Program-made: the position numbers and the translations under genes
Part shown: one piece after another, positions 1 through 64,000 of the stretch
How positions within the stretch are numbered: the stretch's first letter is position 1
Layout: every line of letters begins with the position of its first letter
IMG/VR virus record: IMGVR_UViG_3300046170_000519
Span: 62,001 to 126,000 of that record
Reading direction: 5' to 3' (one strand)
Source of the DNA: a virus
DNA length: 64,000 bases
Notes under the pieces: model-generated
Seen by the model: only the letters and a program-made list of their open reading frames with translations
What the model was told of the DNA's origin: nothing
Databases searched by the model: none

Positions 1-14
1 TTTCTAATTTGCTA

Positions 15-494
15 TTATTTTTTTTCATTTGCATTTAAATCTTTTTTAAGTTTCTTTTCAATAGAAAAACTGCAAAAGGGGCTATGTCTATATATACCAA
101 CCATAAAAGATTTTGCTTTATTAGCTTTTGCTCCAAAACTATGTGGGGTTACTCGTGACCCACAATTTCTGCAAGGAGCAAGACCTTTATGCAAAGCCTT
201 TTTTAAGACGTGGTCTTTAGGAAGATGCCAATCAAGGTAGTTAATAATATACCTCTCTTCTTTTTCAGAAAAAGCATTTGTTTTATTTTTCTTTCTAAAA
301 TCTAATTTTAATGAGTAAAGTTTTTCATGAAGCTTTGGAAACTCACTATCAATACGCACATCTAAAATCTCATGCATCTCGACCCCAAAGGGCGTTCCAA
401 AATCTTTACCCCCTTTTCGATCATAAGTTGATTTATGATGTCCATGAGCCAAATTTAAAAAAAGTAACGAAATAAGTATTTTTATAATTTTCAT
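15..494 (-). CDS. small secreted protein with CxxC motif
   Basis: About 159 residues beginning MKIIKILISLLFLNLAHG, a short basic end followed by a hydrophobic stretch typical of a Sec signal peptide. The mature part begins with a His-rich HGHHKST segment and carries one CRNC (CxxC) motif near residue 108, so it may bind metal or form a disulfide outside the cytoplasm. An upstream in-frame TTG at 530 overlaps the stop of the UvsE gene, but the ATG at 494 is preferred because it puts the signal peptide at the true N terminus. It lies 32 nt downstream of uvsE and is probably cotranscribed. I recognise no family; secretion is inferred from the N terminus only. Confidence 0.6.
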   Translation of the reverse strand: MKIIKILISLLFLNLAHGHHKSTYDRKGGKDFGTPFGVEMHEILDVRIDSEFPKLHEKLYSLKLDFRKKNKTNAFSEKEERYIINYLDWHLPKDHVLKKALHKGLAPCRNCGSRVTPHSFGAKANKAKSFMVGIYRHSPFCSFSIEKKLKKDLNANEKK

Positions 495-526
495 AATAAC
501 CAAACTAAAAGAAAAGAAAGGAGATG

Positions 527-1531
527 TCAAGCTTTTTGGAAATTTTGTTTAAGAAGTCTAATAGCTTTATCTTTCTGCTTAACTTCACACTCCCATTTAA
601 CTTGTTTGCTTGGCTCTATCGCTATAATAGGCGGAGTGTTACCAAGGGCAAAATAATCGGCATGGGCGCGAGGTTTTTGTGGAGTCCCCTCAGACCAATG
701 AAACACAGGAGCAATAAAATTGTTATCACCATCTCCTTGATTAACCCACGTGTAGGCACAACGTTCTGCTTGAAATGCGACATTGTGATCTTCTGATGGA
801 TTGCAAAAATCATGAAGATTATCATAGCAGACAGGGATATTTGCACCAAATGTTTCAAACAAATACTCGCTTAATTTAATGCAATTATCCACATTAAAAA
901 AACCTTTGTCTTCATTCTCGATAGTAAGACGCTTGTAAACACCTTTATCGCACATAGAAAGATTGCGAAAAAATCTAGTCGCAACTATTTCTAAGCTTTC
1001 ATCCATTTTTGGGGTGTAATTGATATGAATGTTCATTGGCGCAGTATGATCTTGCGGAAGACCTAACATATCAAGAACACTCGCTTGAAAATTTAATTCT
1101 TTAATGGTTCTAGCTACCGCATCTCTATTGGTAGAAGCAAGAACATTGAATTGGTCGGGGTGAGAACCAATTGTAAGATTGAATTTTTTGGCAATTTTAC
1201 CTGCGAATTTTAATTCTTCTTTTATTGAAACTCTATCGGGCAAATCTTCATAGTTGACATCTGTATTATCATCTGTAATGAGCGGAAAAAGAGCAGAACT
1301 AAGACGATAATGTAAAATACCATTGTTAATGCAATGACGAATAATGTAACGAGTGACGCGAGCATTGTGAAGAATTCTGCTAGACAAATCTTTGATAGCT
1401 TGATCTCTGCCATTTTGTAAGGAAAGATCGCTAAATCTTTTTCTAGTCATTGTTCTAAAAGAATACTTTTTTTTATCTTTATCTTTTAATTCTTCGCTAA
1501 TGCAAGTTAAGCCTAGTATTTGATCAGTCAT
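527..1531 (-). CDS. uvsE: UV DNA damage endonuclease (UvsE/UVDE family)
   Basis: 334 residues, normal for the family. UVDE nicks DNA 5' of UV photoproducts using a metal centre in a TIM barrel. Recognisable blocks are GLTCISEEL at the N terminus, SSALFPLITDD (about 79-89), SHPDQFNVLASTNRDA (about 122-137), the metal-site stretches IENEDKGF and CYDNLHDF, and FHWSEGTPQKP (about 275-285). These supply the His/Glu/Asp ligands expected for the family. In a phage it would repair sunlight damage, fitting a surface-water virus. The start ATG at 1531 sits just after a good sigma70-type promoter, and the gene is divergent from the small gene at 1618. Confidence 0.93.
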   Translation of the reverse strand: MTDQILGLTCISEELKDKDKKKYSFRTMTRKRFSDLSLQNGRDQAIKDLSSRILHNARVTRYIIRHCINNGILHYRLSSALFPLITDDNTDVNYEDLPDRVSIKEELKFAGKIAKKFNLTIGSHPDQFNVLASTNRDAVARTIKELNFQASVLDMLGLPQDHTAPMNIHINYTPKMDESLEIVATRFFRNLSMCDKGVYKRLTIENEDKGFFNVDNCIKLSEYLFETFGANIPVCYDNLHDFCNPSEDHNVAFQAERCAYTWVNQGDGDNNFIAPVFHWSEGTPQKPRAHADYFALGNTPPIIAIEPSKQVKWECEVKQKDKAIRLLKQNFQKA

Positions 1532-1536
1532 AGTAT

Positions 1537-1566
1537 ATAATATGACATAAAATTAAAAAACGTCAA
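1537..1566 (-). promoter_or_regulatory. sigma70-like promoter for uvsE
   Basis: On the minus strand TTGACG (1566-1561) is followed after 18 nt by TATTAT (1542-1537), ending a few bases before the uvsE ATG at 1531. Both boxes are close to the bacterial consensus. The leader would be very short. No experimental support is available. Confidence 0.5.
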
Positions 1567-1580
1567 TAATAAAAAAAGAT

Positions 1581-1608
1581 TTGACTTTCAAAAAAAGATT
1601 TGTAAGAT
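1581..1608 (+). promoter_or_regulatory. sigma70-like promoter for the 1618 gene
   Basis: TTGACT (1581-1586) and TAAGAT (1603-1608) are separated by 16 nt, and the ATG follows at 1618. The promoter is divergent from the one for uvsE, so both transcription units leave the 1532-1617 gap. An 11-nt direct repeat (AAAAAAGATTT) overlaps it and might be a regulator site. Confidence 0.45.
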
Positions 1609-1617
1609 TAAGGCATT

Positions 1618-1863
1618 ATGAAAAGAGGTAGACCAAAAGGATATAGTCCGTACACTGAAATTACTTACGAAGAATTAGCTGATTGGGTCGGGAGGAAGGC
1701 AAAAATACCCGTCTCAAAAAAATGGCTTCAAGCTCTTATGGGCGAAAATACAAATGAGGAATCAAGCGATTTTTTTGTTGACGACAGTTCAATGAAAGAT
1801 TATGATACACCTCAATTAGAATCCAAAATAGAATACACCTTAACCCATTTTGAAAATGAATAA
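1618..1863 (+). CDS. small protein with AT-hook-like N terminus
   Basis: 81 residues starting MKRGRPKGYSPYTEITYEEL. The RGRPKG core resembles an AT-hook, which binds the minor groove of AT-rich DNA. The rest is a short helical region with an acidic C terminus (SSDFFVDDSSMKDYD). Its stop overlaps the start of the RuvB-like gene by 8 nt, so the two are translationally coupled and it may be a partner or loader for that ATPase. The family is not recognised. Confidence 0.55.
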   Translation: MKRGRPKGYSPYTEITYEELADWVGRKAKIPVSKKWLQALMGENTNEESSDFFVDDSSMKDYDTPQLESKIEYTLTHFENE

Positions 1864-2791
1864 TTATTTCTCTCATTTAGTTGGACAACAAGCAGTAAAA
1901 AAGAAATTATCTTTTTATTTAGACGCCTTTAATAAGACTTCTCAAGCTCCTTTTTTGCTCATGTCGGGAGCAAAAGGTTTAGGTAAAACTGAATTTGCGA
2001 AATCTTTCGCTAAAAATCTTTATAATCGAGATGGGGATAGGAGATCATTTTTAGAATTAAATTGCTCCACAATAAAAAACAATGAGCAATTCTTTGAGCA
2101 AATTTTTCTACCCCTTATAGCGGATAATGAAATAACAATATTATTTGATGAATGTCACGCTTTACCTTTGGACTTGACAATGGCTTTCCTAACAATATTT
2201 AATACAGAAAAAAATGCTAGGAAACATTTTGAGTGGAATGAGATGACATTTGAGTTTAATTTTAAACAACAAACATTTATATTTGCAACAACAGAAACTG
2301 ATAAGATTTTTCCACCATTAAAAGATAGATTAACTTCAGTAGATTTTGAGAAATATAGTCAAGAGGATTTAGCTGACATTGTAAAACTCTGCTTGCCTCA
2401 TATTTGCTTTTCAGATGATTGTATTAAAAAAGTTGCTACAACAATTAGAGGTAATGCTCGTAGCGCTGTAAAAAGAGCTAAAGAAATAGATTTATACTGC
2501 GGAGCAAAAGACATCTCTTTATTTGACTCAAAACACTTTGAAGATCTATGTGATCAAGTAGGCATACTTCCCCTTGGAATATCGCACACAGAAAAACAAA
2601 TCCTAGAAGCTCTTAACACCTGCGGTTCAGCGACTTTAACAGGATTAGCCGCAAAAATAGGAATGAGTAAAACGGCTTTGCAGAGAGATCATGAGCTTTA
2701 TTTGCTACATAAAAGTTTGATCGAAATAGACGGAAAGAGAAAAATAACAGGAGAAGGTATAAATATTTGTAAGCAGTTAAATTGTTTATGA
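1856..2791 (+). CDS. RuvB-like Holliday-junction AAA+ ATPase
   Basis: 311 residues, close to bacterial RuvB. RuvB hexamers drive branch migration of Holliday junctions, normally with RuvA. Visible parts: the N-terminal LVGQQAVKKKL box, Walker A GAKGLGKTEFAK (about residues 39-50), Walker B ILFDECHAL, sensor 1 IFATTETDK, an arginine-finger region PLKDRL, sensor 2 GNARSAVKRAKEI, and a C-terminal winged helix (LPLGISHTEKQILEAL to KITGEG) that aligns with the RuvB tail. The ATG at 1856 overlaps the preceding stop; an in-frame TTG at 1850 is less likely. No RuvA is seen, but Holliday-type nucleases occur elsewhere in the window (28073-28609, 50520-50933). A clamp-loader-like role remains possible. 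Confidence 0.82.
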   Translation: MNNYFSHLVGQQAVKKKLSFYLDAFNKTSQAPFLLMSGAKGLGKTEFAKSFAKNLYNRDGDRRSFLELNCSTIKNNEQFFEQIFLPLIADNEITILFDECHALPLDLTMAFLTIFNTEKNARKHFEWNEMTFEFNFKQQTFIFATTETDKIFPPLKDRLTSVDFEKYSQEDLADIVKLCLPHICFSDDCIKKVATTIRGNARSAVKRAKEIDLYCGAKDISLFDSKHFEDLCDQVGILPLGISHTEKQILEALNTCGSATLTGLAAKIGMSKTALQRDHELYLLHKSLIEIDGKRKITGEGINICKQLNCL

Positions 2792-3664
2792 TTTCTTAAA
2801 TGAATTAATTTTATTTTTAAGACTTTTAAAAGAAAAAAGCTTTTTATTTCCAAAATCAAAATTAGAATAATCTAAATCATCGAAGTTTAAATCCTTCCAA
2901 TCACTAATTAAATAAATAGGAAAAGATTTCGATAAATGTTTATAGAAATCATCAGCCATACAAATAGGAACTACTTTCAAGTAAAAGCACTCCCAAAGCC
3001 TGTGAGTATCTATACCCCTACCCCTTGGACAGGCACAAAATTGATGAGAATGTAAGTCTTTCAAGAATGCAGGGTACGGCAAATTTGATGACATAGAAAG
3101 CCCCTTTGACTCTAATGTAGACTTACAATGATTTCGTATATTTTTGTTGGTTCGAGTTGAAAAATTAAAATAAATCAATTTTTCTTTAGAACTTTTATTT
3201 AAAGATTCTTTATGTACAAGGCTAATATCGCCATGTCGCCATTGAGAATTGGCAATGCCAATTGGTAAATGAGTGACTTTTTCATGATTATAAACTAAGC
3301 AATTTTGCGAAAAAATATGCTGAATTAGAGGAACTTCCTCGAAAAGATTTAAATGCATAGGGTGAAAATGATCATCAGAATTATGAAAAACTAAAGCAAA
3401 AGGGTTTTTAAATCTTTTTAAATGTGAAATTAAATCCTGCAAATTTCTACGTAGTGTATGAGTATATGCGAAGACCAAAGATTGGTTGTCAACAGGAGTA
3501 TTATTTGAATCATTTAATAATATAAATTTGTTTGGGTCATTATTTGAATGATACAATTTTCCAATTTTTGGATTGTATTTGAAGTCTCTTTCAGTACCTA
3601 AAAAATGAGAGCATAAAAGTTGTATTTTTTCTCCCGATATATATTCATTATTAGAGTATGGCAT
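2786..3664 (-). CDS. exostosin-like (GT47-type) glycosyltransferase
   Basis: 292 residues. The diagnostic block near residues 209-245, FCACPRGRGIDTHRLWECFYLKVVPICM, matches the nucleotide-sugar-binding half of exostosin-like enzymes (cPRGxGxDxHRxWE...P), followed by a short C-terminal segment. The N-terminal half is less conserved. It would transfer a sugar from a nucleotide donor; donor and acceptor cannot be told. It overlaps the end of the RuvB-like gene by 6 nt tail to tail, and is the last gene of the minus-strand glycan block. A TATTTATA (TATAAATA on the coding strand) lies 19 nt upstream of its start. Confidence 0.72.
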   Translation of the reverse strand: MPYSNNEYISGEKIQLLCSHFLGTERDFKYNPKIGKLYHSNNDPNKFILLNDSNNTPVDNQSLVFAYTHTLRRNLQDLISHLKRFKNPFALVFHNSDDHFHPMHLNLFEEVPLIQHIFSQNCLVYNHEKVTHLPIGIANSQWRHGDISLVHKESLNKSSKEKLIYFNFSTRTNKNIRNHCKSTLESKGLSMSSNLPYPAFLKDLHSHQFCACPRGRGIDTHRLWECFYLKVVPICMADDFYKHLSKSFPIYLISDWKDLNFDDLDYSNFDFGNKKLFSFKSLKNKINSFKKS

Positions 3665-3703
3665 GCTTTTAAAGCTTAATGCATATTTATATAATATGTG
3701 TGA

Positions 3704-5170
3704 TTATTTTTTTCTTTTGTACCAATGGTCTGAAGCATAATCTAAATCCATAGACAAACCTTTTTCAATATTTGAATTGCCCCAATTTAATTTGCGAAGT
3801 TTAATTTTATCAGAGTGAAATTTAAGCATGTAATTAAAATATATTTCATATTCAGAAGCTCCTGAGTGTAAATGAGAAACATTTTTCAAAAAAACATCAT
3901 AAAATTTTTCCCCATGGTTAGATTCAATTTTATGAATGATTTCATTCCAATATTTAATTTCAAAAATCATATGATGGCATATCCCCGATTTATCAGATTT
4001 AACTCTGTGGAATTCGGGGTCTAATTTAGCCATGTGTTTAAAATAAGCGCCATGATTTTCTGTACCCCAATTATATAAACATTTATTATTTTCAGTAAAT
4101 ATAGTGGGTTTTAGAAAAAAAGTGTCAGCATCAATGACCAAATATTTATCCAAAATATTTGGAATAACTCGCCCTGCATATATTTTGAGAAGCTGTTGTA
4201 GATACCAACCATGTCTAGGCTCTCCACGAATCAAATTATTCCCGTGATGTTTTTCGATGGTATCCACACCAAAAGGAAAAATATTTTCATCTATAGTCGT
4301 ACAACCTTCAATATTTAAGGAAGTGTCATTTGTAATTAAATAAATATTTCTATAACCTATAATATTGCGTTTAGTAAATTCAATTTGACTCTTTATTAAG
4401 TCTAAATCTTTACTACCTACACATATAACAATATCATATAAATTTTTCGGTAACCCATTTAACTGCCACAATGTTTGATATTGGTGTAATATTTTATTAG
4501 CACCTATTTGAGATAAAAAATGGTTAACTAAAGAACCTTTTCCACTCATATTTTCGTTAAAAACATCTTTAACCTCTCTGTATAAACGATTTTTTGATCC
4601 ACCATCCAACCATTCGGGGGATTTTGGAGTATCGTCAATCAAAATGACAGCATCATCTTTAAGGAGATTTTTGACGCAATTAAACTCTTTTAAGTGATGT
4701 AAGGCGGAGGCATAAGGATTTAGAAAATCAACATCGTAAGAGTCTAAGTAGAGAAAATCAATTTTATCTTTAAGTTTCGGTAGAAATATTAGAGAATCAG
4801 AATGCTCTACATGAGTTTTGCAAGAAGTTTGCTGATTGGCTAAATTTACAGAAGATTTACTTAAATCAACTGATGTAACCTTACCCCCGAATGCATTTAC
4901 AAATTTATCCCATATTGATGTAGATTTTGTACCATGAGCAGAACAGCCAGTCTCAACTACTGTATATTCAGGCTTATTTTGATTAGCTAATGTTTCTAAA
5001 GCTAACTTGATGGTGCTATAGCAAATGTGCGTATAAAATGTGTTTTCACTTGGCTGTCCACCAGCAATTGAAGACCCATCTGGGTAATGAGCCAACTTAT
5101 GATTTTTACCATATTGATTTGTTTTTGAAAAATGAGCGTCGATTATATTATTGATCATCGTAAAAGGCAT
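3704..5170 (-). CDS. fused SAM methyltransferase and glycosyltransferase
   Basis: 488 residues with two domains. Residues about 1-235 look like a class I methyltransferase: motif I VVETGCSAHGTKST (about 71-84), acidic end of strand 2 VTSVDLSKSS, then LYLDSYDVDFLNPYASALHHL and VILIDDTPKSPEW. Residues about 240-488 look like a GT-A glycosyltransferase: YDIVICVGSKDLD, then DKYLVIDADTFFLKP with a DxD metal motif near residue 347, then a tail with HSGASEYEIYFNYMLKF. The fusion suggests a sugar is added and O-methylated by one polypeptide, but the order is unknown. It is preceded by a partly duplicated leader (5188-5208). Confidence 0.72.
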   Translation of the reverse strand: MPFTMINNIIDAHFSKTNQYGKNHKLAHYPDGSSIAGGQPSENTFYTHICYSTIKLALETLANQNKPEYTVVETGCSAHGTKSTSIWDKFVNAFGGKVTSVDLSKSSVNLANQQTSCKTHVEHSDSLIFLPKLKDKIDFLYLDSYDVDFLNPYASALHHLKEFNCVKNLLKDDAVILIDDTPKSPEWLDGGSKNRLYREVKDVFNENMSGKGSLVNHFLSQIGANKILHQYQTLWQLNGLPKNLYDIVICVGSKDLDLIKSQIEFTKRNIIGYRNIYLITNDTSLNIEGCTTIDENIFPFGVDTIEKHHGNNLIRGEPRHGWYLQQLLKIYAGRVIPNILDKYLVIDADTFFLKPTIFTENNKCLYNWGTENHGAYFKHMAKLDPEFHRVKSDKSGICHHMIFEIKYWNEIIHKIESNHGEKFYDVFLKNVSHLHSGASEYEIYFNYMLKFHSDKIKLRKLNWGNSNIEKGLSMDLDYASDHWYKRKK

Positions 5171-5187
5171 GTTGATTTATTGTTTTA

Positions 5188-5208
5188 AAATGGCATGATT
5201 GTAAGTAT
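5188..5208 (-). repeat. duplicated gene leader, copy 1
   Basis: TGGCATGATTGTAAGTAT with three flanking bases recurs identically at 5928-5948. Here the ATG that starts the GT2 gene in the other copy is followed by only two sense codons (Met-Pro-Phe-stop, 5196-5185), and the real start MPFT lies 26 nt further on. It looks like a leader copied with a glycosyltransferase cassette and then partly decayed. Confidence 0.6.
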
Positions 5209-5228
5209 ATTATATTTTTATATATTTA

Positions 5229-5936
5229 TCATTGAGGCTTCAATTTATCAGGGGAAACTGGACCTTTTCCACCGCTTTTACTGCTTAGATAATTATTGTA
5301 AACATATAAATCATTGCATAATATCACTTTTGATGGAATATTTGCTCTTAAAAGCATTTTATTAAAAAGAACATCCTGCCCTTTTTTGCTATTGGGGAAT
5401 TTTTTGATGTGTCCAATTATTGATTTATTTAAAAATATAGCCCCGTTATGCACACACGTTTTTTTAGAAGAAGCACGATCAACAAGCTCGATTTCATTAA
5501 AATTTATAAGAGTCTTTAAAGCATCTAAATCCCCTGTCCAGCCATGGCAAATGAAGGGAGCTTTAGTTTTTAAATAAGATTTAAGAAAAATTTCATTCCT
5601 CTGTTTATGGCAGAAATCATCACAGTCTTGATATATAATTATGTCCGAGGTGCATAAATGGTATGCCGTCTCTCGATTTTTACCAGCATATATTTCTTTT
5701 TTATTGATAACAAGTTTTAATTTTATTGAACGAGGGACTGCCTGTTTTATTTTAATAATAATTTCATCGGCAGATTTTTGCTCCGATGCTGTTTTCGGTC
5801 TATAGTTTGATATACATAAAATTATTTCATTAGGTAAAACGGTTTGGTTTAAAATATTTTTAACCGCTGATTCTAATAAGAGAATATGTCTGAAAACTAT
5901 AGGAATAGCATTTGTAATTGAGGGTTTAAATGGCAT
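5229..5936 (-). CDS. GT2-like glycosyltransferase
   Basis: 235 residues, one GT-A domain. It starts MPFKPSITNAIPIVFRHILLLESAVKNILNQTVLPNEIILC, like the nucleotide-binding first half of family 2 enzymes. The metal-binding DxD equivalent is IIIYQDCDDF (about residues 101-110), and the acceptor side includes HNGAIFLNKSIIG. An ATG at 5936 falls inside the repeated leader, with GTGTAA 13 nt upstream. It belongs to a run of sugar-modifying genes. Donor and acceptor are unknown. It is shorter than many GT2 enzymes, but both halves of the core are present. Confidence 0.7.
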   Translation of the reverse strand: MPFKPSITNAIPIVFRHILLLESAVKNILNQTVLPNEIILCISNYRPKTASEQKSADEIIIKIKQAVPRSIKLKLVINKKEIYAGKNRETAYHLCTSDIIIYQDCDDFCHKQRNEIFLKSYLKTKAPFICHGWTGDLDALKTLINFNEIELVDRASSKKTCVHNGAIFLNKSIIGHIKKFPNSKKGQDVLFNKMLLRANIPSKVILCNDLYVYNNYLSSKSGGKGPVSPDKLKPQ

Positions 5937-5948
5937 GATTGTAAGTAT
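5928..5948 (-). repeat. duplicated gene leader, copy 2
   Basis: Intact copy of the leader also found at 5188-5208; it contains the ATG of the GT2-like gene (5936-5934). The upstream AT-rich stretches (TTTTTATATATTTA) are also shared, so homology covers roughly 45 nt. Confidence 0.6.
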
Positions 5949-5949
5949 G

Positions 5950-6894
5950 TTACACTTTTTTTATATATTTACTAATAGCAGTATTATAAATTGTATACGG
6001 CTCCAAATTTTTACAATGCATATGGAGATTATTAATCGGTATCAACTTTTTGTTAATTTCAATATATGGGAAATACAACTTACCCTTTTGAACCCACTTA
6101 AAAGAATAGTTATCGTATTTGACAATACAAGTTTCGTTTACAAAGCCAGAAGTGTCCCCCGCTTTGTTTCGAGGGTCTACTCCACATAAGTATTGACCAA
6201 TAGACGCTCCATCAAAAATACTACCAAAATGATCAAAATTTTCATTAACTACAAATGACCAAGGGTGATCTTTATTTATTTCTACAATTCGCCCTTTTTT
6301 ATCTTCACCCTGCTTTAAACTGCCGTCTATTATTGGAAAACTTTTAACAAAAGTGTTTTTATTTCTATGATAAAAACTTGCGAGATTTCTCATGTCATGA
6401 GATTTGGGGTTATAATTATCACATAAGTCATCCAAAAACTCTGCGCTAGGAATGTAGATAATTCCTGGAATAGATCTATCCTTCCAATCCATAACTAAAT
6501 ACAAATAATTACCAAAATTATAAAGCATTTTTGTATAAAGTAATACATCGTTTTCCAAGTGAACGATGTGTTTCATATCATAATTTCGCATCCATTCTCT
6601 GATTGCAAAAAATCGAAGTGATGCATTATGCCAAAAACCGTTTCTGTAATTTTTATTTAATTCAGATTTATTATTAAAATAAGATAAATCTAAATTTGAA
6701 GCATGCACTATATTAAAACTTGGAGAATCAAAGAATTCTACAAATTTTGAAGAAAACTCTTTTTCTGTAATAACATAAACATTATATTCGAGTGTCAGTA
6801 ATTGACGTATATTGTATATTATATAATCTTGAAAGTCCCCTAACGAAGTTAAAACAATACTGGGTTGTAACTCTTCTTTTAAGGTTTTTTTCAT
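5950..6894 (-). CDS. putative glycosyltransferase (GT-A type)
   Basis: About 314 residues from the ATG at 6894 (MKKTLKEELQPSIVLTSLGDFQDYI). A TTG at 6933 would overlap the upstream methyltransferase and is less likely. HIVHLENDVLLYTKM (about residue 115) reads as a DxD-like Asn-Asp-Val metal site, followed by YLYLVMDWKD and a long region with FDGASIGQYLCGVDPRN. Such arrangements occur in glycan-synthesis proteins from large phages and marine bacteria. The class call rests on the LENDV motif and the glycan-gene setting, so function is tentative. Confidence 0.5.
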   Translation of the reverse strand: MKKTLKEELQPSIVLTSLGDFQDYIIYNIRQLLTLEYNVYVITEKEFSSKFVEFFDSPSFNIVHASNLDLSYFNNKSELNKNYRNGFWHNASLRFFAIREWMRNYDMKHIVHLENDVLLYTKMLYNFGNYLYLVMDWKDRSIPGIIYIPSAEFLDDLCDNYNPKSHDMRNLASFYHRNKNTFVKSFPIIDGSLKQGEDKKGRIVEINKDHPWSFVVNENFDHFGSIFDGASIGQYLCGVDPRNKAGDTSGFVNETCIVKYDNYSFKWVQKGKLYFPYIEINKKLIPINNLHMHCKNLEPYTIYNTAISKYIKKV

Positions 6895-6919
6895 AATAAG
6901 TCTACTTTTTAATGTCGAT

Positions 6920-7603
6920 TTATTTTTGAGCAAAAATCCAAGTTATAACAGGAGCATTAACATTAGAAGTGTAATCAGTGACTTGTTTGTAATCAGGCCA
7001 TTTTTTGTTGTTAAAAATAAAATTATGATACGATGAATTGCCCCAAAAACCTATATCTAATATTTTAAATCCAGAGCTTTTAAAAATACAACCCAAACCA
7101 ACAGGTGTTATACCTGTAAAATGATGAAAAGGGGTCGAGTGAGGTTTGTTAACTGCGGGTAAATTCATATAAACAATACCATTTTTGTTCATATGATTAT
7201 ATATATTTGTAACAACCTTGACTGGATCGTAAACATGTTCTAGTGTTTGATTCGACATAAAGAAATCAAAATCTTTTTCTGGTAAGTTTAGAGTATGTAA
7301 ATCATAGTTGATTTTATCGTCAACATAATTATAGTTAATTTTTTTATTAAACTTTAAGTGTTCATATTCAGGATCGCGACCACCGTTTAACGATAAAACC
7401 TTATCAAAAAAGAAATTATTTTCATCCATGAATTTTTTGAACTCTAATACAGCAAAAATTCTAGGCACATCTTTTCTGTTCCAGTCCCATTTTTTATTTG
7501 GATTGTCAGGCAATTCTCTATATCTGTTTAAATATTTTTTTGACCCCTTGGGCACTATATATGTAGAGTAAATATCTTGTATGTCTTGTTCTGATAAATT
7601 CAT
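6920..7603 (-). CDS. class I SAM-dependent methyltransferase
   Basis: 227 residues. Motif I is degenerate (DKVLSLNGGRDPE, about 70-82), but the Methyltransf_11-type core is clear: YDLHTLNLPEKDFDFFMSNQTLEHVYDPVKVVTNIYNHMNKNGIVYMNLP (about 104-153), that is, motifs II-IV of small-molecule methyltransferases. It lies between glycosyltransferases and probably methylates a sugar. A GTGTATAAAC-containing AT-rich segment lies upstream. The replacement of the usual Gly-x-Gly loop by LNGGRD is unusual and could reduce SAM binding. Confidence 0.65.
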   Translation of the reverse strand: MNLSEQDIQDIYSTYIVPKGSKKYLNRYRELPDNPNKKWDWNRKDVPRIFAVLEFKKFMDENNFFFDKVLSLNGGRDPEYEHLKFNKKINYNYVDDKINYDLHTLNLPEKDFDFFMSNQTLEHVYDPVKVVTNIYNHMNKNGIVYMNLPAVNKPHSTPFHHFTGITPVGLGCIFKSSGFKILDIGFWGNSSYHNFIFNNKKWPDYKQVTDYTSNVNAPVITWIFAQK

Positions 7604-7647
7604 TTTAAAAGGTAAAGGTTATATTATATATAATAAAGTTTATACAC

Positions 7648-8184
7648 TCATTTTCTATTTAAAGTTGAGTGCATCAACATTTCTTCAAAACAATCGTCAG
7701 ACAAGTTTTTATAATTTTCAAAAATGCCCACGCCTCCTCTATCTCCTACTATTTTATCATAATACTCTTTGTCCCAAAAATCATAATAATTTGTATTACG
7801 CAACTTATTTGAGTACTCATTTAGCTCTGATAATTTTTGTATCATTAATATGGCATATTCTTTATTATTTGTTTTAATTCCATTTATTTTATTTATTTGA
7901 TCAGGATGATCCCAAATTAACCACAAGTCTTTTGTTTTTGCAAATTGTTGGTGATCATTGCAGAATTCTTCTAACCATTTTTTATCAAATTGTTTTGAGC
8001 TACCATAAATTAAATATAGCATTGGATGCGTTTTATTTTGTATGCAATCAAAAGCATCTGCCATAAAATTAGTAGACTGAATTATTTTTATTTTATTTAA
8101 AAAACTTTTAGCAAAAGGGCAAATTGCATGACCCCCAAGCTCATCTCTTTTAAGAGAAATATAATCTATGTAATCCTTAATCAT
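7648..8184 (-). CDS. unknown protein with CPFAK motif
   Basis: 178 residues starting MIKDYIDYISLKRDELGGHAICPFAKSF. The CPFAK box resembles the signature of DUF1415 proteins, but the rest is only weakly similar, so this is a suggestion. LWLIWDHPDQIN and a C-terminal acidic helix region follow. The first 12 residues are repeated in a 16-residue micro-ORF at 9191-9241, evidence for a past duplication. Its start overlaps the DUF2452 stop by 8 nt, making it the distal gene of the coupled operon that begins near 13.7 kb. Confidence 0.5.
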   Translation of the reverse strand: MIKDYIDYISLKRDELGGHAICPFAKSFLNKIKIIQSTNFMADAFDCIQNKTHPMLYLIYGSSKQFDKKWLEEFCNDHQQFAKTKDLWLIWDHPDQINKINGIKTNNKEYAILMIQKLSELNEYSNKLRNTNYYDFWDKEYYDKIVGDRGGVGIFENYKNLSDDCFEEMLMHSTLNRK

Positions 8185-8575
8185 TTTTGATCAACTCCCA
8201 ACGATTATCATAATTTAACCTGAAAGAGCCTTGGTGCTTTTCTCCCCAAGAGCATTCATTGGGAGCAAATAAACTCATGAAATGTTTTCCATTATCTTTT
8301 TTGTATAGATAATATATTTGTCCGATAACAGGTTTCATTCTCATTTCTGCATTGAATATTATTTCGTTCCATTTAACATCTTCAGCAAGCTCTTTAAATT
8401 GTTTTTTTAACTTGTTAAAGCGTTCTTCATAATGTTTATTTGCAGAATGAACCGCTCCAACTTTCCATCCTTCAAGGCTATGATCGGGGCGAATAATAGG
8501 AGCGCCCACATTACTAGCGTAAGGAAGAGAATGAGGATTTGGGGCAACATTATCGGGTAGTTCTTTTTCATCCAT
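8177..8575 (-). CDS. DUF2452-family protein
   Basis: About 132 residues from an ATG sharing its A with the QueF-like stop (TGATG). NVAPNPHSLPYASNVGAPIIRPDHSLEGWK is the typical DUF2452 N-terminal block, and the later IYYLYKKDNGKHFMSLFAPNECSWG matches its YYLY...LS...P pattern. A central amphipathic helix (HYEERFNKLKKQFKELAEDV) lies between. The family has no established function that I know of. The in-frame ATG at 8593 would overlap the previous gene by 19 nt; coupling at 8575 fits better. Confidence 0.72.
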   Translation of the reverse strand: MDEKELPDNVAPNPHSLPYASNVGAPIIRPDHSLEGWKVGAVHSANKHYEERFNKLKKQFKELAEDVKWNEIIFNAEMRMKPVIGQIYYLYKKDNGKHFMSLFAPNECSWGEKHQGSFRLNYDNRWELIKND

Positions 8576-9000
8576 CACATAGCCACATTCCATTCTTCTT
8601 CTTTTTCAACCCAATCTTTAAATTTTTCAAATCCACCTCGTGCAGACCAATCTGAATCAATAGTTAATTTTGACGATATACCTCCTCTTGGATTAAATAC
8701 CATAACTATCCTTAACCTTTCGGGTTCATAAACATCCATTAAGTGATCATATAAAATATTAATTAATCTTTCATAAGAGACAGCTATATCTCTTAAATGA
8801 AAGACATATTGCTTGAGGCTTTTTAATTCTATAATCTTATTTTTTGGATAAAAACTAAGATAAGCGTTTGCAAAATCGGGCTGTTCCTTTACTCCTAAAA
8901 ATGTAAATTCAGGTACTTTTACTTTTATTTCATATGCACCCTTACTTGGATTGGGTAGAGATTTTAGTATGTCTTTATTTATTTGATCGTATTTTTTCAT
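8575..9000 (-). CDS. QueF-like T-fold protein lacking the catalytic Cys
   Basis: About 141 residues. It aligns well with the small (YkvM-type) QueF nitrile reductase that makes preQ1 in queuosine biosynthesis: VPEFTFLGVKEQPDFANAYLSFYP, then ELKSLKQYVFHLRD, then a PRGGIS block. In QueF the first block reads EFTSLCPKTGQPDF with a nucleophilic Cys; here the Cys position is Gly and one residue is missing. The catalytic His of FHED is also absent (SYER). The Asp of QPDF and the SK of ESKS remain. It therefore should not reduce preQ0 by the known mechanism and may bind a purine-like ligand or have a different activity. ATG 9000 is preferred over an in-frame TTG at 9009. Confidence 0.75.
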   Translation of the reverse strand: MKKYDQINKDILKSLPNPSKGAYEIKVKVPEFTFLGVKEQPDFANAYLSFYPKNKIIELKSLKQYVFHLRDIAVSYERLINILYDHLMDVYEPERLRIVMVFNPRGGISSKLTIDSDWSARGGFEKFKDWVEKEEEWNVAM

Positions 9001-9002
9001 AT

Positions 9003-9194
9003 TTACCAATTTTTAATAATATTTGCTATGATAAATAAACAAGTTATCATATTTAAAACGACTATTATAGTTCTAAGGATCAAGCTAAACCTTGCTTCTT
9101 TTAGAGACAATATAGGTATGTCTGGCTGATCGGCATCTGTTTTACCAACTCGATGATCTAATGTTCGCGCCCAAATTAACCAAAGTTTTTTCAT
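9003..9194 (-). CDS. small single-pass membrane protein
   Basis: 63 residues. The N-terminal half is polar (MKKLWLIWARTLDHRVGKTDADQ), and the C-terminal half has a hydrophobic helix LILRTIIVVLNMITCLFIIANII, with a two-residue tail. Its ATG overlaps the stop of the micro-ORF at 9191-9241 (ATGA), so it is translated as part of the operon. Function unknown. Confidence 0.5.
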   Translation of the reverse strand: MKKLWLIWARTLDHRVGKTDADQPDIPILSLKEARFSLILRTIIVVLNMITCLFIIANIIKNW

Positions 9195-9241
9195 TGTCTA
9201 CTTTTTTTTATAGAGACATAATTTATATAATCCTCAATCAT
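9191..9241 (-). pseudogene. 16-residue micro-ORF, truncated copy of the 7648-8184 gene
   Basis: It encodes MIEDYINYVSIKKSRQ and stops. The first 12 residues match the start of the 178-residue protein at 7648-8184 (MIKDYIDYISLK). Its ATG overlaps the stop of the Ate1-like gene (ATGA), and its stop overlaps the ATG of the 63-residue membrane protein (ATGA). It is therefore coupled at both ends. It may be a duplication remnant kept because it relays ribosomes between two genes. Confidence 0.55.
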
Positions 9242-10014
9242 GCAAAAAAATGTTTATCATCATATCTTTTTATTTTGTCAAGGTCTTTTGTTTTTATAAT
9301 TCTTGAATCTCTCTCGCATAAAAATTTATAATGCTCTACGTCATTTGACCATTTTTCTCCCGTCCAAAATTCAAACCCTTGATAGTCAGATTTGTAAATA
9401 CAGCAGTTTTCATAACCCATGCCCGTATACATATAATCTTTATTGTTTTTTATGCAATAATCGATTTCAGCTAAATTTGCATATTTGCCTAAATATAATT
9501 TTGGATCTTCATAGTCCCAAGCAAATTGAGTGGAGAAAACACTATTACTACCTACATCCCTCATGTAGGTAAAAGCTATTGGGCTGTGCCAACCACCGTT
9601 TTCATTTGGGGAATGATAGACCAAAAAGAACTTACGATTTTTCTCTAATTTAATTAATGGAGCTAACTCCCAAGATTTAAAATTTTTATATTTTATATAT
9701 TTTTCAAAAATATTATTTAATACATCTAAATTAACTTCTTCAGATCTGTAGCTCTTTATTTGGATTTTATCGCATTTTTTTCTAGCCTTTTTTGAGCTTT
9801 TAGTTTCTTTGAAGTTTTTTAAATTTATTCTAGTTTGTCTAGCTTGATACCAGTGGTTTTTTTCTTCGTTATTTGGGATAAAATAATCATCGGGTAGCCA
9901 GCCTTCTTGTAGAGCTAAATCTTCTTCTTCGAGTGGCACTTGAGCCATGCAATCGAAAAACATATAATCATATTCCTGAATCGCTCCCGAATAATGCTTG
10001 AAGTAAATTTTCAT
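9238..10014 (-). CDS. Ate1/Bpt-like aminoacyl-tRNA-protein transferase
   Basis: 258 residues. The pattern is that of N-degron transferases (Ate1, or bacterial Bpt, which adds Leu from Leu-tRNA to N-terminal acidic residues). GWLPDDYFIPN is followed by WYQARQTRINLKNFKETKSSKKARKKC, matching the RV-x-F-x-S-x-SQRR-type block of the family. The GNAT-like half has FSTQFAWDYEDPKLYLGKYANLAEIDYCI and YMYTGMGYENCCIYKSDYQGFEF, matching the YFYDP...SLGxYxxLxEI and YLGYYIxxCxKMxYKxxFxP blocks. The N-terminal metal-binding Cys pairs of eukaryotic Ate1 are largely absent. Attached to a phage genome it could mark proteins for ClpS/ClpAP-type degradation. It overlaps speD by the TAATG junction. Confidence 0.68.
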   Translation of the reverse strand: MKIYFKHYSGAIQEYDYMFFDCMAQVPLEEEDLALQEGWLPDDYFIPNNEEKNHWYQARQTRINLKNFKETKSSKKARKKCDKIQIKSYRSEEVNLDVLNNIFEKYIKYKNFKSWELAPLIKLEKNRKFFLVYHSPNENGGWHSPIAFTYMRDVGSNSVFSTQFAWDYEDPKLYLGKYANLAEIDYCIKNNKDYMYTGMGYENCCIYKSDYQGFEFWTGEKWSNDVEHYKFLCERDSRIIKTKDLDKIKRYDDKHFFA

Positions 10015-10403
10015 TATAATCCATTTGTGTCGCCCATAGCCCAGCCTTGAGTAGACGATATAGAACGATCAAGGAATTTACAGCCAATTGTTAAAGGAGA
10101 GAACTTTTTAAATTCATCTAAAACAAGAGTGTGATCAAAAGACTTACAGCTATAAATATCCAACTGAACTAAGTTAGGCTCTGTTTTTTCCCAAGAATGA
10201 AGAGCTATATGGCTTGTAGTAATTAAGCAGAAAGAACTAATGCCTTCGTTACCTTCTTTATCACACATCACAGATCTAGGAGCATAGAGAATTTTCATAT
10301 CAATTAGATCCACTAAACTTCTCATCCAGTCGCTTGTAAATTGAGTATTTTTAAACGGAGTTGATTTAAAGGTAGAACTAACAAGTAAATGCTTATGCTT
10401 CAT
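10014..10403 (-). CDS. speD: S-adenosylmethionine decarboxylase-like (SpeD family)
   Basis: About 129 residues from the ATG at 10403, the length of class 1b bacterial SpeD. The family self-cleaves to make a pyruvoyl cofactor and decarboxylates SAM for polyamine synthesis; some paralogues act on arginine or ornithine instead. The region GISSFCLITTSHIALHSWEKTEPNLVQLDIYSC carries the Ser (in TSH), His (in LHSW) and Cys (in YSC) that correspond to the pyruvoyl-forming Ser, processing His and proton-donor Cys. The residue before the Ser is Thr where Glu is usual, so substrate or processing could differ. It is preceded by an 11-nt overlap and followed by the Ate1-like gene. Confidence 0.75.
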   Translation of the reverse strand: MKHKHLLVSSTFKSTPFKNTQFTSDWMRSLVDLIDMKILYAPRSVMCDKEGNEGISSFCLITTSHIALHSWEKTEPNLVQLDIYSCKSFDHTLVLDEFKKFSPLTIGCKFLDRSISSTQGWAMGDTNGL

Positions 10404-10719
10404 AGAAATAACTTTCAATAGGTGGTAATTTTTTATAGTAAGATATTCGAGCAAAATATTCTTCAGGATCTTTTTCTCTCTCCATGGAGAAGAAGTCAAA
10501 AAGTCTTGACAATAAATGGATTATTTTAGTTTTTTCAGATAATTCTATACCTAAGTTATCTGCAAGGCTATCAATTCGCTCTTTTGGAAAAAAAGATCCA
10601 ATTTCAGCTTCTAAATTTTTACAAGGCAACAAATCAAAAATTGAAAAATTAAAATATAATGTATGGAGCAAAAATCTATACTCAAAATCATATTTCAATG
10701 CAGCTTCTTCAAAATTCAT
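10393..10719 (-). CDS. unknown small helical protein
   Basis: 108 residues (MNFEEAALKYDFEYRFLLHTLYFNFSIFDLLPC...), rich in aromatic and charged residues and predicted mostly helical by eye. Its start overlaps the stop of the GT11-like gene (ATGA) and its end overlaps speD, so it is firmly in the operon. No motif recognised. Confidence 0.5.
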   Translation of the reverse strand: MNFEEAALKYDFEYRFLLHTLYFNFSIFDLLPCKNLEAEIGSFFPKERIDSLADNLGIELSEKTKIIHLLSRLFDFFSMEREKDPEEYFARISYYKKLPPIESYFYEA

Positions 10720-11642
10720 AAGTAAATTGGTAACTGTTTACTGCTATCAGGAATATAAGCTAGACGATCTTGAATATATTTTTCTGATTTTTTATATAAA
10801 GTTAAATCATTCAAATCAATGAAGTTATAATTAGAATCTACAACTGTTGACTTATCAATATCACTCAACCGTGAATGAGCCCCTTCGAAGTAAGGAGGCA
10901 TAAATTTATTAGAGCCGTAACTCAAAAAAGCACACCACCAGGAAAAGGTGCTATTAGAAGAGATAAAAGTATTAAAAGACCTCAAGAAATTAAAATCATC
11001 TTTTTCTGAGCTTGAAACTATAATGGGATTAAAGTCAGAGAAGAAAGATAGGTAAGAGTTTTTATCTTGTTTCCAAACTTTACCCGAAAAAGTATCTAGA
11101 ACAATATATAAACGATTAAATTTTAAATTATTTAAAATATTAATATACCAAGAAGGATGTATAATATTTGAAGATTCTTTACCACTATGTTGAAAGCCGT
11201 CTAAGCGAACATGCATCGCAACATCTTCCGTATTTAAGGTCATATTTGGAATATCGATAATATGATTAACGAGATCGTCTTTTATGGAATTAAAAATTCT
11301 AGAATTTTGATAATACGCCGTAGGTAAGATAATATCTCTATTCGTATAATCGTCATTAATGTGATGAACTGGCTGACGAGTAACTGAGGGGTCTACGTCT
11401 AGCGATGGGATTTTTAAATCTAGCAACCTATTTTTCTGATAATTTATTTTTAAATTATTTTTAAATGCAAGATAACTTGATAATAAAAGTGGAAAAAGCT
11501 GATTTCCTGACTGACCTCTGAGTTTATATGAAATACTGCCAGAAGCAGTGTCAGTATTATACCCAAAAGGATGAAAGGTATTTTCTGCATTTGAAAATTT
11601 TAACATTGATTCTGCTGAGATGGCTTGATCGATTAGATTCAT
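10716..11642 (-). CDS. GT11-like alpha-1,2-fucosyltransferase
   Basis: 308 residues. Three family landmarks appear in order: GQSGNQLFPLLLSSYLAFKN (donor-binding G-x-GNQ start, about 43-62), DVAMHVRLDGFQ (the HxRxGD-like motif, about 140-151, with Leu replacing Arg), and FISSNSTFSWWCAFLSYGS (about 227-245). GT11 enzymes transfer fucose from GDP-fucose to galactose-type acceptors; specificity here is unknown. GTGTAA lies 12 nt before the start. Two more GT11-like proteins sit at 17787-18611 and 52638-54254. Confidence 0.75.
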   Translation of the reverse strand: MNLIDQAISAESMLKFSNAENTFHPFGYNTDTASGSISYKLRGQSGNQLFPLLLSSYLAFKNNLKINYQKNRLLDLKIPSLDVDPSVTRQPVHHINDDYTNRDIILPTAYYQNSRIFNSIKDDLVNHIIDIPNMTLNTEDVAMHVRLDGFQHSGKESSNIIHPSWYINILNNLKFNRLYIVLDTFSGKVWKQDKNSYLSFFSDFNPIIVSSSEKDDFNFLRSFNTFISSNSTFSWWCAFLSYGSNKFMPPYFEGAHSRLSDIDKSTVVDSNYNFIDLNDLTLYKKSEKYIQDRLAYIPDSSKQLPIYL

Positions 11643-11665
11643 TACAATTAATTATTACACAAAAA

Positions 11666-12124
11666 TTAAAACTTAAGCTTCCAGGTTTTAATGTTTTTCG
11701 ACAAATGTTTTAAAGAGATTAAAGAAATTACATCTTTTCGACCTCTTCGGGAATACATTTTATACAAAGCATCTTGAGATTTGTTAACAACAGTTTGTTG
11801 AACATTTCGATAACAATACTCTAAAAGATCTTTTCTGGAAACAATTATGAAGCAATCCGTACTTTCAAAAGCAATATAATCCGCACAGCACTGAAGCCAA
11901 CCCTTTTCGCCTAAAACATTCGTGAATTCGACCCATGTCAAATCATAAGAAAAAGACTTGTCAGATCTTGAAACTCTTTTTAAACCTTTAACATCAACCA
12001 AACTATCATTAACTTTGAAGTCCCAATGCTCAGAAATGTCTTGCGATTTTTTAGATTTTTCTATATTTAAGCCTCGATTAAGACATAAATTGCGGAATTT
12101 TTCTTCTGTTTCGTTTTGACGCAT
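11666..12124 (-). CDS. small PD-(D/E)XK-like nuclease
   Basis: 152 residues. HWDFKVNDSLVDVKGLKR (about 33-50) reads as the D...DxK core of the PD-(D/E)XK fold. It is followed by a strand-rich part GEKGWLQCCADYIAFESTDCFIIVSRKDLLEYC that is also present in the protein at 30562-31041. That paralogue has lost the DVK signature. The neighbour upstream is a MazG-like protein and, before that, a C5 methyltransferase, so a restriction or repair role is possible. Substrate unknown. Confidence 0.55.
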   Translation of the reverse strand: MRQNETEEKFRNLCLNRGLNIEKSKKSQDISEHWDFKVNDSLVDVKGLKRVSRSDKSFSYDLTWVEFTNVLGEKGWLQCCADYIAFESTDCFIIVSRKDLLEYCYRNVQQTVVNKSQDALYKMYSRRGRKDVISLISLKHLSKNIKTWKLKF

Positions 12125-12127
12125 TTA

Positions 12128-12295
12128 TTACTTCATAGTATATTTTATTATAGTAATTTGTTTTTCAACATCTTCAATCTCAAGTAATATTTTCTTTTTA
12201 TAAATTTTACCTTTATTGATGTATTGGAGTAATCTAGTAGTTAATTCCGATAATTCTTCAACACATTTTAAAAGATTTTGTTTTTTACTTTTCAT
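12128..12295 (-). CDS. short MazG-like helical protein
   Basis: 55 residues from ATG 12295: MKSKKQNLLKCVEELSELTTRLLQYINKGK and then LLEIEDVEKQITIIKYTMK. The EELSEL ... EIEDVE arrangement is the metal-binding EExxE...ExxD pattern of all-alpha NTP pyrophosphohydrolases (MazG/dUTPase-2 type), here as a minimal version. It overlaps the 3' end of the methyltransferase gene by 11 nt. A longer in-frame reading starting inside the methyltransferase gene is judged spurious. Confidence 0.55.
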   Translation of the reverse strand: MKSKKQNLLKCVEELSELTTRLLQYINKGKIYKKKILLEIEDVEKQITIIKYTMK

Positions 12296-13346
12296 TTTTT
12301 GGCAAAGACTGCAGTAATGATAGGCACATTTGAGGCAAGAAAATTTCGCCAATAACTTTTCGAATAAAAGAAGGTTTATAGTCATATGAAAATGAATTGC
12401 CGTTTTCAAAATGAGCAAATTTATCAAGATAATTTTCTGGTAATCCACATACGCATAGCAATTCTCGAATTGAAAGAACTCTAGGGTCAGAGGGGTGAAC
12501 ATTGTTCTGGCTTGAAATCGAACCATTGGTCATAGTAACTGTCGAAGCTGGCTTATCCCAATACATTCTTTTATAAGTTGTCATAAAGCCTTTTATTTTT
12601 CTACCATCTTTTTTGGGGTATTCAACTTTATTATTAAAAGCTGTTTGACCTTCAGGAGTTGCAGACATCCAGCGAACATGATTTGAGTTATGGTTTGGAG
12701 AAAAATGCCAAGGAAGATCTGATGCTTCACCATTACCCAGAGAAGGTAAGTGTCCAATTGCATCTCTGAGAGTCACACTTTTCTTAGAAAATTCTGGAGC
12801 TTTCCATTCTCCTGATTTTGATATCAAACAAATAGAGCGTTTTCGAGACTGAGGAATGCCAAAATTTTTTGAATCAAGAGTATAAAAAATTGCTTCCATT
12901 TCTTTTGGTATGGCTGATTTTATATAATCGGAAATTTTCACTACACAATTATTTCTATTGATATAGGTTTTTGGCATTTGTGGAACATTTTCAATTAACA
13001 TATATTTAGCATTAATTGAATTAAAAATTTCTAAAGCGTATACAATAAGAAGATTTCGTGAATCATTGGGGGTTTTAAGGGCGTTTGCCGCACTCATTCC
13101 TTGGCAAGGAGGGGTAGCAATAACCAAGTCGATTTTTTCTGAATGGTTTAGACATTGATTAACTAAATTAGATCGAATTTTATAATCGGCAATGTCTCCA
13201 CAAATACAAGAAGATTGTGGGTGAAGTTTTTTATATAAATCACAACGATTTTCTTCAATTTCATTAGAAAATAAAACTTTAAATTCAGATTTATTTAACA
13301 AGGCTTCACCAAAGCCAACATTAGAAAAAAGAGATAAAATATTCAA
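12285..13346 (-). CDS. C5 cytosine DNA methyltransferase
   Basis: About 353 residues; all core motifs are present: I ILSLFSNVGFGEALL, IV VIATPPCQGMSAAN with the catalytic Cys, VI IENVPQM, VIII FGIPQSRKRSICLI, a target-recognition region, IX/X RELLCVCGLPENY and RKVIGEIFLPQM. It would methylate cytosine in a specific site, for self-protection against host restriction or as an orphan modification enzyme. The start is uncertain: I choose TTG at 13346 so that motif I begins right after Met-Asn-Ile; the frame is open to TTG at 13376. A small nuclease gene lies two genes downstream. Confidence 0.88.
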   Translation of the reverse strand: MNILSLFSNVGFGEALLNKSEFKVLFSNEIEENRCDLYKKLHPQSSCICGDIADYKIRSNLVNQCLNHSEKIDLVIATPPCQGMSAANALKTPNDSRNLLIVYALEIFNSINAKYMLIENVPQMPKTYINRNNCVVKISDYIKSAIPKEMEAIFYTLDSKNFGIPQSRKRSICLISKSGEWKAPEFSKKSVTLRDAIGHLPSLGNGEASDLPWHFSPNHNSNHVRWMSATPEGQTAFNNKVEYPKKDGRKIKGFMTTYKRMYWDKPASTVTMTNGSISSQNNVHPSDPRVLSIRELLCVCGLPENYLDKFAHFENGNSFSYDYKPSFIRKVIGEIFLPQMCLSLLQSLPKNEK

Positions 13347-13379
13347 ACTCCACAAGTCTAACAAAAAAATAACCAAAAG

Positions 13380-13748
13380 TCAATCAAAAAGCAAATTTTC
13401 TCTGGTCAACATCATTTCGGATATTAAACTTTCTGTTACATTTTCTAGGAAATTTAAACTTTTGGAATCCACTTCAAATTCAAGTGGTATTTCTTCTGAT
13501 TGATGAAAATCAAGCAAATCATGTATGCATAAAATTTGCTTTCGATACAAATTAATTAAAGAATCTACAGTTTTTAAGCATTCCCGCTTTTGTTTTTTTA
13601 TAGTTTCTGATTGTAAGTTTTTAGTTTTACTCATGCTGGAAGCTAGGAGTTCTATTTCTTTTAAATGCTTTTCTTCTTGCTTTGATATTTCAGAGCTGTA
13701 GAAATGAAATGTTTCCCAAAGTAAGCTGATTTTGGAGTATTTTTTCAT
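13380..13748 (-). CDS. unknown coiled-coil protein
   Basis: 122 residues from ATG 13748 (MKKYSKISLLWETFHFYSSEI). Residues about 20-70 are rich in Lys/Glu/Leu with heptad spacing, suggesting a coiled coil. GTGTAA lies 14 nt upstream of the ATG. It is first in the minus-strand operon and divergent from the GT2 gene at 13811. Family not recognised. Confidence 0.5.
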   Translation of the reverse strand: MKKYSKISLLWETFHFYSSEISKQEEKHLKEIELLASSMSKTKNLQSETIKKQKRECLKTVDSLINLYRKQILCIHDLLDFHQSEEIPLEFEVDSKSLNFLENVTESLISEMMLTRENLLFD

Positions 13749-13810
13749 TGAGATGACTATGATTACACAAAAAATTGATAAAATTAAATTCAAACTTAAT
13801 ATATAAGTAT

Positions 13811-14533
13811 ATGAAAACTGTAACAGCAATTATCCCTACATACAATAGATTTAAATACTTGCTCAACACTATAAAATCAATAAAAACTCAAACTTATTCA
13901 AATATTGAAATTATAGTTATCAACGATAGCTCAACACAAAAAGAATACTACCAATATGATTGGCACTCAAGCGGAGTAACGATAATACACTTGGGAGAAA
14001 ACAGTAGGAAAAAATTTGGCTATCCTTGCGGAGGTTTCGTTAGAAATCAAGGTAGTAAAATAGCCTCAGGAGAGTATATAGCTTTTTGTGATGATGATGA
14101 TATTTGGCTGCCCGAAAAAATAGAACTTCAGTTAAATGCAATGATTAAAGACAATACAAAAATGTCTTCCTCAGATGGATTAATTGGGTCAGGAGTTTTT
14201 GATGTTAGCAAAGATTATAAGTTATACAATGAAGAAAATTATAAAAGCACCCTGCAGAACATATACAAAAAAAGAGGTAGCGATAAATTAAACAATGGTT
14301 TTCCTGAAATTTGGGACTACGATTTTTTGAAGACTCATAACTGTATGATAACCAGCTCCGTCATTATAGAAAAAAAAGTTCTAGAGTCTATAAATTATAT
14401 GAATAACCTTAGGAACGGAAGGGAAGATTATGACTGCTGGTTAAGATGTTTAAAAGAAATTAATAAGAGTTCATACATTAAGACTCCTTGCTTTTATTAT
14501 GATAGGGGCCATGGAGATGGTAGAGAGTATTAA
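13811..14533 (+). CDS. GT2 family glycosyltransferase
   Basis: 240 residues from ATG 13811 (MKTVTAIIPTYNRFKYLLNTIKSIKTQTYSNIEIIVINDSS), a textbook family 2 N terminus. YIAFCDDDDIWLPEKIELQ (about 86-104) holds the DxD metal site. The C-terminal half has FPEIWDYDFLKTHNCMITSSVIIEKKVLE, a segment also recognisable in the second half of the protein at 50939-52669. An in-frame TTG at 13775 is unlikely. It is one of the few plus-strand glycan genes here and converges on the fusion gene at 14530 with a 4-nt overlap. Confidence 0.88.
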   Translation: MKTVTAIIPTYNRFKYLLNTIKSIKTQTYSNIEIIVINDSSTQKEYYQYDWHSSGVTIIHLGENSRKKFGYPCGGFVRNQGSKIASGEYIAFCDDDDIWLPEKIELQLNAMIKDNTKMSSSDGLIGSGVFDVSKDYKLYNEENYKSTLQNIYKKRGSDKLNNGFPEIWDYDFLKTHNCMITSSVIIEKKVLESINYMNNLRNGREDYDCWLRCLKEINKSSYIKTPCFYYDRGHGDGREY

Positions 14534-16323
14534 TTAATCTTTTTGCGAAATTTATTGTATAATTTATAATCAAATTCAGTTGTAATATGAAATAAATTTA
14601 ATGTATCTTGATTAATATCTTCTTTCTTGAAATTAGATTTATTTTTATTTTCATTAATTTGAACCATTTCATTAAACCATTCAGATGGAATATCATTCCA
14701 TTCTAAATTATATAATTTTTTATATATTTTAGAGACTTGCTTAAATAAATTAAGTGTTTGACCAGAGCCAGATTCTATAGTCATGAATTTAAAACTTTTA
14801 ATCACCTGTTTGAAAATATTAAAAATGTTATCATTGATTTCAAAAAATTGAGGTAAGTCTAAGATATTCCTGAGGAACCAACTATCCTCTTGTTGAATAC
14901 CAGATATAAAATCGGAAAAAGCCTGCTTCGCATTATCTGAGGAGACATCTCCTTGATACTCAAAAACAGACAAAGCTTTTTCAAAAGGATCTCTCAGTAC
15001 AGTAAAAGGCATAAAGTAATAAAAATCAGAATCAAAGAAACTAGAAAGAGATTCAGTCATCCGAGTGCCGCCAGGATAAACAAAAATACTGAAAGTAGAA
15101 ATCCTGTCCAGAAAATCAGAGCTAACATTCTTAAAATCTATTTCATAATGAGAAGGAGACTCATATACGATGAGGTCGTCACTCAAGAAATCTTTCAAAT
15201 CTTTTTCTCTACAATAACAAAATAACGAATATATGTAACCACCGTCTTTAATGACACTAATTCTGGTTGTTTTAAAAATGTCGCAAGGCATTTGGGTTTC
15301 ATGATAATACCGATAGAAACAGGACATTAAGCCGAGCATTGCAGTGCCTGCGTGCTTAGGTATGTGGAAGAAAAGAGGTATTCCTAGTTTTTGATCAGAA
15401 GGCTGAAAATAATTTTTTGCAAAATTTAGAATAGGACCAAAAGATGTTTGTTTGTTTTGTGAGCCCGTCAATTCAAAAGAAAAGTTATTGGTTGAGGTTT
15501 TATGATGTAAAATTAATGTATCAGGATAATACTTCAAAAAAGTTGCTTTTGAGACGGAACCATCTTGCTCGTCGGAGGCATTTGTAATATATTTTATGTT
15601 TAAAAATTGATTGCTTTTATTAAAGAAGCCTGGAGGCGATTTTTCTCTTCTCCACTCATCTATTGCAACATCAAAATTTATAGCAGGATTTCCAAGAGCA
15701 ACAACAGAAGCCATATGGTCTTCACTAGATTTTAGAATTTTTAAAAGATCTGGAGTATTTTTGTAAATAGCTATACCATTTAAATGATCTTTGTATTCCA
15801 AAAGTCTATGCCATTTTTGAGTGCCTTTGTATTTAGAGCCAGCTATAGAAAAGTCAGTATTAATAGCAAAAGTAGAAAGCTTATCAAACCAGTATTCTTG
15901 AACGATTTGAACATCAGCCTCTAAAAGTAGAAAATTTTTATGTTTAGGGAAGTTTTTTATTAAATAGTATAAACTCTCAAAGAAAGACAATGCTGGACCT
16001 GAAGAGAAACCTAAGCGAGGCGTTATTTTTGGTTCGTTATTTTTCCCTTGCCATGGTTGGTAATACAAATTGTCATTTTCTGGTATATTTAAGACATGAA
16101 TTTGAAGATTATTTATAAATTTACTATGAGAATATTTTGAAAGTCTTTTATAGTTATCTGAGCTATGTTGATCAAAAAACAAAAATAAGTCAAAGCTATA
16201 TTGTGAAGAAGGAGTTGTACTTATTAATTTGTCTAAAGATTTTTCAAGACTTTTATTTTCATACTCTTTTAAAGTAGTTGGAAAAAAAATACATAAATCT
16301 TGAGAGTAAATAACATTGTTCAT
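14530..16323 (-). CDS. fused glycosyltransferase and sulfotransferase
   Basis: 597 residues. The first half (about 1-310) reads as a GT-A type transferase: DLCIFFPTTLKEYENKSLEKSLDKLI, then NFLLLEADVQIVQEYWFDKL with an acidic metal site near residue 136. The second half (about 315-597) is a P-loop sulfotransferase: FFHIPKHAGTAMLGLM is the 5'-phosphosulfate-binding loop and FTVLRDPFEKALSVFEYQ the 3'-phosphate-binding motif for PAPS. The fusion would let one protein add a sugar and sulfate it, though this is inferred. GTGTAA lies 9 nt upstream of the ATG. It is unusually long for a phage glycan gene. Confidence 0.75.
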   Translation of the reverse strand: MNNVIYSQDLCIFFPTTLKEYENKSLEKSLDKLISTTPSSQYSFDLFLFFDQHSSDNYKRLSKYSHSKFINNLQIHVLNIPENDNLYYQPWQGKNNEPKITPRLGFSSGPALSFFESLYYLIKNFPKHKNFLLLEADVQIVQEYWFDKLSTFAINTDFSIAGSKYKGTQKWHRLLEYKDHLNGIAIYKNTPDLLKILKSSEDHMASVVALGNPAINFDVAIDEWRREKSPPGFFNKSNQFLNIKYITNASDEQDGSVSKATFLKYYPDTLILHHKTSTNNFSFELTGSQNKQTSFGPILNFAKNYFQPSDQKLGIPLFFHIPKHAGTAMLGLMSCFYRYYHETQMPCDIFKTTRISVIKDGGYIYSLFCYCREKDLKDFLSDDLIVYESPSHYEIDFKNVSSDFLDRISTFSIFVYPGGTRMTESLSSFFDSDFYYFMPFTVLRDPFEKALSVFEYQGDVSSDNAKQAFSDFISGIQQEDSWFLRNILDLPQFFEINDNIFNIFKQVIKSFKFMTIESGSGQTLNLFKQVSKIYKKLYNLEWNDIPSEWFNEMVQINENKNKSNFKKEDINQDTLNLFHITTEFDYKLYNKFRKKIN

Positions 16324-16390
16324 AATTTTATATTACACAGAACTAAGCTTTTTTATAATTTAAATTTCAAAAAAACGTGTAAGTAAAAAT

Positions 16391-17125
16391 GTGAAAATAT
16401 ATACTTATTTTGAAGATATAAATCATTCTGGACAAGAAAAATTGTTAGAACTTTGGAAAGAGAGTTGGCAAAGGCAGGGGTTCGAAGCTATAGTTCTAGG
16501 AGAAAAAGACGCGAAAAAAACGGAAGAATATCATCAGTTTTTAAAGCAAATGAAGTTTATATTCCAAAAAACCACAGGGAAAAAGTTGTCTAATTATGGA
16601 CTTAGTTGTTTTACAAGATGGTTAGCTTACAGTACGGTTCAAGATAAGGAAGAGAGGTTTTTTGTTTCAGATTATGATATAATCAACAGTGGAAGATGGA
16701 GGGTTGATCAACCAATTTCAAAAAAACTTCATTTTTTAGATGCTGATTGTCCTTGTATGGCATCTGGCACAGCAGAGCAATTCAAAAAAATTTCAGAAGC
16801 TTTTTTTGAAGTTACAATGAATAGGATTGAGCACTTAATTAAAATTGTTGATCATTATCATGACCAAGAGTTTTTTAAATTTAATTTTATGGAACATTTC
16901 AATTCAGAAGCTAAGCAACTTTGGAAAAAATATGATGCAAAATTTTCAAGAAATCCAAAAAGAGATGTGGATTTACTAAGACCAAAGGAATTTCAAACAT
17001 GCAGGGCTTTTCATATATCTCACTATTGTGTAGCAACAATTATAGAGCAAGAGCCAGAAAAATATAAAAATAAAAAATTAGACGAAGCAAGAGTTGAAAT
17101 AATTGAAAATAAATTTTTAAAATGA
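16391..17125 (+). CDS. putative GT-A glycosyltransferase
   Basis: 244 residues with a GTG start (MKIYTYFEDINHSGQEKLLELWKESWQRQGFEAIVLG). LSCFTRWLAYSTVQDKEERFFVSDYDIINSG places a DYD metal-type motif near residue 94, as in capsular polysaccharide-type transferases. The remainder carries no known motif. GTGTAA is 8 nt upstream of the start. It overlaps the next gene by ATGA, so it belongs with the sulfotransferase genes downstream. Family assignment is tentative. Confidence 0.5.
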   Translation: MKIYTYFEDINHSGQEKLLELWKESWQRQGFEAIVLGEKDAKKTEEYHQFLKQMKFIFQKTTGKKLSNYGLSCFTRWLAYSTVQDKEERFFVSDYDIINSGRWRVDQPISKKLHFLDADCPCMASGTAEQFKKISEAFFEVTMNRIEHLIKIVDHYHDQEFFKFNFMEHFNSEAKQLWKKYDAKFSRNPKRDVDLLRPKEFQTCRAFHISHYCVATIIEQEPEKYKNKKLDEARVEIIENKFLK

Positions 17126-17787
17126 ATTTTTCAAAAAAACAAATAGAACTTAAAAAAAATATTGAGTTGGGGAAGATAAAAATTAAAGTTAAACCTCTTT
17201 TCATTCATATCCCTAAAGCTGCAGGTTCATGGTTCCATAAAATCGTAGAGGTTATAAATGACGATGTACCTGAAGGTTATAATTTTCATAAAGAAGTTTC
17301 TTTTTATGACAAGTTTTACAGGAAAGAATGTTTTGTATTTTCTATGGTTAGGAATCCATATGATAGATTGGTCAGCGCTCATCAATATTTAACATCGGGC
17401 ATAACTCATAAACATGAAATTCACTTAAACGAAGGTGATGCTGAAATTGGAGCAACTTTATCGAAAGATTTTAAGCGATTCGTTAAAAAGGATTTAGATA
17501 AAATGATGGAGGTATTACACTTTAGGCCGATGGTTGAGTGGCTAGATCGAAAAATAGATTTTATAGGAAAAGTAGAGACATATGATACTGATTTCGATTT
17601 TATAAGCAAAAAAATAGGCTTGCCAAAAAAAGCCTCACAAAAAGTCAATAGAAGAAGTAAGAGACTCGAAAGGGGAGAGAAATTTAAACACTATACCGAA
17701 TACTACGATGATGAAACTCGTCAAATTGTCGCGCAACGATTTGCAAAAGACATTGAGTATTTTGGATATGAATTTGGCGAACACTAA
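17122..17787 (+). CDS. sulfotransferase family 2-like protein
   Basis: 221 residues. PLFIHIPKAAGSWFHKIVE (about 29-47) is the PAPS 5'-phosphosulfate loop, and FSMVRNPYDRLVSAHQYL (about 73-90) the 3'-phosphate motif with its conserved Arg and Ser. The C terminus, HYTEYYDDETRQIVAQRFAKDIEYFGYEFGE, is a family tail shared with the gene at 18678. It would transfer sulfate from PAPS to a sugar hydroxyl. It is coupled by overlaps to both neighbours. Confidence 0.83.
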   Translation: MNFSKKQIELKKNIELGKIKIKVKPLFIHIPKAAGSWFHKIVEVINDDVPEGYNFHKEVSFYDKFYRKECFVFSMVRNPYDRLVSAHQYLTSGITHKHEIHLNEGDAEIGATLSKDFKRFVKKDLDKMMEVLHFRPMVEWLDRKIDFIGKVETYDTDFDFISKKIGLPKKASQKVNRRSKRLERGEKFKHYTEYYDDETRQIVAQRFAKDIEYFGYEFGEH

Positions 17788-18611
17788 TGAAATACATAAC
17801 GCTTAGAAACCCTAAGCATGGCCGTAGCGGTCACTGCTTGAAAGATTTTTTTACTTGTTATATGTTTTCTTTTTTAATAAAAGATTTAACAGTCCTACCC
17901 ATACAGCAATGGAACTCCAAACAACAGATTTTAAAGTTTCCAATCAATAAAAACTTAGAAGATTACAAATTTAGCCAATCAATTGATATTAAAGAGATGC
18001 ATTACCCAGGGATGTCGTTTCAAACTTTCTGTAAAATCAAAAATAAAATTTCAGATTTGCCCAATAATTCTTTAATTACATTGTGGAATCATACCAGAAT
18101 CCACCCTTATCAATTAACAGAGTGGTTTCAATCTAAATTAATTAATGAGGATGTTTTTATTACAAAATTCATTCCAACCTTGAGAGATCTTTATTTTAAA
18201 GATAACAATTCTGAGGTTTTAAAGTGCCTTTCCATTCATGTTAGAAGGGGTGACGTTGCTAATCCTAGCAGCCGATGCTTCACTGAGCACGCGGAAATGA
18301 GATGGCCTACTGAATATTTTGAAAAATATATAATTTCATTTCAAAAAAAAATGCCAAATTTACCAATCAATATTTTTACTGAAAAAAATTATAGTGATGA
18401 TTTAGAAATATTTAAAAAATACGACAACTTAACAATACATCGTGGAGACGTCCAATCCCTTCAAGATGATATAAATAAAATGGTAAACAGCAAATACTTC
18501 ATGCCCTGCAATTCTTCCCTATCTACATGGATTAGTTATATATCCAAAAGCTCAATAATAATACCTAAAGATCAACCTATTAAAGATTTTCACTCAGAAC
18601 ATATTTGGTAG
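17787..18611 (+). CDS. GT11/fucosyltransferase-like protein
   Basis: 274 residues. NPKHGRSGHCLKDFFTCYMFSFLI occupies the position of the donor-binding G-x-G-N start. LKCLSIHVRRGDVANPS (about 144-160) is the HxRRGD motif, and YFMPCNSSLSTWISYIS (about 236-252) corresponds to the SNSSFSWW motif. The order and spacing match GDP-fucose-type transferases, with the terminal motif diverged. It overlaps the stop of the sulfotransferase gene by one base and sits between two sulfotransferases, so sulfated and fucosylated product chains are plausible. Donor not proven. Confidence 0.65.
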   Translation: MKYITLRNPKHGRSGHCLKDFFTCYMFSFLIKDLTVLPIQQWNSKQQILKFPINKNLEDYKFSQSIDIKEMHYPGMSFQTFCKIKNKISDLPNNSLITLWNHTRIHPYQLTEWFQSKLINEDVFITKFIPTLRDLYFKDNNSEVLKCLSIHVRRGDVANPSSRCFTEHAEMRWPTEYFEKYIISFQKKMPNLPINIFTEKNYSDDLEIFKKYDNLTIHRGDVQSLQDDINKMVNSKYFMPCNSSLSTWISYISKSSIIIPKDQPIKDFHSEHIW

Positions 18612-18677
18612 CTTTTAAGTGTATTTATATAAAATACCAATCCATAAACAATAAATTTTAAAAATGATAATAAATCC

Positions 18678-19268
18678 ATGATATGTTTAAAAAATAAATT
18701 TATTTTTATTCACATCCCTAAGTGTTGCGGATCCAGTATTGAAAAAACTTTAGCGGATGACAGTTGCATTTTTAAGAGTGGGACTTGGCCTCATAATTTA
18801 AAGTTAAAATACCCATTAAATCATTGCACTTTAGACGACATTGAAGAATCCAAAGTTCTTCATCCGAATTTTGATAAATTCTACTCCTTTACTTTTGTAA
18901 GAAATCCTTTTGACCGTTTAGTGTCTGAATATTTTTACTTGAAAAACAGATTAAAATTGAGCGATGACATTAAAAAAGAATTAATATATTTGGCGGAAAG
19001 AAGTTTAAATGGAGTAATGGGCAATCATTGTGTGAGTCAATATAAATTTATTAATAATAAAATTAATTTTATAGGTAAATTTGAAAACCTCCAGCAAGAC
19101 TTCAACATTGTGTGCGACGAAATTGGAATTCCCCAACAACAACTTCTACATATAAACAAAACAAAACACAAACACTACACCGAATACTACAATGATATGA
19201 CTCGTGAGATTGTCGCAAAACGATACGCACGAGACATCGAGTATTTCGGCTATAAATTTGGAGAATAA
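18678..19268 (+). CDS. sulfotransferase family 2-like protein
   Basis: 196 residues. FIFIHIPKCCGSSIEKTL (about 8-25) is the PAPS phosphosulfate loop; FTFVRNPFDRLVSEYFYLK (about 73-91) the 3'-phosphate motif. The tail HYTEYYNDMTREIVAKRYARDIEYFGYKFGE is nearly the same as that of the 17122 gene, so the two are paralogues. A short gap of 66 nt separates it from the fucosyltransferase-like gene, containing AAGTGTATTTATATAAAA, a possible internal promoter. Confidence 0.83.
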   Translation: MICLKNKFIFIHIPKCCGSSIEKTLADDSCIFKSGTWPHNLKLKYPLNHCTLDDIEESKVLHPNFDKFYSFTFVRNPFDRLVSEYFYLKNRLKLSDDIKKELIYLAERSLNGVMGNHCVSQYKFINNKINFIGKFENLQQDFNIVCDEIGIPQQQLLHINKTKHKHYTEYYNDMTREIVAKRYARDIEYFGYKFGE

Positions 19269-19279
19269 ATAATTACAAG

Positions 19280-19888
19280 ATGAATGAGAATTTTACGTTT
19301 ATACATATAGGGAAGTGTGGAGGATCTACGATTCGCTCCTTGCTAAAAAAATATAATTTTAATTTTAATGTAATTCATGTTTATGAGAGAGAAGAATATA
19401 AATCTTGCAAAAAATATCTCATTGCATTAAGAAACCCAGTAGAAAGATTTGTGTCCGCTTTTTATTGGAGAAAGTATCTCGCGTCAACTAGCCAAAAAAA
19501 TAGTTTTCGTGGAGAATATGAATTTTTTCAAAAATACCCAACGATAGAAAGCCTAATTCAGGACGATATTACAATACTTAAAAAACAATATGTTCATCAT
19601 TTAAAAGAAGATATACATTATTATCTTGGAGATTTCTTCAATCAATGCAACCCTAGCAATATAATTGGTATTGTTTGCACGAAAAATTTAAACAAAGATA
19701 TTGAAAATATTTTTGATATTAAAGTCGAAGGATTACATGAAAAAAATAATAGCAAAAGAAAAAAAGAACTTAAAGAAGAATATCGTGAATTTTTAAAAAA
19801 ATATCTACACAAAGATTATTTGATAATAGAAAAATTAAACAACTTAAAACTACTTTCGATGGAACAATATGAAATACTTTCAAAATAA
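19280..19888 (+). CDS. divergent sulfotransferase-like protein
   Basis: 202 residues. FTFIHIGKCGGSTIRSLLKKY (about 5-25) is a PAPS phosphosulfate loop, and YLIALRNPVERFVSAFYWRKY (about 46-66) the 3'-phosphate motif. The middle and C terminus differ from the two neighbouring sulfotransferases: the HYTEYY tail is absent and replaced by KYLHKDYLIIEKLNNLKLL. Immediately after its stop is a decayed copy of that tail (19889-19943), so it appears to have been placed into an older tandem array. Acceptor unknown. Confidence 0.75.
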   Translation: MNENFTFIHIGKCGGSTIRSLLKKYNFNFNVIHVYEREEYKSCKKYLIALRNPVERFVSAFYWRKYLASTSQKNSFRGEYEFFQKYPTIESLIQDDITILKKQYVHHLKEDIHYYLGDFFNQCNPSNIIGIVCTKNLNKDIENIFDIKVEGLHEKNNSKRKKELKEEYREFLKKYLHKDYLIIEKLNNLKLLSMEQYEILSK

Positions 19889-19943
19889 AACAAGACACAA
19901 ACACTACGCCGAATACTACGATGATAAATGCGGCGATAAATAA
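19889..19943 (+). pseudogene. remnant of a sulfotransferase C terminus
   Basis: Reading from 19896 gives HKHYAEYYDDKCGDK then stop. The sequence closely matches the 3' part of the 18678 gene around 19161-19195 (KHKHYTEYYND), with only a few mismatches. There is no start or upstream domain. It is best read as the scar of a deleted or recombined third tandem sulfotransferase gene. Confidence 0.65.
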
Positions 19944-19950
19944 AGATGAT

Positions 19951-20622
19951 ATGAAAAATAAAATTTTAATAACAATACTCACATGCTCAAAAACTGAAGA
20001 TCGCGCAAAAGCATGTTTAGATACTTGGATAAAAGATATTAAAAAACCTCATGACTATTTTTTCTATGGAGATTCAGATCAAGCCAAAAAAATGGAAAAA
20101 ACATGGGATTGCTCTCCAGAAAAAGGGGAATTGAGAGCTAGATTACCCGAAAAAACTTACAAAATGTTATTAAAATCACTTGAGTATAATTGGGATTTTT
20201 TATTTAAATGTGATGATGATACCTATGTGAAAGTAGAAGAGTTAGTTAATTTATTAGATAACTTTGAAAAGCATCAAGATCTTTACATGGGAAAACCCAT
20301 ACGAAGCAGTAAAGGTTACTGCCGTTATGCTCAGGGTGGGGGTGGATATGTATTAAGTCGTAAAGCTGTTAGCAAATGTGTAGAAAAAATGAAATATATA
20401 TACAATGATCACAGACTGCATTTAGATGCTGAAGATTATTCTATAGGCTTAGCCTTAGAAAAACAAAACATCCCGTTAATTGGAAGTAAGAAATTCGCGG
20501 GAGGGTCTCCGAATCAAAAAGAAGAGCAACCATTCAAAGACATTATTGAAAGAGGAATGATAACAAGCCACTATGTCAAGCCTAAAATAATGAACGAAAT
20601 ATACAATTGTTTAATTAAGTAA
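19951..20622 (+). CDS. GT31-like (fringe/galactosyltransferase-type) glycosyltransferase
   Basis: 223 residues from ATG 19951 (MKNKILITILTCSKTEDRAKACLDTWIKD). An ATG at 19921 lies inside the sulfotransferase remnant and is rejected. DFLFKCDDDTYVKVEELVNLLDNF (about 88-111) has the DDD metal motif of fringe and core-1 galactosyltransferases, and YAQGGGGYVLSRKAVSKCVEKM (about 134-155) matches the GGGY block of that family, followed by an EDYSIGLAL motif (ED acidic pair). Such enzymes add beta-1,3-linked sugars, often to O-linked glycans. Rare in phages as far as I know. Confidence 0.78.
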   Translation: MKNKILITILTCSKTEDRAKACLDTWIKDIKKPHDYFFYGDSDQAKKMEKTWDCSPEKGELRARLPEKTYKMLLKSLEYNWDFLFKCDDDTYVKVEELVNLLDNFEKHQDLYMGKPIRSSKGYCRYAQGGGGYVLSRKAVSKCVEKMKYIYNDHRLHLDAEDYSIGLALEKQNIPLIGSKKFAGGSPNQKEEQPFKDIIERGMITSHYVKPKIMNEIYNCLIK

Positions 20623-20630
20623 AAAATTAG

Positions 20631-20706
<76 letters not shown>

Positions 20707-20712
20707 AATGAA

Positions 20713-20883
20713 TTACAAAAATTTATGTAAAATATTTAGCTCTTTTAATCCGTAATATTTAGCGAAGTAAGAGCAAAATTCAGCTAAATCTTTCTTTGTC
20801 CAAGATTCGTCTTGTATTTTTTTAGCTACAGTATTGTAGCGTCCATCTGCCCATAAATCAGTTAGTTCTAAGTAATTTTTCAT
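20713..20883 (-). CDS. small conserved-looking helical protein
   Basis: 56 residues: MKNYLELTDLWADGRYNTVAKKI... to ...GLKELNILHKFL. The frame is compact, ATG-started and ends 7 nt before the tRNA. Acidic and aromatic residues in a helical pattern (DLAEFCSYFAKYYG) resemble small phage proteins, but I do not recognise a family. Confidence 0.55.
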   Translation of the reverse strand: MKNYLELTDLWADGRYNTVAKKIQDESWTKKDLAEFCSYFAKYYGLKELNILHKFL

Positions 20884-20938
20884 AATAGTTTAATATTTAA
20901 TGTTAATTACTACTACAATAACAAAAAATAAGCAAAAG

Positions 20939-21229
20939 TCAACTGTTTATTTTCGAAAGCAAATCTTCAGCTAGAGCTCTATCTCTATTTAACACTTTTA
21001 CTAAATCAGGCATATGGAGATCTAAGTGCTTAAAATCTTCAAAGAATTTATCTGCTTGTTGTATTAGTTCATCTTGAGAATCTAACCAAGAGGATAAAGC
21101 GTTTTTAAGCTCTGAATCTTCAGGGTCTTTACGGAACCTAGAGTGAAGGTCGTTTAGTAAAATTTGACCCGCCGTTAAGCTTTTATATATTGGCAGAAAA
21201 ACTTCATTAGGATCTTCTTCAATTTCCAT
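20939..21229 (-). CDS. unknown acidic helical protein
   Basis: 96 residues, beginning MEIEEDPNEVFLPIYKSLTAGQILLNDLHSRFRKD. It is helical and acidic, without Cys. It is 5 nt downstream of the thioredoxin gene in the same orientation, so it probably shares its transcript. Not recognised. Confidence 0.5.
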   Translation of the reverse strand: MEIEEDPNEVFLPIYKSLTAGQILLNDLHSRFRKDPEDSELKNALSSWLDSQDELIQQADKFFEDFKHLDLHMPDLVKVLNRDRALAEDLLSKINS

Positions 21230-21234
21230 ATCAA

Positions 21235-21501
21235 TTACCCTTCTTCTGGTGTGAAAGCTAAAGCGTCTTTGATCGAATCCTTAGGAATAACGCCACTAGT
21301 TCTGGCATAAGTTGTACCACTGGAATTTTCAAAGATTAAGGTAGGTACAGCCATAACATCATATGCCTTGCTTTGGTTGGAGTCTTCATCAATATCAATA
21401 ATCTCTATATTACTCCCTTCTTTAATAAGCTCATCAATAGTAGGGCGAAAAAAGCGACATGGACCACACCATTTTGCGGTAAAATATTTTAATTTATTCA
21501 A
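21235..21501 (-). CDS. thioredoxin-like protein
   Basis: 88 residues, slightly shorter than bacterial thioredoxin. The active site KWCGPCRFFRP is intact at residues 10-20, the cis-Pro segment VMAVPTLIFENSSG is present, and the C-terminal helix is kept. It would reduce disulfides in the cytoplasm, for example for ribonucleotide reductase, or act as a polymerase factor as in T7. In this genome a disulfide enzyme is also notable because the giant protein is very Cys-rich, but no signal peptide is seen here. Confidence 0.88.
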   Translation of the reverse strand: MNKLKYFTAKWCGPCRFFRPTIDELIKEGSNIEIIDIDEDSNQSKAYDVMAVPTLIFENSSGTTYARTSGVIPKDSIKDALAFTPEEG

Positions 21502-21538
21502 TGTAATTAAAGTTTTAGAGTTATTCTTGTTCAGATTC

Positions 21539-21868
21539 TTATGTAGATTCTTTTATTTTTTGTATTTCTGCTTCAACTTTTTCGTTAATTTTCTTCTGAA
21601 CCTCTTGATGTTCTTTAGATAACTCAGTTCTAAGATCTAAAACTCCTTTAGCCTCTTCTATGGATAAATTATGAAGAATCATGTTTGTTGCTATTTGAGT
21701 ATACTTACTCATAGCTCCATTTTTTAAGCATTGCGTACAACCTGGTTTGCTAATTTCAATATTCCAAGCTTCTCTAAGGATTGAGAAATCTTCTTTTTGG
21801 GCGCTATCCATTAAATCTTCTTCAAGAGTTGTGAAGTTTTTTAATATTTTTTGTTGATCTTCATTCAT
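21539..21868 (-). CDS. unknown CxxC-containing helical protein
   Basis: 109 residues. A single CTQC motif sits in the middle (about 44-47), and the C-terminal third is a charged, probably coiled-coil helix (LRTELSKEHQEVQKKINEKVEAEIQKIKE). It lies 37 nt upstream of thioredoxin, which might act on its CxxC. Not recognised. Confidence 0.5.
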   Translation of the reverse strand: MNEDQQKILKNFTTLEEDLMDSAQKEDFSILREAWNIEISKPGCTQCLKNGAMSKYTQIATNMILHNLSIEEAKGVLDLRTELSKEHQEVQKKINEKVEAEIQKIKEST

Positions 21869-21905
21869 AATGATAATTTTTAATTAAAGGTTTATATAAT
21901 ATATA

Positions 21906-22514
21906 TTATTCAGAATTTATAAATTTTCTATTTTTTTTATTATTAATAATTTTTTTACATAAGGATATTAAATCTTTAACTGATAAATCTCCTTTAGCTT
22001 GATTTGCAGATTTTAAACATATTTGTAAGTTTGATAAGTCATTTGTTCCCCCTTGTGAAACTGGAATAATATGATCGAGATTATAACTTTCCGTATTTAA
22101 TAAGTTAATTGGCTCACCAGTTAAATAACAAGTGGGGTTTTCCCCAATTTTATCAAAAACATCTTTATATGTGTAAGGAGTATGAATATTATTGACTGCC
22201 CCATGAGTAAATGGCTTTCGAGAAGCTCTTTTGAACGTTTTTAATTTTAAACGTACTCCAGTTTTTTTTCCAAGTTTTTGACGTTTACCTTCTTCAAGGC
22301 TAGTTCGGCATCGAAAACCTGATATTTTACTAGATAAAGGGTGTTTTAATTTGCGCTGTTTTTTTAGACGTTTTTTTTCAGAGCCGTTACCACAATGATA
22401 AGAAATCACAGATTTTGAGCATTTTAATTTATTTGCAATTTCATTATAACTTTTTCCTTCTGAGCGAAGTTGCAATATTAAATCTTTTAGTTTTCTATTG
22501 TTAAGTCTTCGCAT
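21906..22514 (-). CDS. HNH endonuclease with N-terminal helix-turn-helix
   Basis: 202 residues. The N terminus has a helix-turn-helix (LQLRSEGKSYNEIANKLKCSKSVISYHC, about 15-42), then a basic linker. The HNH core is TCYLTGEPINLLNTESYNLDHIIPVSQGGTNDLSNLQICLKSANQAKGD (about 128-176), giving DH, N and H of the beta-beta-alpha-metal fold; the first zinc Cys pair is reduced to one Cys. This could be a homing-type free-standing endonuclease or a packaging-linked nuclease. It overlaps the sigma-factor gene by 14 nt. Confidence 0.8.
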   Translation of the reverse strand: MRRLNNRKLKDLILQLRSEGKSYNEIANKLKCSKSVISYHCGNGSEKKRLKKQRKLKHPLSSKISGFRCRTSLEEGKRQKLGKKTGVRLKLKTFKRASRKPFTHGAVNNIHTPYTYKDVFDKIGENPTCYLTGEPINLLNTESYNLDHIIPVSQGGTNDLSNLQICLKSANQAKGDLSVKDLISLCKKIINNKKNRKFINSE

Positions 22515-23025
22515 GATGTTTTAAGCGTTGTACAACTCTTCGTTTCCAGACAAAATATTGACTGATATTTTTTAAATTCATCAACTTTATTATTTGATCT
22601 TGAGATAAACCTGAGTCAAAATAATTTAAAAACTCTCTCTCTCTCTTTGATAAGACACTTTCTTTCGCCTTCTTTAAGAAAGAGAGTCTCTGTTCTTTAA
22701 TTTCTTTATCTAAAAGGTTTAGGTAAGGATCATGTTTGATGCAAGTAAAATCATCGCAATAATCTACAGAATCTTCTTTTGATCTTTTTATTTTTGTAAG
22801 ATGCTTTAAAATTTGGAATCTCGCTATATTAAACGCCCAACCTTTTAAGCTTCCACCCTCCTTGTAGAGGTGAGATTTTTGAAGTAATATCACAAGACAA
22901 TCCTGGACAATGTCTTCAGCATCATTTATAGAGTATATTCTACCCCTAACATAAGAAAGTAGGGAGGGGTATAGAGATTGAATTCTATAAGGTAAATTTG
23001 AATTTCTATAATTTAAACTAGCCAT
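22501..23025 (-). CDS. ECF-type sigma-70 family factor
   Basis: 174 residues. Region 2 is seen in RIQSLYPSLLSYVRGRIYSINDAEDIVQDCLVILLQKSHLYKEGGSLKGWAFNIARFQILKHLTK (about 12-76), including the DAEDIVQD and GWAFNIARF boxes. A short region 4 helix-turn-helix is KAKESVLSKREREFLNYFDSGLSQDQIIKLMNLKNISQYFVWKRRVVQRLK. It should direct host RNA polymerase to phage promoters. It overlaps the Nudix gene upstream. A second sigma-like protein is encoded at 33787-34842. Confidence 0.82.
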   Translation of the reverse strand: MASLNYRNSNLPYRIQSLYPSLLSYVRGRIYSINDAEDIVQDCLVILLQKSHLYKEGGSLKGWAFNIARFQILKHLTKIKRSKEDSVDYCDDFTCIKHDPYLNLLDKEIKEQRLSFLKKAKESVLSKREREFLNYFDSGLSQDQIIKLMNLKNISQYFVWKRRVVQRLKHHAKT

Positions 23026-23503
23026 TTCTTAAATCATCAAGATTGTTTAAAATAGGTAATAAATAACCTGTAGATAAAAGATGGCTGGGTAGGGAATCAG
23101 ATAAAACCCATTCAGAGGAATGAGAATCTAGCTTAATTTTTGAACTATCGACAAGAATTCTAGAAGATAAGATTAAGGAGACCGTATGCGTATTACAATC
23201 TAAATCAAAACAGCTTTTGTTAAAACTACCCTCAAAAAACCCCACAAACTGCCACTCAATAGAGTTAACTGTGAGACCAAGTTCTTCGAGGCATTTTCTT
23301 GACGCTGCTTCCATAATTCTCTCATTTTTAAAAACTCTACCTCCTGGAGTCATTAACTCACCTTTTAAGGGTTCATCAGCTCGCCGAACTAATATAAATT
23401 TTTTAGAATTTTTATCCAAAAGTATTAAGTCAACTGTAAGTATTGGAATATTTTCTATTATTTTTTTGTAAAAAGACTCTTCTATTAACTCTGTTTTTAT
23501 CAT
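23018..23503 (-). CDS. Nudix hydrolase, GDP-mannose mannosyl hydrolase-like
   Basis: 161 residues. The Nudix box is GGRVFKNERIMEAASRKCLEELGL (about 53-76), but the catalytic RE pair reads RK. GDP-mannose mannosyl hydrolases (Gmm/WcaH) are the known Nudix members with a modified box, and the flanking ILTVDLILLDKNSKKFILVRRADEPLKGELMTPGG resembles their N terminus. It would hydrolyse GDP-mannose or GDP-glucose and tune donor pools for the glycosyltransferases here. Inference from the box; other NDP-sugars are possible. Confidence 0.72.
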   Translation of the reverse strand: MIKTELIEESFYKKIIENIPILTVDLILLDKNSKKFILVRRADEPLKGELMTPGGRVFKNERIMEAASRKCLEELGLTVNSIEWQFVGFFEGSFNKSCFDLDCNTHTVSLILSSRILVDSSKIKLDSHSSEWVLSDSLPSHLLSTGYLLPILNNLDDLRNG

Positions 23504-23766
23504 AACATATTATTTATAAATAATTGTAAAGATTGATCTTCTTTTCTTTTTATTGTTAGATCAAGCTCTTTAAGGTTTTGATTAGATAGTAAATCATCAA
23601 TAGTATCTAGTATATCAACGATATCTAACTCTTTACTTGAACAAGATGAAAGTTCTTCTTGCATAGCTTTTTTTAAAAGATCTTGAAAATAATCTAAATC
23701 AAAATCTTCATCAGGAGGATCTTCTTTATTAATCGAAATCACGGAAAAAAACCCTTTCAGTATCAT
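23500..23766 (-). CDS. unknown small acidic protein
   Basis: Up to 88 residues. The Asp/Glu-rich core is PPDEDFDLDYFQDLLKKAMQEELSSCSSKELDIVDILDTIDDLL. The ATG at 23766 overlaps the neighbouring gene by 38 nt; a GTG at 23742 would overlap less and is possible. It is coupled to the Nudix gene by ATGA. No family recognised. Confidence 0.45.
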   Translation of the reverse strand: MILKGFFSVISINKEDPPDEDFDLDYFQDLLKKAMQEELSSCSSKELDIVDILDTIDDLLSNQNLKELDLTIKRKEDQSLQLFINNML

Positions 23767-23962
23767 GCTCTAACTCAAAATTATCCCAATACTGATGGTC
23801 GTGCAAGCAATATTTTACATCTTTAAAAAGAGTTAAAACATTATTTTCATTAACGATTGCCACAGCTAGGCCGTCAGGAACTCTTCCATCACCATTAATA
23901 TATTCGAAACATTCATCTACACCGTGTTCTGAATAAACTATTTGATTTGAACAGATATCCAT
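23729..23962 (-). CDS. unknown small protein
   Basis: 77 residues from ATG 23962 (MDICSNQIVYSEHGVDECFEYINGDGRVPDGLAVAIVNENNVLTLFKDVKYCLHDHQYW). The start shares bases with the stop of the gene before it (TGATG), so I prefer it to an in-frame codon at 24010. It has a beta-rich look with an acidic C terminus. Function unknown. Confidence 0.5.
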   Translation of the reverse strand: MDICSNQIVYSEHGVDECFEYINGDGRVPDGLAVAIVNENNVLTLFKDVKYCLHDHQYWDNFELEHDTERVFFRDFD

Positions 23963-24216
23963 CAAAGATCTTTCATTATTTCTTTTAATAAAGAAGTTTC
24001 GTCTTCCCATTTTTCAGAATATTTGTTATATTTTTCAATGGAAATATTCTGGCAATGAAGGTTTTTATTCTTCATCATATTTTGATGAAATGAGAAAGCT
24101 TGATTCGCTGTTTCAGCCATATAATAGTGATAACTATCTAAAAAGCAATGATCCGTTCCAGCATTGTAACGAATACGATACTCAAAAAGATTTTTTTCAT
24201 TTTGTTTTTTAGTCAT
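23962..24216 (-). CDS. unknown small phage-type protein
   Basis: 84 residues from ATG 24216 (MTKKQNEKNLFEYRIRYNAGTDHCFLDSYHYYMAETANQAFSFHQNMM). The segment YHYYMAETANQAFSFH looks like the short proteins with a YxYY...A..A pattern common in large phages. It overlaps the stop of the 54-residue gene upstream by 8 nt. Not recognised further. Confidence 0.5.
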   Translation of the reverse strand: MTKKQNEKNLFEYRIRYNAGTDHCFLDSYHYYMAETANQAFSFHQNMMKNKNLHCQNISIEKYNKYSEKWEDETSLLKEIMKDL

Positions 24217-24373
24217 GGGGTGGAGCCCAATAAATTTCATCAAATAAAACTAGATGAACTTCTTCATCTATATCAAGGTCTACCCCTATAGGATTGCCTT
24301 CAGTAACACTTAATCCACTGTCCTCGTAAAAAAACTCTTCTACATCACTAGCATATATTATATTACAATTCAT
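24209..24373 (-). CDS. unknown 54-residue acidic protein
   Basis: MNCNIIYASDVEEFFYEDSGL to FDEIYWAPPHD, 54 residues, strongly acidic. The ATG at 24373 follows TATTATAGTATATAAT, an AT-rich candidate promoter, and the reading frame is coupled to the downstream gene, which supports it being real. No known domain. Confidence 0.55.
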   Translation of the reverse strand: MNCNIIYASDVEEFFYEDSGLSVTEGNPIGVDLDIDEEVHLVLFDEIYWAPPHD

Positions 24374-24401
24374 GCAAAGTATTATATACTATAATATAGT
24401 T

Positions 24402-25535
24402 TTAGTCAAGTAAATTTCTATTATTTTCTCTTAAAATATAATCATCTGCTTGAGGCTTGCAATCTTTTGATGGAATAGCCCTGTTTCTTTTAACTTTATT
24501 TAAGAAAGCATAATGATTCCAGCAAGCAAATTGATCTTCCCCTAAATCTTCATAGTCTTTCTTTGATGGAACTCTAAGATCTGGAGCTGTTGACATAGTG
24601 GGAGTATGAACAGAAAAATTATGGCAAAACTTTGGGCGGACAAAAAACTTTCTACGCTGCCAGGAAACTCGATTAGATGAATTTGTTATTTTTAAAAAAT
24701 CTTCACCTTGTTCTGGCTGAAAATCATGGTTGTAAAACATTTTTGAACAAAGAAAAAAACCCGAAATTGAATCCTTCGTGAATTTTTTAGAAGAATTTTG
24801 AAGAAAATTCTCGCGCTCTAAAGAGGCAAGCATTGAAGGGATATTTTTTATTTTAGGATTTCTAAAGCAAAGATACTCATCTATATCGGTAAGACTGATC
24901 CAGTCAGCTGATCTAAAAGCATGTAATGAGTGTGTTTGAGAGGTAGCTTGTCCACTTATTCCCGCCTTAGTCTTCTTCCAAGCTCTTCTTTTCGCATAGG
25001 GCCATCGAATTAAAGTTACAATATTTTGTGAAATATAATCTTTTAAGAGTTTTGGTAGATTACTGTCAGATTCTACAGAGTGATAAGAACCCCTATCTCC
25101 AACAGCTTCATGATTATCATAAATAATAAAATGATCTATACCTAAATTTAGATGGTGATCAATCCATTGACAAATGTAAGAATCTTCATTTTTCACCATT
25201 GTAGACATTAAAATTTTTCCTTCATAAGAAGGGTATTTGGAGACTGAAGAGGAAAATTCTTCTTCTGCCACTTTTATTCTTATTTTATCTGACGTAAGCT
25301 TGAAAGATATCGAATATAAGGTAGAATGACCATGCTTGCAAACAGTTTTATCCATTTGCTTGAAACAGCGGTCATCCTGACAAAACACACTAATACTTTG
25401 ATCTGGTCTTGAACCGTAACAAATAATATTTAAAACATTAAGGTCATTATGAAAAATATCATATATACCATATTTATCAAAATGTTTAGGATCGCAGCAC
25501 TGTTTCTTTCGGAGTTCGTGGTAAGGATGTGGCAT
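24402..25535 (-). CDS. GT92-like glycosyltransferase
   Basis: 377 residues. The central block ILMSTMVKNEDSYICQWIDHHLNLGIDHFIIYDNHEA (about 108-144) is the family 92 (DUF23/GT2-4) opening, followed by ADWISLTDIDEYLCFRNP (about 210-227) with its DxD motif and a C-terminal half with FFLCSKMFYNHDF and HNFSVHTPT. GT92 enzymes transfer galactose or related sugars. The first 100 residues are Cys-rich and not assignable. A sequence AGTGGACTATAA, found also upstream of 33735, lies 24-35 nt before its start. Confidence 0.75.
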   Translation of the reverse strand: MPHPYHELRKKQCCDPKHFDKYGIYDIFHNDLNVLNIICYGSRPDQSISVFCQDDRCFKQMDKTVCKHGHSTLYSISFKLTSDKIRIKVAEEEFSSSVSKYPSYEGKILMSTMVKNEDSYICQWIDHHLNLGIDHFIIYDNHEAVGDRGSYHSVESDSNLPKLLKDYISQNIVTLIRWPYAKRRAWKKTKAGISGQATSQTHSLHAFRSADWISLTDIDEYLCFRNPKIKNIPSMLASLERENFLQNSSKKFTKDSISGFFLCSKMFYNHDFQPEQGEDFLKITNSSNRVSWQRRKFFVRPKFCHNFSVHTPTMSTAPDLRVPSKKDYEDLGEDQFACWNHYAFLNKVKRNRAIPSKDCKPQADDYILRENNRNLLD

Positions 25536-25558
25536 AGTATAAGAATTGTTAAATAAGT

Positions 25559-25570
25559 TTATAGTCCACT
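25559..25570 (-). promoter_or_regulatory. candidate promoter box AGTGGACTATAA, copy 1
   Basis: The 12-mer AGTGGACTATAA on the minus strand precedes the GT92 gene and recurs exactly before the gene at 33196-33735. The second half resembles a -10 box (TATAAA/TATAAT). No matching -35 is obvious, so a phage-specific or extended promoter is one reading. Confidence 0.4.
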
Positions 25571-25604
25571 GATAAAAGTGTGTTCATAATTTTTTTTTTA
25601 AATA

Positions 25605-26795
25605 TTAAATTTTTGAGATAATTGTTTTTGCGATGCTAAGACATGAAGTTGCGGCAGGAGAAGGGGCATTGTAAACGTTTACAATATAATTAGAAGAGTC
25701 TATGACAAAATCATCAATTAGATTCCCAGACGAATCTAAAGCTTGAGCTCTAATCCCAGAAGGAAAAGGAACGATATCTTTACAATCTATTTCTGGAACT
25801 AGTCTTTTTAGAGCTTTAACAAAAGCTTTTTTATTATAAGATCTATACATCTCTTCTAAACCCATTCTCCAGTGTTTTGAAGCCATTTTTAGAAAACCTG
25901 GAAAAGTAATTGAAGAAAAGGTTTCAGCAAGATTAAAGTCTAATTTTCCATAAGCTTCTTTACCAAAAGCTAGGACTGCATTTGGCCCACACTCAACAGA
26001 TCTGTCTAGCCCTCTTGTGAAATGAACGCCTAAAAAGGGGAACTGCGGATTCGGAGTTGGGTAGATTAAATTTTTACATAAATGTTGCGAGTCTTTTTTT
26101 AATTTAAAATACTCGCCTTTAAATGGAATAATTTTAAATTTTTTTTTGCCCCCTGACAGCCTAGCAATATCGTCAGAATATAATCCTGCGCAATTTATAA
26201 CTTTATTACATATGATGTGATTGCTATCAGAGCTTACTAAAACTTTATTATTTTTAATTTTTTTTATTTTTTTAACTAAGAAATTAAAATAAATTGAACC
26301 ATTTAACTGCCGAAAAAGATCTGAAAATTTTTGACAAACATCTGTATAATTTATAATCCCACACTCTTTTACATGAATAGCTTCCACTCCGTTAGCGTGA
26401 GGCTCTATCTCAAGAAGTCGACTTTTGGAGATTAGCTCACATTCAACACCATTTGAAACACCTCGTTCATATAGAGCTTGCAATCTTGGAGTTTCCTGGT
26501 GATTTGTTGCAACAATAACTTTACCACAAATTTCAAAATTAATATCATTATCTAAACAAAACTTTTCAAGACTTTTCTTGCCAGATCTGCAATTTAAAGC
26601 TTTTTGAGATCCTGGTTTGTAGTAAATCCCCGAATGAATAACTCCAGAATTTCTCCCTGTCTGATGCTTGCAAATATTGCTTTCTTTTTCTAGAAGAATT
26701 ATTTTAGATTTTGGAAATTTTTGAGATAAAAGGTAAGCTGTTGAGAAACCTACGATTCCACCCCCAATAATACAGTAATCAAATTCATCTCTCAT
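25605..26795 (-). CDS. lhgO: L-2-hydroxyglutarate oxidase-like FAD enzyme
   Basis: 396 residues, the usual LhgO length. The FAD-binding Rossmann motif is FDYCIIGGGIVGFSTAYLLSQ (about 5-25), followed by LLEKESNICKHQTGRNSGVIHSGIYYKPGSQKALNCRSG, a block diagnostic of LhgO/YgaF, then PFLGVHFTRGLDRSVECGPNAVLAFGKEAYG and a C-terminal GIRAQALDSSGNLIDDFVI. It oxidises L-2-hydroxyglutarate to 2-oxoglutarate and delivers electrons to the membrane. It would be an auxiliary metabolic gene in a phage. It follows a 76-residue acidic gene with a 6-nt gap. Confidence 0.88.
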   Translation of the reverse strand: MRDEFDYCIIGGGIVGFSTAYLLSQKFPKSKIILLEKESNICKHQTGRNSGVIHSGIYYKPGSQKALNCRSGKKSLEKFCLDNDINFEICGKVIVATNHQETPRLQALYERGVSNGVECELISKSRLLEIEPHANGVEAIHVKECGIINYTDVCQKFSDLFRQLNGSIYFNFLVKKIKKIKNNKVLVSSDSNHIICNKVINCAGLYSDDIARLSGGKKKFKIIPFKGEYFKLKKDSQHLCKNLIYPTPNPQFPFLGVHFTRGLDRSVECGPNAVLAFGKEAYGKLDFNLAETFSSITFPGFLKMASKHWRMGLEEMYRSYNKKAFVKALKRLVPEIDCKDIVPFPSGIRAQALDSSGNLIDDFVIDSSNYIVNVYNAPSPAATSCLSIAKTIISKI

Positions 26796-26801
26796 CTGAA
26801 A

Positions 26802-27032
26802 TCAAAGAAAGTCATCACCTTCGTCAAAACCTTCTTCAGGCTCGAATTCTACATTGCCTTCATTAGCTAGCTCAATAATTTTTTCTTGTAAGGCTCCCAT
26901 CATTGTTATTGTATTGATGTCATATTCATCTATGTATTTATATATTAAATTCTCTAAATCCATACGAAAAGAATCTGTTTGCTCATCATAATCTTTTGGG
27001 CCAGAAAAATAAAATTCGTTATCGTCGGTCAT
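26802..27032 (-). CDS. unknown small acidic protein
   Basis: 76 residues, very acidic (MTDDNEFYFSGPKDYDEQTDSFRMDLENLI... to ...FEPEEGFDEGDDFL). It precedes lhgO. Upstream is AAGTGTAACACTTAAAC: a perfect 6+1+6 inverted repeat AAGTGT-A-ACACTT starting 18 nt and ending 6 nt from the ATG, a possible operator or promoter element. Function unknown. Confidence 0.5.
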   Translation of the reverse strand: MTDDNEFYFSGPKDYDEQTDSFRMDLENLIYKYIDEYDINTITMMGALQEKIIELANEGNVEFEPEEGFDEGDDFL

Positions 27033-27077
27033 GTTTAAGTGTTACACTTATATAATATTTAAAAAGAGATAAAATTC

Positions 27078-27110
27078 AAAAAAAAAAGGGGGGTAAAACC
27101 CCCCCCTTTA
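27078..27110 (-). terminator. Rho-independent terminator
   Basis: On the minus strand AAGGGGGGGG-TTTTA-CCCCCC is followed by a run of ten T. The six-to-eight GC pairs and the U tract make a strong terminator for the small membrane-protein gene at 27133. It also insulates the 27032 promoter region on the same strand. Confidence 0.85.
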
Positions 27111-27132
27111 ATATCAAAGATTAAAGAATAAT

Positions 27133-27393
27133 TTAACCTTTATCGCACTTGTCTTGAGAGCAAGAGCTGTTTTTCGCTAGCAAGGCAACAACAAGAACTA
27201 AAGTAAGGAAAGAAGTAAATCCAGTTTCTGGACCTACGAAGCCTCCTACTAAAGCTTGTAAGTTACCGATAACATCTACAGGAGCAGATGCACCGAATAC
27301 AGCTTGAACAACAACAAGAAGTCCAAGAACGCTGAGTAATGTTGCTGCAATGCCTTTCACAGCGCAGCCAATTGTGTCTAGTGTATTTTTCAT
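27133..27393 (-). CDS. small two-helix membrane protein
   Basis: 86 residues: MKNTLDTIGCAVKGIAATLLSVLGLLVVVQAVFGAS, then a loop, then ETGFTSFLTLVLVVALLAKNSSCSQDKCDKG. Two hydrophobic helices with a Cys pair at the C terminus. The codon content is less AT-rich than the surroundings. Followed by a strong terminator and preceded by the outer-membrane barrel gene, so the pair may be highly expressed. A holin, small structural membrane protein or signal-bearing pilin-like subunit are all possible. Confidence 0.6.
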   Translation of the reverse strand: MKNTLDTIGCAVKGIAATLLSVLGLLVVVQAVFGASAPVDVIGNLQALVGGFVGPETGFTSFLTLVLVVALLAKNSSCSQDKCDKG

Positions 27394-27410
27394 AATTTTT
27401 TTTATAAAGT

Positions 27411-28055
27411 TTAGAATTTAAATGTCAAGGATGTACCAAAGACAAACTCACGATCAATATCGTCAGCATCAATCAAATCAACAGATCCTGACAAAGTAGC
27501 TCCTTCACCTACAGAGCGAGATAAACTAGCTCCAAAACCATAGTAAGAACGGTCAGTAGACTCAGTAATATCAGTGTTGCCAGCAGAAGCAGATAAGCCT
27601 AGGTCAGCAACTGAGAGCTCAACTGAATGAGAGACAGAACCTTCAATAGTATAAAGCTCGTCATCCACATTACGATAAACAGATAGAGTAGGATTTGCAA
27701 CAGTACTAAGAGAAGCTTTAACCAAAATTTCAGACAAAGCTTCACCAGCCACATCTTCGAAATGATTAAAGCCACCATACAAAGAGAACAGTCCATCAGC
27801 GAATGACTGACCTAGTCCAGCAGCAAATCCATAACTATCAACACCAGTGTCAATAGATTGATTAGTGCATGCATGAAGACTAGCATTTAAGCCAGCGATA
27901 GACCGTTCAAGATCAACAGATGCTTGAATAGATTCAAGAGCCTTTTGCTCCCCCCGATAGAAGAAGTCAGATGTATATCCGATCTTAGCGGAGTTTGCTA
28001 AGGCAGCGTTAGAAAGCCCAAAGGCTAATAGTAGTGATACGATTTTATTTTTCAT
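27411..28055 (-). CDS. outer-membrane beta-barrel protein
   Basis: 214 residues. A signal peptide MKNKIVSLLLAFGLSNAALA is followed by repeated amphipathic strands (YGFAAGLGQSFADGLFSLYGGFNHF, LSASAGNTDITES, YYGFGASLSRSVGEGATLSGSVDLI), and the protein ends in VFGTSLTFKF, the terminal-Phe signature for barrel insertion. It is less AT-rich than neighbours. A phage-coded barrel could alter the host surface (superinfection exclusion) or be a captured host porin-like gene. Family not identified. Confidence 0.75.
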   Translation of the reverse strand: MKNKIVSLLLAFGLSNAALANSAKIGYTSDFFYRGEQKALESIQASVDLERSIAGLNASLHACTNQSIDTGVDSYGFAAGLGQSFADGLFSLYGGFNHFEDVAGEALSEILVKASLSTVANPTLSVYRNVDDELYTIEGSVSHSVELSVADLGLSASAGNTDITESTDRSYYGFGASLSRSVGEGATLSGSVDLIDADDIDREFVFGTSLTFKF

Positions 28056-28072
28056 ATTATTTATTAATTAAA

Positions 28073-28609
28073 TTATTTTATTCTAATTTCCTTCCAAGCT
28101 ACAAACTTATTTTTTACTAGATCTCGAATATGTCTTTGTTTTGTATTTAGTTGACTATTGCCGCTTTTTACTTCGATAAAAGTTATTTCATCATCACCAA
28201 AAGATATATAGTCTATAGGCTTTCCAAGAAAGTTGCAGTTTTCTGGGTCAAAATCAAACTGATCTAAGAATGGAGCAAGAGTTTCTGCAATTTGACCAAG
28301 TCTGACTTCGCTACTTTTTTTTTGGCTGAGTATTTTTTTTCTATTTTGAACTTCTTCATTTAGTTTAGATTCTAGATTTAAGCAGTTTTCTGTTAAGGTT
28401 TTTTCTTTAGCATCTAGTTCAATGCGATGTTGCTTTAAGAGATTTTGCTCTTCAGTAAAAGATGATTGAAGTTGGGTTAGTTGATTCTTTAGGAAAGAAT
28501 TTTCTCGGTCTAGAGAATCGGCGTTTAAAGTTTTCTTTTTGCATATATAAAAAAGATATACTAAGAAGATTATACACGAAAATAAAGCAATTTCTAATAA
28601 AAAGTTCAA
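28073..28609 (-). CDS. membrane-anchored Holliday-junction resolvase-related endonuclease
   Basis: 178 residues. An N-terminal transmembrane helix (LLEIALFSCIIFLVYLFYI), a coiled coil (about 30-100), then the Endonuc_Holl-type domain: LAPFLDQFDFDPENCNFLGKPIDYISFGDDEITFIEVKSGNSQLNTKQRHIRDLV. The GKPIDY...FIEVKSG motif supplies the PD-(D/E)XK residues (D, E, K). It uses a TTG start sharing bases with the stop of the methyltransferase gene (TTGA). Cleavage of branched DNA at the membrane is inferred. Confidence 0.75.
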   Translation of the reverse strand: MNFLLEIALFSCIIFLVYLFYICKKKTLNADSLDRENSFLKNQLTQLQSSFTEEQNLLKQHRIELDAKEKTLTENCLNLESKLNEEVQNRKKILSQKKSSEVRLGQIAETLAPFLDQFDFDPENCNFLGKPIDYISFGDDEITFIEVKSGNSQLNTKQRHIRDLVKNKFVAWKEIRIK

Positions 28610-29205
28610 AATGCATTGTTTCTCATCACCAATGTTGGTGGAAGAATAGAGTGATTATCTTCTAGTGTAAAGTCTTTTCCAAAGGTTAAACCTAAAAAGG
28701 TACTGTCATCGTTAATGTAAATATTTTTAGATTTAACTGTAAGACCTTGAGTCTTATGCCATTTATTTTTATTATAATAATCATAATCATGTAGAATAAA
28801 AACTTTTGCGCGACTAGAGAGTAATTTAATGGAATTGATTCTAGCAGCCCAAGGGCTTTGATCAACAAATACTAAATCATAAATTACGTCTTCGACATTA
28901 AATTCATGCAAAGTATTAAGATGAGATTCGAATAGATCCCAAGAAGATAAAACTGTAAGAGAGTAATTAGAAGAAAGGCAATATTTATCTTTAGTTGCTT
29001 GAGCCCAACCACTCATGGTTTCAAAAGCTTGCACTCTGCAAGATGAGTTGCTTAAACAATATTCACTCATGAGAGAACTACTACCATCACCAACACCTAG
29101 CTCTAGAATGCGAGAATTCTCAGGCAACTTTTCCAGCTCTTCTTTTAAGTATTTTTGATGTGTGTAGTATCGACTAGTTTTTATTTTTTCATTTGGATGT
29201 GGCAT
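28606..29205 (-). CDS. class I SAM-dependent methyltransferase
   Basis: 199 residues. SRILELGVGDGSSSLMSEYCLSNSSCRVQAFETMSGWAQATKD (about 34-76) gives motif I (ELGVGDGSS) and the ribose-binding acidic position (FET). VIYDLVFVDQSPWAARINSIKLLSSRAKVFILHDYDYYN (about 107-145) gives motifs II and III. It resembles macrocin O-methyltransferase-like and sugar methyltransferases. It starts MPHP, as the GT92 protein does. Confidence 0.75.
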   Translation of the reverse strand: MPHPNEKIKTSRYYTHQKYLKEELEKLPENSRILELGVGDGSSSLMSEYCLSNSSCRVQAFETMSGWAQATKDKYCLSSNYSLTVLSSWDLFESHLNTLHEFNVEDVIYDLVFVDQSPWAARINSIKLLSSRAKVFILHDYDYYNKNKWHKTQGLTVKSKNIYINDDSTFLGLTFGKDFTLEDNHSILPPTLVMRNNAF

Positions 29206-29216
29206 TATTTTTGTTA

Positions 29217-29453
29217 TTATTTTTTTGTTATTGAAATTATTCTATCGTGACGAAAAGATCTAACCTGATTTCTTCCATAACAATAAGCTTTAAAACCAAT
29301 ATTGTTTCTATCATAAGATTTGTTCCCAAACGATTTATAAAGATTAATGTTTCCAATTCTATAAGTTTTTACTTCCCCGCTTTTATTTTTATAAACAATA
29401 TAATACTGTGGAGATAAAAAACCCAAAATTTTGGTTTTCAACTTACTCAACAT
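29217..29453 (-). CDS. WYL-like domain protein
   Basis: 78 residues. YYIVYKNKSGEVKTYRIGNINLYKSFGN and then NIGFKAYCYGRNQVRSFRHDRIISITKK. The last part matches the FxAyC..r.e.RsFr.dRI core of WYL domains, which bind ligands such as nucleic-acid ends and are usually fused to a helix-turn-helix. Here the domain stands alone. Ligand binding or a regulatory role is inference. The short size means it could also be an unrelated strand-rich protein. Confidence 0.5.
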   Translation of the reverse strand: MLSKLKTKILGFLSPQYYIVYKNKSGEVKTYRIGNINLYKSFGNKSYDRNNIGFKAYCYGRNQVRSFRHDRIISITKK

Positions 29454-29646
29454 TTTTTAAGTCAATGTTATTCTTTTCGCAGTATGCTACTGCATAACCA
29501 GCATTAAAATTAAAACGACCAATAAAAATTGCAAGACCAAGAATTACATAAGGCTCAAATCTAAAAAAACCTAAAGAGTAAAAAGATAAGAAACCAATAA
29601 GTAAGAAAGGTAAGAATTTATTAAGAGTGAAGTTTAGTATAATCAT
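29443..29646 (-). CDS. small membrane protein
   Basis: 67 residues with two hydrophobic helices (FLPFLLIGFLSFYSLGFF and YVILGLAIFIGRFNFNAGYAVAY). It overlaps the neighbouring genes at both ends. Function unknown. Confidence 0.5.
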   Translation of the reverse strand: MIILNFTLNKFLPFLLIGFLSFYSLGFFRFEPYVILGLAIFIGRFNFNAGYAVAYCEKNNIDLKNVE

Positions 29647-29981
29647 GATTTGTATATTTTATGATAGTTTTTACTGAAAGGGCAAGAAAAAAATCCTTTA
29701 CCATGAGAATCTATGAAAGAACCAGAGATTTCTAAGCTTGGAATACCTTCTATTTTTGAATTTAAATACTCCAAGAAATGAAAATTAATAGCTTCTTCAC
29801 AAGAAAAGGAAATTGGAAGACTAAAAATTTTATAATCCTTCATGAAAGAGATTTTAGAAAAATCTATAGAAAAATCACAACAATTAAAATCGTTTAGAGC
29901 GTTCTTTAAATTAACTAAAGTTTTTCTTTTTGGATGTCGAAAATAGACATCATAGTTTGAGATTGTATTAACGGTTTTCAT
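29643..29981 (-). CDS. unknown small protein
   Basis: 112 residues (MKTVNTISNYDVYFRHPKRKTLVNLKNALNDFNCCDFS...). It ends with HGKGFFSCPFSKNYHKIYKS. It overlaps genes on both sides by 4-14 nt. No recognised motif. Confidence 0.45.
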   Translation of the reverse strand: MKTVNTISNYDVYFRHPKRKTLVNLKNALNDFNCCDFSIDFSKISFMKDYKIFSLPISFSCEEAINFHFLEYLNSKIEGIPSLEISGSFIDSHGKGFFSCPFSKNYHKIYKS

Positions 29982-30192
29982 TTAAAGGTTTTTGCCAAGA
30001 AGGTTTGTAGGCATTGGGAAAAATTGTATCATAATTTTTTTTGAATTTGTCGCTAGTATTTCTGGGAGAATCTCCTTTACCATTGTTGCTAGAGCTGTTA
30101 AAAATAGAATCTGTTTTACAGCTTTGTCCATTTTGATGTTTTTTAAAACCATCTATAGCTTTGTTAATTTCTTTTTGTGAGTGACTATCCAT
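29968..30192 (-). CDS. unknown small hydrophilic protein
   Basis: 74 residues, Ser/Asn/Lys-rich and likely disordered (IFNSSSNNGKGDSPRNTSDKFKKNYDT). Starts MDSHSQKEINKAIDGFKKHQ. Upstream is an AT-rich gap (30193-30248) likely to hold a promoter. No family recognised. Confidence 0.45.
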   Translation of the reverse strand: MDSHSQKEINKAIDGFKKHQNGQSCKTDSIFNSSSNNGKGDSPRNTSDKFKKNYDTIFPNAYKPSWQKPLNENR

Positions 30193-30248
30193 GTTATTAA
30201 AATAATAATTTATATTATAATAAGGCGAGACTTTGAGTTAGTCAAGCA

Positions 30249-30557
30249 TTAAATTCCATAAATTGAATTTATAATTGATTTAGACTTAGATCTTAAAGAT
30301 TTTTGATACTCAAGATCTTGAGCTGCAAGCTCTTCTTGTTTTAATTTTTCTTTAGATTCTTGCTCTTCTGTCTCATCTAAACCTTGAGCCACAACAAGAA
30401 AAGTAATCTTATGTTCTGAATCTGAATCAACCAACTCTTTAGAATAATTGATTAAATCTAAAAACTGCTCTTCTTCCATTGATTGATAGGATTCCCAAGA
30501 GGGAACTTTATCCATAAGTGAATTGCTAGTAACTAAAGCAAAATTTATTTTATTCAT
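30249..30557 (-). CDS. unknown acidic coiled-coil protein
   Basis: 102 residues. MNKINFALVTSNSLMDKVPSWESYQSMEEEQFLDLINYSKELVDSDSEHKITFLVVAQGLDETEEQESKEKLKQEELAAQDLEYQKSLR, with a Glu/Lys/Gln-rich C-terminal helix that should form a coiled coil. It is 4 nt from the nuclease-like gene at 30562. Not recognised. Confidence 0.45.
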   Translation of the reverse strand: MNKINFALVTSNSLMDKVPSWESYQSMEEEQFLDLINYSKELVDSDSEHKITFLVVAQGLDETEEQESKEKLKQEELAAQDLEYQKSLRSKSKSIINSIYGI

Positions 30558-30561
30558 AATG

Positions 30562-31041
30562 TCATTTTTTCCATATAGAGAATTCTACAGTATCTGGATT
30601 TAGCTTAGAAAGGTTAATTTTAGTAATTTGATCCAAATGAGAAGGTCTTTGGAAAAGTTTATACTTTGCCGCCCAAGAGTGTTGAACGATTGGAGAGTTG
30701 AAATCCACATTTACATTTATGTACTCTAATAAATCTTTTCTTTTTATTAAAAAAAAAGAGTCTGAGAATTCAAAAACTATAAAATGTGCATCACCATAAA
30801 GCCATCCTGGTTTACCTTTTTTGTTTTTAATTTCAATCCAAGCCCATAGATTACCCTTTTTATTTAAAGAAGGCTTTAAAGAAACTGAGACAGATTGTGG
30901 TTTACCATCTGCAGATTTCCCCACCAATATAAAATTAATAAAACGAGAAAATTCATGAGATGTAGCTTTTTTAACTAAAAAGCCTTTTTTTTGAGCAAGT
31001 TCAACAAAATTTGCCCCCCAAAATGAATTTTTTTTACTCAA
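30562..31041 (-). CDS. degenerate paralogue of the 11666 nuclease
   Basis: 159 residues, TTG start (MSKKNSFWGANFVELAQKKGF). It shares GKPGWLYGDAHFIVFEFSDSFFLIKRKDLLEYINVNV with the GWLQCCADYIAFESTDCFIIVSRKDLLEY block of the protein at 11666-12124. The expected DVK nuclease signature is replaced (SVSVSLKPS). So it is a paralogue that probably lost catalysis, or one whose active site is built differently (AWIEIKNKKGK carries an ExK). Confidence 0.5.
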   Translation of the reverse strand: MSKKNSFWGANFVELAQKKGFLVKKATSHEFSRFINFILVGKSADGKPQSVSVSLKPSLNKKGNLWAWIEIKNKKGKPGWLYGDAHFIVFEFSDSFFLIKRKDLLEYINVNVDFNSPIVQHSWAAKYKLFQRPSHLDQITKINLSKLNPDTVEFSIWKK

Positions 31042-31044
31042 AAT

Positions 31045-31239
31045 TTAACGAATATTAAAAGGTTTTGATGTTTTTACGATGGTAACTTTATTAATCGAAT
31101 TTGCATCCCAAGATTGAACCATAGAAATGAGTTTTTCTGCTCTAGATTTAGCTTGATCAAAATCCAAATAATTTTTAGACTCAATTCTTCGACCATTTCG
31201 AGTTACAACATAAAACGTGTCTCGTGAAGTTGATTGCAT
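31045..31239 (-). CDS. unknown small basic protein
   Basis: 64 residues (MQSTSRDTFYVVTRNGRRIESKNYLDFDQAKSRAEKLISMV...). The FYVVTRNGRRIES...DFDQAKSRAEKL layout resembles short phage proteins with a strand-strand-helix fold. It lies 3 nt from the gene at 30562. Function unknown. Confidence 0.45.
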   Translation of the reverse strand: MQSTSRDTFYVVTRNGRRIESKNYLDFDQAKSRAEKLISMVQSWDANSINKVTIVKTSKPFNIR

Positions 31240-31275
31240 TCTCTACTAAGTTTCGTTTAAATAATTTTATTTAAC

Positions 31276-31662
31276 TCAAAATGGTGTTTCGTCTTCAAAC
31301 TCGACATCCTTAGGCACTTCTTTTTCAGCATCTTTTTTGGAGGAAGTGGGTGAACTGATTTTTGTTTCAACTTTCTCGCTAATGGATTGACCAGACTCTT
31401 CTTCTTTAGTTGATTCAGAATTTAAATCAAAAGCTGAATTTGTGGAGGGAGCTGAATAATACAAAATAACATCTGGCGCACTGGGATTGTCTTGTTTAGC
31501 TTTATTAGAAAAGCCAACAATATTTACCAAACCTTGGTCTTTATAGTTTTCAAGATTAATTCTGCCAGAAAAATAATTCTGAGTTTTTCCAGACTTTTTC
31601 CATAGAGCTCCTACTTCTCTTTGTTTCCAGTCATTTGCTTGAGTGTTTTTTTCTGTATCCAT
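31276..31662 (-). CDS. DUF736-like protein with SSB-like C-terminal tail
   Basis: 128 residues. The N-terminal half, REVGALWKKSGKTQNYFSGRINLENYKDQGLVNIVGFSNKAKQDNPSAPDVILYYS, matches the GALWKK...YxSGKI...vFxNkkk...aPDYrvy pattern of DUF736. The middle is Ser/Glu-rich and disordered. The last residues are DVEFEDETPF, acidic and ending in PF, like the protein-interaction tail of bacterial SSB (DFDDDIPF). It may be a small single-strand-binding or SSB-mimicking protein; no other SSB is visible in the window. A promoter-like AT-rich gap (31663-31720) precedes it. Confidence 0.6.
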   Translation of the reverse strand: MDTEKNTQANDWKQREVGALWKKSGKTQNYFSGRINLENYKDQGLVNIVGFSNKAKQDNPSAPDVILYYSAPSTNSAFDLNSESTKEEESGQSISEKVETKISSPTSSKKDAEKEVPKDVEFEDETPF

Positions 31663-31720
31663 TTTTATTTATTTTTTAATGTTTTTGTTAAAGGATATAA
31701 TTATATTAATTATATATAAA

Positions 31721-31885
31721 TTATTTTCTACTAAATTTTAATTTTAATTCTTCAATGATTTTTATTTTATCATTGGTATTGAGTTGTGAGTAAGATTTTT
31801 TAAATCTCCTTAATAAACGTTTTTGTTCTGGTAAACCTTCATAACCCATAATATCTTTTATCTGCTTAAGTTTTGATTTATTCAT
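31721..31885 (-). CDS. unknown 54-residue basic protein
   Basis: MNKSKLKQIKDIMGYEGL to IIEELKLKFSRK, 54 residues, Lys/Arg-rich and helical. Its ATG overlaps the stop of the GMP reductase-like gene (ATGA), a typical coupling in this genome. Function unknown. Confidence 0.6.
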   Translation of the reverse strand: MNKSKLKQIKDIMGYEGLPEQKRLLRRFKKSYSQLNTNDKIKIIEELKLKFSRK

Positions 31886-32886
31886 ACTTCAATATAATCT
31901 GTATTATAAAGAGAAGTTAAATTATTTCCACCTGAATAACTTATTGAGCTTTGCAAGTCTTGCATTATTTCTTTTAATTTTTCTTCATAGCTCATTTCAT
32001 TGGAAGGAATGTTCGTAAGTTTTCCTTCAATGTTGTTGTTGTGGCCTTTGTTTTGAAAACTGGCAGAACCAAAATAAGCTTTATAAGGAGCGTTATTAAT
32101 GGTAGTGAAGCTTGCAGGACTATCTATACAAGATGCGAATAAGCCTCCAGCCATAACCATGTTAGCTCCAGCAACCAAAGCTTTAGCAATGTCTCCATTA
32201 TGCTTAATTCCGCCATCCGCAATGATTGGAACTTTTTGAGGTATGTCAAAGTCTTCAGAAGTAGATGCATTTGAAATCATAAAACCATTTTCTTTACTAA
32301 AGCTAGTGTTGGAGCATTTTTTAACACAGGAAAACATGGGCATTGTAAAGCCTGTTTTATCCTTCGTTGTGCATGGAGATCCTTGGCCTATGCCAACTTT
32401 TACAGCATCAGCTCCCCAAGCTGAAAGATCAATGACGGCTTCAGGTACTGCAACATTGCCAGCGATAATTTTTGTTTCAGGTAGGTGCTTTTTAATCCAC
32501 TCAATCATTACCTTCATTCGCTTACAATGACCGTGAGCAATATCAATTGTTAAGCAATCAACTCGATGACCTCTCTTGCCAATTTCTTGAATTGCAATTT
32601 TGTCTTTAATTTTTGCTCCTACGCTAAACGAAATAAATTTCCAATCTTGAGCATTAGCAATATCTTCAGTTAGATCACGATCAAATCTATGCATGATATA
32701 AAAATAAAGATTTTCACTCATCCACTTTGCTATATCGATATTGACAACAGACTTCATGTTAGCAGGGATAATGGGTAAAATAAATTTTTGCCCTAGAAAT
32801 TCAACAGATGTATCACAATCTATTCTACTATGAACTTCATTGTATCGAGGCACTAAAGCTACATCTGAATATTTCAAATATTTCAT
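31882..32886 (-). CDS. GMP reductase / IMPDH-family protein without CBS domains
   Basis: 334 residues. The TIM-barrel core is complete: FILPIIPANMKSVV near residue 34, VDCLTIDIAHGHCKRMKVMIEWIKKHLPETKIIAGNVAVPEA (about 109-150), the catalytic loop VGIGQGSPCTTKDKTG with its Cys (about 165-180), and VPIIADGGIKHNGDIAKALVAGANMVMAGGLFA (about 218-250), the phosphate-binding site. CBS domains are absent and the length fits GuaC, which converts GMP to IMP with NADPH. An IMP dehydrogenase lacking CBS is the alternative. The neighbouring deoxyribosyltransferase-like gene points to purine recycling. Confidence 0.85.
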   Translation of the reverse strand: MKYLKYSDVALVPRYNEVHSRIDCDTSVEFLGQKFILPIIPANMKSVVNIDIAKWMSENLYFYIMHRFDRDLTEDIANAQDWKFISFSVGAKIKDKIAIQEIGKRGHRVDCLTIDIAHGHCKRMKVMIEWIKKHLPETKIIAGNVAVPEAVIDLSAWGADAVKVGIGQGSPCTTKDKTGFTMPMFSCVKKCSNTSFSKENGFMISNASTSEDFDIPQKVPIIADGGIKHNGDIAKALVAGANMVMAGGLFASCIDSPASFTTINNAPYKAYFGSASFQNKGHNNNIEGKLTNIPSNEMSYEEKLKEIMQDLQSSISYSGGNNLTSLYNTDYIEV

Positions 32887-33131
32887 AAATGAGATTTTAA
32901 ATCATTGCAGAGGTTAGAGACTAGCTCTCCGCTAACTCTGAGTTTATGCTTATTTCTGATAACATGATAGAAATTTTCATTCTCGATTAAAATAATTAAA
33001 GAACATTGATTGAATAGTAAATCTCCATGCACTCGTTTAAATTCTTTTTCTAAGGAATTTATTATGAGATCTTGAGTCTGACCAAAACCAAAGCGGAAAT
33101 TATAATTTAGTACATTGTCTATAATAATCAT
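32883..33131 (-). CDS. unknown small protein
   Basis: 82 residues from ATG 33131 (MIIIDNVLNYNFRFGFGQTQDLIINSLEKEFKRVHGD). A TTG at 33161 would only add a hydrophobic stretch. It is coupled to the GMP reductase-like gene by ATGA. No known motif. Confidence 0.5.
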   Translation of the reverse strand: MIIIDNVLNYNFRFGFGQTQDLIINSLEKEFKRVHGDLLFNQCSLIILIENENFYHVIRNKHKLRVSGELVSNLCNDLKSHL

Positions 33132-33195
33132 GACATATATATGTAATAAAAAGAGTAGCAAGCTGTTGCGAAAAATAAAAATTGTAAAATCTCCA

Positions 33196-33735
33196 TTATC
33201 TATAATCCTTTCTTAATAATCTCCAGCGATCTGAATCAATTGGTTTACTGCCATTATCTATAGCATACAACATTTCTATAACTTCGTCAAGACTATTGTA
33301 AATATATTTATGAGGCAACATTCCTAGCATCCATAAAGGAGTTTTAGCCTTGCCCCCTTCCATGCTGATAAATACAGGTTTCTTTTCTCTCACAGCGGTA
33401 ACAATTTCTTCTGCACTACCCCAGCTTGCAACATCTGGAACCAAGTGAGCGATGATAAAATCACTACGATCAACTAAATTTAGGTCATAAGCTCGAACAG
33501 TTTTCATTTTTTCGGTGACCCGATCATACTGTTTGGTCTTCATCCAAGTTTCCATTTCTTGTCGAGACGCTTCATCTTCTTCAACATCTTTTATGAATGG
33601 CTTTTCATAAGGATTAAAGCAAGTAATCTCAAGAGGAGTAAGTTTATCAGTAACTTCTTTTCTCCAATCCCTGCCGCTGAGATATTGCATATGACCAACT
33701 AAATATGTTCGAGTTTTATATAAAAGATTTTTCAT
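33196..33735 (-). CDS. nucleoside 2-deoxyribosyltransferase-like protein
   Basis: 179 residues. TYLVGHMQYLSGRDWRKEVTDKL (about 10-32) and LNLVDRSDFIIAHLVPDVASWGSAEEIVTAVREKKPVFIS (about 85-124) match the nucleoside deoxyribosyltransferase-like fold: an N-terminal strand with a G-x-x-x-x motif, then the SDFIIA.....SxGSAxEI block with Glu at the nucleophile-like position. Such proteins swap bases on deoxyribose or cleave N-glycosidic bonds. It is downstream of an AGTGGACTATAA box. Confidence 0.7.
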   Translation of the reverse strand: MKNLLYKTRTYLVGHMQYLSGRDWRKEVTDKLTPLEITCFNPYEKPFIKDVEEDEASRQEMETWMKTKQYDRVTEKMKTVRAYDLNLVDRSDFIIAHLVPDVASWGSAEEIVTAVREKKPVFISMEGGKAKTPLWMLGMLPHKYIYNSLDEVIEMLYAIDNGSKPIDSDRWRLLRKDYR

Positions 33736-33741
33736 AATACA

Positions 33742-33753
33742 TTATAGTCCACT
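33742..33753 (-). promoter_or_regulatory. candidate promoter box AGTGGACTATAA, copy 2
   Basis: Exact second copy of the 12-mer seen at 25559-25570, here followed by T (TATAAT) and 6 nt further the ATG at 33735. Two exact copies, both ahead of transcription units, make chance less likely in a sequence this AT-rich, but no functional data exist. Confidence 0.4.
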
Positions 33754-33786
33754 AGTTTTATTGCCGCTGAATATTTTTTTTCTTGG

Positions 33787-34842
33787 CTACTTGATTTGTT
33801 TATTTATTTTGTTTAGCTTTTCAAGCAATCCTTTTCGAACTAACTCTTCTCTAATTCTTCGAGCAGAAGTGAATTTTACACCAACAAGCTTTGAAACTTC
33901 ATCAATTGTTTTTCCTTCTTTAAAATATTTTAACATTAAGCTTCTCTCTTCGTCTGTAAAAGGTCTATTCCTGCTTACAGTTTGTTTGGTTAATTTTAAA
34001 CTTTTTATAGCTCCCCAAACTTTTTTCGTTGAATATTTTAAATTAAATAATTTTTTATTAATTTGTTCTGCTGTATATCGCTTGGGATTAGATAAAATAT
34101 ATTTTTTTATTTTTTTCTTATCCTCTGCTGTAATTAGTAATTCTTTATTAGAGTTATTAAAAAAATTATTGAGAGCTTTAACCCCTTTTTGAATTGATTC
34201 TACAGAGCCCCCATTCATAACTTCATCAAAATTAAAATAACTCCTAAGTTTAGCTTGAATATTTTTAAAGCTAAAAGATATCGCTTGATGAGTTACTTCA
34301 AGCTTTTCAGCAATTTGATCCTGATTAAAACCTTTGCGAATATAAGAAATAATTAAACCCTCTTGCTCTGTTAGGAGATAAGAATAGGTGTTTAAAACAT
34401 GAAAAAACTTTTTAGAATTAGCTGTAAAATAGATAAAATCATTATCTAAGTCTTCATTCTCTATACCAGCAGTTTCAATGGTCGCTTCAAAAAGACTTTT
34501 TGGACCATCATCCGTTTCAATAATTCCATCTAGCTTCCTGCGATTATAAGACTTGTTTTGAAAACGATAATGAGACCAGACCACTTCATTTTTTGCAAAG
34601 TGGTAAGCTATTTTTTTAAATTCTGCCTGATTGAATTCCTGACCTTCAGAGAAAGTCTTTAAGATTTTGTCTTTACTTTTTAATAAATGCATGTTGCACT
34701 CACTATAAACTTCTTCGTCCGTTAACGCATGAAAACTTTTTTTAAATTTTCCTACGATTCTTTTTATATCTTCTTGAAATTCGCAAAGATATTGATCGTA
34801 AAGATCTGAATTTTTTTGGTTTATTACTTGAAGCTCTTCCAT
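33787..34842 (-). CDS. sigma-70-like factor with extra C-terminal HTH
   Basis: 351 residues. Residues about 8-110 hold a diverged region 2 (YDQYLCEFQEDIKRIVGKFKKSFHALTDEEVYSECNMHLLKS ... EFKKIAYHFAKNEVVWSHYRFQNKSYNRRK). A region 4 helix-turn-helix follows: YSYLLTEQEGLIISYIRKGFNQDQIAEKLEVTHQAISFSFKNIQAKL (about 154-200). Two further helix-turn-helix-like segments lie at about 255-290 and FTDEERSLMLKYFKEGKTIDEVSKLVGVKFTSARRIREEL (about 300-339). It may program late or host-shifted transcription. It overlaps the next gene by 19 nt. Confidence 0.7.
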   Translation of the reverse strand: MEELQVINQKNSDLYDQYLCEFQEDIKRIVGKFKKSFHALTDEEVYSECNMHLLKSKDKILKTFSEGQEFNQAEFKKIAYHFAKNEVVWSHYRFQNKSYNRRKLDGIIETDDGPKSLFEATIETAGIENEDLDNDFIYFTANSKKFFHVLNTYSYLLTEQEGLIISYIRKGFNQDQIAEKLEVTHQAISFSFKNIQAKLRSYFNFDEVMNGGSVESIQKGVKALNNFFNNSNKELLITAEDKKKIKKYILSNPKRYTAEQINKKLFNLKYSTKKVWGAIKSLKLTKQTVSRNRPFTDEERSLMLKYFKEGKTIDEVSKLVGVKFTSARRIREELVRKGLLEKLNKINKQIK

Positions 34843-35891
34843 GTTACATTGCTCCCTTTTTGGTTATACGAACTCGGATATTCGTTCTTCCAATTTACCC
34901 AATGCGAAGTGCGTTGCATCCAAGCTTTAAAAGTTCCTTCTTTAAGATCTAAACTTTTTGCAGCTAAAGATCTAATGTTATTATTTTCTGAAAGAGCTTT
35001 TTTAATTTTGGGTATTAAAGATTTTCTAAAATTATCTCGCTTTAAAGCTAAAGATTTTTGAAGACTAGCTATTCTTTTAGACTCAGCCTCTGTACTTTTA
35101 TCAAAAAAAGGTTTTCCATCAGCCCTTCTTTTAGCCATGACTCTTTTTTGAGTTGCAGAACGTTGTTCACTTGAAACTCTAGGAGGGGGAACTCTTACAA
35201 TTGGGTGATGTTTATCCCACCAAGCTTTATCTTCACACCTGAGCATTAATTTATAAAAAGTAGATCTCCCTATTTTTAAATATTCAGCAGCTTTTTTTCT
35301 GTTGTCGCCATTAAGAACTAATGCATTAATAAGTTGATTTTTAGTTTTCTTTCTTTCTTCTTTGTCCCAAGGAACCCAGCCACCACCATTCCAAATTAAA
35401 CCTTTTCTTTTGGAGACATGTCTGCTGGTGTTTTTACGATGTTTCGCAGACCAATTTTCAGAACCTTTCTTAAAGCCTATATTTTTGCAATCTTTTGCTG
35501 TTGATTTATTAAATCTATTTGTATAACCTTCTGGTCTTGGGATTTCTTTTTTAAATAAAAAATTATTTACATTGGGAAAAGAAGAAGCTTTTATGTCGCT
35601 CCAATCTTCTATAGATAATTTTTTTTGATTACTTGTGTTTTTATAATCTTTATGGAGCATGTAACCCAAGATAGCTTTAACTTTTACCCCTTCATAATCC
35701 TCTTTAGATTTTAAAACGAGAATACTTTTAGCTAAAAAATACGATTTAGCTTTTATGAAACACATAAAGTCTTTTTCTGAAGCATCTTGGTATTGATGCG
35801 TAAAGTACATTAACCAATATTGGTGAAACGGAAAAGACTTTCTTCTAAATTTATATTGAGAACTACGTTTTGGTCTTCCTGCTTTTTTCAT
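34824..35891 (-). CDS. DNA-binding protein with repeated Fis-type HTH
   Basis: 355 residues, highly basic. It starts MKKAGRPKRSSQYKFRRKSFPFHQYW (AT-hook-like GRPKR). Two Fis-type helix-turn-helices are visible: NQLINALVLNGDNRKKAAEYLKIGRSTFYKLML (about 180-212) and PKIKKALSENNNIRSLAAKSLDLKEGTFKAWMQ (about 302-334). Between them is a Pro/Arg linker (VRVPPPRVSSEQRSATQKRVMAKRR). It probably regulates phage transcription or organises DNA; homing-endonuclease accessory domains use similar HTHs, but no nuclease motif is seen. Confidence 0.6.
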   Translation of the reverse strand: MKKAGRPKRSSQYKFRRKSFPFHQYWLMYFTHQYQDASEKDFMCFIKAKSYFLAKSILVLKSKEDYEGVKVKAILGYMLHKDYKNTSNQKKLSIEDWSDIKASSFPNVNNFLFKKEIPRPEGYTNRFNKSTAKDCKNIGFKKGSENWSAKHRKNTSRHVSKRKGLIWNGGGWVPWDKEERKKTKNQLINALVLNGDNRKKAAEYLKIGRSTFYKLMLRCEDKAWWDKHHPIVRVPPPRVSSEQRSATQKRVMAKRRADGKPFFDKSTEAESKRIASLQKSLALKRDNFRKSLIPKIKKALSENNNIRSLAAKSLDLKEGTFKAWMQRTSHWVNWKNEYPSSYNQKGSNVTWKSFK

Positions 35892-35930
35892 AATAAAAGC
35901 AGTGTACCATAGGATAATGTAAAAGTCAAG

Positions 35931-36113
35931 CTATTTCCATTTACAATAATTTGGATTCTCTAACCTTTTTCTTCGCATGTAATCTCTTTTTTGAGCTCTA
36001 CGACGAGAAATATCAGATTCATCATACTTTTTTTGAGCTTTTCGTTGAGCTTCAGTGGTTTTATATTGTTTTTTTTCGTATAAAGTTTCTTTTTTTGGAG
36101 TTTTATGATTCAT
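35931..36113 (-). CDS. very basic small protein
   Basis: 60 residues, MNHKTPKKETLYEKKQYKTTEAQRKAQKKYDESDISRRRAQKRDYMRRKRLENPNYCKWK. About a third of residues are Lys/Arg. Probably a nucleic-acid-binding protein. It is convergent-free and precedes the divergent plus-strand operon at 36165. Not recognised. Confidence 0.5.
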   Translation of the reverse strand: MNHKTPKKETLYEKKQYKTTEAQRKAQKKYDESDISRRRAQKRDYMRRKRLENPNYCKWK

Positions 36114-36142
36114 GACGTGTAAAAGTTTCGTGATTATATTAC

Positions 36143-36148
36143 TATAAT
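36143..36148 (+). promoter_or_regulatory. -10 box of the 36165 operon
   Basis: A perfect TATAAT ends 16 nt before the ATG at 36165. It is followed by GTAGTACACTTAAAC, similar to the leader of the minus-strand gene ending at 27032 (GTGTAACACTTAAAC). No good -35 match is seen. Confidence 0.5.
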
Positions 36149-36164
36149 GTAGTACACTTAAACA

Positions 36165-36974
36165 ATGAAAACAAAAAGAAAAATATTAATAATGGGATTA
36201 CCTGGATCAGGCAAAACGACATTGGCAGAAATGCTAGTAAGTAAATTAGGAGCAGCATGGTTTAATGCTGATGCTGTGAGACAGGATATATATTCCGAGT
36301 TGGGGTTTAATTACGATGATAGAATTAAGCACGCCGAGAGGATGGGGAAATTATGTGACTGGGCTAAAATAGGTGGAGGATACGTAGTAGCAGACTTCGT
36401 ATGTCCTGTGCAGGAAGCTCGTAAAGCCTTTAATGCAGATTTCACTATATGGGTTGATAGAATTCAAGAGGGAAGATATGAAGACACAAATAAAATGTTT
36501 GAAAAACCTATGAATTATGACATCAGGTTGATTGACGGAACTCCTGAAGAATGGACTACTCAAGTTTTAAATAAATTAGAAGAAACAGAAAAATGGAACA
36601 ATCAAGCTCCTACAGCATTGTTAATTGGAAGATATCAACCTTTTCATGTAGGGCATAAAACTCTAGTGAAAGAAGCTATTGACCGTACAGGTCAATGCTG
36701 CATTGCTTTAAGAGATGTAGGAGGCATAGACGAAAAAAATCCTTATAATTTTGAAGAAGTTAAAGCAGAAATAATGTCCGCCTGTATAGAATTTGGAGAT
36801 AAAATTAAAGTTGTCGAGCTTCCAAATATCACTGATGTATTTTATGGTAGGGGAGTTGGATATAATATAGAACAGCTGGAATTAAGTAAAGAAATGCAAG
36901 CTATATCAGCGACAAGGATAAGAGCTGGGGAAATTAGTCAAGACGGTAAACTCACAGGGAAGCGACCTGAATAA
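36165..36974 (+). CDS. APS kinase-like / HxGH nucleotidyltransferase fusion
   Basis: 269 residues. N-terminal domain (about 1-145): Walker A GLPGSGKTTLAEML, then WFNADAVRQDIYSELGFNYDDRIKHAERMGKLCDWAKIGGGYVVADFVCP, which follows the adenylylsulfate kinase pattern (DADxVR...LGFxxxDRIxxxER...DxGGxVVxxFVxP). C-terminal domain (about 150-269): LIGRYQPFHVGHKTLVKEAI with the HxGH motif and ISATRIRAGEI near the end, as in NMN adenylyltransferase-type enzymes. It could form PAPS from APS and activate a second substrate. Because the same protein pairs both activities, PAPS synthesis with a small sulfurylase-like half, or NAD-type chemistry, are both open. Confidence 0.72.
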   Translation: MKTKRKILIMGLPGSGKTTLAEMLVSKLGAAWFNADAVRQDIYSELGFNYDDRIKHAERMGKLCDWAKIGGGYVVADFVCPVQEARKAFNADFTIWVDRIQEGRYEDTNKMFEKPMNYDIRLIDGTPEEWTTQVLNKLEETEKWNNQAPTALLIGRYQPFHVGHKTLVKEAIDRTGQCCIALRDVGGIDEKNPYNFEEVKAEIMSACIEFGDKIKVVELPNITDVFYGRGVGYNIEQLELSKEMQAISATRIRAGEISQDGKLTGKRPE

Positions 36975-37321
36975 TGAAAAAGTATAAAACTTTTTTCTGT
37001 GATATAGATGGTACAATATTCAAATACAGAAAATTCGAAAAATATCAAACATCTAAGGCTGAAGTAATAGAGTCTACAAAAGAATATTTAATCAAAGCTC
37101 AAGAAGAAGGGCATATGATAATTCTTACAACGGCTAGACCAGAGTATTTAAGAGCTCACACAGAAAAAGAATTACAAGAAAATGAAATTCCCTATAGTAA
37201 ATTAATTATGGAGATAGAGAGAGGACCTAGATATTTGATTAATGATATGGATCCAGATAAACCTGGCAAAAGAGCTATTGGCATAAATCTGATTAGAGAT
37301 CAAGGAATCACTAAAAAATGA
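36974..37321 (+). CDS. small HAD-family phosphatase-like protein
   Basis: 115 residues. FFCDIDGTIFKYR is HAD motif I (DxDGT), IILTTARPEYLR motif II (T at TTARP), and YLINDMDP the C-terminal acidic motif (DMD). The cap domain is absent, giving one of the shortest HAD folds (capsular-biosynthesis type). It is coupled to both neighbours, and probably dephosphorylates a pathway product such as a sugar or nucleoside phosphate. Confidence 0.75.
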   Translation: MKKYKTFFCDIDGTIFKYRKFEKYQTSKAEVIESTKEYLIKAQEEGHMIILTTARPEYLRAHTEKELQENEIPYSKLIMEIERGPRYLINDMDPDKPGKRAIGINLIRDQGITKK

Positions 37322-37830
37322 AATTAAATATTCAATCAGAACAATTTCCAAATGTATTTTACGGAATCATTGAAATACCAAAAGAATCAAATGTAAAGTG
37401 TGAACTAAATGAAGGCTTTAACATGATTGAGTTTGATAGAGAGTTGAGCAACTCAATGATATATCCTGGGAATTATGGATTTATACCTTCAACGCTGGCT
37501 GAAGATGGGGATCCTGTGGATATAGTAATGATTGATAGTGATCCACATATTGAGGCTGGAACTTTGGTTAAACTAAAACCTTTAGGAATACTAAAAATGA
37601 TGGATTGCGGATTTATTGATAATAAAATATTAACAACAACAAGCAAAGATAAAAGCATTAATGATATAACAGATGTTTACGAAAAATTTTTAGATAAGAC
37701 TAAAGACTTTTTCGCAAATTATAAAAACCTAGATAATCAAAAAGTTGTGATAGGAGGGTGGAAAGGCAGAGAAGAAGCTCTTGGGTATTTAAAAGATAAG
37801 ATTAAGCCTAAGACAAAATTTCTAAAATAG
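37318..37830 (+). CDS. ppa: inorganic pyrophosphatase (type I)
   Basis: 170 residues, normal for bacterial Ppa. YPGNYGFIPSTLAEDGDPVDIVMID (about 49-73) carries the substrate and metal site with the classic DGDPVD motif, followed by IKEAG-equivalent LGILKMMDCGFIDNKI and a C-terminal FANYKNLDNQKVVIGGW with WKG. It hydrolyses PPi to drive PPi-releasing reactions, which fits the nucleotidyltransferase domain two genes upstream. ATG at 37318 overlaps the HAD stop (ATGA). It converges on the DUF1501 gene, with overlapping 3' ends. Confidence 0.92.
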   Translation: MKLNIQSEQFPNVFYGIIEIPKESNVKCELNEGFNMIEFDRELSNSMIYPGNYGFIPSTLAEDGDPVDIVMIDSDPHIEAGTLVKLKPLGILKMMDCGFIDNKILTTTSKDKSINDITDVYEKFLDKTKDFFANYKNLDNQKVVIGGWKGREEALGYLKDKIKPKTKFLK

Positions 37831-39088
37831 GCTCTCCTTTATGAGCGACCTGGAAAGGTCTTCCAGATGGAGAATAATGAATGTCATTTATGGAAAGACC
37901 TAAAGCATACGCAATTGTCGCATTTAAGTCTTCGGGTTTAACTGGATTCACATCAACTTCCATGCCTTTTTCATCGCTCTGACCATAAATTGTCCCACCT
38001 TTTATAGCTCCTCCAGCAAAAAAAGCTGAAAAAGCTTTAGGCCAGTGATCTCTACCATCCCTTGGGTTAATTTTTGGAGTACGACCAAACTCAGATGTTA
38101 AAACGACTAATGTGTCATTCAATAAACCTCGAACTTCAAGGTCAAAAAGTAGAGCCCCTAACGCCTTATCAATATCAACACAATTTGCAGCAACACGTTC
38201 AAAGTTATTATCATGAGTGTCCCAACCTCCACGGGTAACTTCAACGTAACGCACTTTATTTTCGATCAACCTTCTGGCTAATAAACACCCTTGCCCGAAA
38301 TTGCTTTCACCATACAATTCAACCATAACTTCTGGTTCAGCAGAAATATCAAAAGCTTTTAAGTCATCACTCCGCATGAGTTTTACGGCATCTTTATATA
38401 AATCGGTATATGCACGAATTTTTTTTTGATTGTATCTTTCGCTAAATACAGCATTTAATTGTTCAGCCGTTTTTATTCTATCGTTAAATCGTGAGGCATC
38501 CAAATAATCAGCCATTGAGCTGTTAGCTAACCCTGCCTTAGGATTTCTTATAGGCAAAGCTCCGTAACGAGATTCTAAAAAGCCAGCTCCTCCTCCGCCT
38601 CCACCGATCTTTACATTAGTAGGGATAGTTCTATTTATTGAACCAGAAAGCTTGGAGACCCAACTTCCGAAAGTAGGATGTACAATTGTTCCACGTTTTT
38701 GATAGCTCGTATGCATTAAATAACTAGCTTGTTCATGAGCTCCTTGATTGCTAGTTACAGAGCGAACAATAGCCGCATTATGCATATGCTTCGCAACCGT
38801 AGGTAAATTCTCTGAGAGAAAAACATCATCAACAGTTGTTTTAATAGATTGAACTGGGCCTTGAACATCAGGACTTTGAGGTTTTGGGTCGAAAGTATCA
38901 AGGTGCGACATTGCTCCAGCCATGTTTAAATAGATGACATGACGGGCTTTTGCGGGGCGAGAGCCTGGGGTTAAGGCATAGGAATTGTCGTGAATATAAG
39001 ACCCAACCAATGGCATTAACCCAACTCCTAAATAAGACTTGGCAGCTCTAGCAATAAATTCTCTTCTGTGTATTTCGTTATTTTTCAT
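37808..39088 (-). CDS. DUF1501 family Tat-exported protein
   Basis: 426 residues. The N terminus IHRREFIARAAKSYLGVGLMPLVGS is a twin-arginine signal (RREFIA) typical of DUF1501. Core blocks are VIYLNMAGAMSHLDTFDPKPQ (about 51-71), YVEVTRGGWDTHDNNFERVAANCVDIDKALGALLFDLEVRGLLNDTLVVLTSEFGRTPKINPRDGRDHWPKAFSAFFAGG (about 278-357), which include the GWDTH and SEFGRTP...GRDHWP motifs. Such proteins are abundant in Planctomycetota and Verrucomicrobiota and relate to the alkaline phosphatase/sulfatase fold. The gene is visibly less AT-rich than its neighbours and starts 8 nt after the tmRNA 3' end, both signs of capture from a host. Confidence 0.9.
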   Translation of the reverse strand: MKNNEIHRREFIARAAKSYLGVGLMPLVGSYIHDNSYALTPGSRPAKARHVIYLNMAGAMSHLDTFDPKPQSPDVQGPVQSIKTTVDDVFLSENLPTVAKHMHNAAIVRSVTSNQGAHEQASYLMHTSYQKRGTIVHPTFGSWVSKLSGSINRTIPTNVKIGGGGGGAGFLESRYGALPIRNPKAGLANSSMADYLDASRFNDRIKTAEQLNAVFSERYNQKKIRAYTDLYKDAVKLMRSDDLKAFDISAEPEVMVELYGESNFGQGCLLARRLIENKVRYVEVTRGGWDTHDNNFERVAANCVDIDKALGALLFDLEVRGLLNDTLVVLTSEFGRTPKINPRDGRDHWPKAFSAFFAGGAIKGGTIYGQSDEKGMEVDVNPVKPEDLNATIAYALGLSINDIHYSPSGRPFQVAHKGEPILEILS

Positions 39089-39095
39089 AATAAAT

Positions 39096-39492
39096 TGGTG
39101 GACGTGGGGAGAGTCGAACTCCCGTCTTTAAATCTTCAAAGATATACATCTACAAGTTTAGTTTATTTTTTTTAAAGTTATGATATAAACATCCAACTAA
39201 CTATTTCAATTATTCACTCAAACTTGAGGCCCCCGAATACTCAGTGGTACAGTTTATGAAACAGATAAACTTTTTCTGTTTTGCAGATAGATGACCCCAC
39301 AATCCTTTTATCTGCGTCAAAGGTTGTAAGGTAGCAGATACTAGGCTGCTAAAGCAAGCGAATCGCTGTTTGGCGAGTAAGCTTTGATACGTGACTTGTT
39401 GCCATGTAAACATTTGCACCTTTTTAAGGAGCCAGATGCAACTCCTACTTGCAGTATACTAATTCAATTTAAATCGAATCCAGTACACGCCC
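39096..39492 (-). ncRNA. ssrA: transfer-messenger RNA (tmRNA)
   Basis: About 397 nt. The 5' GGGCGTG pairs with CACGTCC before ACCA at the 3' end, keeping the G3-U pair that marks alanine tmRNA. The 3' part has a T arm (GGGAG-TTCGACT-CTCCC). Near the 5' end AGGAG-TTGCATCTGG-CTCCT with TTGCA/TGCAA forms a pseudoknot (PK1). After it, at 39403, a Gly codon at about nucleotide 90 opens a 20-residue tag (GNKSRIKAY...SDSLALAA, stop at 39341-39343). Nucleotide 90 is also where the E. coli tag begins, and the Ala-Leu-Ala-Ala end matches the protease-recognised tail. Adds a degradation tag to stalled proteins. Confidence 0.9.
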
Positions 39493-39522
39493 ATAAAATT
39501 TTAAAGAACAAGTTGTTGTAGT

Positions 39523-39531
39523 ATTATACCA
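39523..39531 (-). promoter_or_regulatory. extended -10 promoter of tmRNA
   Basis: On the minus strand TGGTATAAT is an extended -10 box with TATAAT at 39528-39523, about 30 nt upstream of the mature 5' end at 39492. The intervening bases would be a short 5' leader removed by RNase P. An 18-nt spacer separates it from GTGTAA (39552-39547), the same hexamer found before several start codons here. Confidence 0.6.
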
Positions 39532-39655
39532 CAAGTTAATTATTTATTACACTTAAATATTGAAATTTTATGTGTATAAATAAGTAATGATTCATCATGT
39601 TACAATTCAACAGTTAATAATATTACTAAGTATAAGTATAGCCTTAGCGTTTTTT

Positions 39656-42121
39656 TTATGAAGAGAAGTTTACTTCCCCATTTTCATATCTAAAATGTAT
39701 ATTTGATTTCGATTTTATTTTTTTTGCTAGTATTGATTCAGCCACAGGAGTTTCTATATGAGATTGGAATAATCTTTCAATAGGTCTAGCTCCAAGAGAA
39801 ATGTTAGAAAGCTCATCTAGAAAAAAATTAACTAAAGAGTTTTCAAGGAAAATTTTAACTTTGAAGTTATTTTTTGCCATTTTTTTATTCAAATTTGTGA
39901 GATGCTGATTAATTATTCTTTTATAATCTTCATTTGAGAAATCTGAGAAGAAAATAATTTCATCTAATCTGTTAATAAACTCAGGAGAAAAGAAAGATTT
40001 AGCTTTATCAATAACTTTATCTCGTACTATATCTAATTTAGCATCATGATTTTGAAAACCAATATGAGATCCAGAACTTGAACTCATAATTTCACTACCT
40101 ATATTACTCGTTAAAATAATTAAACAATTAGAAAAATCAGCCTGCCTTCCGAAATTATCAAATATTTTCCCCTCATCAAGAATAGATAGCAAACTTTTAA
40201 AGACTTCGGGGTGAGCTTTTTCTACTTCATCAAACAAAATCACACTATAAGGATTCCGACGAACTGAATCGATAAATTTACTACCTTCATCGTAACCAAC
40301 ATAGCCTGGAGAAGATCCAGTAATTTTTGAAACACTGGCTGCCTCACTAAATTCGCCCATGTCCAGCCTGATTAAATTATTTTCACCGCCATAAATGATT
40401 TTAGAAATGATTTTAGCAGTTAAAGTTTTTCCTGTCCCAGTTTTACCCGTTAATAAAAAACAGCCTATAGGTTTTGCTGGATTAGATAGCCCACAGGTAG
40501 ATCTAACTAATGCTCTATAAATAGAATCTAAAGCTTCATCCTGCCCTACAATCTCTTTTTTGAGTTTAGATTTTAAATTCAAAACCTTTTCATCTAAAGA
40601 TAAAGAAATAGAGCTAATCGGTAAGCCTGTTTTTTCAGAGACTAGACGTTCGATATCTTGAGCATTAATGTGAATTTTTTGTTTAGCAATATCTTTCTGC
40701 CAAGAGTCTAAAAGGTTTTGATATTCAATGAAGAGATTATCTATTTTTTCTCCAATAACACCCTTTTTCTTAGAGCAAGACTCTTGAAAATCTTCGTCAA
40801 TTAAATTTTCTAATTTAGATTCAAGATTAATGAGATTCTCTGGTTTTCTATAAAACTTAACTTTAGCCTTAGCTCCAGCTTCATCTATTAAATCAATAGC
40901 TTTATCTGGCAAAAATCTATCATTTAAAAAACGAATACTTAAATCGACAGCTTTTTTAAGAGAGTTTTTTCTATACAAAACCTTATGAAAAGATTCGTAT
41001 TCAGGAGTCAAGCATTCTAAAATTTTAAAACAATCTTCAGGGGAAGGCTCATTTACATACAAAGGTTGAAATCTTCTAGATAACGCTGGATCTCTTTCAA
41101 TGCTTTTTTTAAATTCAGACATTGTGGTTGCTCCAATACAAGAAATGTCACGCCTAGAAAGAAGAGGCTTTAGGATATTAGCCGCATCTAAACCTCCTTC
41201 TGCGCCCCCTGCTCCAATAAGAGTATGTATTTCATCAATAAATAATATGTTATTTGTTCCTACAAAATATTTATCCAAAAGTTTTTTAAAACGTTCTTCG
41301 AATTGTCCTCTATACTTAGTTCCTGAAATTAAATGGTTCAAATTTAAAGAAAAAATAGTTTTTGAACTAAGGTCATTGGGAACTTTTTTTTGAACAATTT
41401 GTTGCGACAAAGCTTCGATTAAAGCTGTTTTGCCGACACCAGCCTCACCTAAAAGAATAGGATTGTTTTTTTGCCTTCTTGATAAAATTTCAGTCAATGA
41501 TTGTATATCACTTGATCTGCAAACAACTTTATCAAAAGCTCCTGAAGCTGCTAAATCATTAAAATTAATTAAAAATTCAGGATTGTTTTTTACAGTTTTT
41601 GTTTCTGTGGGAATGGGAGCATTTTTAGGATTTAGATGCACTTCTTTAGCTTTTAGAAACTTTTTGACATCATCATATTTATGAATAACTTCACCCTCTA
41701 ATATTGTTAAAATATTTTTAGCAAGTTCTTTGGAGTTAATTCCGAAAGAATCCAAGAAGTTTGAAACATCTCGATCTCGAAATAAGCAAACTAAAACATG
41801 CTCTATTCCTACATAATCATGGATGTAAGCTTCTGCAAGCACCACAGACTCTCTAAGAATTTTTTTAAAAGATTTGGAGTAAGTTAATTTATCTATAGAA
41901 AAAGATTTGCTTTCAGACTTTAAGTTTAGAATTTGATCTATATTCATGGAGGAAAGTTCTCCTGATATATTCATTAACTGAAAGATGCTATGTTGAATTT
42001 TAGAAACTCCATACAATAAATGCAAGGGCTCAATGAATTCATGTTCTAAATCAACAGCAAGCCTTTTTGCTATTTTTATAGATTGTTGAACTCTTGGAGT
42101 AAAGTTTGGTAAAATTTCCAT
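39656..42121 (-). CDS. ClpA/ClpC-like AAA+ unfoldase
   Basis: 821 residues with two AAA+ modules and an N-domain (FTPRVQQSIKIAKRLAVDLEHEFIEPLHLL). D1: Walker A GEAGVGKTALIEAL, Walker B NILFIDEIHTLIGAGGAEG, then a short ClpC-type linker with UVR-like spacing (LINLESKLENLIDEDFQ). D2: Walker A GKTGTGKTLTAKII, Walker B VILFDEVEKAHPEVF, sensor LTSNIGSEIM. Between D2 motifs is SHIGFQNHD, at the position of the ClpP-docking loop (IGL/IGF). It should work with a host ClpP. Its ATG overlaps the polymerase stop (TAATG), so it is transcribed with replication genes. Confidence 0.88.
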   Translation of the reverse strand: MEILPNFTPRVQQSIKIAKRLAVDLEHEFIEPLHLLYGVSKIQHSIFQLMNISGELSSMNIDQILNLKSESKSFSIDKLTYSKSFKKILRESVVLAEAYIHDYVGIEHVLVCLFRDRDVSNFLDSFGINSKELAKNILTILEGEVIHKYDDVKKFLKAKEVHLNPKNAPIPTETKTVKNNPEFLINFNDLAASGAFDKVVCRSSDIQSLTEILSRRQKNNPILLGEAGVGKTALIEALSQQIVQKKVPNDLSSKTIFSLNLNHLISGTKYRGQFEERFKKLLDKYFVGTNNILFIDEIHTLIGAGGAEGGLDAANILKPLLSRRDISCIGATTMSEFKKSIERDPALSRRFQPLYVNEPSPEDCFKILECLTPEYESFHKVLYRKNSLKKAVDLSIRFLNDRFLPDKAIDLIDEAGAKAKVKFYRKPENLINLESKLENLIDEDFQESCSKKKGVIGEKIDNLFIEYQNLLDSWQKDIAKQKIHINAQDIERLVSEKTGLPISSISLSLDEKVLNLKSKLKKEIVGQDEALDSIYRALVRSTCGLSNPAKPIGCFLLTGKTGTGKTLTAKIISKIIYGGENNLIRLDMGEFSEAASVSKITGSSPGYVGYDEGSKFIDSVRRNPYSVILFDEVEKAHPEVFKSLLSILDEGKIFDNFGRQADFSNCLIILTSNIGSEIMSSSSGSHIGFQNHDAKLDIVRDKVIDKAKSFFSPEFINRLDEIIFFSDFSNEDYKRIINQHLTNLNKKMAKNNFKVKIFLENSLVNFFLDELSNISLGARPIERLFQSHIETPVAESILAKKIKSKSNIHFRYENGEVNFSS

Positions 42122-44694
42122 TATTTCAAATCTCCTAACTTCATAAATATTTTTTCTTTTAACAACATTAAAGAGTCTACAAAGACAATATCATTGTGTT
42201 TTGACCCAATGAATGAAACTATATCATCTTTCACTGGCAAAACTTTACCTTGATCTATGTATTCTGAATATTTATTACCTCTAGCATTATCCATAAACAT
42301 AGCTGAATATGATCCGTATTCATCTGAGATTATCATTTTAAAATATTTATTACCATTTCTACTTACACCTTTATAGAAATCTTTTATAACTCCTATAAAT
42401 TTTCCACGACATCTTTCTTCACTGTAAAAATTTAAAGAATTGTAAATGTTTTCTGTGTCTTGGAATACAGATTTTAAATCACAACTATAGCTATAGCCTA
42501 AAAGCTGTGTTTCAAAATACCAATTCGCAAACTTTTCGTACTTGCTGTTTTGTAGATAAATTTCTTTATACTTTGAATATTTAGCTTTAAAATTCTTGAA
42601 CCTCGAATCTTTCATGAAAAGTTTCCCGTCAGAACAAATTAAACCTTTTTCACTTTCCGCTATAATGTTCAATAATTTATTATCGTATTTATCAGCAAGC
42701 TCTACAACCATCTTCTTTTCTCTATCTGTTAGTAAATTAAAAGATTGAGCTTCAAGAACTAAGAGGGGGCGAGAACAAGAATAATTGGGTAGGCAACCAG
42801 CTTGAATTAAAGAAGAAAGTATTCCTATATTTAACCCTGCACTTTTAGCTGAAATAAAAATGTTAAATTTATTTGGGTCTAAATTATCTCTAAATTTACT
42901 CAGGGATTCTAAAGATTTTTCACTAACCCCTTTTATACTATTGAGCCCAAAGCGTAAATTGTCACCTTCTTTGCTGAAATCCATCTGCGACCTTTCTAGG
43001 TCTGGGGGGAGTAATTTTATATTAAAAAAGCTCAACTCTTGAGAAATTTTGTTAATTTCATCTTGCTGACAAGGCTCGAATTTACTCATTTTAAGTAAGC
43101 TTAAGAAAAAATCCTGAGGGAAATTAAATTTTAGGTAGACCGTCCAAGATGCAAGCATAGCATAGGCTATCGAATGGCTTTTGTTAAAAGAATAATTTGC
43201 ACTATCCTCAGCGACTTTCCACAAAATATCCGACACCTCAATTGGGTAATTGTTTTCCTCAATTTTTTGCTGTATTTTCTGTTTCCAAGCTGGCATAAGA
43301 TCAGTTTTTTTCTTGCCAACAATTCTCCTGAGCTGCTCAGCCTCATCTAGAGAAAAACCTACAGCAACAACCATTTTCATTAACTGCTCTTGATATAAGG
43401 GTATTCCTCCTGTGTAGGACAAAATCTCTTTAAAGAAGTCGTGAATGATATTAGAGCAACCAGTTTTTACAAAATCCGCATAGGAATCAGAGAATTCCAA
43501 TGCTCCTGGTCTGGCTAGAGCTATTGTAGCACTAACCTGCTCAAGGTTACCTGGCTTAATTGACTGACAAACTCTATAGTTGGTTTCAGCTTCAATTTGA
43601 AACAGCCCATGAGGAGATCTTATTTGATTTTTTAGGGGAGAATAGATTGATTCGTCAGATAAGTCGATAGAGTTTACATCTATAGATAAAGATTTGCAAA
43701 CACCATGGATTACACTCAAGGTTCTTAAACCTAGAATGTCAAATTTAACCATCAACTCCGACACCCAATTCATATCATAAGCTGTAATGACAGCGCCTTC
43801 ATTAGTTGATTGTAATGGACATATCTCAGATATTTTATAATAAGATATAGCTATTCCTGAGGGATGGACTCCTGTGTTCTTGTTTAAACCTTCTATTTTT
43901 TTAGCTATGCCTATGCATTTTTTATTAGACTTAGCCCAAGAACTAAATCTTTCGCTCTCTTTAAGTGACTGAGAAATAGAGTGAACTTTTCCGAATTTTT
44001 TTGGTATATAGTCGCTTAAAATGTTTACCTCTTTTTCTGATAAATCGTTTACAATTTTACCACATTCTTTAATGCAAAGTTTACTGCTAAGCCTGTTAAG
44101 AGTTAAGATTTTAGCAGTTCTGTTAGGGTTTTTTTTGTCTATATAAGATAAAACTTTCTGACGATGCTCATAAGCAATATCGTTGTCGATATCAGCCAGT
44201 AGACTTCCATCCAGAAAAACTTCTCCATTTAATTCTGTTTTTTTTGCTCTACTTTTAGAAACAAAACGCTCGAAGAATAAATCATATTTTACTGGGTCTA
44301 CATTAGTGACATTAATTAGAAATAAAACTAAAGAACCTGCAGCAGAGCCTCTCCCTGGCCCAACTGGGATATCATTTTCGTGACAAAAATTAATAATATC
44401 CCAATTTAACAAAATGTAATCAACAAAACCTAATTCTTCTAAAGTATCTAACTCATAACTTAATCTTGAGACATAATTGTCATAAGAATGTAATTCAGAA
44501 AAAAAAGATTGGTCTAGAGAATTTAACCTCTGTTCGCACAAAGCTTTTAAGAAAGAAAAATTACTAACTTTATCTGATAACCCAACCTTAGTATAATATT
44601 TTTTTGAAATTTTTATTTTAGGAAGCTTTACTCCAGGAGGAGTTGAACCAGCATAACTTGAAAACTTTTTTAAAAAATTATTTTTACAATTCAT
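42121..44694 (-). CDS. DNA polymerase III alpha-like catalytic subunit (without PHP)
   Basis: 857 residues. The core begins near residue 90: FVDYILLNWDIINFCHENDIPVGPGRGSAAGSLVLFLI (palm, nucleotide site), then LLADIDNDIAYEHRQKVLSYI with the DxD metal Asps in ADIDNDI, KFDILGLRTLSVIHGV with the third Asp (KFD), the region IPLYQEQLMKMVVAVGFSLDEAEQLRRIVGKKKTDLM (fingers), a helix-hairpin-helix part, and an OB-like end (GKFIGVIKDFYKGVSRNGNKYFKMIISDEYG). The N-terminal PHP domain of normal alpha is missing but is encoded separately at 45319-46068. It should be the phage replicative polymerase with the exonuclease gene. Confidence 0.9.
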   Translation of the reverse strand: MNCKNNFLKKFSSYAGSTPPGVKLPKIKISKKYYTKVGLSDKVSNFSFLKALCEQRLNSLDQSFFSELHSYDNYVSRLSYELDTLEELGFVDYILLNWDIINFCHENDIPVGPGRGSAAGSLVLFLINVTNVDPVKYDLFFERFVSKSRAKKTELNGEVFLDGSLLADIDNDIAYEHRQKVLSYIDKKNPNRTAKILTLNRLSSKLCIKECGKIVNDLSEKEVNILSDYIPKKFGKVHSISQSLKESERFSSWAKSNKKCIGIAKKIEGLNKNTGVHPSGIAISYYKISEICPLQSTNEGAVITAYDMNWVSELMVKFDILGLRTLSVIHGVCKSLSIDVNSIDLSDESIYSPLKNQIRSPHGLFQIEAETNYRVCQSIKPGNLEQVSATIALARPGALEFSDSYADFVKTGCSNIIHDFFKEILSYTGGIPLYQEQLMKMVVAVGFSLDEAEQLRRIVGKKKTDLMPAWKQKIQQKIEENNYPIEVSDILWKVAEDSANYSFNKSHSIAYAMLASWTVYLKFNFPQDFFLSLLKMSKFEPCQQDEINKISQELSFFNIKLLPPDLERSQMDFSKEGDNLRFGLNSIKGVSEKSLESLSKFRDNLDPNKFNIFISAKSAGLNIGILSSLIQAGCLPNYSCSRPLLVLEAQSFNLLTDREKKMVVELADKYDNKLLNIIAESEKGLICSDGKLFMKDSRFKNFKAKYSKYKEIYLQNSKYEKFANWYFETQLLGYSYSCDLKSVFQDTENIYNSLNFYSEERCRGKFIGVIKDFYKGVSRNGNKYFKMIISDEYGSYSAMFMDNARGNKYSEYIDQGKVLPVKDDIVSFIGSKHNDIVFVDSLMLLKEKIFMKLGDLK

Positions 44695-45322
44695 ATTTCC
44701 ATAGCATTTTATTGAATACTTCTAGATTTTTTTCTATATCATATAAAGCATCATGAAGTTTAGAGCTATCAAATTCAATTTGATATTTTTCGCATAAAAA
44801 TTTTAAGTTAGTTTTTAAGCCTTTTTTTCTTAAATTAGTTAATTTAAACTGCCATAATAAAAAATTACTAAAATCTATATCTAAGTCTAAAGCTGTTGAT
44901 TTAGCTAAACAGTTGGTGTCAATAGCTCTATTTAGGTAAGAGTAATCTGTTTTAAGATTACAAAGGTTTCTGTGAATATTGTGAATATAAATATCAAAAG
45001 ATAAAATGTTGTGACCAACAACATAGTATTCTTCATTGTATAAATAGCTATCAAATTTTTGAAGACATGATTTGGGGCAGAGAGCCTCAGATTCATAAGT
45101 CGATTTATTAAAACCTGTAACTTTAGCAGCTTCTTCAGAAATGTTTAAAGGATCCCAGCGTAAATAAAAATTAAATCTTTCAATAATTTTTTGACCATGG
45201 CAAACTAAAAAAGCTAATTGCCAAGGTTTATTTTCTGTTGAAACTAAATTTAAATTACAAGTCTCATAATCGAAAATTATAAATTTCCTATCTTTTTTAA
45301 AACGCATTAAAGAATCTTTCAT
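44684..45322 (-). CDS. DnaQ-like 3'-5' exonuclease (epsilon subunit-like)
   Basis: 212 residues. DEDD motifs: IFDYETCNLN (Exo I, about residues 17-26), EEYYVVGHNILSFDIYIHNIHRNL (Exo II, NxxxFD), SKLHDALYDIEKNLEVFNKM (Exo III, HxxxxD). It should proofread for the polymerase, as DnaQ does for alpha. It overlaps the PHP gene by ATGA and the polymerase gene by 11 nt, so the three are made together. Confidence 0.88.
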   Translation of the reverse strand: MKDSLMRFKKDRKFIIFDYETCNLNLVSTENKPWQLAFLVCHGQKIIERFNFYLRWDPLNISEEAAKVTGFNKSTYESEALCPKSCLQKFDSYLYNEEYYVVGHNILSFDIYIHNIHRNLCNLKTDYSYLNRAIDTNCLAKSTALDLDIDFSNFLLWQFKLTNLRKKGLKTNLKFLCEKYQIEFDSSKLHDALYDIEKNLEVFNKMLWKYEL

Positions 45323-46068
45323 GATTGAATTTCAGATAAATAACTTTCAAAAGAAAAATCACTACTCCCAAAACCTGATAGATTTGGATTAGATAGAGTA
45401 GATTGTCTTGAAAAGTTTCTATTACAAATGCACTTGTACGTTTGAAAAGCTTCTACATCAGATTTTTTATTATACAATATTGTTTTTGTTTTTAAAGTTT
45501 GCAAAGAATGGTTCGAGCAATACTGATTAACACTATCTTCTAGAAGATTGTCTATAGGAAGGTTATTATTCTCTATAAAAAAGATAGGCTTAGCAAAATC
45601 AAAATTTGGCATACAAGTAGAAAAGGAAAAATTATTTTTATACAAAAAAGAATCGTAGAAAGGTATGGCTAGAAGCAAATGTTTATCGCTCCAGTGTTGG
45701 GAGATAAGATCGTTAGTGCATACCCCTTGGTTATTACAATGTGTATCACTGTACAATAAATTTAATTTATTGCAACCTTCTTTACTCCTCGCAAAAACAA
45801 TAATTTTATGTTCGTCATCTTTAGAGTCTAGGGAGCACTGCATATTAAAGATCAAACCAAAAACAAAATTTATGCCCGAAAAATCTGAAACTTTTTGAGC
45901 TTGCAAAAAACCTGTTGGTGAATTTTCAACCAAAGTTAGATCATTAATTTTATTATTTATTAATAAATCAAAAATTGAATCAGCAGATTCCGAATCTGTT
46001 TCTCCAGGCTCATTTAAGGTTAGAATACTTTTTCCAATACTATAATGCGATTTAAATAAAGGTAGCAT
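45319..46068 (-). CDS. separate degenerate PHP domain of Pol III alpha
   Basis: 249 residues that resemble the N-terminal PHP domain of Pol III alpha. MLPLFKSHYSIGKSILTLNEPGETDSESADSIFDLLINNKINDLTLVENSPTGFLQAQKVSDFSGINFVFGLIFNMQ follows the usual start (HxHSxYS...DLVxxAkexGmxAlAiTDHgnlyGavxFyxaaxxxGikPIiG). The metal ligands are lost: HxH becomes KSHYS, and TDHG becomes VENSP. So it probably serves as a structural domain, not as a phosphoesterase. First gene of the polymerase operon; AAAGTGTATTAATT precedes the ATG. Confidence 0.7.
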   Translation of the reverse strand: MLPLFKSHYSIGKSILTLNEPGETDSESADSIFDLLINNKINDLTLVENSPTGFLQAQKVSDFSGINFVFGLIFNMQCSLDSKDDEHKIIVFARSKEGCNKLNLLYSDTHCNNQGVCTNDLISQHWSDKHLLLAIPFYDSFLYKNNFSFSTCMPNFDFAKPIFFIENNNLPIDNLLEDSVNQYCSNHSLQTLKTKTILYNKKSDVEAFQTYKCICNRNFSRQSTLSNPNLSGFGSSDFSFESYLSEIQS

Positions 46069-46116
46069 AATTAATACACTTTACATATTAGCAAAAAAAT
46101 CCTTAAAAGTCAAGGA

Positions 46117-46425
46117 TTATCGATAAGAATTCAATAAAGAAATAACCTTGTTCAAATTAAATGAAGAAATTTTTGAAACTATAATATCTCCTTTATGGGG
46201 ACTCATGTAAGTTCCGCTTTCTTGCTCTAAATCAGTGATTAAATAAGAAATAAAATCATGTGCCCCGTGCTGTTTTAACCAATTCCAATAAAGAGTTCTT
46301 GTGCCAACCCTACAATTTAATAGAATATCTTCGAAGATATAAACTTTACCATATAAAGTTATATCTCTAAATGAGTTTATTTCACTTGGAGGTTCACACA
46401 AGGATGAATCTATGATTAACTTCAC
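46117..46425 (-). CDS. unknown small protein
   Basis: 102 residues with a GTG start (MKLIIDSSLCEPPSEINSFRDITLYGKVYIFEDILLNCRVGTRTLYWNWLKQHGAHDFISYLITDLEQESGTYMSPHKGDIIVSK). Strand-rich, with no strong motif. The sequence TGTGTATACACTTTT just before the start contains the palindrome TGTGTATACACA, a possible operator, and lies right after a terminator. Function unknown. Confidence 0.5.
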   Translation of the reverse strand: MKLIIDSSLCEPPSEINSFRDITLYGKVYIFEDILLNCRVGTRTLYWNWLKQHGAHDFISYLITDLEQESGTYMSPHKGDIIVSKISSFNLNKVISLLNSYR

Positions 46426-46438
46426 AAAAGTGTATACA

Positions 46439-46462
46439 CAAAAAAGCTCTCCGAAGAGAGCT
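46439..46462 (-). terminator. Rho-independent terminator with UUCG loop
   Basis: On the minus strand AGCTCTC-TTCG-GAGAGCT is followed by six T. The seven-pair stem and stable UUCG tetraloop end the transcript of the gene at 46555-47622 and its upstream operon (to about 50.9 kb). Confidence 0.85.
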
Positions 46463-46554
46463 GATAAATTATAGAATTTTTATTTTTTTAGATTTTTCGG
46501 GAAGTTTCTTTACGAAACCTTCAAATATATTTTTGCATTAAGTATGCCAAAAAA

Positions 46555-47622
46555 CTATAAACCTAAATCATCATTTAGCGAAGAAGGAAATTTAGGACAA
46601 CCTTCATAAAAAAGCTTTTCTATGTACTCTCCTTCGCTAGAGTTTGCTTTCAAGGTATGCTTATCTGAGGATTTAACGCTTTGGATAACTTCTCCAGAGG
46701 AACTTTTCACAACCCAATACTCAAATGGAAATTTATAATTGCAATGCCACATGGGTGTGCCATCTTTTTTTAACTGACCTGGCTTCTTTGCGAAACCGCA
46801 GGACAATGGACCTGAAAAACTTTTATCATCTGGAAACGGTTGGTCGGCTGCAAAGTTGGAGCAAGCAGTATCATAATTAAAATTGTCCAAATAATTTTGA
46901 ATTTCAGTTAAGTGATGCTCAAAGCCTTCTATTTCATTCAGAGACATTGGCTCCATTTTTAAAACACCCTCCCCATCTAAACCAAGTAAATCTTGCTCTA
47001 AATCAAATTTTAAAAATAAAAATTCAGTACTCAATTCTTCGCAATCAGGGTACATTTTTTTAACAGCTAAACAATATATTAAATTTTGGAGATTATCTGT
47101 AATTTCAGAGCCAGAGTAAACTTTTTTACTTGTTTTAAAATCTCTAATTACAGCCCTTTTCCCTTTGTCATACAAAAAAAGTTTATCTATAAACCCATAT
47201 ATGTAATAATTTAAATCTCCATCAGAAACAGTAATATCAAAAGTTTTTTCAGAAAAAGATTCAAAGGGAGCTTCTTCTGAGTCTCCATAAAAATCATAAC
47301 TCAATCCGTTAACAATGAAATTATCTATTAAATCTAAATCTTCAATCGAATTAACAGGAGGATTTTGTTCAGAAGCTTGAATTTCAACTAATTTTGATAC
47401 AGCTTTTGAGCCTTTTATGGATTTATTTTTTAATATATTTTTGTAATGCTTTTTATGTCTATCTTTACCTAAGTATTCAAAAACGTTATGACAAACACTA
47501 CCTCTAGAAGCTCCAGTATTAGAACTATCTGGAATATGATTTACATATTTGCACCAATAGACCCATGAGCATTTTTCAGCTGTAGAGATTCTACTTGCTG
47601 ATAATCGTACTTTATTTTTCAT
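46555..47622 (-). CDS. Cas4/AddB-like PD-(D/E)XK nuclease
   Basis: 355 residues. Core: RGSVCHNVFEYLGKDR (about 40-55), the strand YIYGFIDKLFLYDKGKRAVIRDFKTSKKVYSG (about 136-167) with D of GFID, D of RDF and K, then LIYCLAVKKMYPDCE (the Q/Y-A-Y-like helix). Cys at the N terminus (EKCSWVYWC) and three Cys at the C terminus (CSNF, CGFAKK, WHCNYKF) could hold an iron-sulfur cluster as in Cas4 and AddB. It likely resects or trims phage DNA. It lies downstream of primase and helicase. Confidence 0.75.
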   Translation of the reverse strand: MKNKVRLSASRISTAEKCSWVYWCKYVNHIPDSSNTGASRGSVCHNVFEYLGKDRHKKHYKNILKNKSIKGSKAVSKLVEIQASEQNPPVNSIEDLDLIDNFIVNGLSYDFYGDSEEAPFESFSEKTFDITVSDGDLNYYIYGFIDKLFLYDKGKRAVIRDFKTSKKVYSGSEITDNLQNLIYCLAVKKMYPDCEELSTEFLFLKFDLEQDLLGLDGEGVLKMEPMSLNEIEGFEHHLTEIQNYLDNFNYDTACSNFAADQPFPDDKSFSGPLSCGFAKKPGQLKKDGTPMWHCNYKFPFEYWVVKSSSGEVIQSVKSSDKHTLKANSSEGEYIEKLFYEGCPKFPSSLNDDLGL

Positions 47623-47623
47623 A

Positions 47624-48670
47624 TTATAAATGTTTTATATTTTGATATATATTTTTTGAAATTTTATTTTTCAAGAAATAACGTTTTGATATTGTTTTAA
47701 CATGCGCTATGATACTTTCATGATTTTTCGAATTAAATTGTTTTTTTTTGAGCCAATTCTCGAAATCAGAATCTTTCATTTCACCGAAATCAGACTTAGT
47801 AGGTAGGCAAATATTTATAGTAGTAGAATTAAAACAAGAAAGGAGTTTTAAAAAGTTTTTTACAGCACTAAATTGACCAGCATTAAAATCTTTCCCTATA
47901 TCATTATTGAAGCAGAGCCAAATTTTTGATAAATTAAAACCCATTAGATTGGATAAGAGTGAGGGTGAGATATCTAAACCAAAAGTAACTAAAACATTTT
48001 TAAAGCCTCTTTCAAAAAGAGATAACATATCTCCAATACTTTCAACGATGTAAACTTCCCGTGAAGATATTATAGAATTCAAAACAGGATAGCTACCGTC
48101 ACTATCTTGACAGAAACAAGGATAAATCCATTGAGTTTTTTTACCCATATGTTTCCATTTCGGCCTACTAGAACCATCTAACATATCTCTACCAGCAAAA
48201 CCATGAATTTGGTTTAATTTATTAAATATTGGAAAGACATACCTTTGGTACATAATACCTGATGTACACATGCCAGATTTTAAAAATTGAAGGGTATTGG
48301 GAGTGATATCTCTATTAATATAGAAAGAATAGTGAGGTAGAAGATTATTTAATTCACTAAAATCGAAAATTTTTTCTTGAGAAATTTTTAATTTTTGATT
48401 GGAAGATCTGCTCACCCTATTGTTTAAAGAAAAGTCTTTTAGTATTTCTTGGGAAGATTCTTTTCCGACAGTTTTCTCAACCAATGCTGAAAAAGGTAAG
48501 AAGTTTTCGCCTGCAACATAATCTTTCCAGACACCTGACTCTTTGTATATTTGGAGAGCTCTAGGGTTATCACCACCTCTAAATACTGCGGAAGATTGCC
48601 AGTAATCCCCCATATCAAGTAGGGGGTAGCCTAAATTTTCTAAAACAGCTTTACAAACAGAACTATTCAT
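47624..48670 (-). CDS. DNA primase with TOPRIM domain
   Basis: 348 residues. After an N-terminal region that lacks the zinc-binding Cys of DnaG (AVFRGGDNPRALQIYKESGVWKDYVAGENFLPFSALVEK), the TOPRIM core appears: REVYIVESIGDMLSLFERGFKNVLVTFGLDI (about 208-238; ES-x-GD-x-LSL motif) and ICWLCF-type KIWLCFNNDIGKDFNAGQF with Asp residues. RYVFPIFNKLNQIHGFAGRDM marks the DnaG core. It should make RNA primers for phage replication, and sits directly before the helicase gene. Confidence 0.83.
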   Translation of the reverse strand: MNSSVCKAVLENLGYPLLDMGDYWQSSAVFRGGDNPRALQIYKESGVWKDYVAGENFLPFSALVEKTVGKESSQEILKDFSLNNRVSRSSNQKLKISQEKIFDFSELNNLLPHYSFYINRDITPNTLQFLKSGMCTSGIMYQRYVFPIFNKLNQIHGFAGRDMLDGSSRPKWKHMGKKTQWIYPCFCQDSDGSYPVLNSIISSREVYIVESIGDMLSLFERGFKNVLVTFGLDISPSLLSNLMGFNLSKIWLCFNNDIGKDFNAGQFSAVKNFLKLLSCFNSTTINICLPTKSDFGEMKDSDFENWLKKKQFNSKNHESIIAHVKTISKRYFLKNKISKNIYQNIKHL

Positions 48671-48676
48671 TCAACA

Positions 48677-50209
48677 TTAAATTGGCAAAGTTTCGGCTCC
48701 ATTGCCCAGCTCAAGCTCATTCATGTTTTGAGAGGCTTGAACAATATCAACTAAATCGCCATGATCCTTAATCCTAAAGTTATCAAATTCAAAATTAACA
48801 TAATTTTTTTTATGAGTTCCATCTGGCATTTCAACTAAATTTTGAGCTCGCGCTACATCTATACCATAATTTCTAGCTTTTTCAATTTTTAAGATGTGTC
48901 TTCCGCAGAAAAAAGGGTCTGCTTCCATTTCATCAATAGTTTTATTTCTCAAAATTAACAAATGCGAGCAAAACTGCTTAATTCTATGACTTAATGAAAT
49001 TACGCTTTCATCATCAACTACCGCTTCAGAACTCCGATTTCCAACCGTACCAACACGATTAGCCTGAACACTTGTTATTAGTGAAACCATTGGGCGAGCA
49101 TTAAAAACAAGATCTCTTTGGATTAATTTTTTAAATTTATCAACCATCTCACCTACAACCTGATACTCTGTTTTGAATTTATTCGTCATTTCAAAACTAG
49201 ATTTTATATAATCAAAATTTATTATTAGAGGATTTCCTCTACCTATTTCAGAATAATAATATCTAGATATATAAGTTAAAATTTCATCTATATTTTTCCC
49301 TCCAACATTATAATAATCATACCGTATTCCATTCGATTGAATTTTTTCAATAGCTTTTTCAACCCTAGGCTTATATGATGAATCATCAGCCCAATCTCCA
49401 CTCTCTATTAGAGATAAAGGAACTCCTGAGTAGGAAGCCATCATTCTGAAAACAATTTCTTCTTCACTCATTTCTCCATTATCTAAATGAAGTATAGGAA
49501 TTTTATGTTGACCAGCTACACACATGCAGTAATGAGTTGTGAATTGAGTTTTTCCAACTCCAGATCCAGCGCAAATAATAGTTATATGCCCACCTCGAAC
49601 AAGAGAGCCGCATAAATTGTTTAAACTTTTATGAGGGCCATCTGGCCCAGAATCTTTAAAAATTGATCTATCATTAGCTCTTTCATAAATTAAATCTGGC
49701 ATAACAGAGAATAAATTAACAGCTTTTCCTGAGATATTTTCATATAATTCAATACTTTCATTATATAAAGCATCACAAGCTGAAATAATATCATCATAAG
49801 TTGAGGTAGAGCTCATGTCAGACATTGTTTTTTGAAGGCTGCCCCCCACAGAAGAAAAATGCCGACGAATGCTTAGCAGCTTTACAATTTCAGCAGAATC
49901 TTTTAAGCAATCCAAGGAAATGTTGGAAGAAAGTAAATCTATAGATTCTAAATATTGCGGTACTGAAATATTATCTTTAAAAGATAAGTTAAGCGAATTA
50001 ATGTGATGAAGAACAAGGCTAATATCAACAGCTTTATTATTATTAATTAAATCAGAAATTTGTAAAAATAAAGTTTTATGAAGAATAGAATCTTTGCTGT
50101 AAAAATCTTTTTCAGATATAAAATGAGACAAATCTGAAATAAAAAAATCTGCATGAGCTATGATGCCAGCTAAAAGATTTCTTTCTTGTTCTAAGTCATA
50201 TAATTTCAT
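48677..50209 (-). CDS. DnaB-like replicative helicase
   Basis: 510 residues, DnaB size. N-terminal domain (about 1-120: RNLLAGIIAHADFFISDLSHFISEKDFYSKDSILHKTLF), then Walker A IICAGSGVGKTQFTTHYCM (about 203-221), Walker B LIINFDYIKSSF, and a C-terminal stretch SLITSVQANR (DnaB H3-H4 region) with AEAVVDDESVISLSHRIK. It unwinds DNA at the fork in concert with the primase two nt away. The Walker B aspartate is in NFDY. Confidence 0.9.
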   Translation of the reverse strand: MKLYDLEQERNLLAGIIAHADFFISDLSHFISEKDFYSKDSILHKTLFLQISDLINNNKAVDISLVLHHINSLNLSFKDNISVPQYLESIDLLSSNISLDCLKDSAEIVKLLSIRRHFSSVGGSLQKTMSDMSSTSTYDDIISACDALYNESIELYENISGKAVNLFSVMPDLIYERANDRSIFKDSGPDGPHKSLNNLCGSLVRGGHITIICAGSGVGKTQFTTHYCMCVAGQHKIPILHLDNGEMSEEEIVFRMMASYSGVPLSLIESGDWADDSSYKPRVEKAIEKIQSNGIRYDYYNVGGKNIDEILTYISRYYYSEIGRGNPLIINFDYIKSSFEMTNKFKTEYQVVGEMVDKFKKLIQRDLVFNARPMVSLITSVQANRVGTVGNRSSEAVVDDESVISLSHRIKQFCSHLLILRNKTIDEMEADPFFCGRHILKIEKARNYGIDVARAQNLVEMPDGTHKKNYVNFEFDNFRIKDHGDLVDIVQASQNMNELELGNGAETLPI

Positions 50210-50257
50210 CTAATTTGATGATATTAACATAAAAGACATTAAATGTCAATGTCTTTA

Positions 50258-50512
50258 TTAGTTTTCTTCAGTAAAATCAACAATACCGCTCTCTGAAGAT
50301 GCGAGTAAAAAGTCTTCTAAAGATTTTCTTAACCCCATGTGGACAACTTCTGTTGCGGATTTAGAATATATAAAAGGTTTTCCGTCTTGACCAACACAAG
50401 ATAGAATAAAGCCTCTATTACTTTCAGAGTCTCCAGTTAACTCAAAAAGCTCATCGAGGAAGCTTTCTGGAATAAAAAAAGGGTTTAAGTCATCTGGATT
50501 AATATCATTCAT
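50258..50512 (-). CDS. unknown small acidic protein
   Basis: 84 residues (MNDINPDDLNPFFIPESFLDELFELTGDSESNRGFILSCVGQDGKPFIYSKSATEVVHMGLRKSLEDFL). It resembles small phage regulatory proteins by length only. It sits between a nuclease-like gene and the helicase gene. Not recognised. Confidence 0.45.
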   Translation of the reverse strand: MNDINPDDLNPFFIPESFLDELFELTGDSESNRGFILSCVGQDGKPFIYSKSATEVVHMGLRKSLEDFLLASSESGIVDFTEEN

Positions 50513-50519
50513 AGAATTG

Positions 50520-50933
50520 TTATATAAGTTTTACACCAAATTTAGCAAAAAGATTTGGAGTTATTTGATCATTTGGATATATTTCAACAAGAGTGATATC
50601 GTTAATGTTGCAAAAATCTAATTTTTGTTTATCTCTAGAGAGTTGAGAGATGTAATTAATTTTATTAAATCCGTGGAAAAAAGGGGTGTATTTTGTATGC
50701 TGTCCTCCTTGAACTTCAACAGCAACTTTCCTGTTTGAATTATAAAAATCAAAAGACATTTTGCTTCCTACGAGAGGAAACTCTTCAAAAACAACATGAT
50801 TAATCCAATATTTTTTTAAAAAATTTTTAACCGCAAATTGAAATTTACTCCTGCTAGGCGAATCCCAATCTATTAAATATTTTTTAATATTAGAAACTTT
50901 TTTTTCTCTCCCATGTAAAGATTTAAACTTCAT
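50520..50933 (-). CDS. small PD-(D/E)XK-type endonuclease
   Basis: 137 residues. MSFDFYNSNRKVAVEVQGGQHTKYTPFFHG (about 59-88) carries the D-x(n)-ExQ variant of the PD-(D/E)XK active site, and HITLVEI-type NDITLVEIYPND near the end fits the very-short-patch/DUF559-like nucleases. The N terminus is basic (MKFKSLHGREKKVSNIKKYLI). It could resolve branched DNA during replication or recombination. Confidence 0.65.
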   Translation of the reverse strand: MKFKSLHGREKKVSNIKKYLIDWDSPSRSKFQFAVKNFLKKYWINHVVFEEFPLVGSKMSFDFYNSNRKVAVEVQGGQHTKYTPFFHGFNKINYISQLSRDKQKLDFCNINDITLVEIYPNDQITPNLFAKFGVKLI

Positions 50934-50938
50934 TAAAA

Positions 50939-52669
50939 TTAATTATTAAAACTATATAAGGGTGAATTACTATATGCAATATCAGAAGAGTTTAAACTTC
51001 TCAAATATAATGCGTACGAAGATGGAGGATATGGATCTAAATTCTCAATCAAAACTTTTTTATTAATAATCATCGTTCCATCTATAACCGAATTATGATG
51101 AGATAAGAATTCTAAATTCCAAATATCTGGAAAACCATTTTTAAGAAGGTTTGATTTTAATCTTTCAAATTTAGAGTTAATATGAGAGTAATAAAGATCT
51201 TTATTATACAATTGTTTAGAATTACCCACAAAACTTTCCGAACAGCACATTTCGCAGCCAGTGTTTTTTATTAATTTTAACTGCTCGGAAATGGCATTTT
51301 CAGATGGGTGGACTGAGTAAGAAGCTAATAAAGCATAAGAGCCTTTTGAGGAGTTTAAAGAGTTAAAAAAACCTTCAGAGGTTCCATTGTGAGAAACTAA
51401 CTCAATGTTTACATAATCTAATGCAGATAAGCTTTTTGAGAAACCTTCAAAAAGTGGATCATCGAGCTTACTTTCAAATAATATAGAGACAGAAGGGTTA
51501 AAACTTTTTAAAATAGAGGGGGATTCTACTTTTAATTCTTTAATATAATTAGGAGCTTGATCAAAAACTAAAGAGGGGTCTGGATTAATTTTAAAACAAT
51601 TATCAATACTATTGATACCCATTTGGGTGAAGCACAACCTTTCTCCCCAGATCAAGTTTTTGGGATTTGGGCTATGCAAGCCAAAACCAATCACAGAGTG
51701 AGAGGCTCTGTAATTATCTAAATATATATCAAAAGCTTGATCAGCTGGGTTATTATGATCTAAGGGAATAAAATGAACATTTGAATAACCTCCAAATAAA
51801 AATTTAACATTATTAATATGTTGAGATCTAACTGGTATTACAACTTCTTTATGATTGTTGATAGCATATTGAATCGCATTACGAACAGAAAAATGATCTT
51901 TTGGCCCCTGATGACACATCAAAAAAACTTTATCACTATTTTTTACTTGCATTTCGTCATGAACAAAACCAAAAACAGATATTCTGTCACCAACAAAAGT
52001 TCCAAAAGTAATTGGTGGATGCTGCGGAAAAGGGACAGAATAATCATACTTGCTTTTGCTTGGGTCGTGATGATGATCCATGCAGGAATTTTTATATAAA
52101 GGTAGTAGTTTTTGAGATAAAAAACTTTGGTCATCGCTATAGGAAAATGTATAATTTCTTTTTGCTTTAGCCCATTTATCAATGCCATCAATCATGCTAA
52201 AAGATAAAGGAGTTTTTACTCCACACATGCCACCCATAATTGGAGACCAATGACCACTAGCATGGTCATGCATAGAATGAAGAACCTTGTCAGAGGATAT
52301 CCATTCGGTGACAGCAAATTTTTCTCTATAATTAACTAAAGAATCTGTATCCCTAAAAATAACCGCAGAAACATTTGGGTCGTCGGCAGCAAAATACCGC
52401 CAATACATCGGAGGTATTTTTGAGTCTACAACAAAAACCTCTGCCCCTGTTTTTTTAAGAGCTTCTAAATTTTTTAAATCAGGAGGGCAATAAAATCTAC
52501 ACACCCAATCTGGGTATATTTTTTTAGCTTCAAGAACGTTTTTCTCGGCACCTATTAAATATGTAGATTTCTCTCCATAGACAGAGAAGCTGATTACTTT
52601 TTTTTCTTTAACAAGAACCTCGTTAAAAATTGAAAAGTTAACTGCTGGATTTTTTAGGCTTAGGCTCAT
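50939..52669 (-). CDS. two-domain glycosyltransferase
   Basis: 576 residues. N-terminal part: KVISFSVYGEKSTYLIGAEKNVLEAKKIYPDWVCRFYCPPDL, then VIFRDTDSLVNYREKFAVTEW with the DxD motif (RDTDS, about residue 107), then GHWSPIMGGMCGVK. Middle part (residues about 215-360) has VFGFVHDEMQ and GFGLHSPNPKNLIWG. C-terminal part (about 395-576) is a degenerate GT2-like domain (VSILFESKLDDPLFEGFSKSLSALDYVNIELVSHNG) with FPDIWNLEFLSHHNSVIDGTMIINKKVL, related to the 13811 gene. The DxD of that second domain is lost. Confidence 0.68.
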   Translation of the reverse strand: MSLSLKNPAVNFSIFNEVLVKEKKVISFSVYGEKSTYLIGAEKNVLEAKKIYPDWVCRFYCPPDLKNLEALKKTGAEVFVVDSKIPPMYWRYFAADDPNVSAVIFRDTDSLVNYREKFAVTEWISSDKVLHSMHDHASGHWSPIMGGMCGVKTPLSFSMIDGIDKWAKAKRNYTFSYSDDQSFLSQKLLPLYKNSCMDHHHDPSKSKYDYSVPFPQHPPITFGTFVGDRISVFGFVHDEMQVKNSDKVFLMCHQGPKDHFSVRNAIQYAINNHKEVVIPVRSQHINNVKFLFGGYSNVHFIPLDHNNPADQAFDIYLDNYRASHSVIGFGLHSPNPKNLIWGERLCFTQMGINSIDNCFKINPDPSLVFDQAPNYIKELKVESPSILKSFNPSVSILFESKLDDPLFEGFSKSLSALDYVNIELVSHNGTSEGFFNSLNSSKGSYALLASYSVHPSENAISEQLKLIKNTGCEMCCSESFVGNSKQLYNKDLYYSHINSKFERLKSNLLKNGFPDIWNLEFLSHHNSVIDGTMIINKKVLIENLDPYPPSSYALYLRSLNSSDIAYSNSPLYSFNN

Positions 52670-54254
52670 CAGAAAAAACTATGTCATCACAATTATCTTT
52701 ACCACTGATACAAAGCCAGTGAGGGTGATTACCTTCTTCAAAATTAAATTCAGCCTCCTCTTCATAATTCTCTTTACTCGCATACAAGATACGTTTATCT
52801 AATCTTGGGGCAAAAATTTTAGGAGGAGTCTCTCTACCTTTAGCTAAAGTACAAGCCCAGAAACTAAAAGAAGAGTTGGCTCTAAAAATTGAGCGAGCAA
52901 AATAAATTCTTAAGAAATCTGGAAACCAATCAAACATGATTTCAGGTAAAACTTGAGAACCTTCTGGGTATCGCCATGCACCCCTAGCTTTTATAGTACC
53001 TTGGCTGAGTGAGTTGCCTACACCCCATTTATTCGACCAATCATCAGATGTCCACTCAATCTCTTCTGGGTTATAGCCATATTTTTCAAAAGCTTTCAAA
53101 TAAGACTTCTTTGATATAACAGAATAACCACCATTTAATTTATAGTTAACATTTGATATGTCATCACGCCGAAGATGAGCGATATCATAAGTACCTTGCT
53201 TGTCTTCCATTCGTTTATAAAGGTCTAAATTCTTAACTTCATCAGAAAATTCGTAAAGCTTTAAAACATCTGAAAGTTTCATTTCATCGAATATTTTATG
53301 ATGATAGGCTGAAACACTATCTACACAAACCCCTTGTTTGTAGTCTGTATAAGTCTGTTCGGGGTTGTCTGGGTTAACATATCGAAAATCATAAATTGGA
53401 GAACGAGAGCAAAATTCTTTAGTAGCTTCTAAACGATACTGAAAGGAATCAAAGGGCGCAATTGATTGGTTCACGCTCTTTAATAACTCAGAATCTTCTA
53501 AGATTTCATAATCTAAATTAAATAATTTAGAACCTTCCCAGTCAGACGGTAGTAAAACTTTACCGTTTAACTTTTTAGCTCTATTATGGATATAAGCATA
53601 TGTATGCATTCTGTTGCCGAATCTACCATTCCAATGGAATAAAAATACATCACCTTGCTTTCTTTTGTTTTTGGGGTCATGAAATTTATAATAATTAATG
53701 TCTTGAGATAAATTTTTGAAATACTCTTCTCGATGCTCCACGGGAACATTTTCATTAATTAATTGAGCTATTAAATCATGGTTTTTATTTTTTTTAAAAA
53801 CAGGAGAGTTGCGAACACCAGCGACAGGAGGGTTTACATCTGAATCTCCTTGGCTTGGGTCTCTGACAGGAGAGGAAGCAGGTTTTGGCAACTCTTTTTC
53901 TCCAGCCAGTAAAGAAACTAAATCTGATCTCTTGAGTTCCGCTGAAGATTTTGCTTTTGTTGTTTTTGTGGATTTGTTTTTTGGGAGTTCTTCTGGTTTT
54001 GGAATGCGGTTTTCAGGTTTTGGCGCGGTGGACGAGTTTGGCTTTTTCATCTCTGGCTCAGGCTCTTCTGAAGCACCGTCTGTAAGCATTGCAAGTAAAT
54101 CTTTTTTAGTTTTTTCTGGAGGAAACTTTAGTTTTGAATTTTCAACAGTTTCACCAACAAGAGAAGATATTAAAGAATCTTTTTTGAGTTGCTTTGTATT
54201 AATTTCTCCATCTTCAGCTGTTTTTTTTATTTTTTCTTTTTCTTTTTTATTCAT
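52638..54254 (-). CDS. GT11-like fucosyltransferase with repeat-bearing N terminus
   Basis: 538 residues. Residues about 1-170 are Lys/Pro/Ser-rich and disordered, with four copies of a short motif ((K/R)xDLxxLLxxE: KKDSLISSLVGE, KKDLLAMLTDG, KRSDLVSLLAGE, KNHDLIAQLINE). The enzyme part follows: NGRFGNRMHTYAYIHNRAK (GxxGNR donor site), DIAHLRRDDISN (HxRRDD in place of HxRRGD), and RSIFRANSSFSFWACTLAKG (SNSSFSWW-type). It is probably a fucosyltransferase whose N-terminal motifs recruit a partner, perhaps another subunit, the host membrane or the giant stalk protein. Confidence 0.72.
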   Translation of the reverse strand: MNKKEKEKIKKTAEDGEINTKQLKKDSLISSLVGETVENSKLKFPPEKTKKDLLAMLTDGASEEPEPEMKKPNSSTAPKPENRIPKPEELPKNKSTKTTKAKSSAELKRSDLVSLLAGEKELPKPASSPVRDPSQGDSDVNPPVAGVRNSPVFKKNKNHDLIAQLINENVPVEHREEYFKNLSQDINYYKFHDPKNKRKQGDVFLFHWNGRFGNRMHTYAYIHNRAKKLNGKVLLPSDWEGSKLFNLDYEILEDSELLKSVNQSIAPFDSFQYRLEATKEFCSRSPIYDFRYVNPDNPEQTYTDYKQGVCVDSVSAYHHKIFDEMKLSDVLKLYEFSDEVKNLDLYKRMEDKQGTYDIAHLRRDDISNVNYKLNGGYSVISKKSYLKAFEKYGYNPEEIEWTSDDWSNKWGVGNSLSQGTIKARGAWRYPEGSQVLPEIMFDWFPDFLRIYFARSIFRANSSFSFWACTLAKGRETPPKIFAPRLDKRILYASKENYEEEAEFNFEEGNHPHWLCISGKDNCDDIVFSDEPKPKKSSS

Positions 54255-54313
54255 TTTTAAAATAGATTATACTTTTATGGTAATTTTTAAAATTAAATTT
54301 TCTAAAATAATTA

Positions 54314-55414
54314 TTACAAACTTAATATTTCTTCCTTTATCATATCAAATATATACTCCCTTAAGTTATCGTCAGATTCAAGTATATCAAGAAGTTTATT
54401 TTCTCCTTGAATTTTTTCTGGAAGCTCTAATTTTTTAAGCTCTAACTTCTTTCTGAGGTCTTCATCGATAGAGATCCAAGCCCCTTTCTGCTCCAGAAAA
54501 CCCCAGTTTTTCATTAAGTCTACCAGCTCTTTTTCGACCCATATAGAATTCCCATCTTTTCTTCCGTATCGAATTGGATATTTTACGCAAGCCCCTGTTT
54601 TTTCATTAACGCTTTTTCTAAAAATTATTTTACAATAATGACCAATTGGATCACCTTTATCTTCGAGTCTGGAAGCTGAAGGGTTGGTGTACATTATCTC
54701 AGTTGAGTATCTCTCTTGAAATTCTAATATAAAATTAGCATAATGTTTGATTGCATTCCCTCCAGCCTGTTTTACTTTCGGTCCACCTCTTGAAGCATAT
54801 GGATTAGTCGCGACTTCAACTCTAACTTGAGATGTTAAAATTAACATATGACCCATTTTAGTCAAAGGTAATATAACTTTTTTCAAGAAGACGGAAGTTA
54901 TAAGAGCTCCTCCAGCAACCTGCTCGCTATCTTCAAAAGCTTTTTCATAATCAATCAAGCGGCACAGAGCATCAACACTGTCAATAATAAATAAATATTT
55001 TTTATTTTCAGGATTATTGGATATTAATTCCCTTAACAACTCAAAAACTTTTTCGTACACATTACAATCAAATCTAAAAAATTTATCTGGACTTTGGTCA
55101 ACCCCGCATCGAGACAGTAATTCTTTGCTTAATCGACCTTCACTTTTAACATAAATCACCATTCCATCTTTTTTAAAATGATTTTGAAAATTTTTAGCAA
55201 CAGTTAGAGCGCAGCTAGTCTTTCCTCCTTCATTAACACCAGTAAAACGATGAGCTCCAGAGCAAAAACCTCCATTGAGGGCTAAATCTAAATGGAGACT
55301 GCCTGTTGGGATTTTATAATCTAATTCTTGATGGTTGTTATAGTGATACTTTGAATTAGATTTATCATTCAAAAAGTTTTCAATTAAAGATAAGGAGTGA
55401 TTAGTTGTTGTCAT
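54314..55414 (-). CDS. RecA/UvsX-like recombinase
   Basis: 366 residues. Walker A is RFTGVNEGGKTSCALTVAKNF (about 56-76; G-x4-GKTS), with a Walker B-like KYLFIIDSVDALCRL. The L1 region (SEQVAGGALITSVFLKK) and KMGHMLILTSQVRVEVATNPYASRGGPKVKQAGGNAIKHYANFILEFQ with the L2-type GGNAIKHYANF block follow. The C-terminal 60 residues are helical and acidic. It should promote strand exchange in recombination-dependent replication. It overlaps the gene at 55401 by 14 nt. Confidence 0.88.
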   Translation of the reverse strand: MTTTNHSLSLIENFLNDKSNSKYHYNNHQELDYKIPTGSLHLDLALNGGFCSGAHRFTGVNEGGKTSCALTVAKNFQNHFKKDGMVIYVKSEGRLSKELLSRCGVDQSPDKFFRFDCNVYEKVFELLRELISNNPENKKYLFIIDSVDALCRLIDYEKAFEDSEQVAGGALITSVFLKKVILPLTKMGHMLILTSQVRVEVATNPYASRGGPKVKQAGGNAIKHYANFILEFQERYSTEIMYTNPSASRLEDKGDPIGHYCKIIFRKSVNEKTGACVKYPIRYGRKDGNSIWVEKELVDLMKNWGFLEQKGAWISIDEDLRKKLELKKLELPEKIQGENKLLDILESDDNLREYIFDMIKEEILSL

Positions 55415-55802
55415 GATGATTTTTGCGATCTGAGAAAAAATTTCTAAAAGTTTTTTTGGATTTTACAGTATAATTAGAAACTTCAGTTATATCTCGTTTG
55501 AATTTTAATGGTTTATAAGGTTTTGGCTGCCAATGAAAACGTTTCCATTGTTTTTTAAGGAAGTATTTCCAATAGTAATTCTTTTTGTCAAAAAATAAAG
55601 CTAAAGATGGAATTCTTCCATTTTTACACTGGGCATTTTCCAGACTTAATGTTTGCCAGAAAGATTCACTAGGATAAAGTCCATATATCTTCTTAAATAA
55701 AACAGTCTCTTTTTTCCAGAAGGTTTTCGCCGAAAGAGACCTGCCATCTTTCGGGCAAATTAAAATACGAGAAATAACATCTTTATAATTAAAATTATTC
55801 AA
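55401..55802 (-). CDS. unknown small basic protein
   Basis: 133 residues. FNYKDVISRILICPKDGRSLSAKTFWKKETVLFKKIYGLYPSESFWQTLSLENAQCKNGRIPSLALFFDKKNYYWKYFLKKQWKRFHWQPKPYKPLKFKRD. Aromatic and Lys-rich, ending in KNHHDNN. It is upstream of and coupled to the RecA-like gene, so a recombination accessory role (as UvsY-type mediators) is possible; no sequence similarity is claimed. Confidence 0.5.
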   Translation of the reverse strand: MNNFNYKDVISRILICPKDGRSLSAKTFWKKETVLFKKIYGLYPSESFWQTLSLENAQCKNGRIPSLALFFDKKNYYWKYFLKKQWKRFHWQPKPYKPLKFKRDITEVSNYTVKSKKTFRNFFSDRKNHHDNN

Positions 55803-55851
55803 AATAGAATTTGTATTCTATCAAAAAAATATAAAAAAATCAAGAAAAAAA

Positions 55852-58800
55852 TTAGCTAGTTATCTCTTTGCAGTGGTAAGCGTTATTCGCTGAAGTTCCC
55901 TTCATATTAGTGTAATCCTCATGATTGCTGATGACCACTCTTTCTGATGGAGCTTCTAGGCAGGTAATTGTGTCCCTCCCTTCATTATTATAATCAATAG
56001 CCATAGATTGATTACCCATAGAGTGGACAACAGAACATTGACCATACCATTCTTTTATATTACCTGCACCCGACTCAGTCGTAAATCCCATCTGTAATTC
56101 GGCCTCTAATTTGTGTGTTACGAGGCAATTTTCTCCTGCTGTAAGAAGATCATCTATATATTGATCGATTGCAGCTTCACATTCTAGAGCAGAATGCAAT
56201 AATCCATGATTACCTTCGGTGAACATGCAAGCATTCTGGTTACCTTGGCTGCAAAGATATTCTGTATATGTTGTGGTATTAAAATTTGGATCGCTCTTAT
56301 GTTGAACTTTTGCTTTTTCTATATAAAACTGATCTAAAATAGTTGTAGCAATGTCAGCTATATGCCTAATTGTTGAAATTAATTGTTTAGGGCTAGCTTC
56401 TACAGTTTCACCTGCGACAGCATCAAAATATGAAAGCCCTTGGCAGCCCAAGCTAGAGTTAAATGGACATTCACCGCTCTCATTCAAAGAGTTTCCATAA
56501 GCCATTAAAGCTTCTAAAGTTGTTAAACCAGAGAGGTCTTCCTTGCGAAGAGAATTTAATGGGTTTGACTGTGTCATTATTAATGTCAAATTACATCCTT
56601 CCATTGTCATCTCATAGTTAACTGTTTGAATAAGACAGTTCCCACTTGTAGGGTTAAAATAATCAGCATTTCCATCATCACCCGTACATTTGAAAAGACC
56701 AAAACTACCTGAAGAGCTACCCGAAATAGGCATGTCGATAAATTGACTATTCATTCTTAAGAATTGATTGCCGACAAGAAAATCAATTTGAACTATTCCT
56801 TGCCCCCTGCAAGCATTGAAAGACATCACGGAAAGTAAAACCTTTAAACTTCCTTGAGCTCCCCACTGCACTGGTGGCTCAAAGCCATATTTTTTATTAT
56901 CGTCTTTATTATACATTGTAAGAGTCTGAGGGTCATTGCATTGACAACCTATTTTTGGACCGTTACAATCTTGAACTTGAGCACTATCCAATTCGTTGCA
57001 GAAAGCTTCAAGAGTATTACCTTCCTTAAGATATTCACACAAATCTCCATTGTCACCGACAATATCTTTTAAGTCTGTAGCTTGAGTAGTATATATGTAA
57101 TAAAAAGCCGATTTTTCATGATCTTTTTCTTTTTTATCATCATCACCTTCGCTCGGACAAGCTTCATCCACTGCACACCTGAAGCCCGTAACTCCGCACT
57201 CTGTTGTATTTCGTATGATTTCAGGCTCAACAGTCTGCTCATATGGATCTTCAGATGTATCTAGACAATTGTAAGTCATATTGCTAATATTATCAAGTTC
57301 AGAGATATTAGTTATCTCGCTTAACTCATCACACATCTCTTGTGAGCCATCTGCCATGTTGCCGTCTTCATCGACATCACAACACTCTTCCGTATCTTTT
57401 AAGCTCCAATTTAAAACCTCTACTTGAATTTTACCTTCCTGCGTTAACTCGTACTCACGATTTTTTGTGTTTAGTTTGATGATAGCTGTTTCCGTACAAT
57501 TACAATCCTCCCAAAGACACCCACCACAACAGTCAGAACCATCATTATCACCATTTGATGTATCTGTACCAGCAGGAGCTGTATCTGTGCCAACAGGAGA
57601 TGTATCTGTGCCAACAGGAGATGTATCTGTGCCATCACCTTCTCCACTAGTATCTGTGGATTCTCCAGCTGTATCTGTACTTTCTGCTGCTGTATCTGTA
57701 CTTTCGGGAGCTGTATCTGAGGGTTGTGGGCTTGTATTTGTTAATTGTGGGCTTGTGTTTGTTGATTTATAACTAGTATCTGTAGATTTAGATTTAGAGG
57801 TATCTGATGGATCAGGACTGTCTGTGGAATTCCCTACCGTTGGTGTTTCGGCGCCATGAGTTGGTGTTCCTTTAGGATCTGTTGGTGTTTCAGGATCTGT
57901 TGGTGTTTCAGGATCCGTTGGTGTTTCAGGATCAGTTGGTGTTTCGGGATCCGTTGGTGTTTCAGGATCCGTTGGTGTAAGCGGATCGGTTTGAGATTCC
58001 GTTGGTGTAAGCGGATCGGTTTGAGATTCCGTTGGTGTAAGCGGATCAGTTTGAGATTCCGTTGGTGTAGGCGGATCAGTTTGAGATTCCGTTGGTGTAG
58101 GCGGATCAGTTTGAGATTCCGTTGGTGTAGGCGGATCAGTTTCAGATTCTGTTGGTGTGGGAGGATCAGTTTCAGATTCTGTTGGTGTGGGAGGATCAGT
58201 TTGAGATTCCGTTGATGTGGGGGGATCCGTTTGAGTTTCCGTTGGTGTGGGAGGATCCGTTGGAGTATCTGTTTTGGTTTCAGATTCTGTATTTGTGTGA
58301 GTCTCTGTTTTTGTTTCAGATTCTGTATTTGTGTGAGTCTCTGTTTTTGTTGGAGTATCTGTTTTTGTTTCAGATTCTGTATTTGTCTTAGTTTCTGTAT
58401 TTGTCTTAGTTTCTGTTTTTGTTTCAGATTCTGTATTTGTGTGAGTCTCTGTTTCTGTTAGGGTATCTGTTTTTGTTTCAGATTCTGTATTTGTGTGAGT
58501 CTCTGTTTCTGTTAGGGTATCTGTTTTTGTTTCAGATGCTGTATTTGTGTGAGTTTTTGTCTCTGTACCAGTTTTAGTTTCTGTATAAGAGCCAGTTTCT
58601 GTTTCAGTTTGAGAAACTGTTGCTGTTTCTGTTTTAGTTTCAGTAGCTGTATCTGTTTCGGTTTTAGTTTTGCTTGGGCTTTTGGTATCTGTCGGAGTAG
58701 GGCAAGCACAAACCTTTCTCCAAGTAACATATTCTCCATCATCATGCAGATATTCTATTTGATCGCATGCTTTTTTGTATTCTTGACCGTAACTATCGGA

Positions 58801-61800
58801 GCCTATCGCATTATGAATTGTAAAATTAAAATCACCTCCACAAGTTTGATTTGCGCAATCAGCTAAATTAGCTTGTGAGTATTCATAGCATACATTATTT
58901 TCAGAAAGAATGTACTCATCTTCAGGCGTTGGTAAACTTTGTAATAAATGATAACCAGAATCTCTGGCTCCATCAATGCAACCTGATGTACAGGGTTTTA
59001 TATAGTAACATAAACATGACGGAGTCGGAGTATATGTTCCACTTGGACTCTGCGTTAAAGTCTCAGTTACAGTGGGGGTTCCTGTTTGAGTGAGGGAACC
59101 AGTTTCAGTAATAGAAGGGCTTTGAGTTATAGTTAATGACGGACTCTGTGTTTCGCTGGTTGTAGAACTAGCTGTTTCAGTCTGGGTCTGTGTAGGGGAT
59201 ATTGTATTACTTTCTGTTGGGGAAACTGGTGGGGTATCTGTTTCTGGACATTTGCATTCATCATCATTGCAGTTTGGGACTGCATTTTTTACCACTAAGA
59301 AATTAGGATTACTCTGGTCGCAAGGATTACAAGAATCATAGTATTCAGTAACTTCTTGAAGAATAACGCAGTTTCCATGGTTTGGCCCCAATGAATATAT
59401 ACCAGATCCACCAACATTAGCTGGTCTTGCTATAGAGTTATCAAAATTATCCCCACTACAATTGTTATAACATTCTTCAACTAGATAACATCTGCAACTT
59501 GGTGTTGGTGTTGGAGTTGGCTCTTCAATGCCTGTTTCTGAAACTGTTGGAGTTCTTTCACAACATTTATCGCAAGTAAGATCTCCAGGGTCACCGCCAC
59601 TTCCATAGTGAGCATTAACTGGAACCTGTGGTGCAATACTCCATTCACACGCAGGATCAGTTTCGTAATCTTTTAGATGCTCATTGCAATTTGCCCAGGC
59701 ATCAGAATTAAGCAAAGAATCGTCTATCTCATCTAAAGGATCTCCAGCGCAATATGTAAAAGTTTTATTAGGATCTGAGGCATGAATGTAAGTCGTGCAT
59801 TCCCAAAGTGGGCTTAAAGCCATAGTTAACAAACATAAACCATTTGCAGTTTTTGCACAAACAGCACTATTATAATCGGTAAAAAATAAACTTTCTGCAT
59901 CTGAAGGGTCCGTTCCGTATATTTTGTAAAAACCATTACTGCCTTCATTAGAGCAGTAACAACTCTCATTTGGAATTTCATAAGTGGATTCGTTTTCAAA
60001 AATGCTAGCCTCAGAAGAGAAACTGAAATCGCCAAAAAAACCAGATATTACAGGAGCCTGACAGTCACATGATTGAGCAGTAAATTTCGACCAAAAAGAA
60101 GAATCTTCTCCACAACTCCATTCTTTTTGACATTCGGTACATTGTTTGCAATCTCCAGAAGTACACCCATCTGCTTGAGAGTAAAAAGAATTAAATGACT
60201 CTAGATCAAATTGATCAGGAGGGCATTCGATAGCCACAGGGATTTCTCCAGGAGGGCATGTAACAGTTGCTGATGGGCTTGGGACGGTTGGACTATCTGT
60301 AGGCTCTTGGCATACATCGCAATCTAGTTCGTCAGAGATTTTTTGCCCAAAGAACGGAGAAAATCTATATTGACATGGATAATCTTGCTCTGGTAATACT
60401 TTAGCAGTAAAGCAGGTATTGCCCACTTGAGGGTTTTCGCCTCCAGTAGTCCCAGATAAAGTGTTATGAGATATTAAAGCTCGACTTGAGATTCGAAAAG
60501 TTCCTTCTTCGCTAGAACTACCAGAACTGTTAAATACACCATACCAACTTGCATCTCCGCAAGCCTGTAAGCTGACACATTTATAGGTAGTAGAGGTAGG
60601 AGATTGAGTGAAGCTAGGAGAAGGACTTTGAGTTAAACTTCCCGACTCTGTAAGAGTGAAAGAACCTGTTTCCGTTAAAGTCAGTGTTGGAGTAAAACGT
60701 GTTCCAGAGACAGTGATAGTTTCTGTTGGAAAAGGTGTCCAAGTTGGACAAAGAGAGTCGCAAGCTTCTTCAGAGGTAGGAAGGGTATAATCATGAAAGC
60801 AACCTGTAGTACCGTTGACATTCCATATAGCTTGAGCTTCTTCACATGTTAATACGTTAACTTCCGCGATTTGCCAACACTGATCGTAATTAATATTACC
60901 TGTGGCAATCCCTTTAGTATAATAAAGATCTCCAACATTTAACCCTACCGCATCTTGCGCTGCATCGCAATAATTACCTGTGACAGTCCCTTGTTGGGAA
61001 GTATAGCCAGATTGATCTCCATAATAAACTATTTTCCCTTGTATAGCATCTACTGGAGCATCATCTTTGGTTGTGCAATACTGATGATATTTAACCTCAA
61101 GAACTGGCTTAGAAGTACAAGTTCCAGTAATACTTGGTGTAGGCGAAGGCGGATGGGGACAAGAATTGCTATCACAACCATCAGGAACGATATAACAACC
61201 ATCAAAATTAAATACCAAATTGGATTCATTAATTTCGCAAGCTGCCATATCAACAATTTTGACATCTCTACATTGACCATCCGAGCAAATAATTGTATTG
61301 CCGTCAAAAGCAAGAGCAGCGTTAGGATCACAAGATTTAGCAAATACTTTTCTGTCTGGCATAGATGCTTCAACAGAATGATCGCACAACGTCCTTTCCA
61401 TACAAAAACATGTTTCAGTGAATGTTGGAGTTATAGAAGTTTGTGTTGGGGTAAAACGTGTACCTGTGTCAGTTAATGTGTATGTAGGAGTTTGAGTTCT
61501 GGAACAATTAGAGTCATTACAATCAGAAATTTCTTGACCAAAAGTATTATTTGTATGGGAATTATTATTAGCTGCAATGAAATTACTATTAAAGCCGAGA
61601 TAATTTATTGGATAAACAGTATTTTGACAATTTAAACTATTTAATGTATAACACAAACTAGCTCCACTAATATGTTGGAAGAAAAATGTTTTTCCTAAGC
61701 CTGTTAGGAGATTTTGATAAACGAATAAGTCAGCATTTCCATCGCTAGGACAGACTTTGTAAACACCATTTGAATTAACAAAGTTTCCAGTTTGAGAATC

Positions 61801-64000
61801 AAATTCATCAGCCTTTTCTGAATTACAGGGATCTTTTGAGAAACAAAAGCAAGAAGGACTTGGCGAAGGCGTTGGAGAGACCGTAAGTGATGTTGTAGAG
61901 GTTTCAGAAAAAGTCTCTGAAGTTGTGATAGTCGAAGTGTTTGTTAAGGACCCTGTTTCAGTTATTGACGGCGAAAATGTTGGAGTTAATCCTGTAACAG
62001 TGAAAGTCGGAGTAGCAGAGCAAAGATTGCTGTCACAATTAGATATTTTTTTTCCGAAACTATTGTTATGACCTGCATGTCCTGCAGCAATCCAAGGTCC
62101 AGAATCAACATAACGATCTGTATCAGGTGAGCAAATTGAATCAAGCAAAGTATAGCAAAAATGATATCCGTCGTTATGATAATAAATGAAGGTATCTCCA
62201 ATAGAGGAAACTAAGTCACTGTAAACACTTTGAGAGAAAGAATCTTCAGAAGGGCAAATTTTAAATGTTTCATTTAAATTAATTGAACCACCAGAACCAT
62301 TATGAGCCCTAATTAAGGAATCTGCGTCACACACTTCTTTCTTAAAACAATGGCAAGAGGGTGTATTTGTGGGCGTTATTGTATGAGTCTCAGTTTGAGT
62401 TTTTGTACCCGTGGGTGCAGTTTTTGTATTTGTCGGAAATGGAGTGGGGGTTGTGCAATTACCGTCCCCTTTACATTCTGGACAACAACATGGGCATCCA
62501 GGACTTCTTCCACAATAATATGGCCCGCTTGCATTGAACGTAGGGTCTGAATGATAACATAAAGAACCGCATAAACCGTTACTAATTGGAGCTCCATATT
62601 CATTTAAACAAGTTTCGGTATATGTAGAAGTTGGGGTTGGAGTGTGATTTGTGAAAGTAAAAGAAGGGCTAGGTGTTTCACTGGGGCTTGGTGTCTCAGT
62701 GGGAGTTGCAGGACAATTTTGAATTTCAATTCCTTGACAGTCATCTGGAGAATTACGACACAAAAAGCAAGCGTCTCCCGTTTGCTTATCTAAATTATTA
62801 GGATCATTAAGCCTAAATCCCAAAAGCTGAATTTGAATATCAGATAAATTTTGGTTAGTAACGAACGCTAATAATAATTGATCATACGTACAAGGCTCGA
62901 AAACACCACCAGAGTACGAAGAGCAAAACATATCTTTTAAGTCAGCTAGAGAAGTTGAAGGGTTATTGACTGTAATTTGACCCGCAAGAGTTGATTGGCT
63001 ATAACTTAAAACAATTTGCTTGTAAATATTATGAGGTATAATATCTGCTAAATCATATTCGCTGTACGTGGAACCATTACAAGAACCACCTTTTTCTATT
63101 GATTTAACACAATCTCCGTCAAAACAATGCACTTCTTCGTCAAAGTTTGGAGCACAGCTATCATCTAGCCATAAAGGACCAAAAAGCCTAAAAGAGTGTT
63201 GAGCTCCACTAACCATTGTTATGGTGTGACACGTTGTGCAGTTTTGTTCTATTTCGTACGATAAATTTTGCTCCGATAAACAATCACCTTCTAAATCTGG
63301 AGGAAAAGGTATGTCGGGAACTACCGTTGGATCTTCTGGTAGTGGTGGAGCATCAGCTGGAGGTAAATCTTCTGATTTAGAATATGGTCCGACAAGAAAG
63401 GCGCATCCTGGAGACTCATCAGAAAATTGACCTTTATAGCTTCCATCTGTATAATCGCTAGAATTTGCTCCTTCTGGAAGTTTATAGTAAGTATCATACT
63501 CAAAACCATATATTTCAGGTCTTTCAATAGATCCATCACAGGCAGTAGCATCCCCACAAGAATCTAGTAAATAATAGTCAGCGTCTGTTAGTGTGTGAGT
63601 GGGGGTTGGCGTTTCAGTAGAAATAGCAGAGCCAGTTTCTGTTGGTGAAAATTTTGTATTAGTTGTTGTTGGAGTCGGATTTTCACAACTACAAGGTAAA
63701 TAACTAAAAAATAAATTTGAGGGAATATTTAATGTTGTAGTGGGGTTTCCAGCAGAACAGCATACATATGAAATACTAACACAAAGATCTCCACTCTTGT
63801 AAGTGCCTTCTGTTAAATTATTGGAATTAAAATAAATTCCTTCGTAGGCTTTATGCGATTGATCGCTAGAGCTACATACAGTATAGTATACACAGCTAGA
63901 ACATGCCGTGCATTGTTGTGAAGTTGAATTAATTCCAAATGTATTATTTTGACAAATATCAAAAGGCTTTTCACAAGGTGGGCACGTTACTGTTTCTGTA
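55852..64000 (-). CDS. giant Cys-rich, mucin-like repeat protein (partial)
   Basis: The frame has no stop from 55852 to the window edge, and the N terminus lies beyond it, so the ATG at 63216 is internal. At least 2,715 codons. Parts read from N to C: cysteine-rich modules (two homologous ones begin CHCFKKEVC and CFCFSKDPC; others CFCMERTLC, CRCYLVEECY, CLCYYIKPC) linked by short Thr/Ser/Pro-rich spacers such as TPTPTETPSP; a stalk of tandem repeats (58690-57562: ETKT units, TDPPTPTESQ and TPTDPE repeats, TDTSPVG repeats); then a Cys-rich C-terminal domain (57550-55852) ending with a helical segment. Many NxT/S and Thr sites. A virion fibre, adhesin or secreted surface protein is the best guess. 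No family is known to me. Confidence 0.75.
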   Translation of the reverse strand, partial: TETVTCPPCEKPFDICQNNTFGINSTSQQCTACSSCVYYTVCSSSDQSHKAYEGIYFNSNNLTEGTYKSGDLCVSISYVCCSAGNPTTTLNIPSNLFFSYLPCSCENPTPTTTNTKFSPTETGSAISTETPTPTHTLTDADYYLLDSCGDATACDGSIERPEIYGFEYDTYYKLPEGANSSDYTDGSYKGQFSDESPGCAFLVGPYSKSEDLPPADAPPLPEDPTVVPDIPFPPDLEGDCLSEQNLSYEIEQNCTTCHTITMVSGAQHSFRLFGPLWLDDSCAPNFDEEVHCFDGDCVKSIEKGGSCNGSTYSEYDLADIIPHNIYKQIVLSYSQSTLAGQITVNNPSTSLADLKDMFCSSYSGGVFEPCTYDQLLLAFVTNQNLSDIQIQLLGFRLNDPNNLDKQTGDACFLCRNSPDDCQGIEIQNCPATPTETPSPSETPSPSFTFTNHTPTPTSTYTETCLNEYGAPISNGLCGSLCYHSDPTFNASGPYYCGRSPGCPCCCPECKGDGNCTTPTPFPTNTKTAPTGTKTQTETHTITPTNTPSCHCFKKEVCDADSLIRAHNGSGGSINLNETFKICPSEDSFSQSVYSDLVSSIGDTFIYYHNDGYHFCYTLLDSICSPDTDRYVDSGPWIAAGHAGHNNSFGKKISNCDSNLCSATPTFTVTGLTPTFSPSITETGSLTNTSTITTSETFSETSTTSLTVSPTPSPSPSCFCFSKDPCNSEKADEFDSQTGNFVNSNGVYKVCPSDGNADLFVYQNLLTGLGKTFFFQHISGASLCYTLNSLNCQNTVYPINYLGFNSNFIAANNNSHTNNTFGQEISDCNDSNCSRTQTPTYTLTDTGTRFTPTQTSITPTFTETCFCMERTLCDHSVEASMPDRKVFAKSCDPNAALAFDGNTIICSDGQCRDVKIVDMAACEINESNLVFNFDGCYIVPDGCDSNSCPHPPSPTPSITGTCTSKPVLEVKYHQYCTTKDDAPVDAIQGKIVYYGDQSGYTSQQGTVTGNYCDAAQDAVGLNVGDLYYTKGIATGNINYDQCWQIAEVNVLTCEEAQAIWNVNGTTGCFHDYTLPTSEEACDSLCPTWTPFPTETITVSGTRFTPTLTLTETGSFTLTESGSLTQSPSPSFTQSPTSTTYKCVSLQACGDASWYGVFNSSGSSSEEGTFRISSRALISHNTLSGTTGGENPQVGNTCFTAKVLPEQDYPCQYRFSPFFGQKISDELDCDVCQEPTDSPTVPSPSATVTCPPGEIPVAIECPPDQFDLESFNSFYSQADGCTSGDCKQCTECQKEWSCGEDSSFWSKFTAQSCDCQAPVISGFFGDFSFSSEASIFENESTYEIPNESCYCSNEGSNGFYKIYGTDPSDAESLFFTDYNSAVCAKTANGLCLLTMALSPLWECTTYIHASDPNKTFTYCAGDPLDEIDDSLLNSDAWANCNEHLKDYETDPACEWSIAPQVPVNAHYGSGGDPGDLTCDKCCERTPTVSETGIEEPTPTPTPSCRCYLVEECYNNCSGDNFDNSIARPANVGGSGIYSLGPNHGNCVILQEVTEYYDSCNPCDQSNPNFLVVKNAVPNCNDDECKCPETDTPPVSPTESNTISPTQTQTETASSTTSETQSPSLTITQSPSITETGSLTQTGTPTVTETLTQSPSGTYTPTPSCLCYYIKPCTSGCIDGARDSGYHLLQSLPTPEDEYILSENNVCYEYSQANLADCANQTCGGDFNFTIHNAIGSDSYGQEYKKACDQIEYLHDDGEYVTWRKVCACPTPTDTKSPSKTKTETDTATETKTETATVSQTETETGSYTETKTGTETKTHTNTASETKTDTLTETETHTNTESETKTDTLTETETHTNTESETKTETKTNTETKTNTESETKTDTPTKTETHTNTESETKTETHTNTESETKTDTPTDPPTPTETQTDPPTSTESQTDPPTPTESETDPPTPTESETDPPTPTESQTDPPTPTESQTDPPTPTESQTDPLTPTESQTDPLTPTESQTDPLTPTDPETPTDPETPTDPETPTDPETPTDPETPTDPKGTPTHGAETPTVGNSTDSPDPSDTSKSKSTDTSYKSTNTSPQLTNTSPQPSDTAPESTDTAAESTDTAGESTDTSGEGDGTDTSPVGTDTSPVGTDTAPAGTDTSNGDNDGSDCCGGCLWEDCNCTETAIIKLNTKNREYELTQEGKIQVEVLNWSLKDTEECCDVDEDGNMADGSQEMCDELSEITNISELDNISNMTYNCLDTSEDPYEQTVEPEIIRNTTECGVTGFRCAVDEACPSEGDDDKKEKDHEKSAFYYIYTTQATDLKDIVGDNGDLCEYLKEGNTLEAFCNELDSAQVQDCNGPKIGCQCNDPQTLTMYNKDDNKKYGFEPPVQWGAQGSLKVLLSVMSFNACRGQGIVQIDFLVGNQFLRMNSQFIDMPISGSSSGSFGLFKCTGDDGNADYFNPTSGNCLIQTVNYEMTMEGCNLTLIMTQSNPLNSLRKEDLSGLTTLEALMAYGNSLNESGECPFNSSLGCQGLSYFDAVAGETVEASPKQLISTIRHIADIATTILDQFYIEKAKVQHKSDPNFNTTTYTEYLCSQGNQNACMFTEGNHGLLHSALECEAAIDQYIDDLLTAGENCLVTHKLEAELQMGFTTESGAGNIKEWYGQCSVVHSMGNQSMAIDYNNEGRDTITCLEAPSERVVISNHEDYTNMKGTSANNAYHCKEITS
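57875..57964 (-). repeat. five 18-nt repeats coding TPTDPE
   Basis: Five consecutive copies of GGATCTGTTGGTGTTTCA-type sequence on the plus strand (18-nt period), coding the hexapeptide TPTDPE on the minus strand. Differences between copies are single bases. Confidence 0.85.
57983..58252 (-). repeat. nine 30-nt repeats coding TDPPTPTESQ
   Basis: Nine consecutive copies of a 30-nt unit coding TDP(P/L)TPTES(Q/E). Substitutions are mostly silent or conservative and adjacent copies are nearly identical, which suggests recent expansion by slippage or recombination. Confidence 0.85.

Follow-up and report, generated by a model that had tools for sequence, protein, structure and literature searches.

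The DNA analysed here, which we call the window, is a stretch of 64,000 nucleotides corresponding to positions 62001-126000 of the 205,857 bp (~206 kb) IMG/VR virus record IMGVR_UViG_3300046170_000519, and its source is a large uncultured virus. An earlier note on this DNA had described three overlapping plus-strand genes in the window, which the ORF coordinates and the junctions themselves confirm: the TAA of gene 1 and the ATG of gene 2 have one base in common (AATAATG), and the overlap between genes 2 and 3 is ATGA. The features considered below are as follows.

36165-36974, plus strand: gene 1, kinase-nucleotidyltransferase (NTase) fusion, an ORF of 269 aa
36165..36593, plus strand: kinase domain, an APS-kinase-like P-loop domain, N-terminal in the fusion (PF01583, 9.7e-11)
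36600..36974, plus strand: compact HxGH NTase domain, C-terminal in the fusion, proposed sulfate adenylyltransferase (PF01467)
36974-37321, plus strand: gene 2, HAD-superfamily phosphatase of 115 aa, proposed pAp 3'-phosphatase (PF08282, HAD_PNKP)
37318-37830, plus strand: gene 3, family I inorganic pyrophosphatase of 170 aa (PF00719, 4.5e-43)
17122-17787, plus strand: sulfotransferase (Sulfotransfer_2), proposed PAPS user (PF03567, 2.3e-16)
18678-19268, plus strand: sulfotransferase (Sulfotransfer_2), proposed PAPS user (PF03567, 7.4e-17)
19280-19888, plus strand: divergent sulfotransferase-like gene (HMM of viral Sulfotransfer_2 proteins, 4.3e-10; without a Pfam match)

The identities that had been assigned to the three products, an APS-kinase-like domain fused to an HxGH domain, a HAD phosphatase and a pyrophosphatase, were borne out by PF01583, PF01467, PF08282 and PF00719, respectively. 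The claim that sulfotransferases are encoded elsewhere in the window also held, with PF03567 matches to two genes and a weaker assignment for the third, and one further sulfotransferase-like gene is present on the virus record outside the window. Within gene 1, the PF01583 (APS_kinase) match covers residues 7-90 and the PF01467 (CTP_transf_like) match (2e-5) starts from residue 153. The PHROG family phrog_10255 covers nearly all of gene 1 (7.8e-52), but its label, 'kinase', carries no function, and the NTase half and the operon are undescribed there. In gene 3 the residues for metal and PPi were found by inspection (DGDPVD, MMDCGFIDNK and NYK).

By sequence and fold, and by the substrate residues compared below, the kinase half resembles APS kinases. 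Its profile matches in the PDB have APS kinases on top, and a Foldseek search with a model of the full fusion (pLDDT 87) returned APS kinases as nearly all of the 50 matches listed, many of them with APS bound. The APS-binding residues, which the earlier note had singled out for a check, compare as follows: in the numbering of the P. chrysogenum APS kinase (Arg66, Phe75, Arg80, Asn83 and the ISP loop), equivalents of Arg66, Phe75 and Arg80 occur in 83/83 fused kinases, with Gln or His at the position of Asn83, and 60/60 of the stand-alone kinases described below keep Arg66, an aromatic residue at 75 (Tyr), Arg80 and Asn83. In these stand-alone kinases the APS_kinase match spans the entire protein (1e-16 to 1e-17), and fused and stand-alone kinases alike exceed the PF01583 gathering score. 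Both groups miss the curated cut-off of the apsK equivalog TIGR00455 (36 to 66 bits versus 138.7), and the kinase is therefore a diverged member of the APS kinases. We infer that APS is its substrate.

The earlier note had named two candidates for the HxGH half, sulfate adenylation and a NadM-like reaction belonging to another nucleotide pathway, with a close relationship to NMN adenylyltransferases as the outcome that would speak against sulfate. That relationship is what we found. By profile the nearest families are the NadM and NadM-Nudix NMN adenylyltransferases (NMNAT), followed by NadR and, also after NMNAT, PPAT, and by Foldseek the nearest structures are NadM-type NMNAT and then phosphopantetheine adenylyltransferase. 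ATP sulfurylase is absent among the profile and fold matches listed, its QxRNPxHxxH and GRDHAG motifs are absent from the alignments of the fusion family, and the window protein has no match to PF01747, for which one relative gave a weak match (0.0034) below the cut-off. Profile, motif and fold thus rule out membership of the ATP sulfurylase family, and a Pfam comparison showed that the domains of the fusion and the operon also differ from the GTPase and PP-loop subunits CysN and CysD.

With NadM and NadM-Nudix the NTase shares a GRFQPxHxGH core, an Asn-Pro-aromatic motif and a C-terminal S-A/G-T-x-x-R motif. The domain of the window protein reads GRYQPFHVGH ... YGRGVGY ... SATRIR. However, it differs from NadM in being fused to an APS-kinase-like domain, in having little NAD-related context and in lacking the NxxW (NxxLW) segment, which holds nicotinamide in NadM structures. 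Throughout the NTase family the place of NxxW is taken by a short PNI...YGR(D/G)VGY stretch, whereas the NadM of phage DLP6 has NNQLW. The NTase scores 23.5 bits against the NadM equivalog TIGR01527 (cut-off 181) and the fusion 18 bits against the NadR model TIGR01526 (cut-off 341). NadR, like the fusion, carries an NTase and a P-loop kinase in one chain, but its domain order is the opposite one and the kinase of the fusion is of the APS-kinase type. Because the NTase is NMNAT-like and yet has no NxxLW, its substrate cannot be read from family membership; the substrate that we propose is sulfate.

Fusions of this kind are numerous in uncultured viruses. Viral contigs hold 38 close relatives, with 70-87% identity over most of the sequence, and a profile-style search of viral contigs gave at least 481 fusion relatives, 80 of which were fetched, while the full fusion occurs in only five of 50,697 cultured-phage records. 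In an alignment of 83 homologues of gene 1, 32 columns do not vary, and the lysine of Walker A and the histidines of HxGH are among them, so the match of the fusion to its families is not due to chance. Walker A, H161xxH164, Arg156, Gln158, Arg183, Asn221, Arg229, Ser248, Thr250 and Arg253 are invariant in 83/83 fused proteins, the catalytic NTase motifs among them. The two halves are encoded by separate, overlapping genes in one locus (L039) and also in a metagenome-assembled genome (MAG) of SAR86, and nearly all of the more than 130 loci have them either fused or strictly side by side. We found no description of such a system in the literature searched (open-licence papers).

We considered which genes accompany the fusion. 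Sulfotransferase is the commonest Pfam family among its direct upstream neighbours (7/83), and among direct downstream neighbours DUF2061 is the commonest (10/86), with Sulfotransfer_2 in two more. Distant fusion relatives have a sulfotransferase gene directly adjacent on the same strand, and some fusion relatives overlap sulfotransferase or DUF2061 genes. Sulfotransferases were found in 20/26 fusion-positive versus 12/34 fusion-negative records (p 0.0014), and a second comparison gave 17/18 versus 7/12 (p 0.026); of the fusion-positive records of at least 100 kb, 18/18 had one. A UvsX scan for a larger control set yielded few long contigs by itself, and the set was widened with an alignment and the NDT gene. 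The correlation is modest and confounded by phylogeny, because sulfotransferases are common in fusion-negative relatives too. We therefore rejected sulfotransferase presence as proof: it is significant, yet of little weight alone when such genes occur throughout the clade. Only 8/36 non-jumbo fusion-bearing records, which are fragments, have a Sulfotransfer_3 gene.

DUF2061, a small predicted membrane protein whose gene usually closes the viral operon, follows the NTase in ~45 marine loci. A survey of Pseudomonadota showed it joined to CysN, at the C-terminal end, in two genomes (L180 and L181), and in a gammaproteobacterium (L139) it follows an ATP sulfurylase-APS kinase fusion. At ~60 other bacterial DUF2061 loci, the 1.5-2 kb of flanking sequence examined in either direction showed no sulfate-activation partner. 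DUF2061 probably has a role in sulfate activation.

Two further enzymes are enriched in records with the fusion. In jumbo-clade records of at least 60 kb, which are fragments and for which the p values ignore phylogeny, CysQ occurs in 7/26 fusion-positive records versus 0/34 records without a full-length fusion (p 0.0017; three pass the curated cut-off), and pyrophosphatase in 17/26 versus 9/34 (p 0.0028), one of the fusion-negative records (G504) holding a fusion remnant. A CysQ-type 3'(2'),5'-bisphosphate nucleotidase lies directly after the fusion in one locus (L027; TIGR01331 6.1e-65, slightly below the cut-off), and pyrophosphatase is a direct neighbour of the fusion in five records, which show at least three different arrangements. 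Cultured-phage records gave 5 matches for CysQ and 10 for pyrophosphatase, several of them in records that look like bacterial DNA. CysQ can also act on pAp from CoA metabolism. Separately, CysQ is located beside pyrophosphatase in L382 and L386, and in L382 also beside CTP_transf-like genes, which suggests that these two loci are sulfated-glycan gene sets.

The exact order fusion-HAD-pyrophosphatase recurs in just two other records (L002 and L019), and we rejected the three-gene operon as a conserved unit, although its parts recur in other arrangements. The HAD gene belongs to one of these. Its product matches PF08282 (3.2e-7), HAD_PNKP (1.2e-5) and, in the PDB, Pnkp1 (6e-4), and it carries the motifs DIDGT, TTARP and NDMDP; all three HAD motifs are present in 77/77 viral relatives. 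When viral contigs were searched with the window HAD, 80 loci were obtained, 58 of which carry a stand-alone APS-kinase relative together with a stand-alone NTase of the type seen in the fusion. Kinase, HAD and NTase are contiguous on one strand and in that order in 56 of the 58, DUF2061 is also present in 45, and a sulfotransferase lies upstream of the kinase in 13; many of the loci are near-identical copies, so there are fewer independent cases than these counts. HAD is thus the second gene of an operon that is widespread in marine viruses and runs APS kinase, HAD, NTase, DUF2061, sometimes with a sulfotransferase upstream. That it is a regular member of such kinase/NTase operons in marine viruses is a point absent from the earlier note. 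Given this linkage, the window operon is best regarded as a version of this operon that has been fused and rearranged, with pyrophosphatase where DUF2061 would be.

Among cultured phages the stand-alone kinase had one weak match only, and for the stand-alone NTase the only matches were to the five fusion phages and to three NadM proteins; the kinase and HAD of this operon are essentially unknown from cultured phages. A test for CysQ in three operon records that carry HAD (G000, G001 and G527) found it in none. Because PNKP-type relatives act on 3'-phosphates and these three records are without CysQ, we hypothesize that HAD most likely removes the 3'-phosphate of pAp, which would be the job of CysQ in related viruses.

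A bacterial locus bears on the source of PAPS. In the SAR86 MAG (JAKUUM010000006, L041), the kinase and then the NTase come after a sulfotransferase gene (PF13469, 1.2e-45) in a plainly bacterial neighbourhood, with no HAD next to the NTase or kinase. A search of ~1.5 Mb of the MAG revealed no homologue of CysC, CysD, ATP sulfurylase, CysH, CysI or CysJ; the MAG may be incomplete, and at least one contig possibly lies outside the ~1.5 Mb searched. A CysN search gave 26-32% identity only, the level of other translation-type GTPases, and CysQ and NadD are present. The SAR86 sulfotransferase needs PAPS, for which the kinase and NTase are the only candidate source seen. A D-2-hydroxyacid dehydrogenase-like gene (L041:6810-7766) comes after the set and may belong to the pathway of the sulfated product.

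We propose the following pathway. The NTase would convert ATP and sulfate to APS and PPi, and the pyrophosphatase would hydrolyze PPi and so pull the unfavourable APS-forming step. The kinase would then phosphorylate the 3'-OH of APS with ATP, giving PAPS, which the virus's own sulfotransferases could spend in decorating glycans or other targets with release of pAp, and CysQ in related viruses, or HAD, would take the 3'-phosphate off pAp. We put the probability at roughly 0.6 that the operon is such a compact PAPS synthetase module, composed of an NMNAT-derived sulfate adenylyltransferase and an APS-kinase relative. This reading stays the best one because NxxW is missing and the neighbours are sulfotransferases, DUF2061, CysQ and pyrophosphatase. 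Against it, the NTase is NMNAT-like by both profile and fold, and the order kinase-HAD-NTase also fits an ADP-sugar route. Of the compact PAPS synthase suggested in the earlier note, then, the kinase half stands and the pyrophosphatase and sulfotransferase logic fits, but the HxGH half is no relative of ATP sulfurylase.

To our knowledge, the enzymes credited with biological sulfate activation are two, ATP sulfurylase and CysND, which are not related to each other. We consider the odds somewhat better than even that the NTase is a third kind of sulfate adenylyltransferase, with an NMNAT fold, unrelated to CysND and outside the ATP sulfurylase family. Working with an APS-kinase relative, and helped by pyrophosphatase, CysQ or HAD, it would supply PAPS to the sulfotransferases of many uncultured viruses from marine and fresh waters, and to those of at least one SAR86 bacterium whose canonical sulfate-activation genes were not detectable.

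An alternative is NAD salvage, in which the kinase would phosphorylate nicotinamide riboside and the NTase would adenylate NMN, as a reversed-order analogue of NadR with the pyrophosphatase clearing PPi. The NadM-like part of the earlier note's second suggestion does hold, in that the closest profiles (NadM and NadM-Nudix, then NadR) and the closest fold (NadM) are of this type. In the Casjensviridae phages Bhz60 and AhaSv, moreover, a NADAR gene overlaps the start of the fusion (L044:5559-6735; L045:5571-6753), and a scan of 50 of the 56.5 kb of Casjensviridae sequence revealed no sulfotransferase. This context differs from that in the marine viruses, and it may mean that the enzyme has another use there or that the genes form a defence island. 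Phage NAD synthesis is also well documented (PMC9503650, PMC7824862). However, the kinase is APS-kinase-like and unlike that of NadR, the NTase lacks the NxxLW of phage NadM, and the commonest neighbour families, sulfotransferases and DUF2061, point to PAPS over NAD. Neither NAMPT nor NADAR was found in 20 virus records of the window's clade, and in the whole search (25 records) NAMPT occurred only in DLP6 and NADAR in the two Casjensviridae phages and one bacterial MAG. The isolate phage DLP6 encodes the fusion and a sulfotransferase together with its own NadM-Nudix and NadV, so the fusion does not make up for a lack of NMN adenylyltransferase there; SAR86 likewise has NadD. Canonical NAD salvage was rejected on the absence of NAMPT and NADAR from the window's clade and on the NadM that DLP6 already has, and we regard the salvage explanation in general as unlikely.

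We also think it improbable that the operon serves an ADP-heptose-like route to a sugar or polyol, where the kinase would make a bisphosphate, HAD would trim it and the NTase would adenylate the product. The marine-virus gene order copies ADP-heptose logic, sugar-nucleotide genes are often neighbours, and the HAD gene also matches a PHROG labelled phosphoheptose isomerase, but the kinase has the substrate residues of APS kinases and not those of sugar kinases. Heptose kinases, moreover, are PfkB-type enzymes. Such a route would also leave DUF2061, CysQ and the HAD-less sulfotransferase-kinase-NTase set of SAR86 unexplained.

In Campylobacter phosphoramidate transfer, an APS-kinase homologue, cytidine diphosphoramidate kinase, phosphorylates CDP-amidate. 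By analogy, the viral enzymes might place some other group on a 3'-phosphorylated nucleotide, from which the apparent sulfotransferases would transfer that group; the kinase's name appears in PMC6429109. An NTase unlike any known sulfurylase would suit this idea, to which we assign a low probability: the adjacent genes belong to ordinary PAPS sulfotransferase families, DUF2061 is tied to CysN and ATP sulfurylase, both sulfate-specific, and GRxQPxHxGH NTases are adenylyltransferases whereas the Campylobacter enzyme takes CTP. Least likely is that the kinase boosts PAPS from host-made APS while the NTase has an unrelated job and no new sulfurylase exists, for although the substrates of the two domains need no coupling and many hosts make APS, the domains stay fused or strictly adjacent in nearly all loci and the SAR86 MAG seems to be without another APS source.

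The proposed PAPS synthetase module can be compared with systems that make the same product. PAPS synthetases (human PAPSS1/2 and the bacterial and fungal ATP sulfurylase-APS kinase fusions) resemble the viral fusion in joining an APS-kinase fold to an NTase of the HxGH superfamily in a two-domain protein; human PAPSS also has the kinase first, and the reactions proposed for the fusion are identical. The viral NTase, by contrast, is NMNAT-like, has ~115 aa and is without QxRNPxHxxH and GRDHAG, and the whole fusion has 269 aa against roughly 550-630 aa. CysNDC would share its product with the operon, and a DUF2061 partner through the CysN-DUF2061 fusions, but CysN is a GTPase and CysD a PP-loop enzyme to which the NTase fold is unrelated, and neither was found in the SAR86 MAG searched (~1.5 Mb).

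If sulfate is the substrate, a very small third enzyme would be present in many viruses and the annotation of sulfate activation would change. It would also explain how sulfotransferases are supplied in phages and streamlined bacteria without CysND, Sat or CysC, and it would point to the production of sulfated surfaces or products by viruses in the course of infection. Should the substrate not be sulfate, there is still a concrete function to test for a four-gene operon that is conserved across dozens of contigs from uncultured viruses.

Other genes in the window, all on the minus strand, were observed alongside the operon. A DUF1501 protein gene (37808-39088, 5.5e-110) is convergent with the operon and overlaps its end by 23 bp; it also neighbours the fusion elsewhere, with 91-95% identity in at least six viral loci (L002, L004 and L006-L009) and 71% in L015. 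A nucleoside 2-deoxyribosyltransferase-like protein (33196-33735) is 80-94% conserved across jumbo viruses and encoded near the fusion in 17 loci, and relatives of an IMP dehydrogenase / GMP reductase domain protein (31882-32886) recur close to the fusion in other viruses. The virus also encodes a full ClpA/ClpB-type ATPase (39656-42121), an FAD-dependent oxidoreductase of the DAO family (25605-26795), a Nudix protein (23018-23503) and a C5-cytosine methylase (12285-13376).
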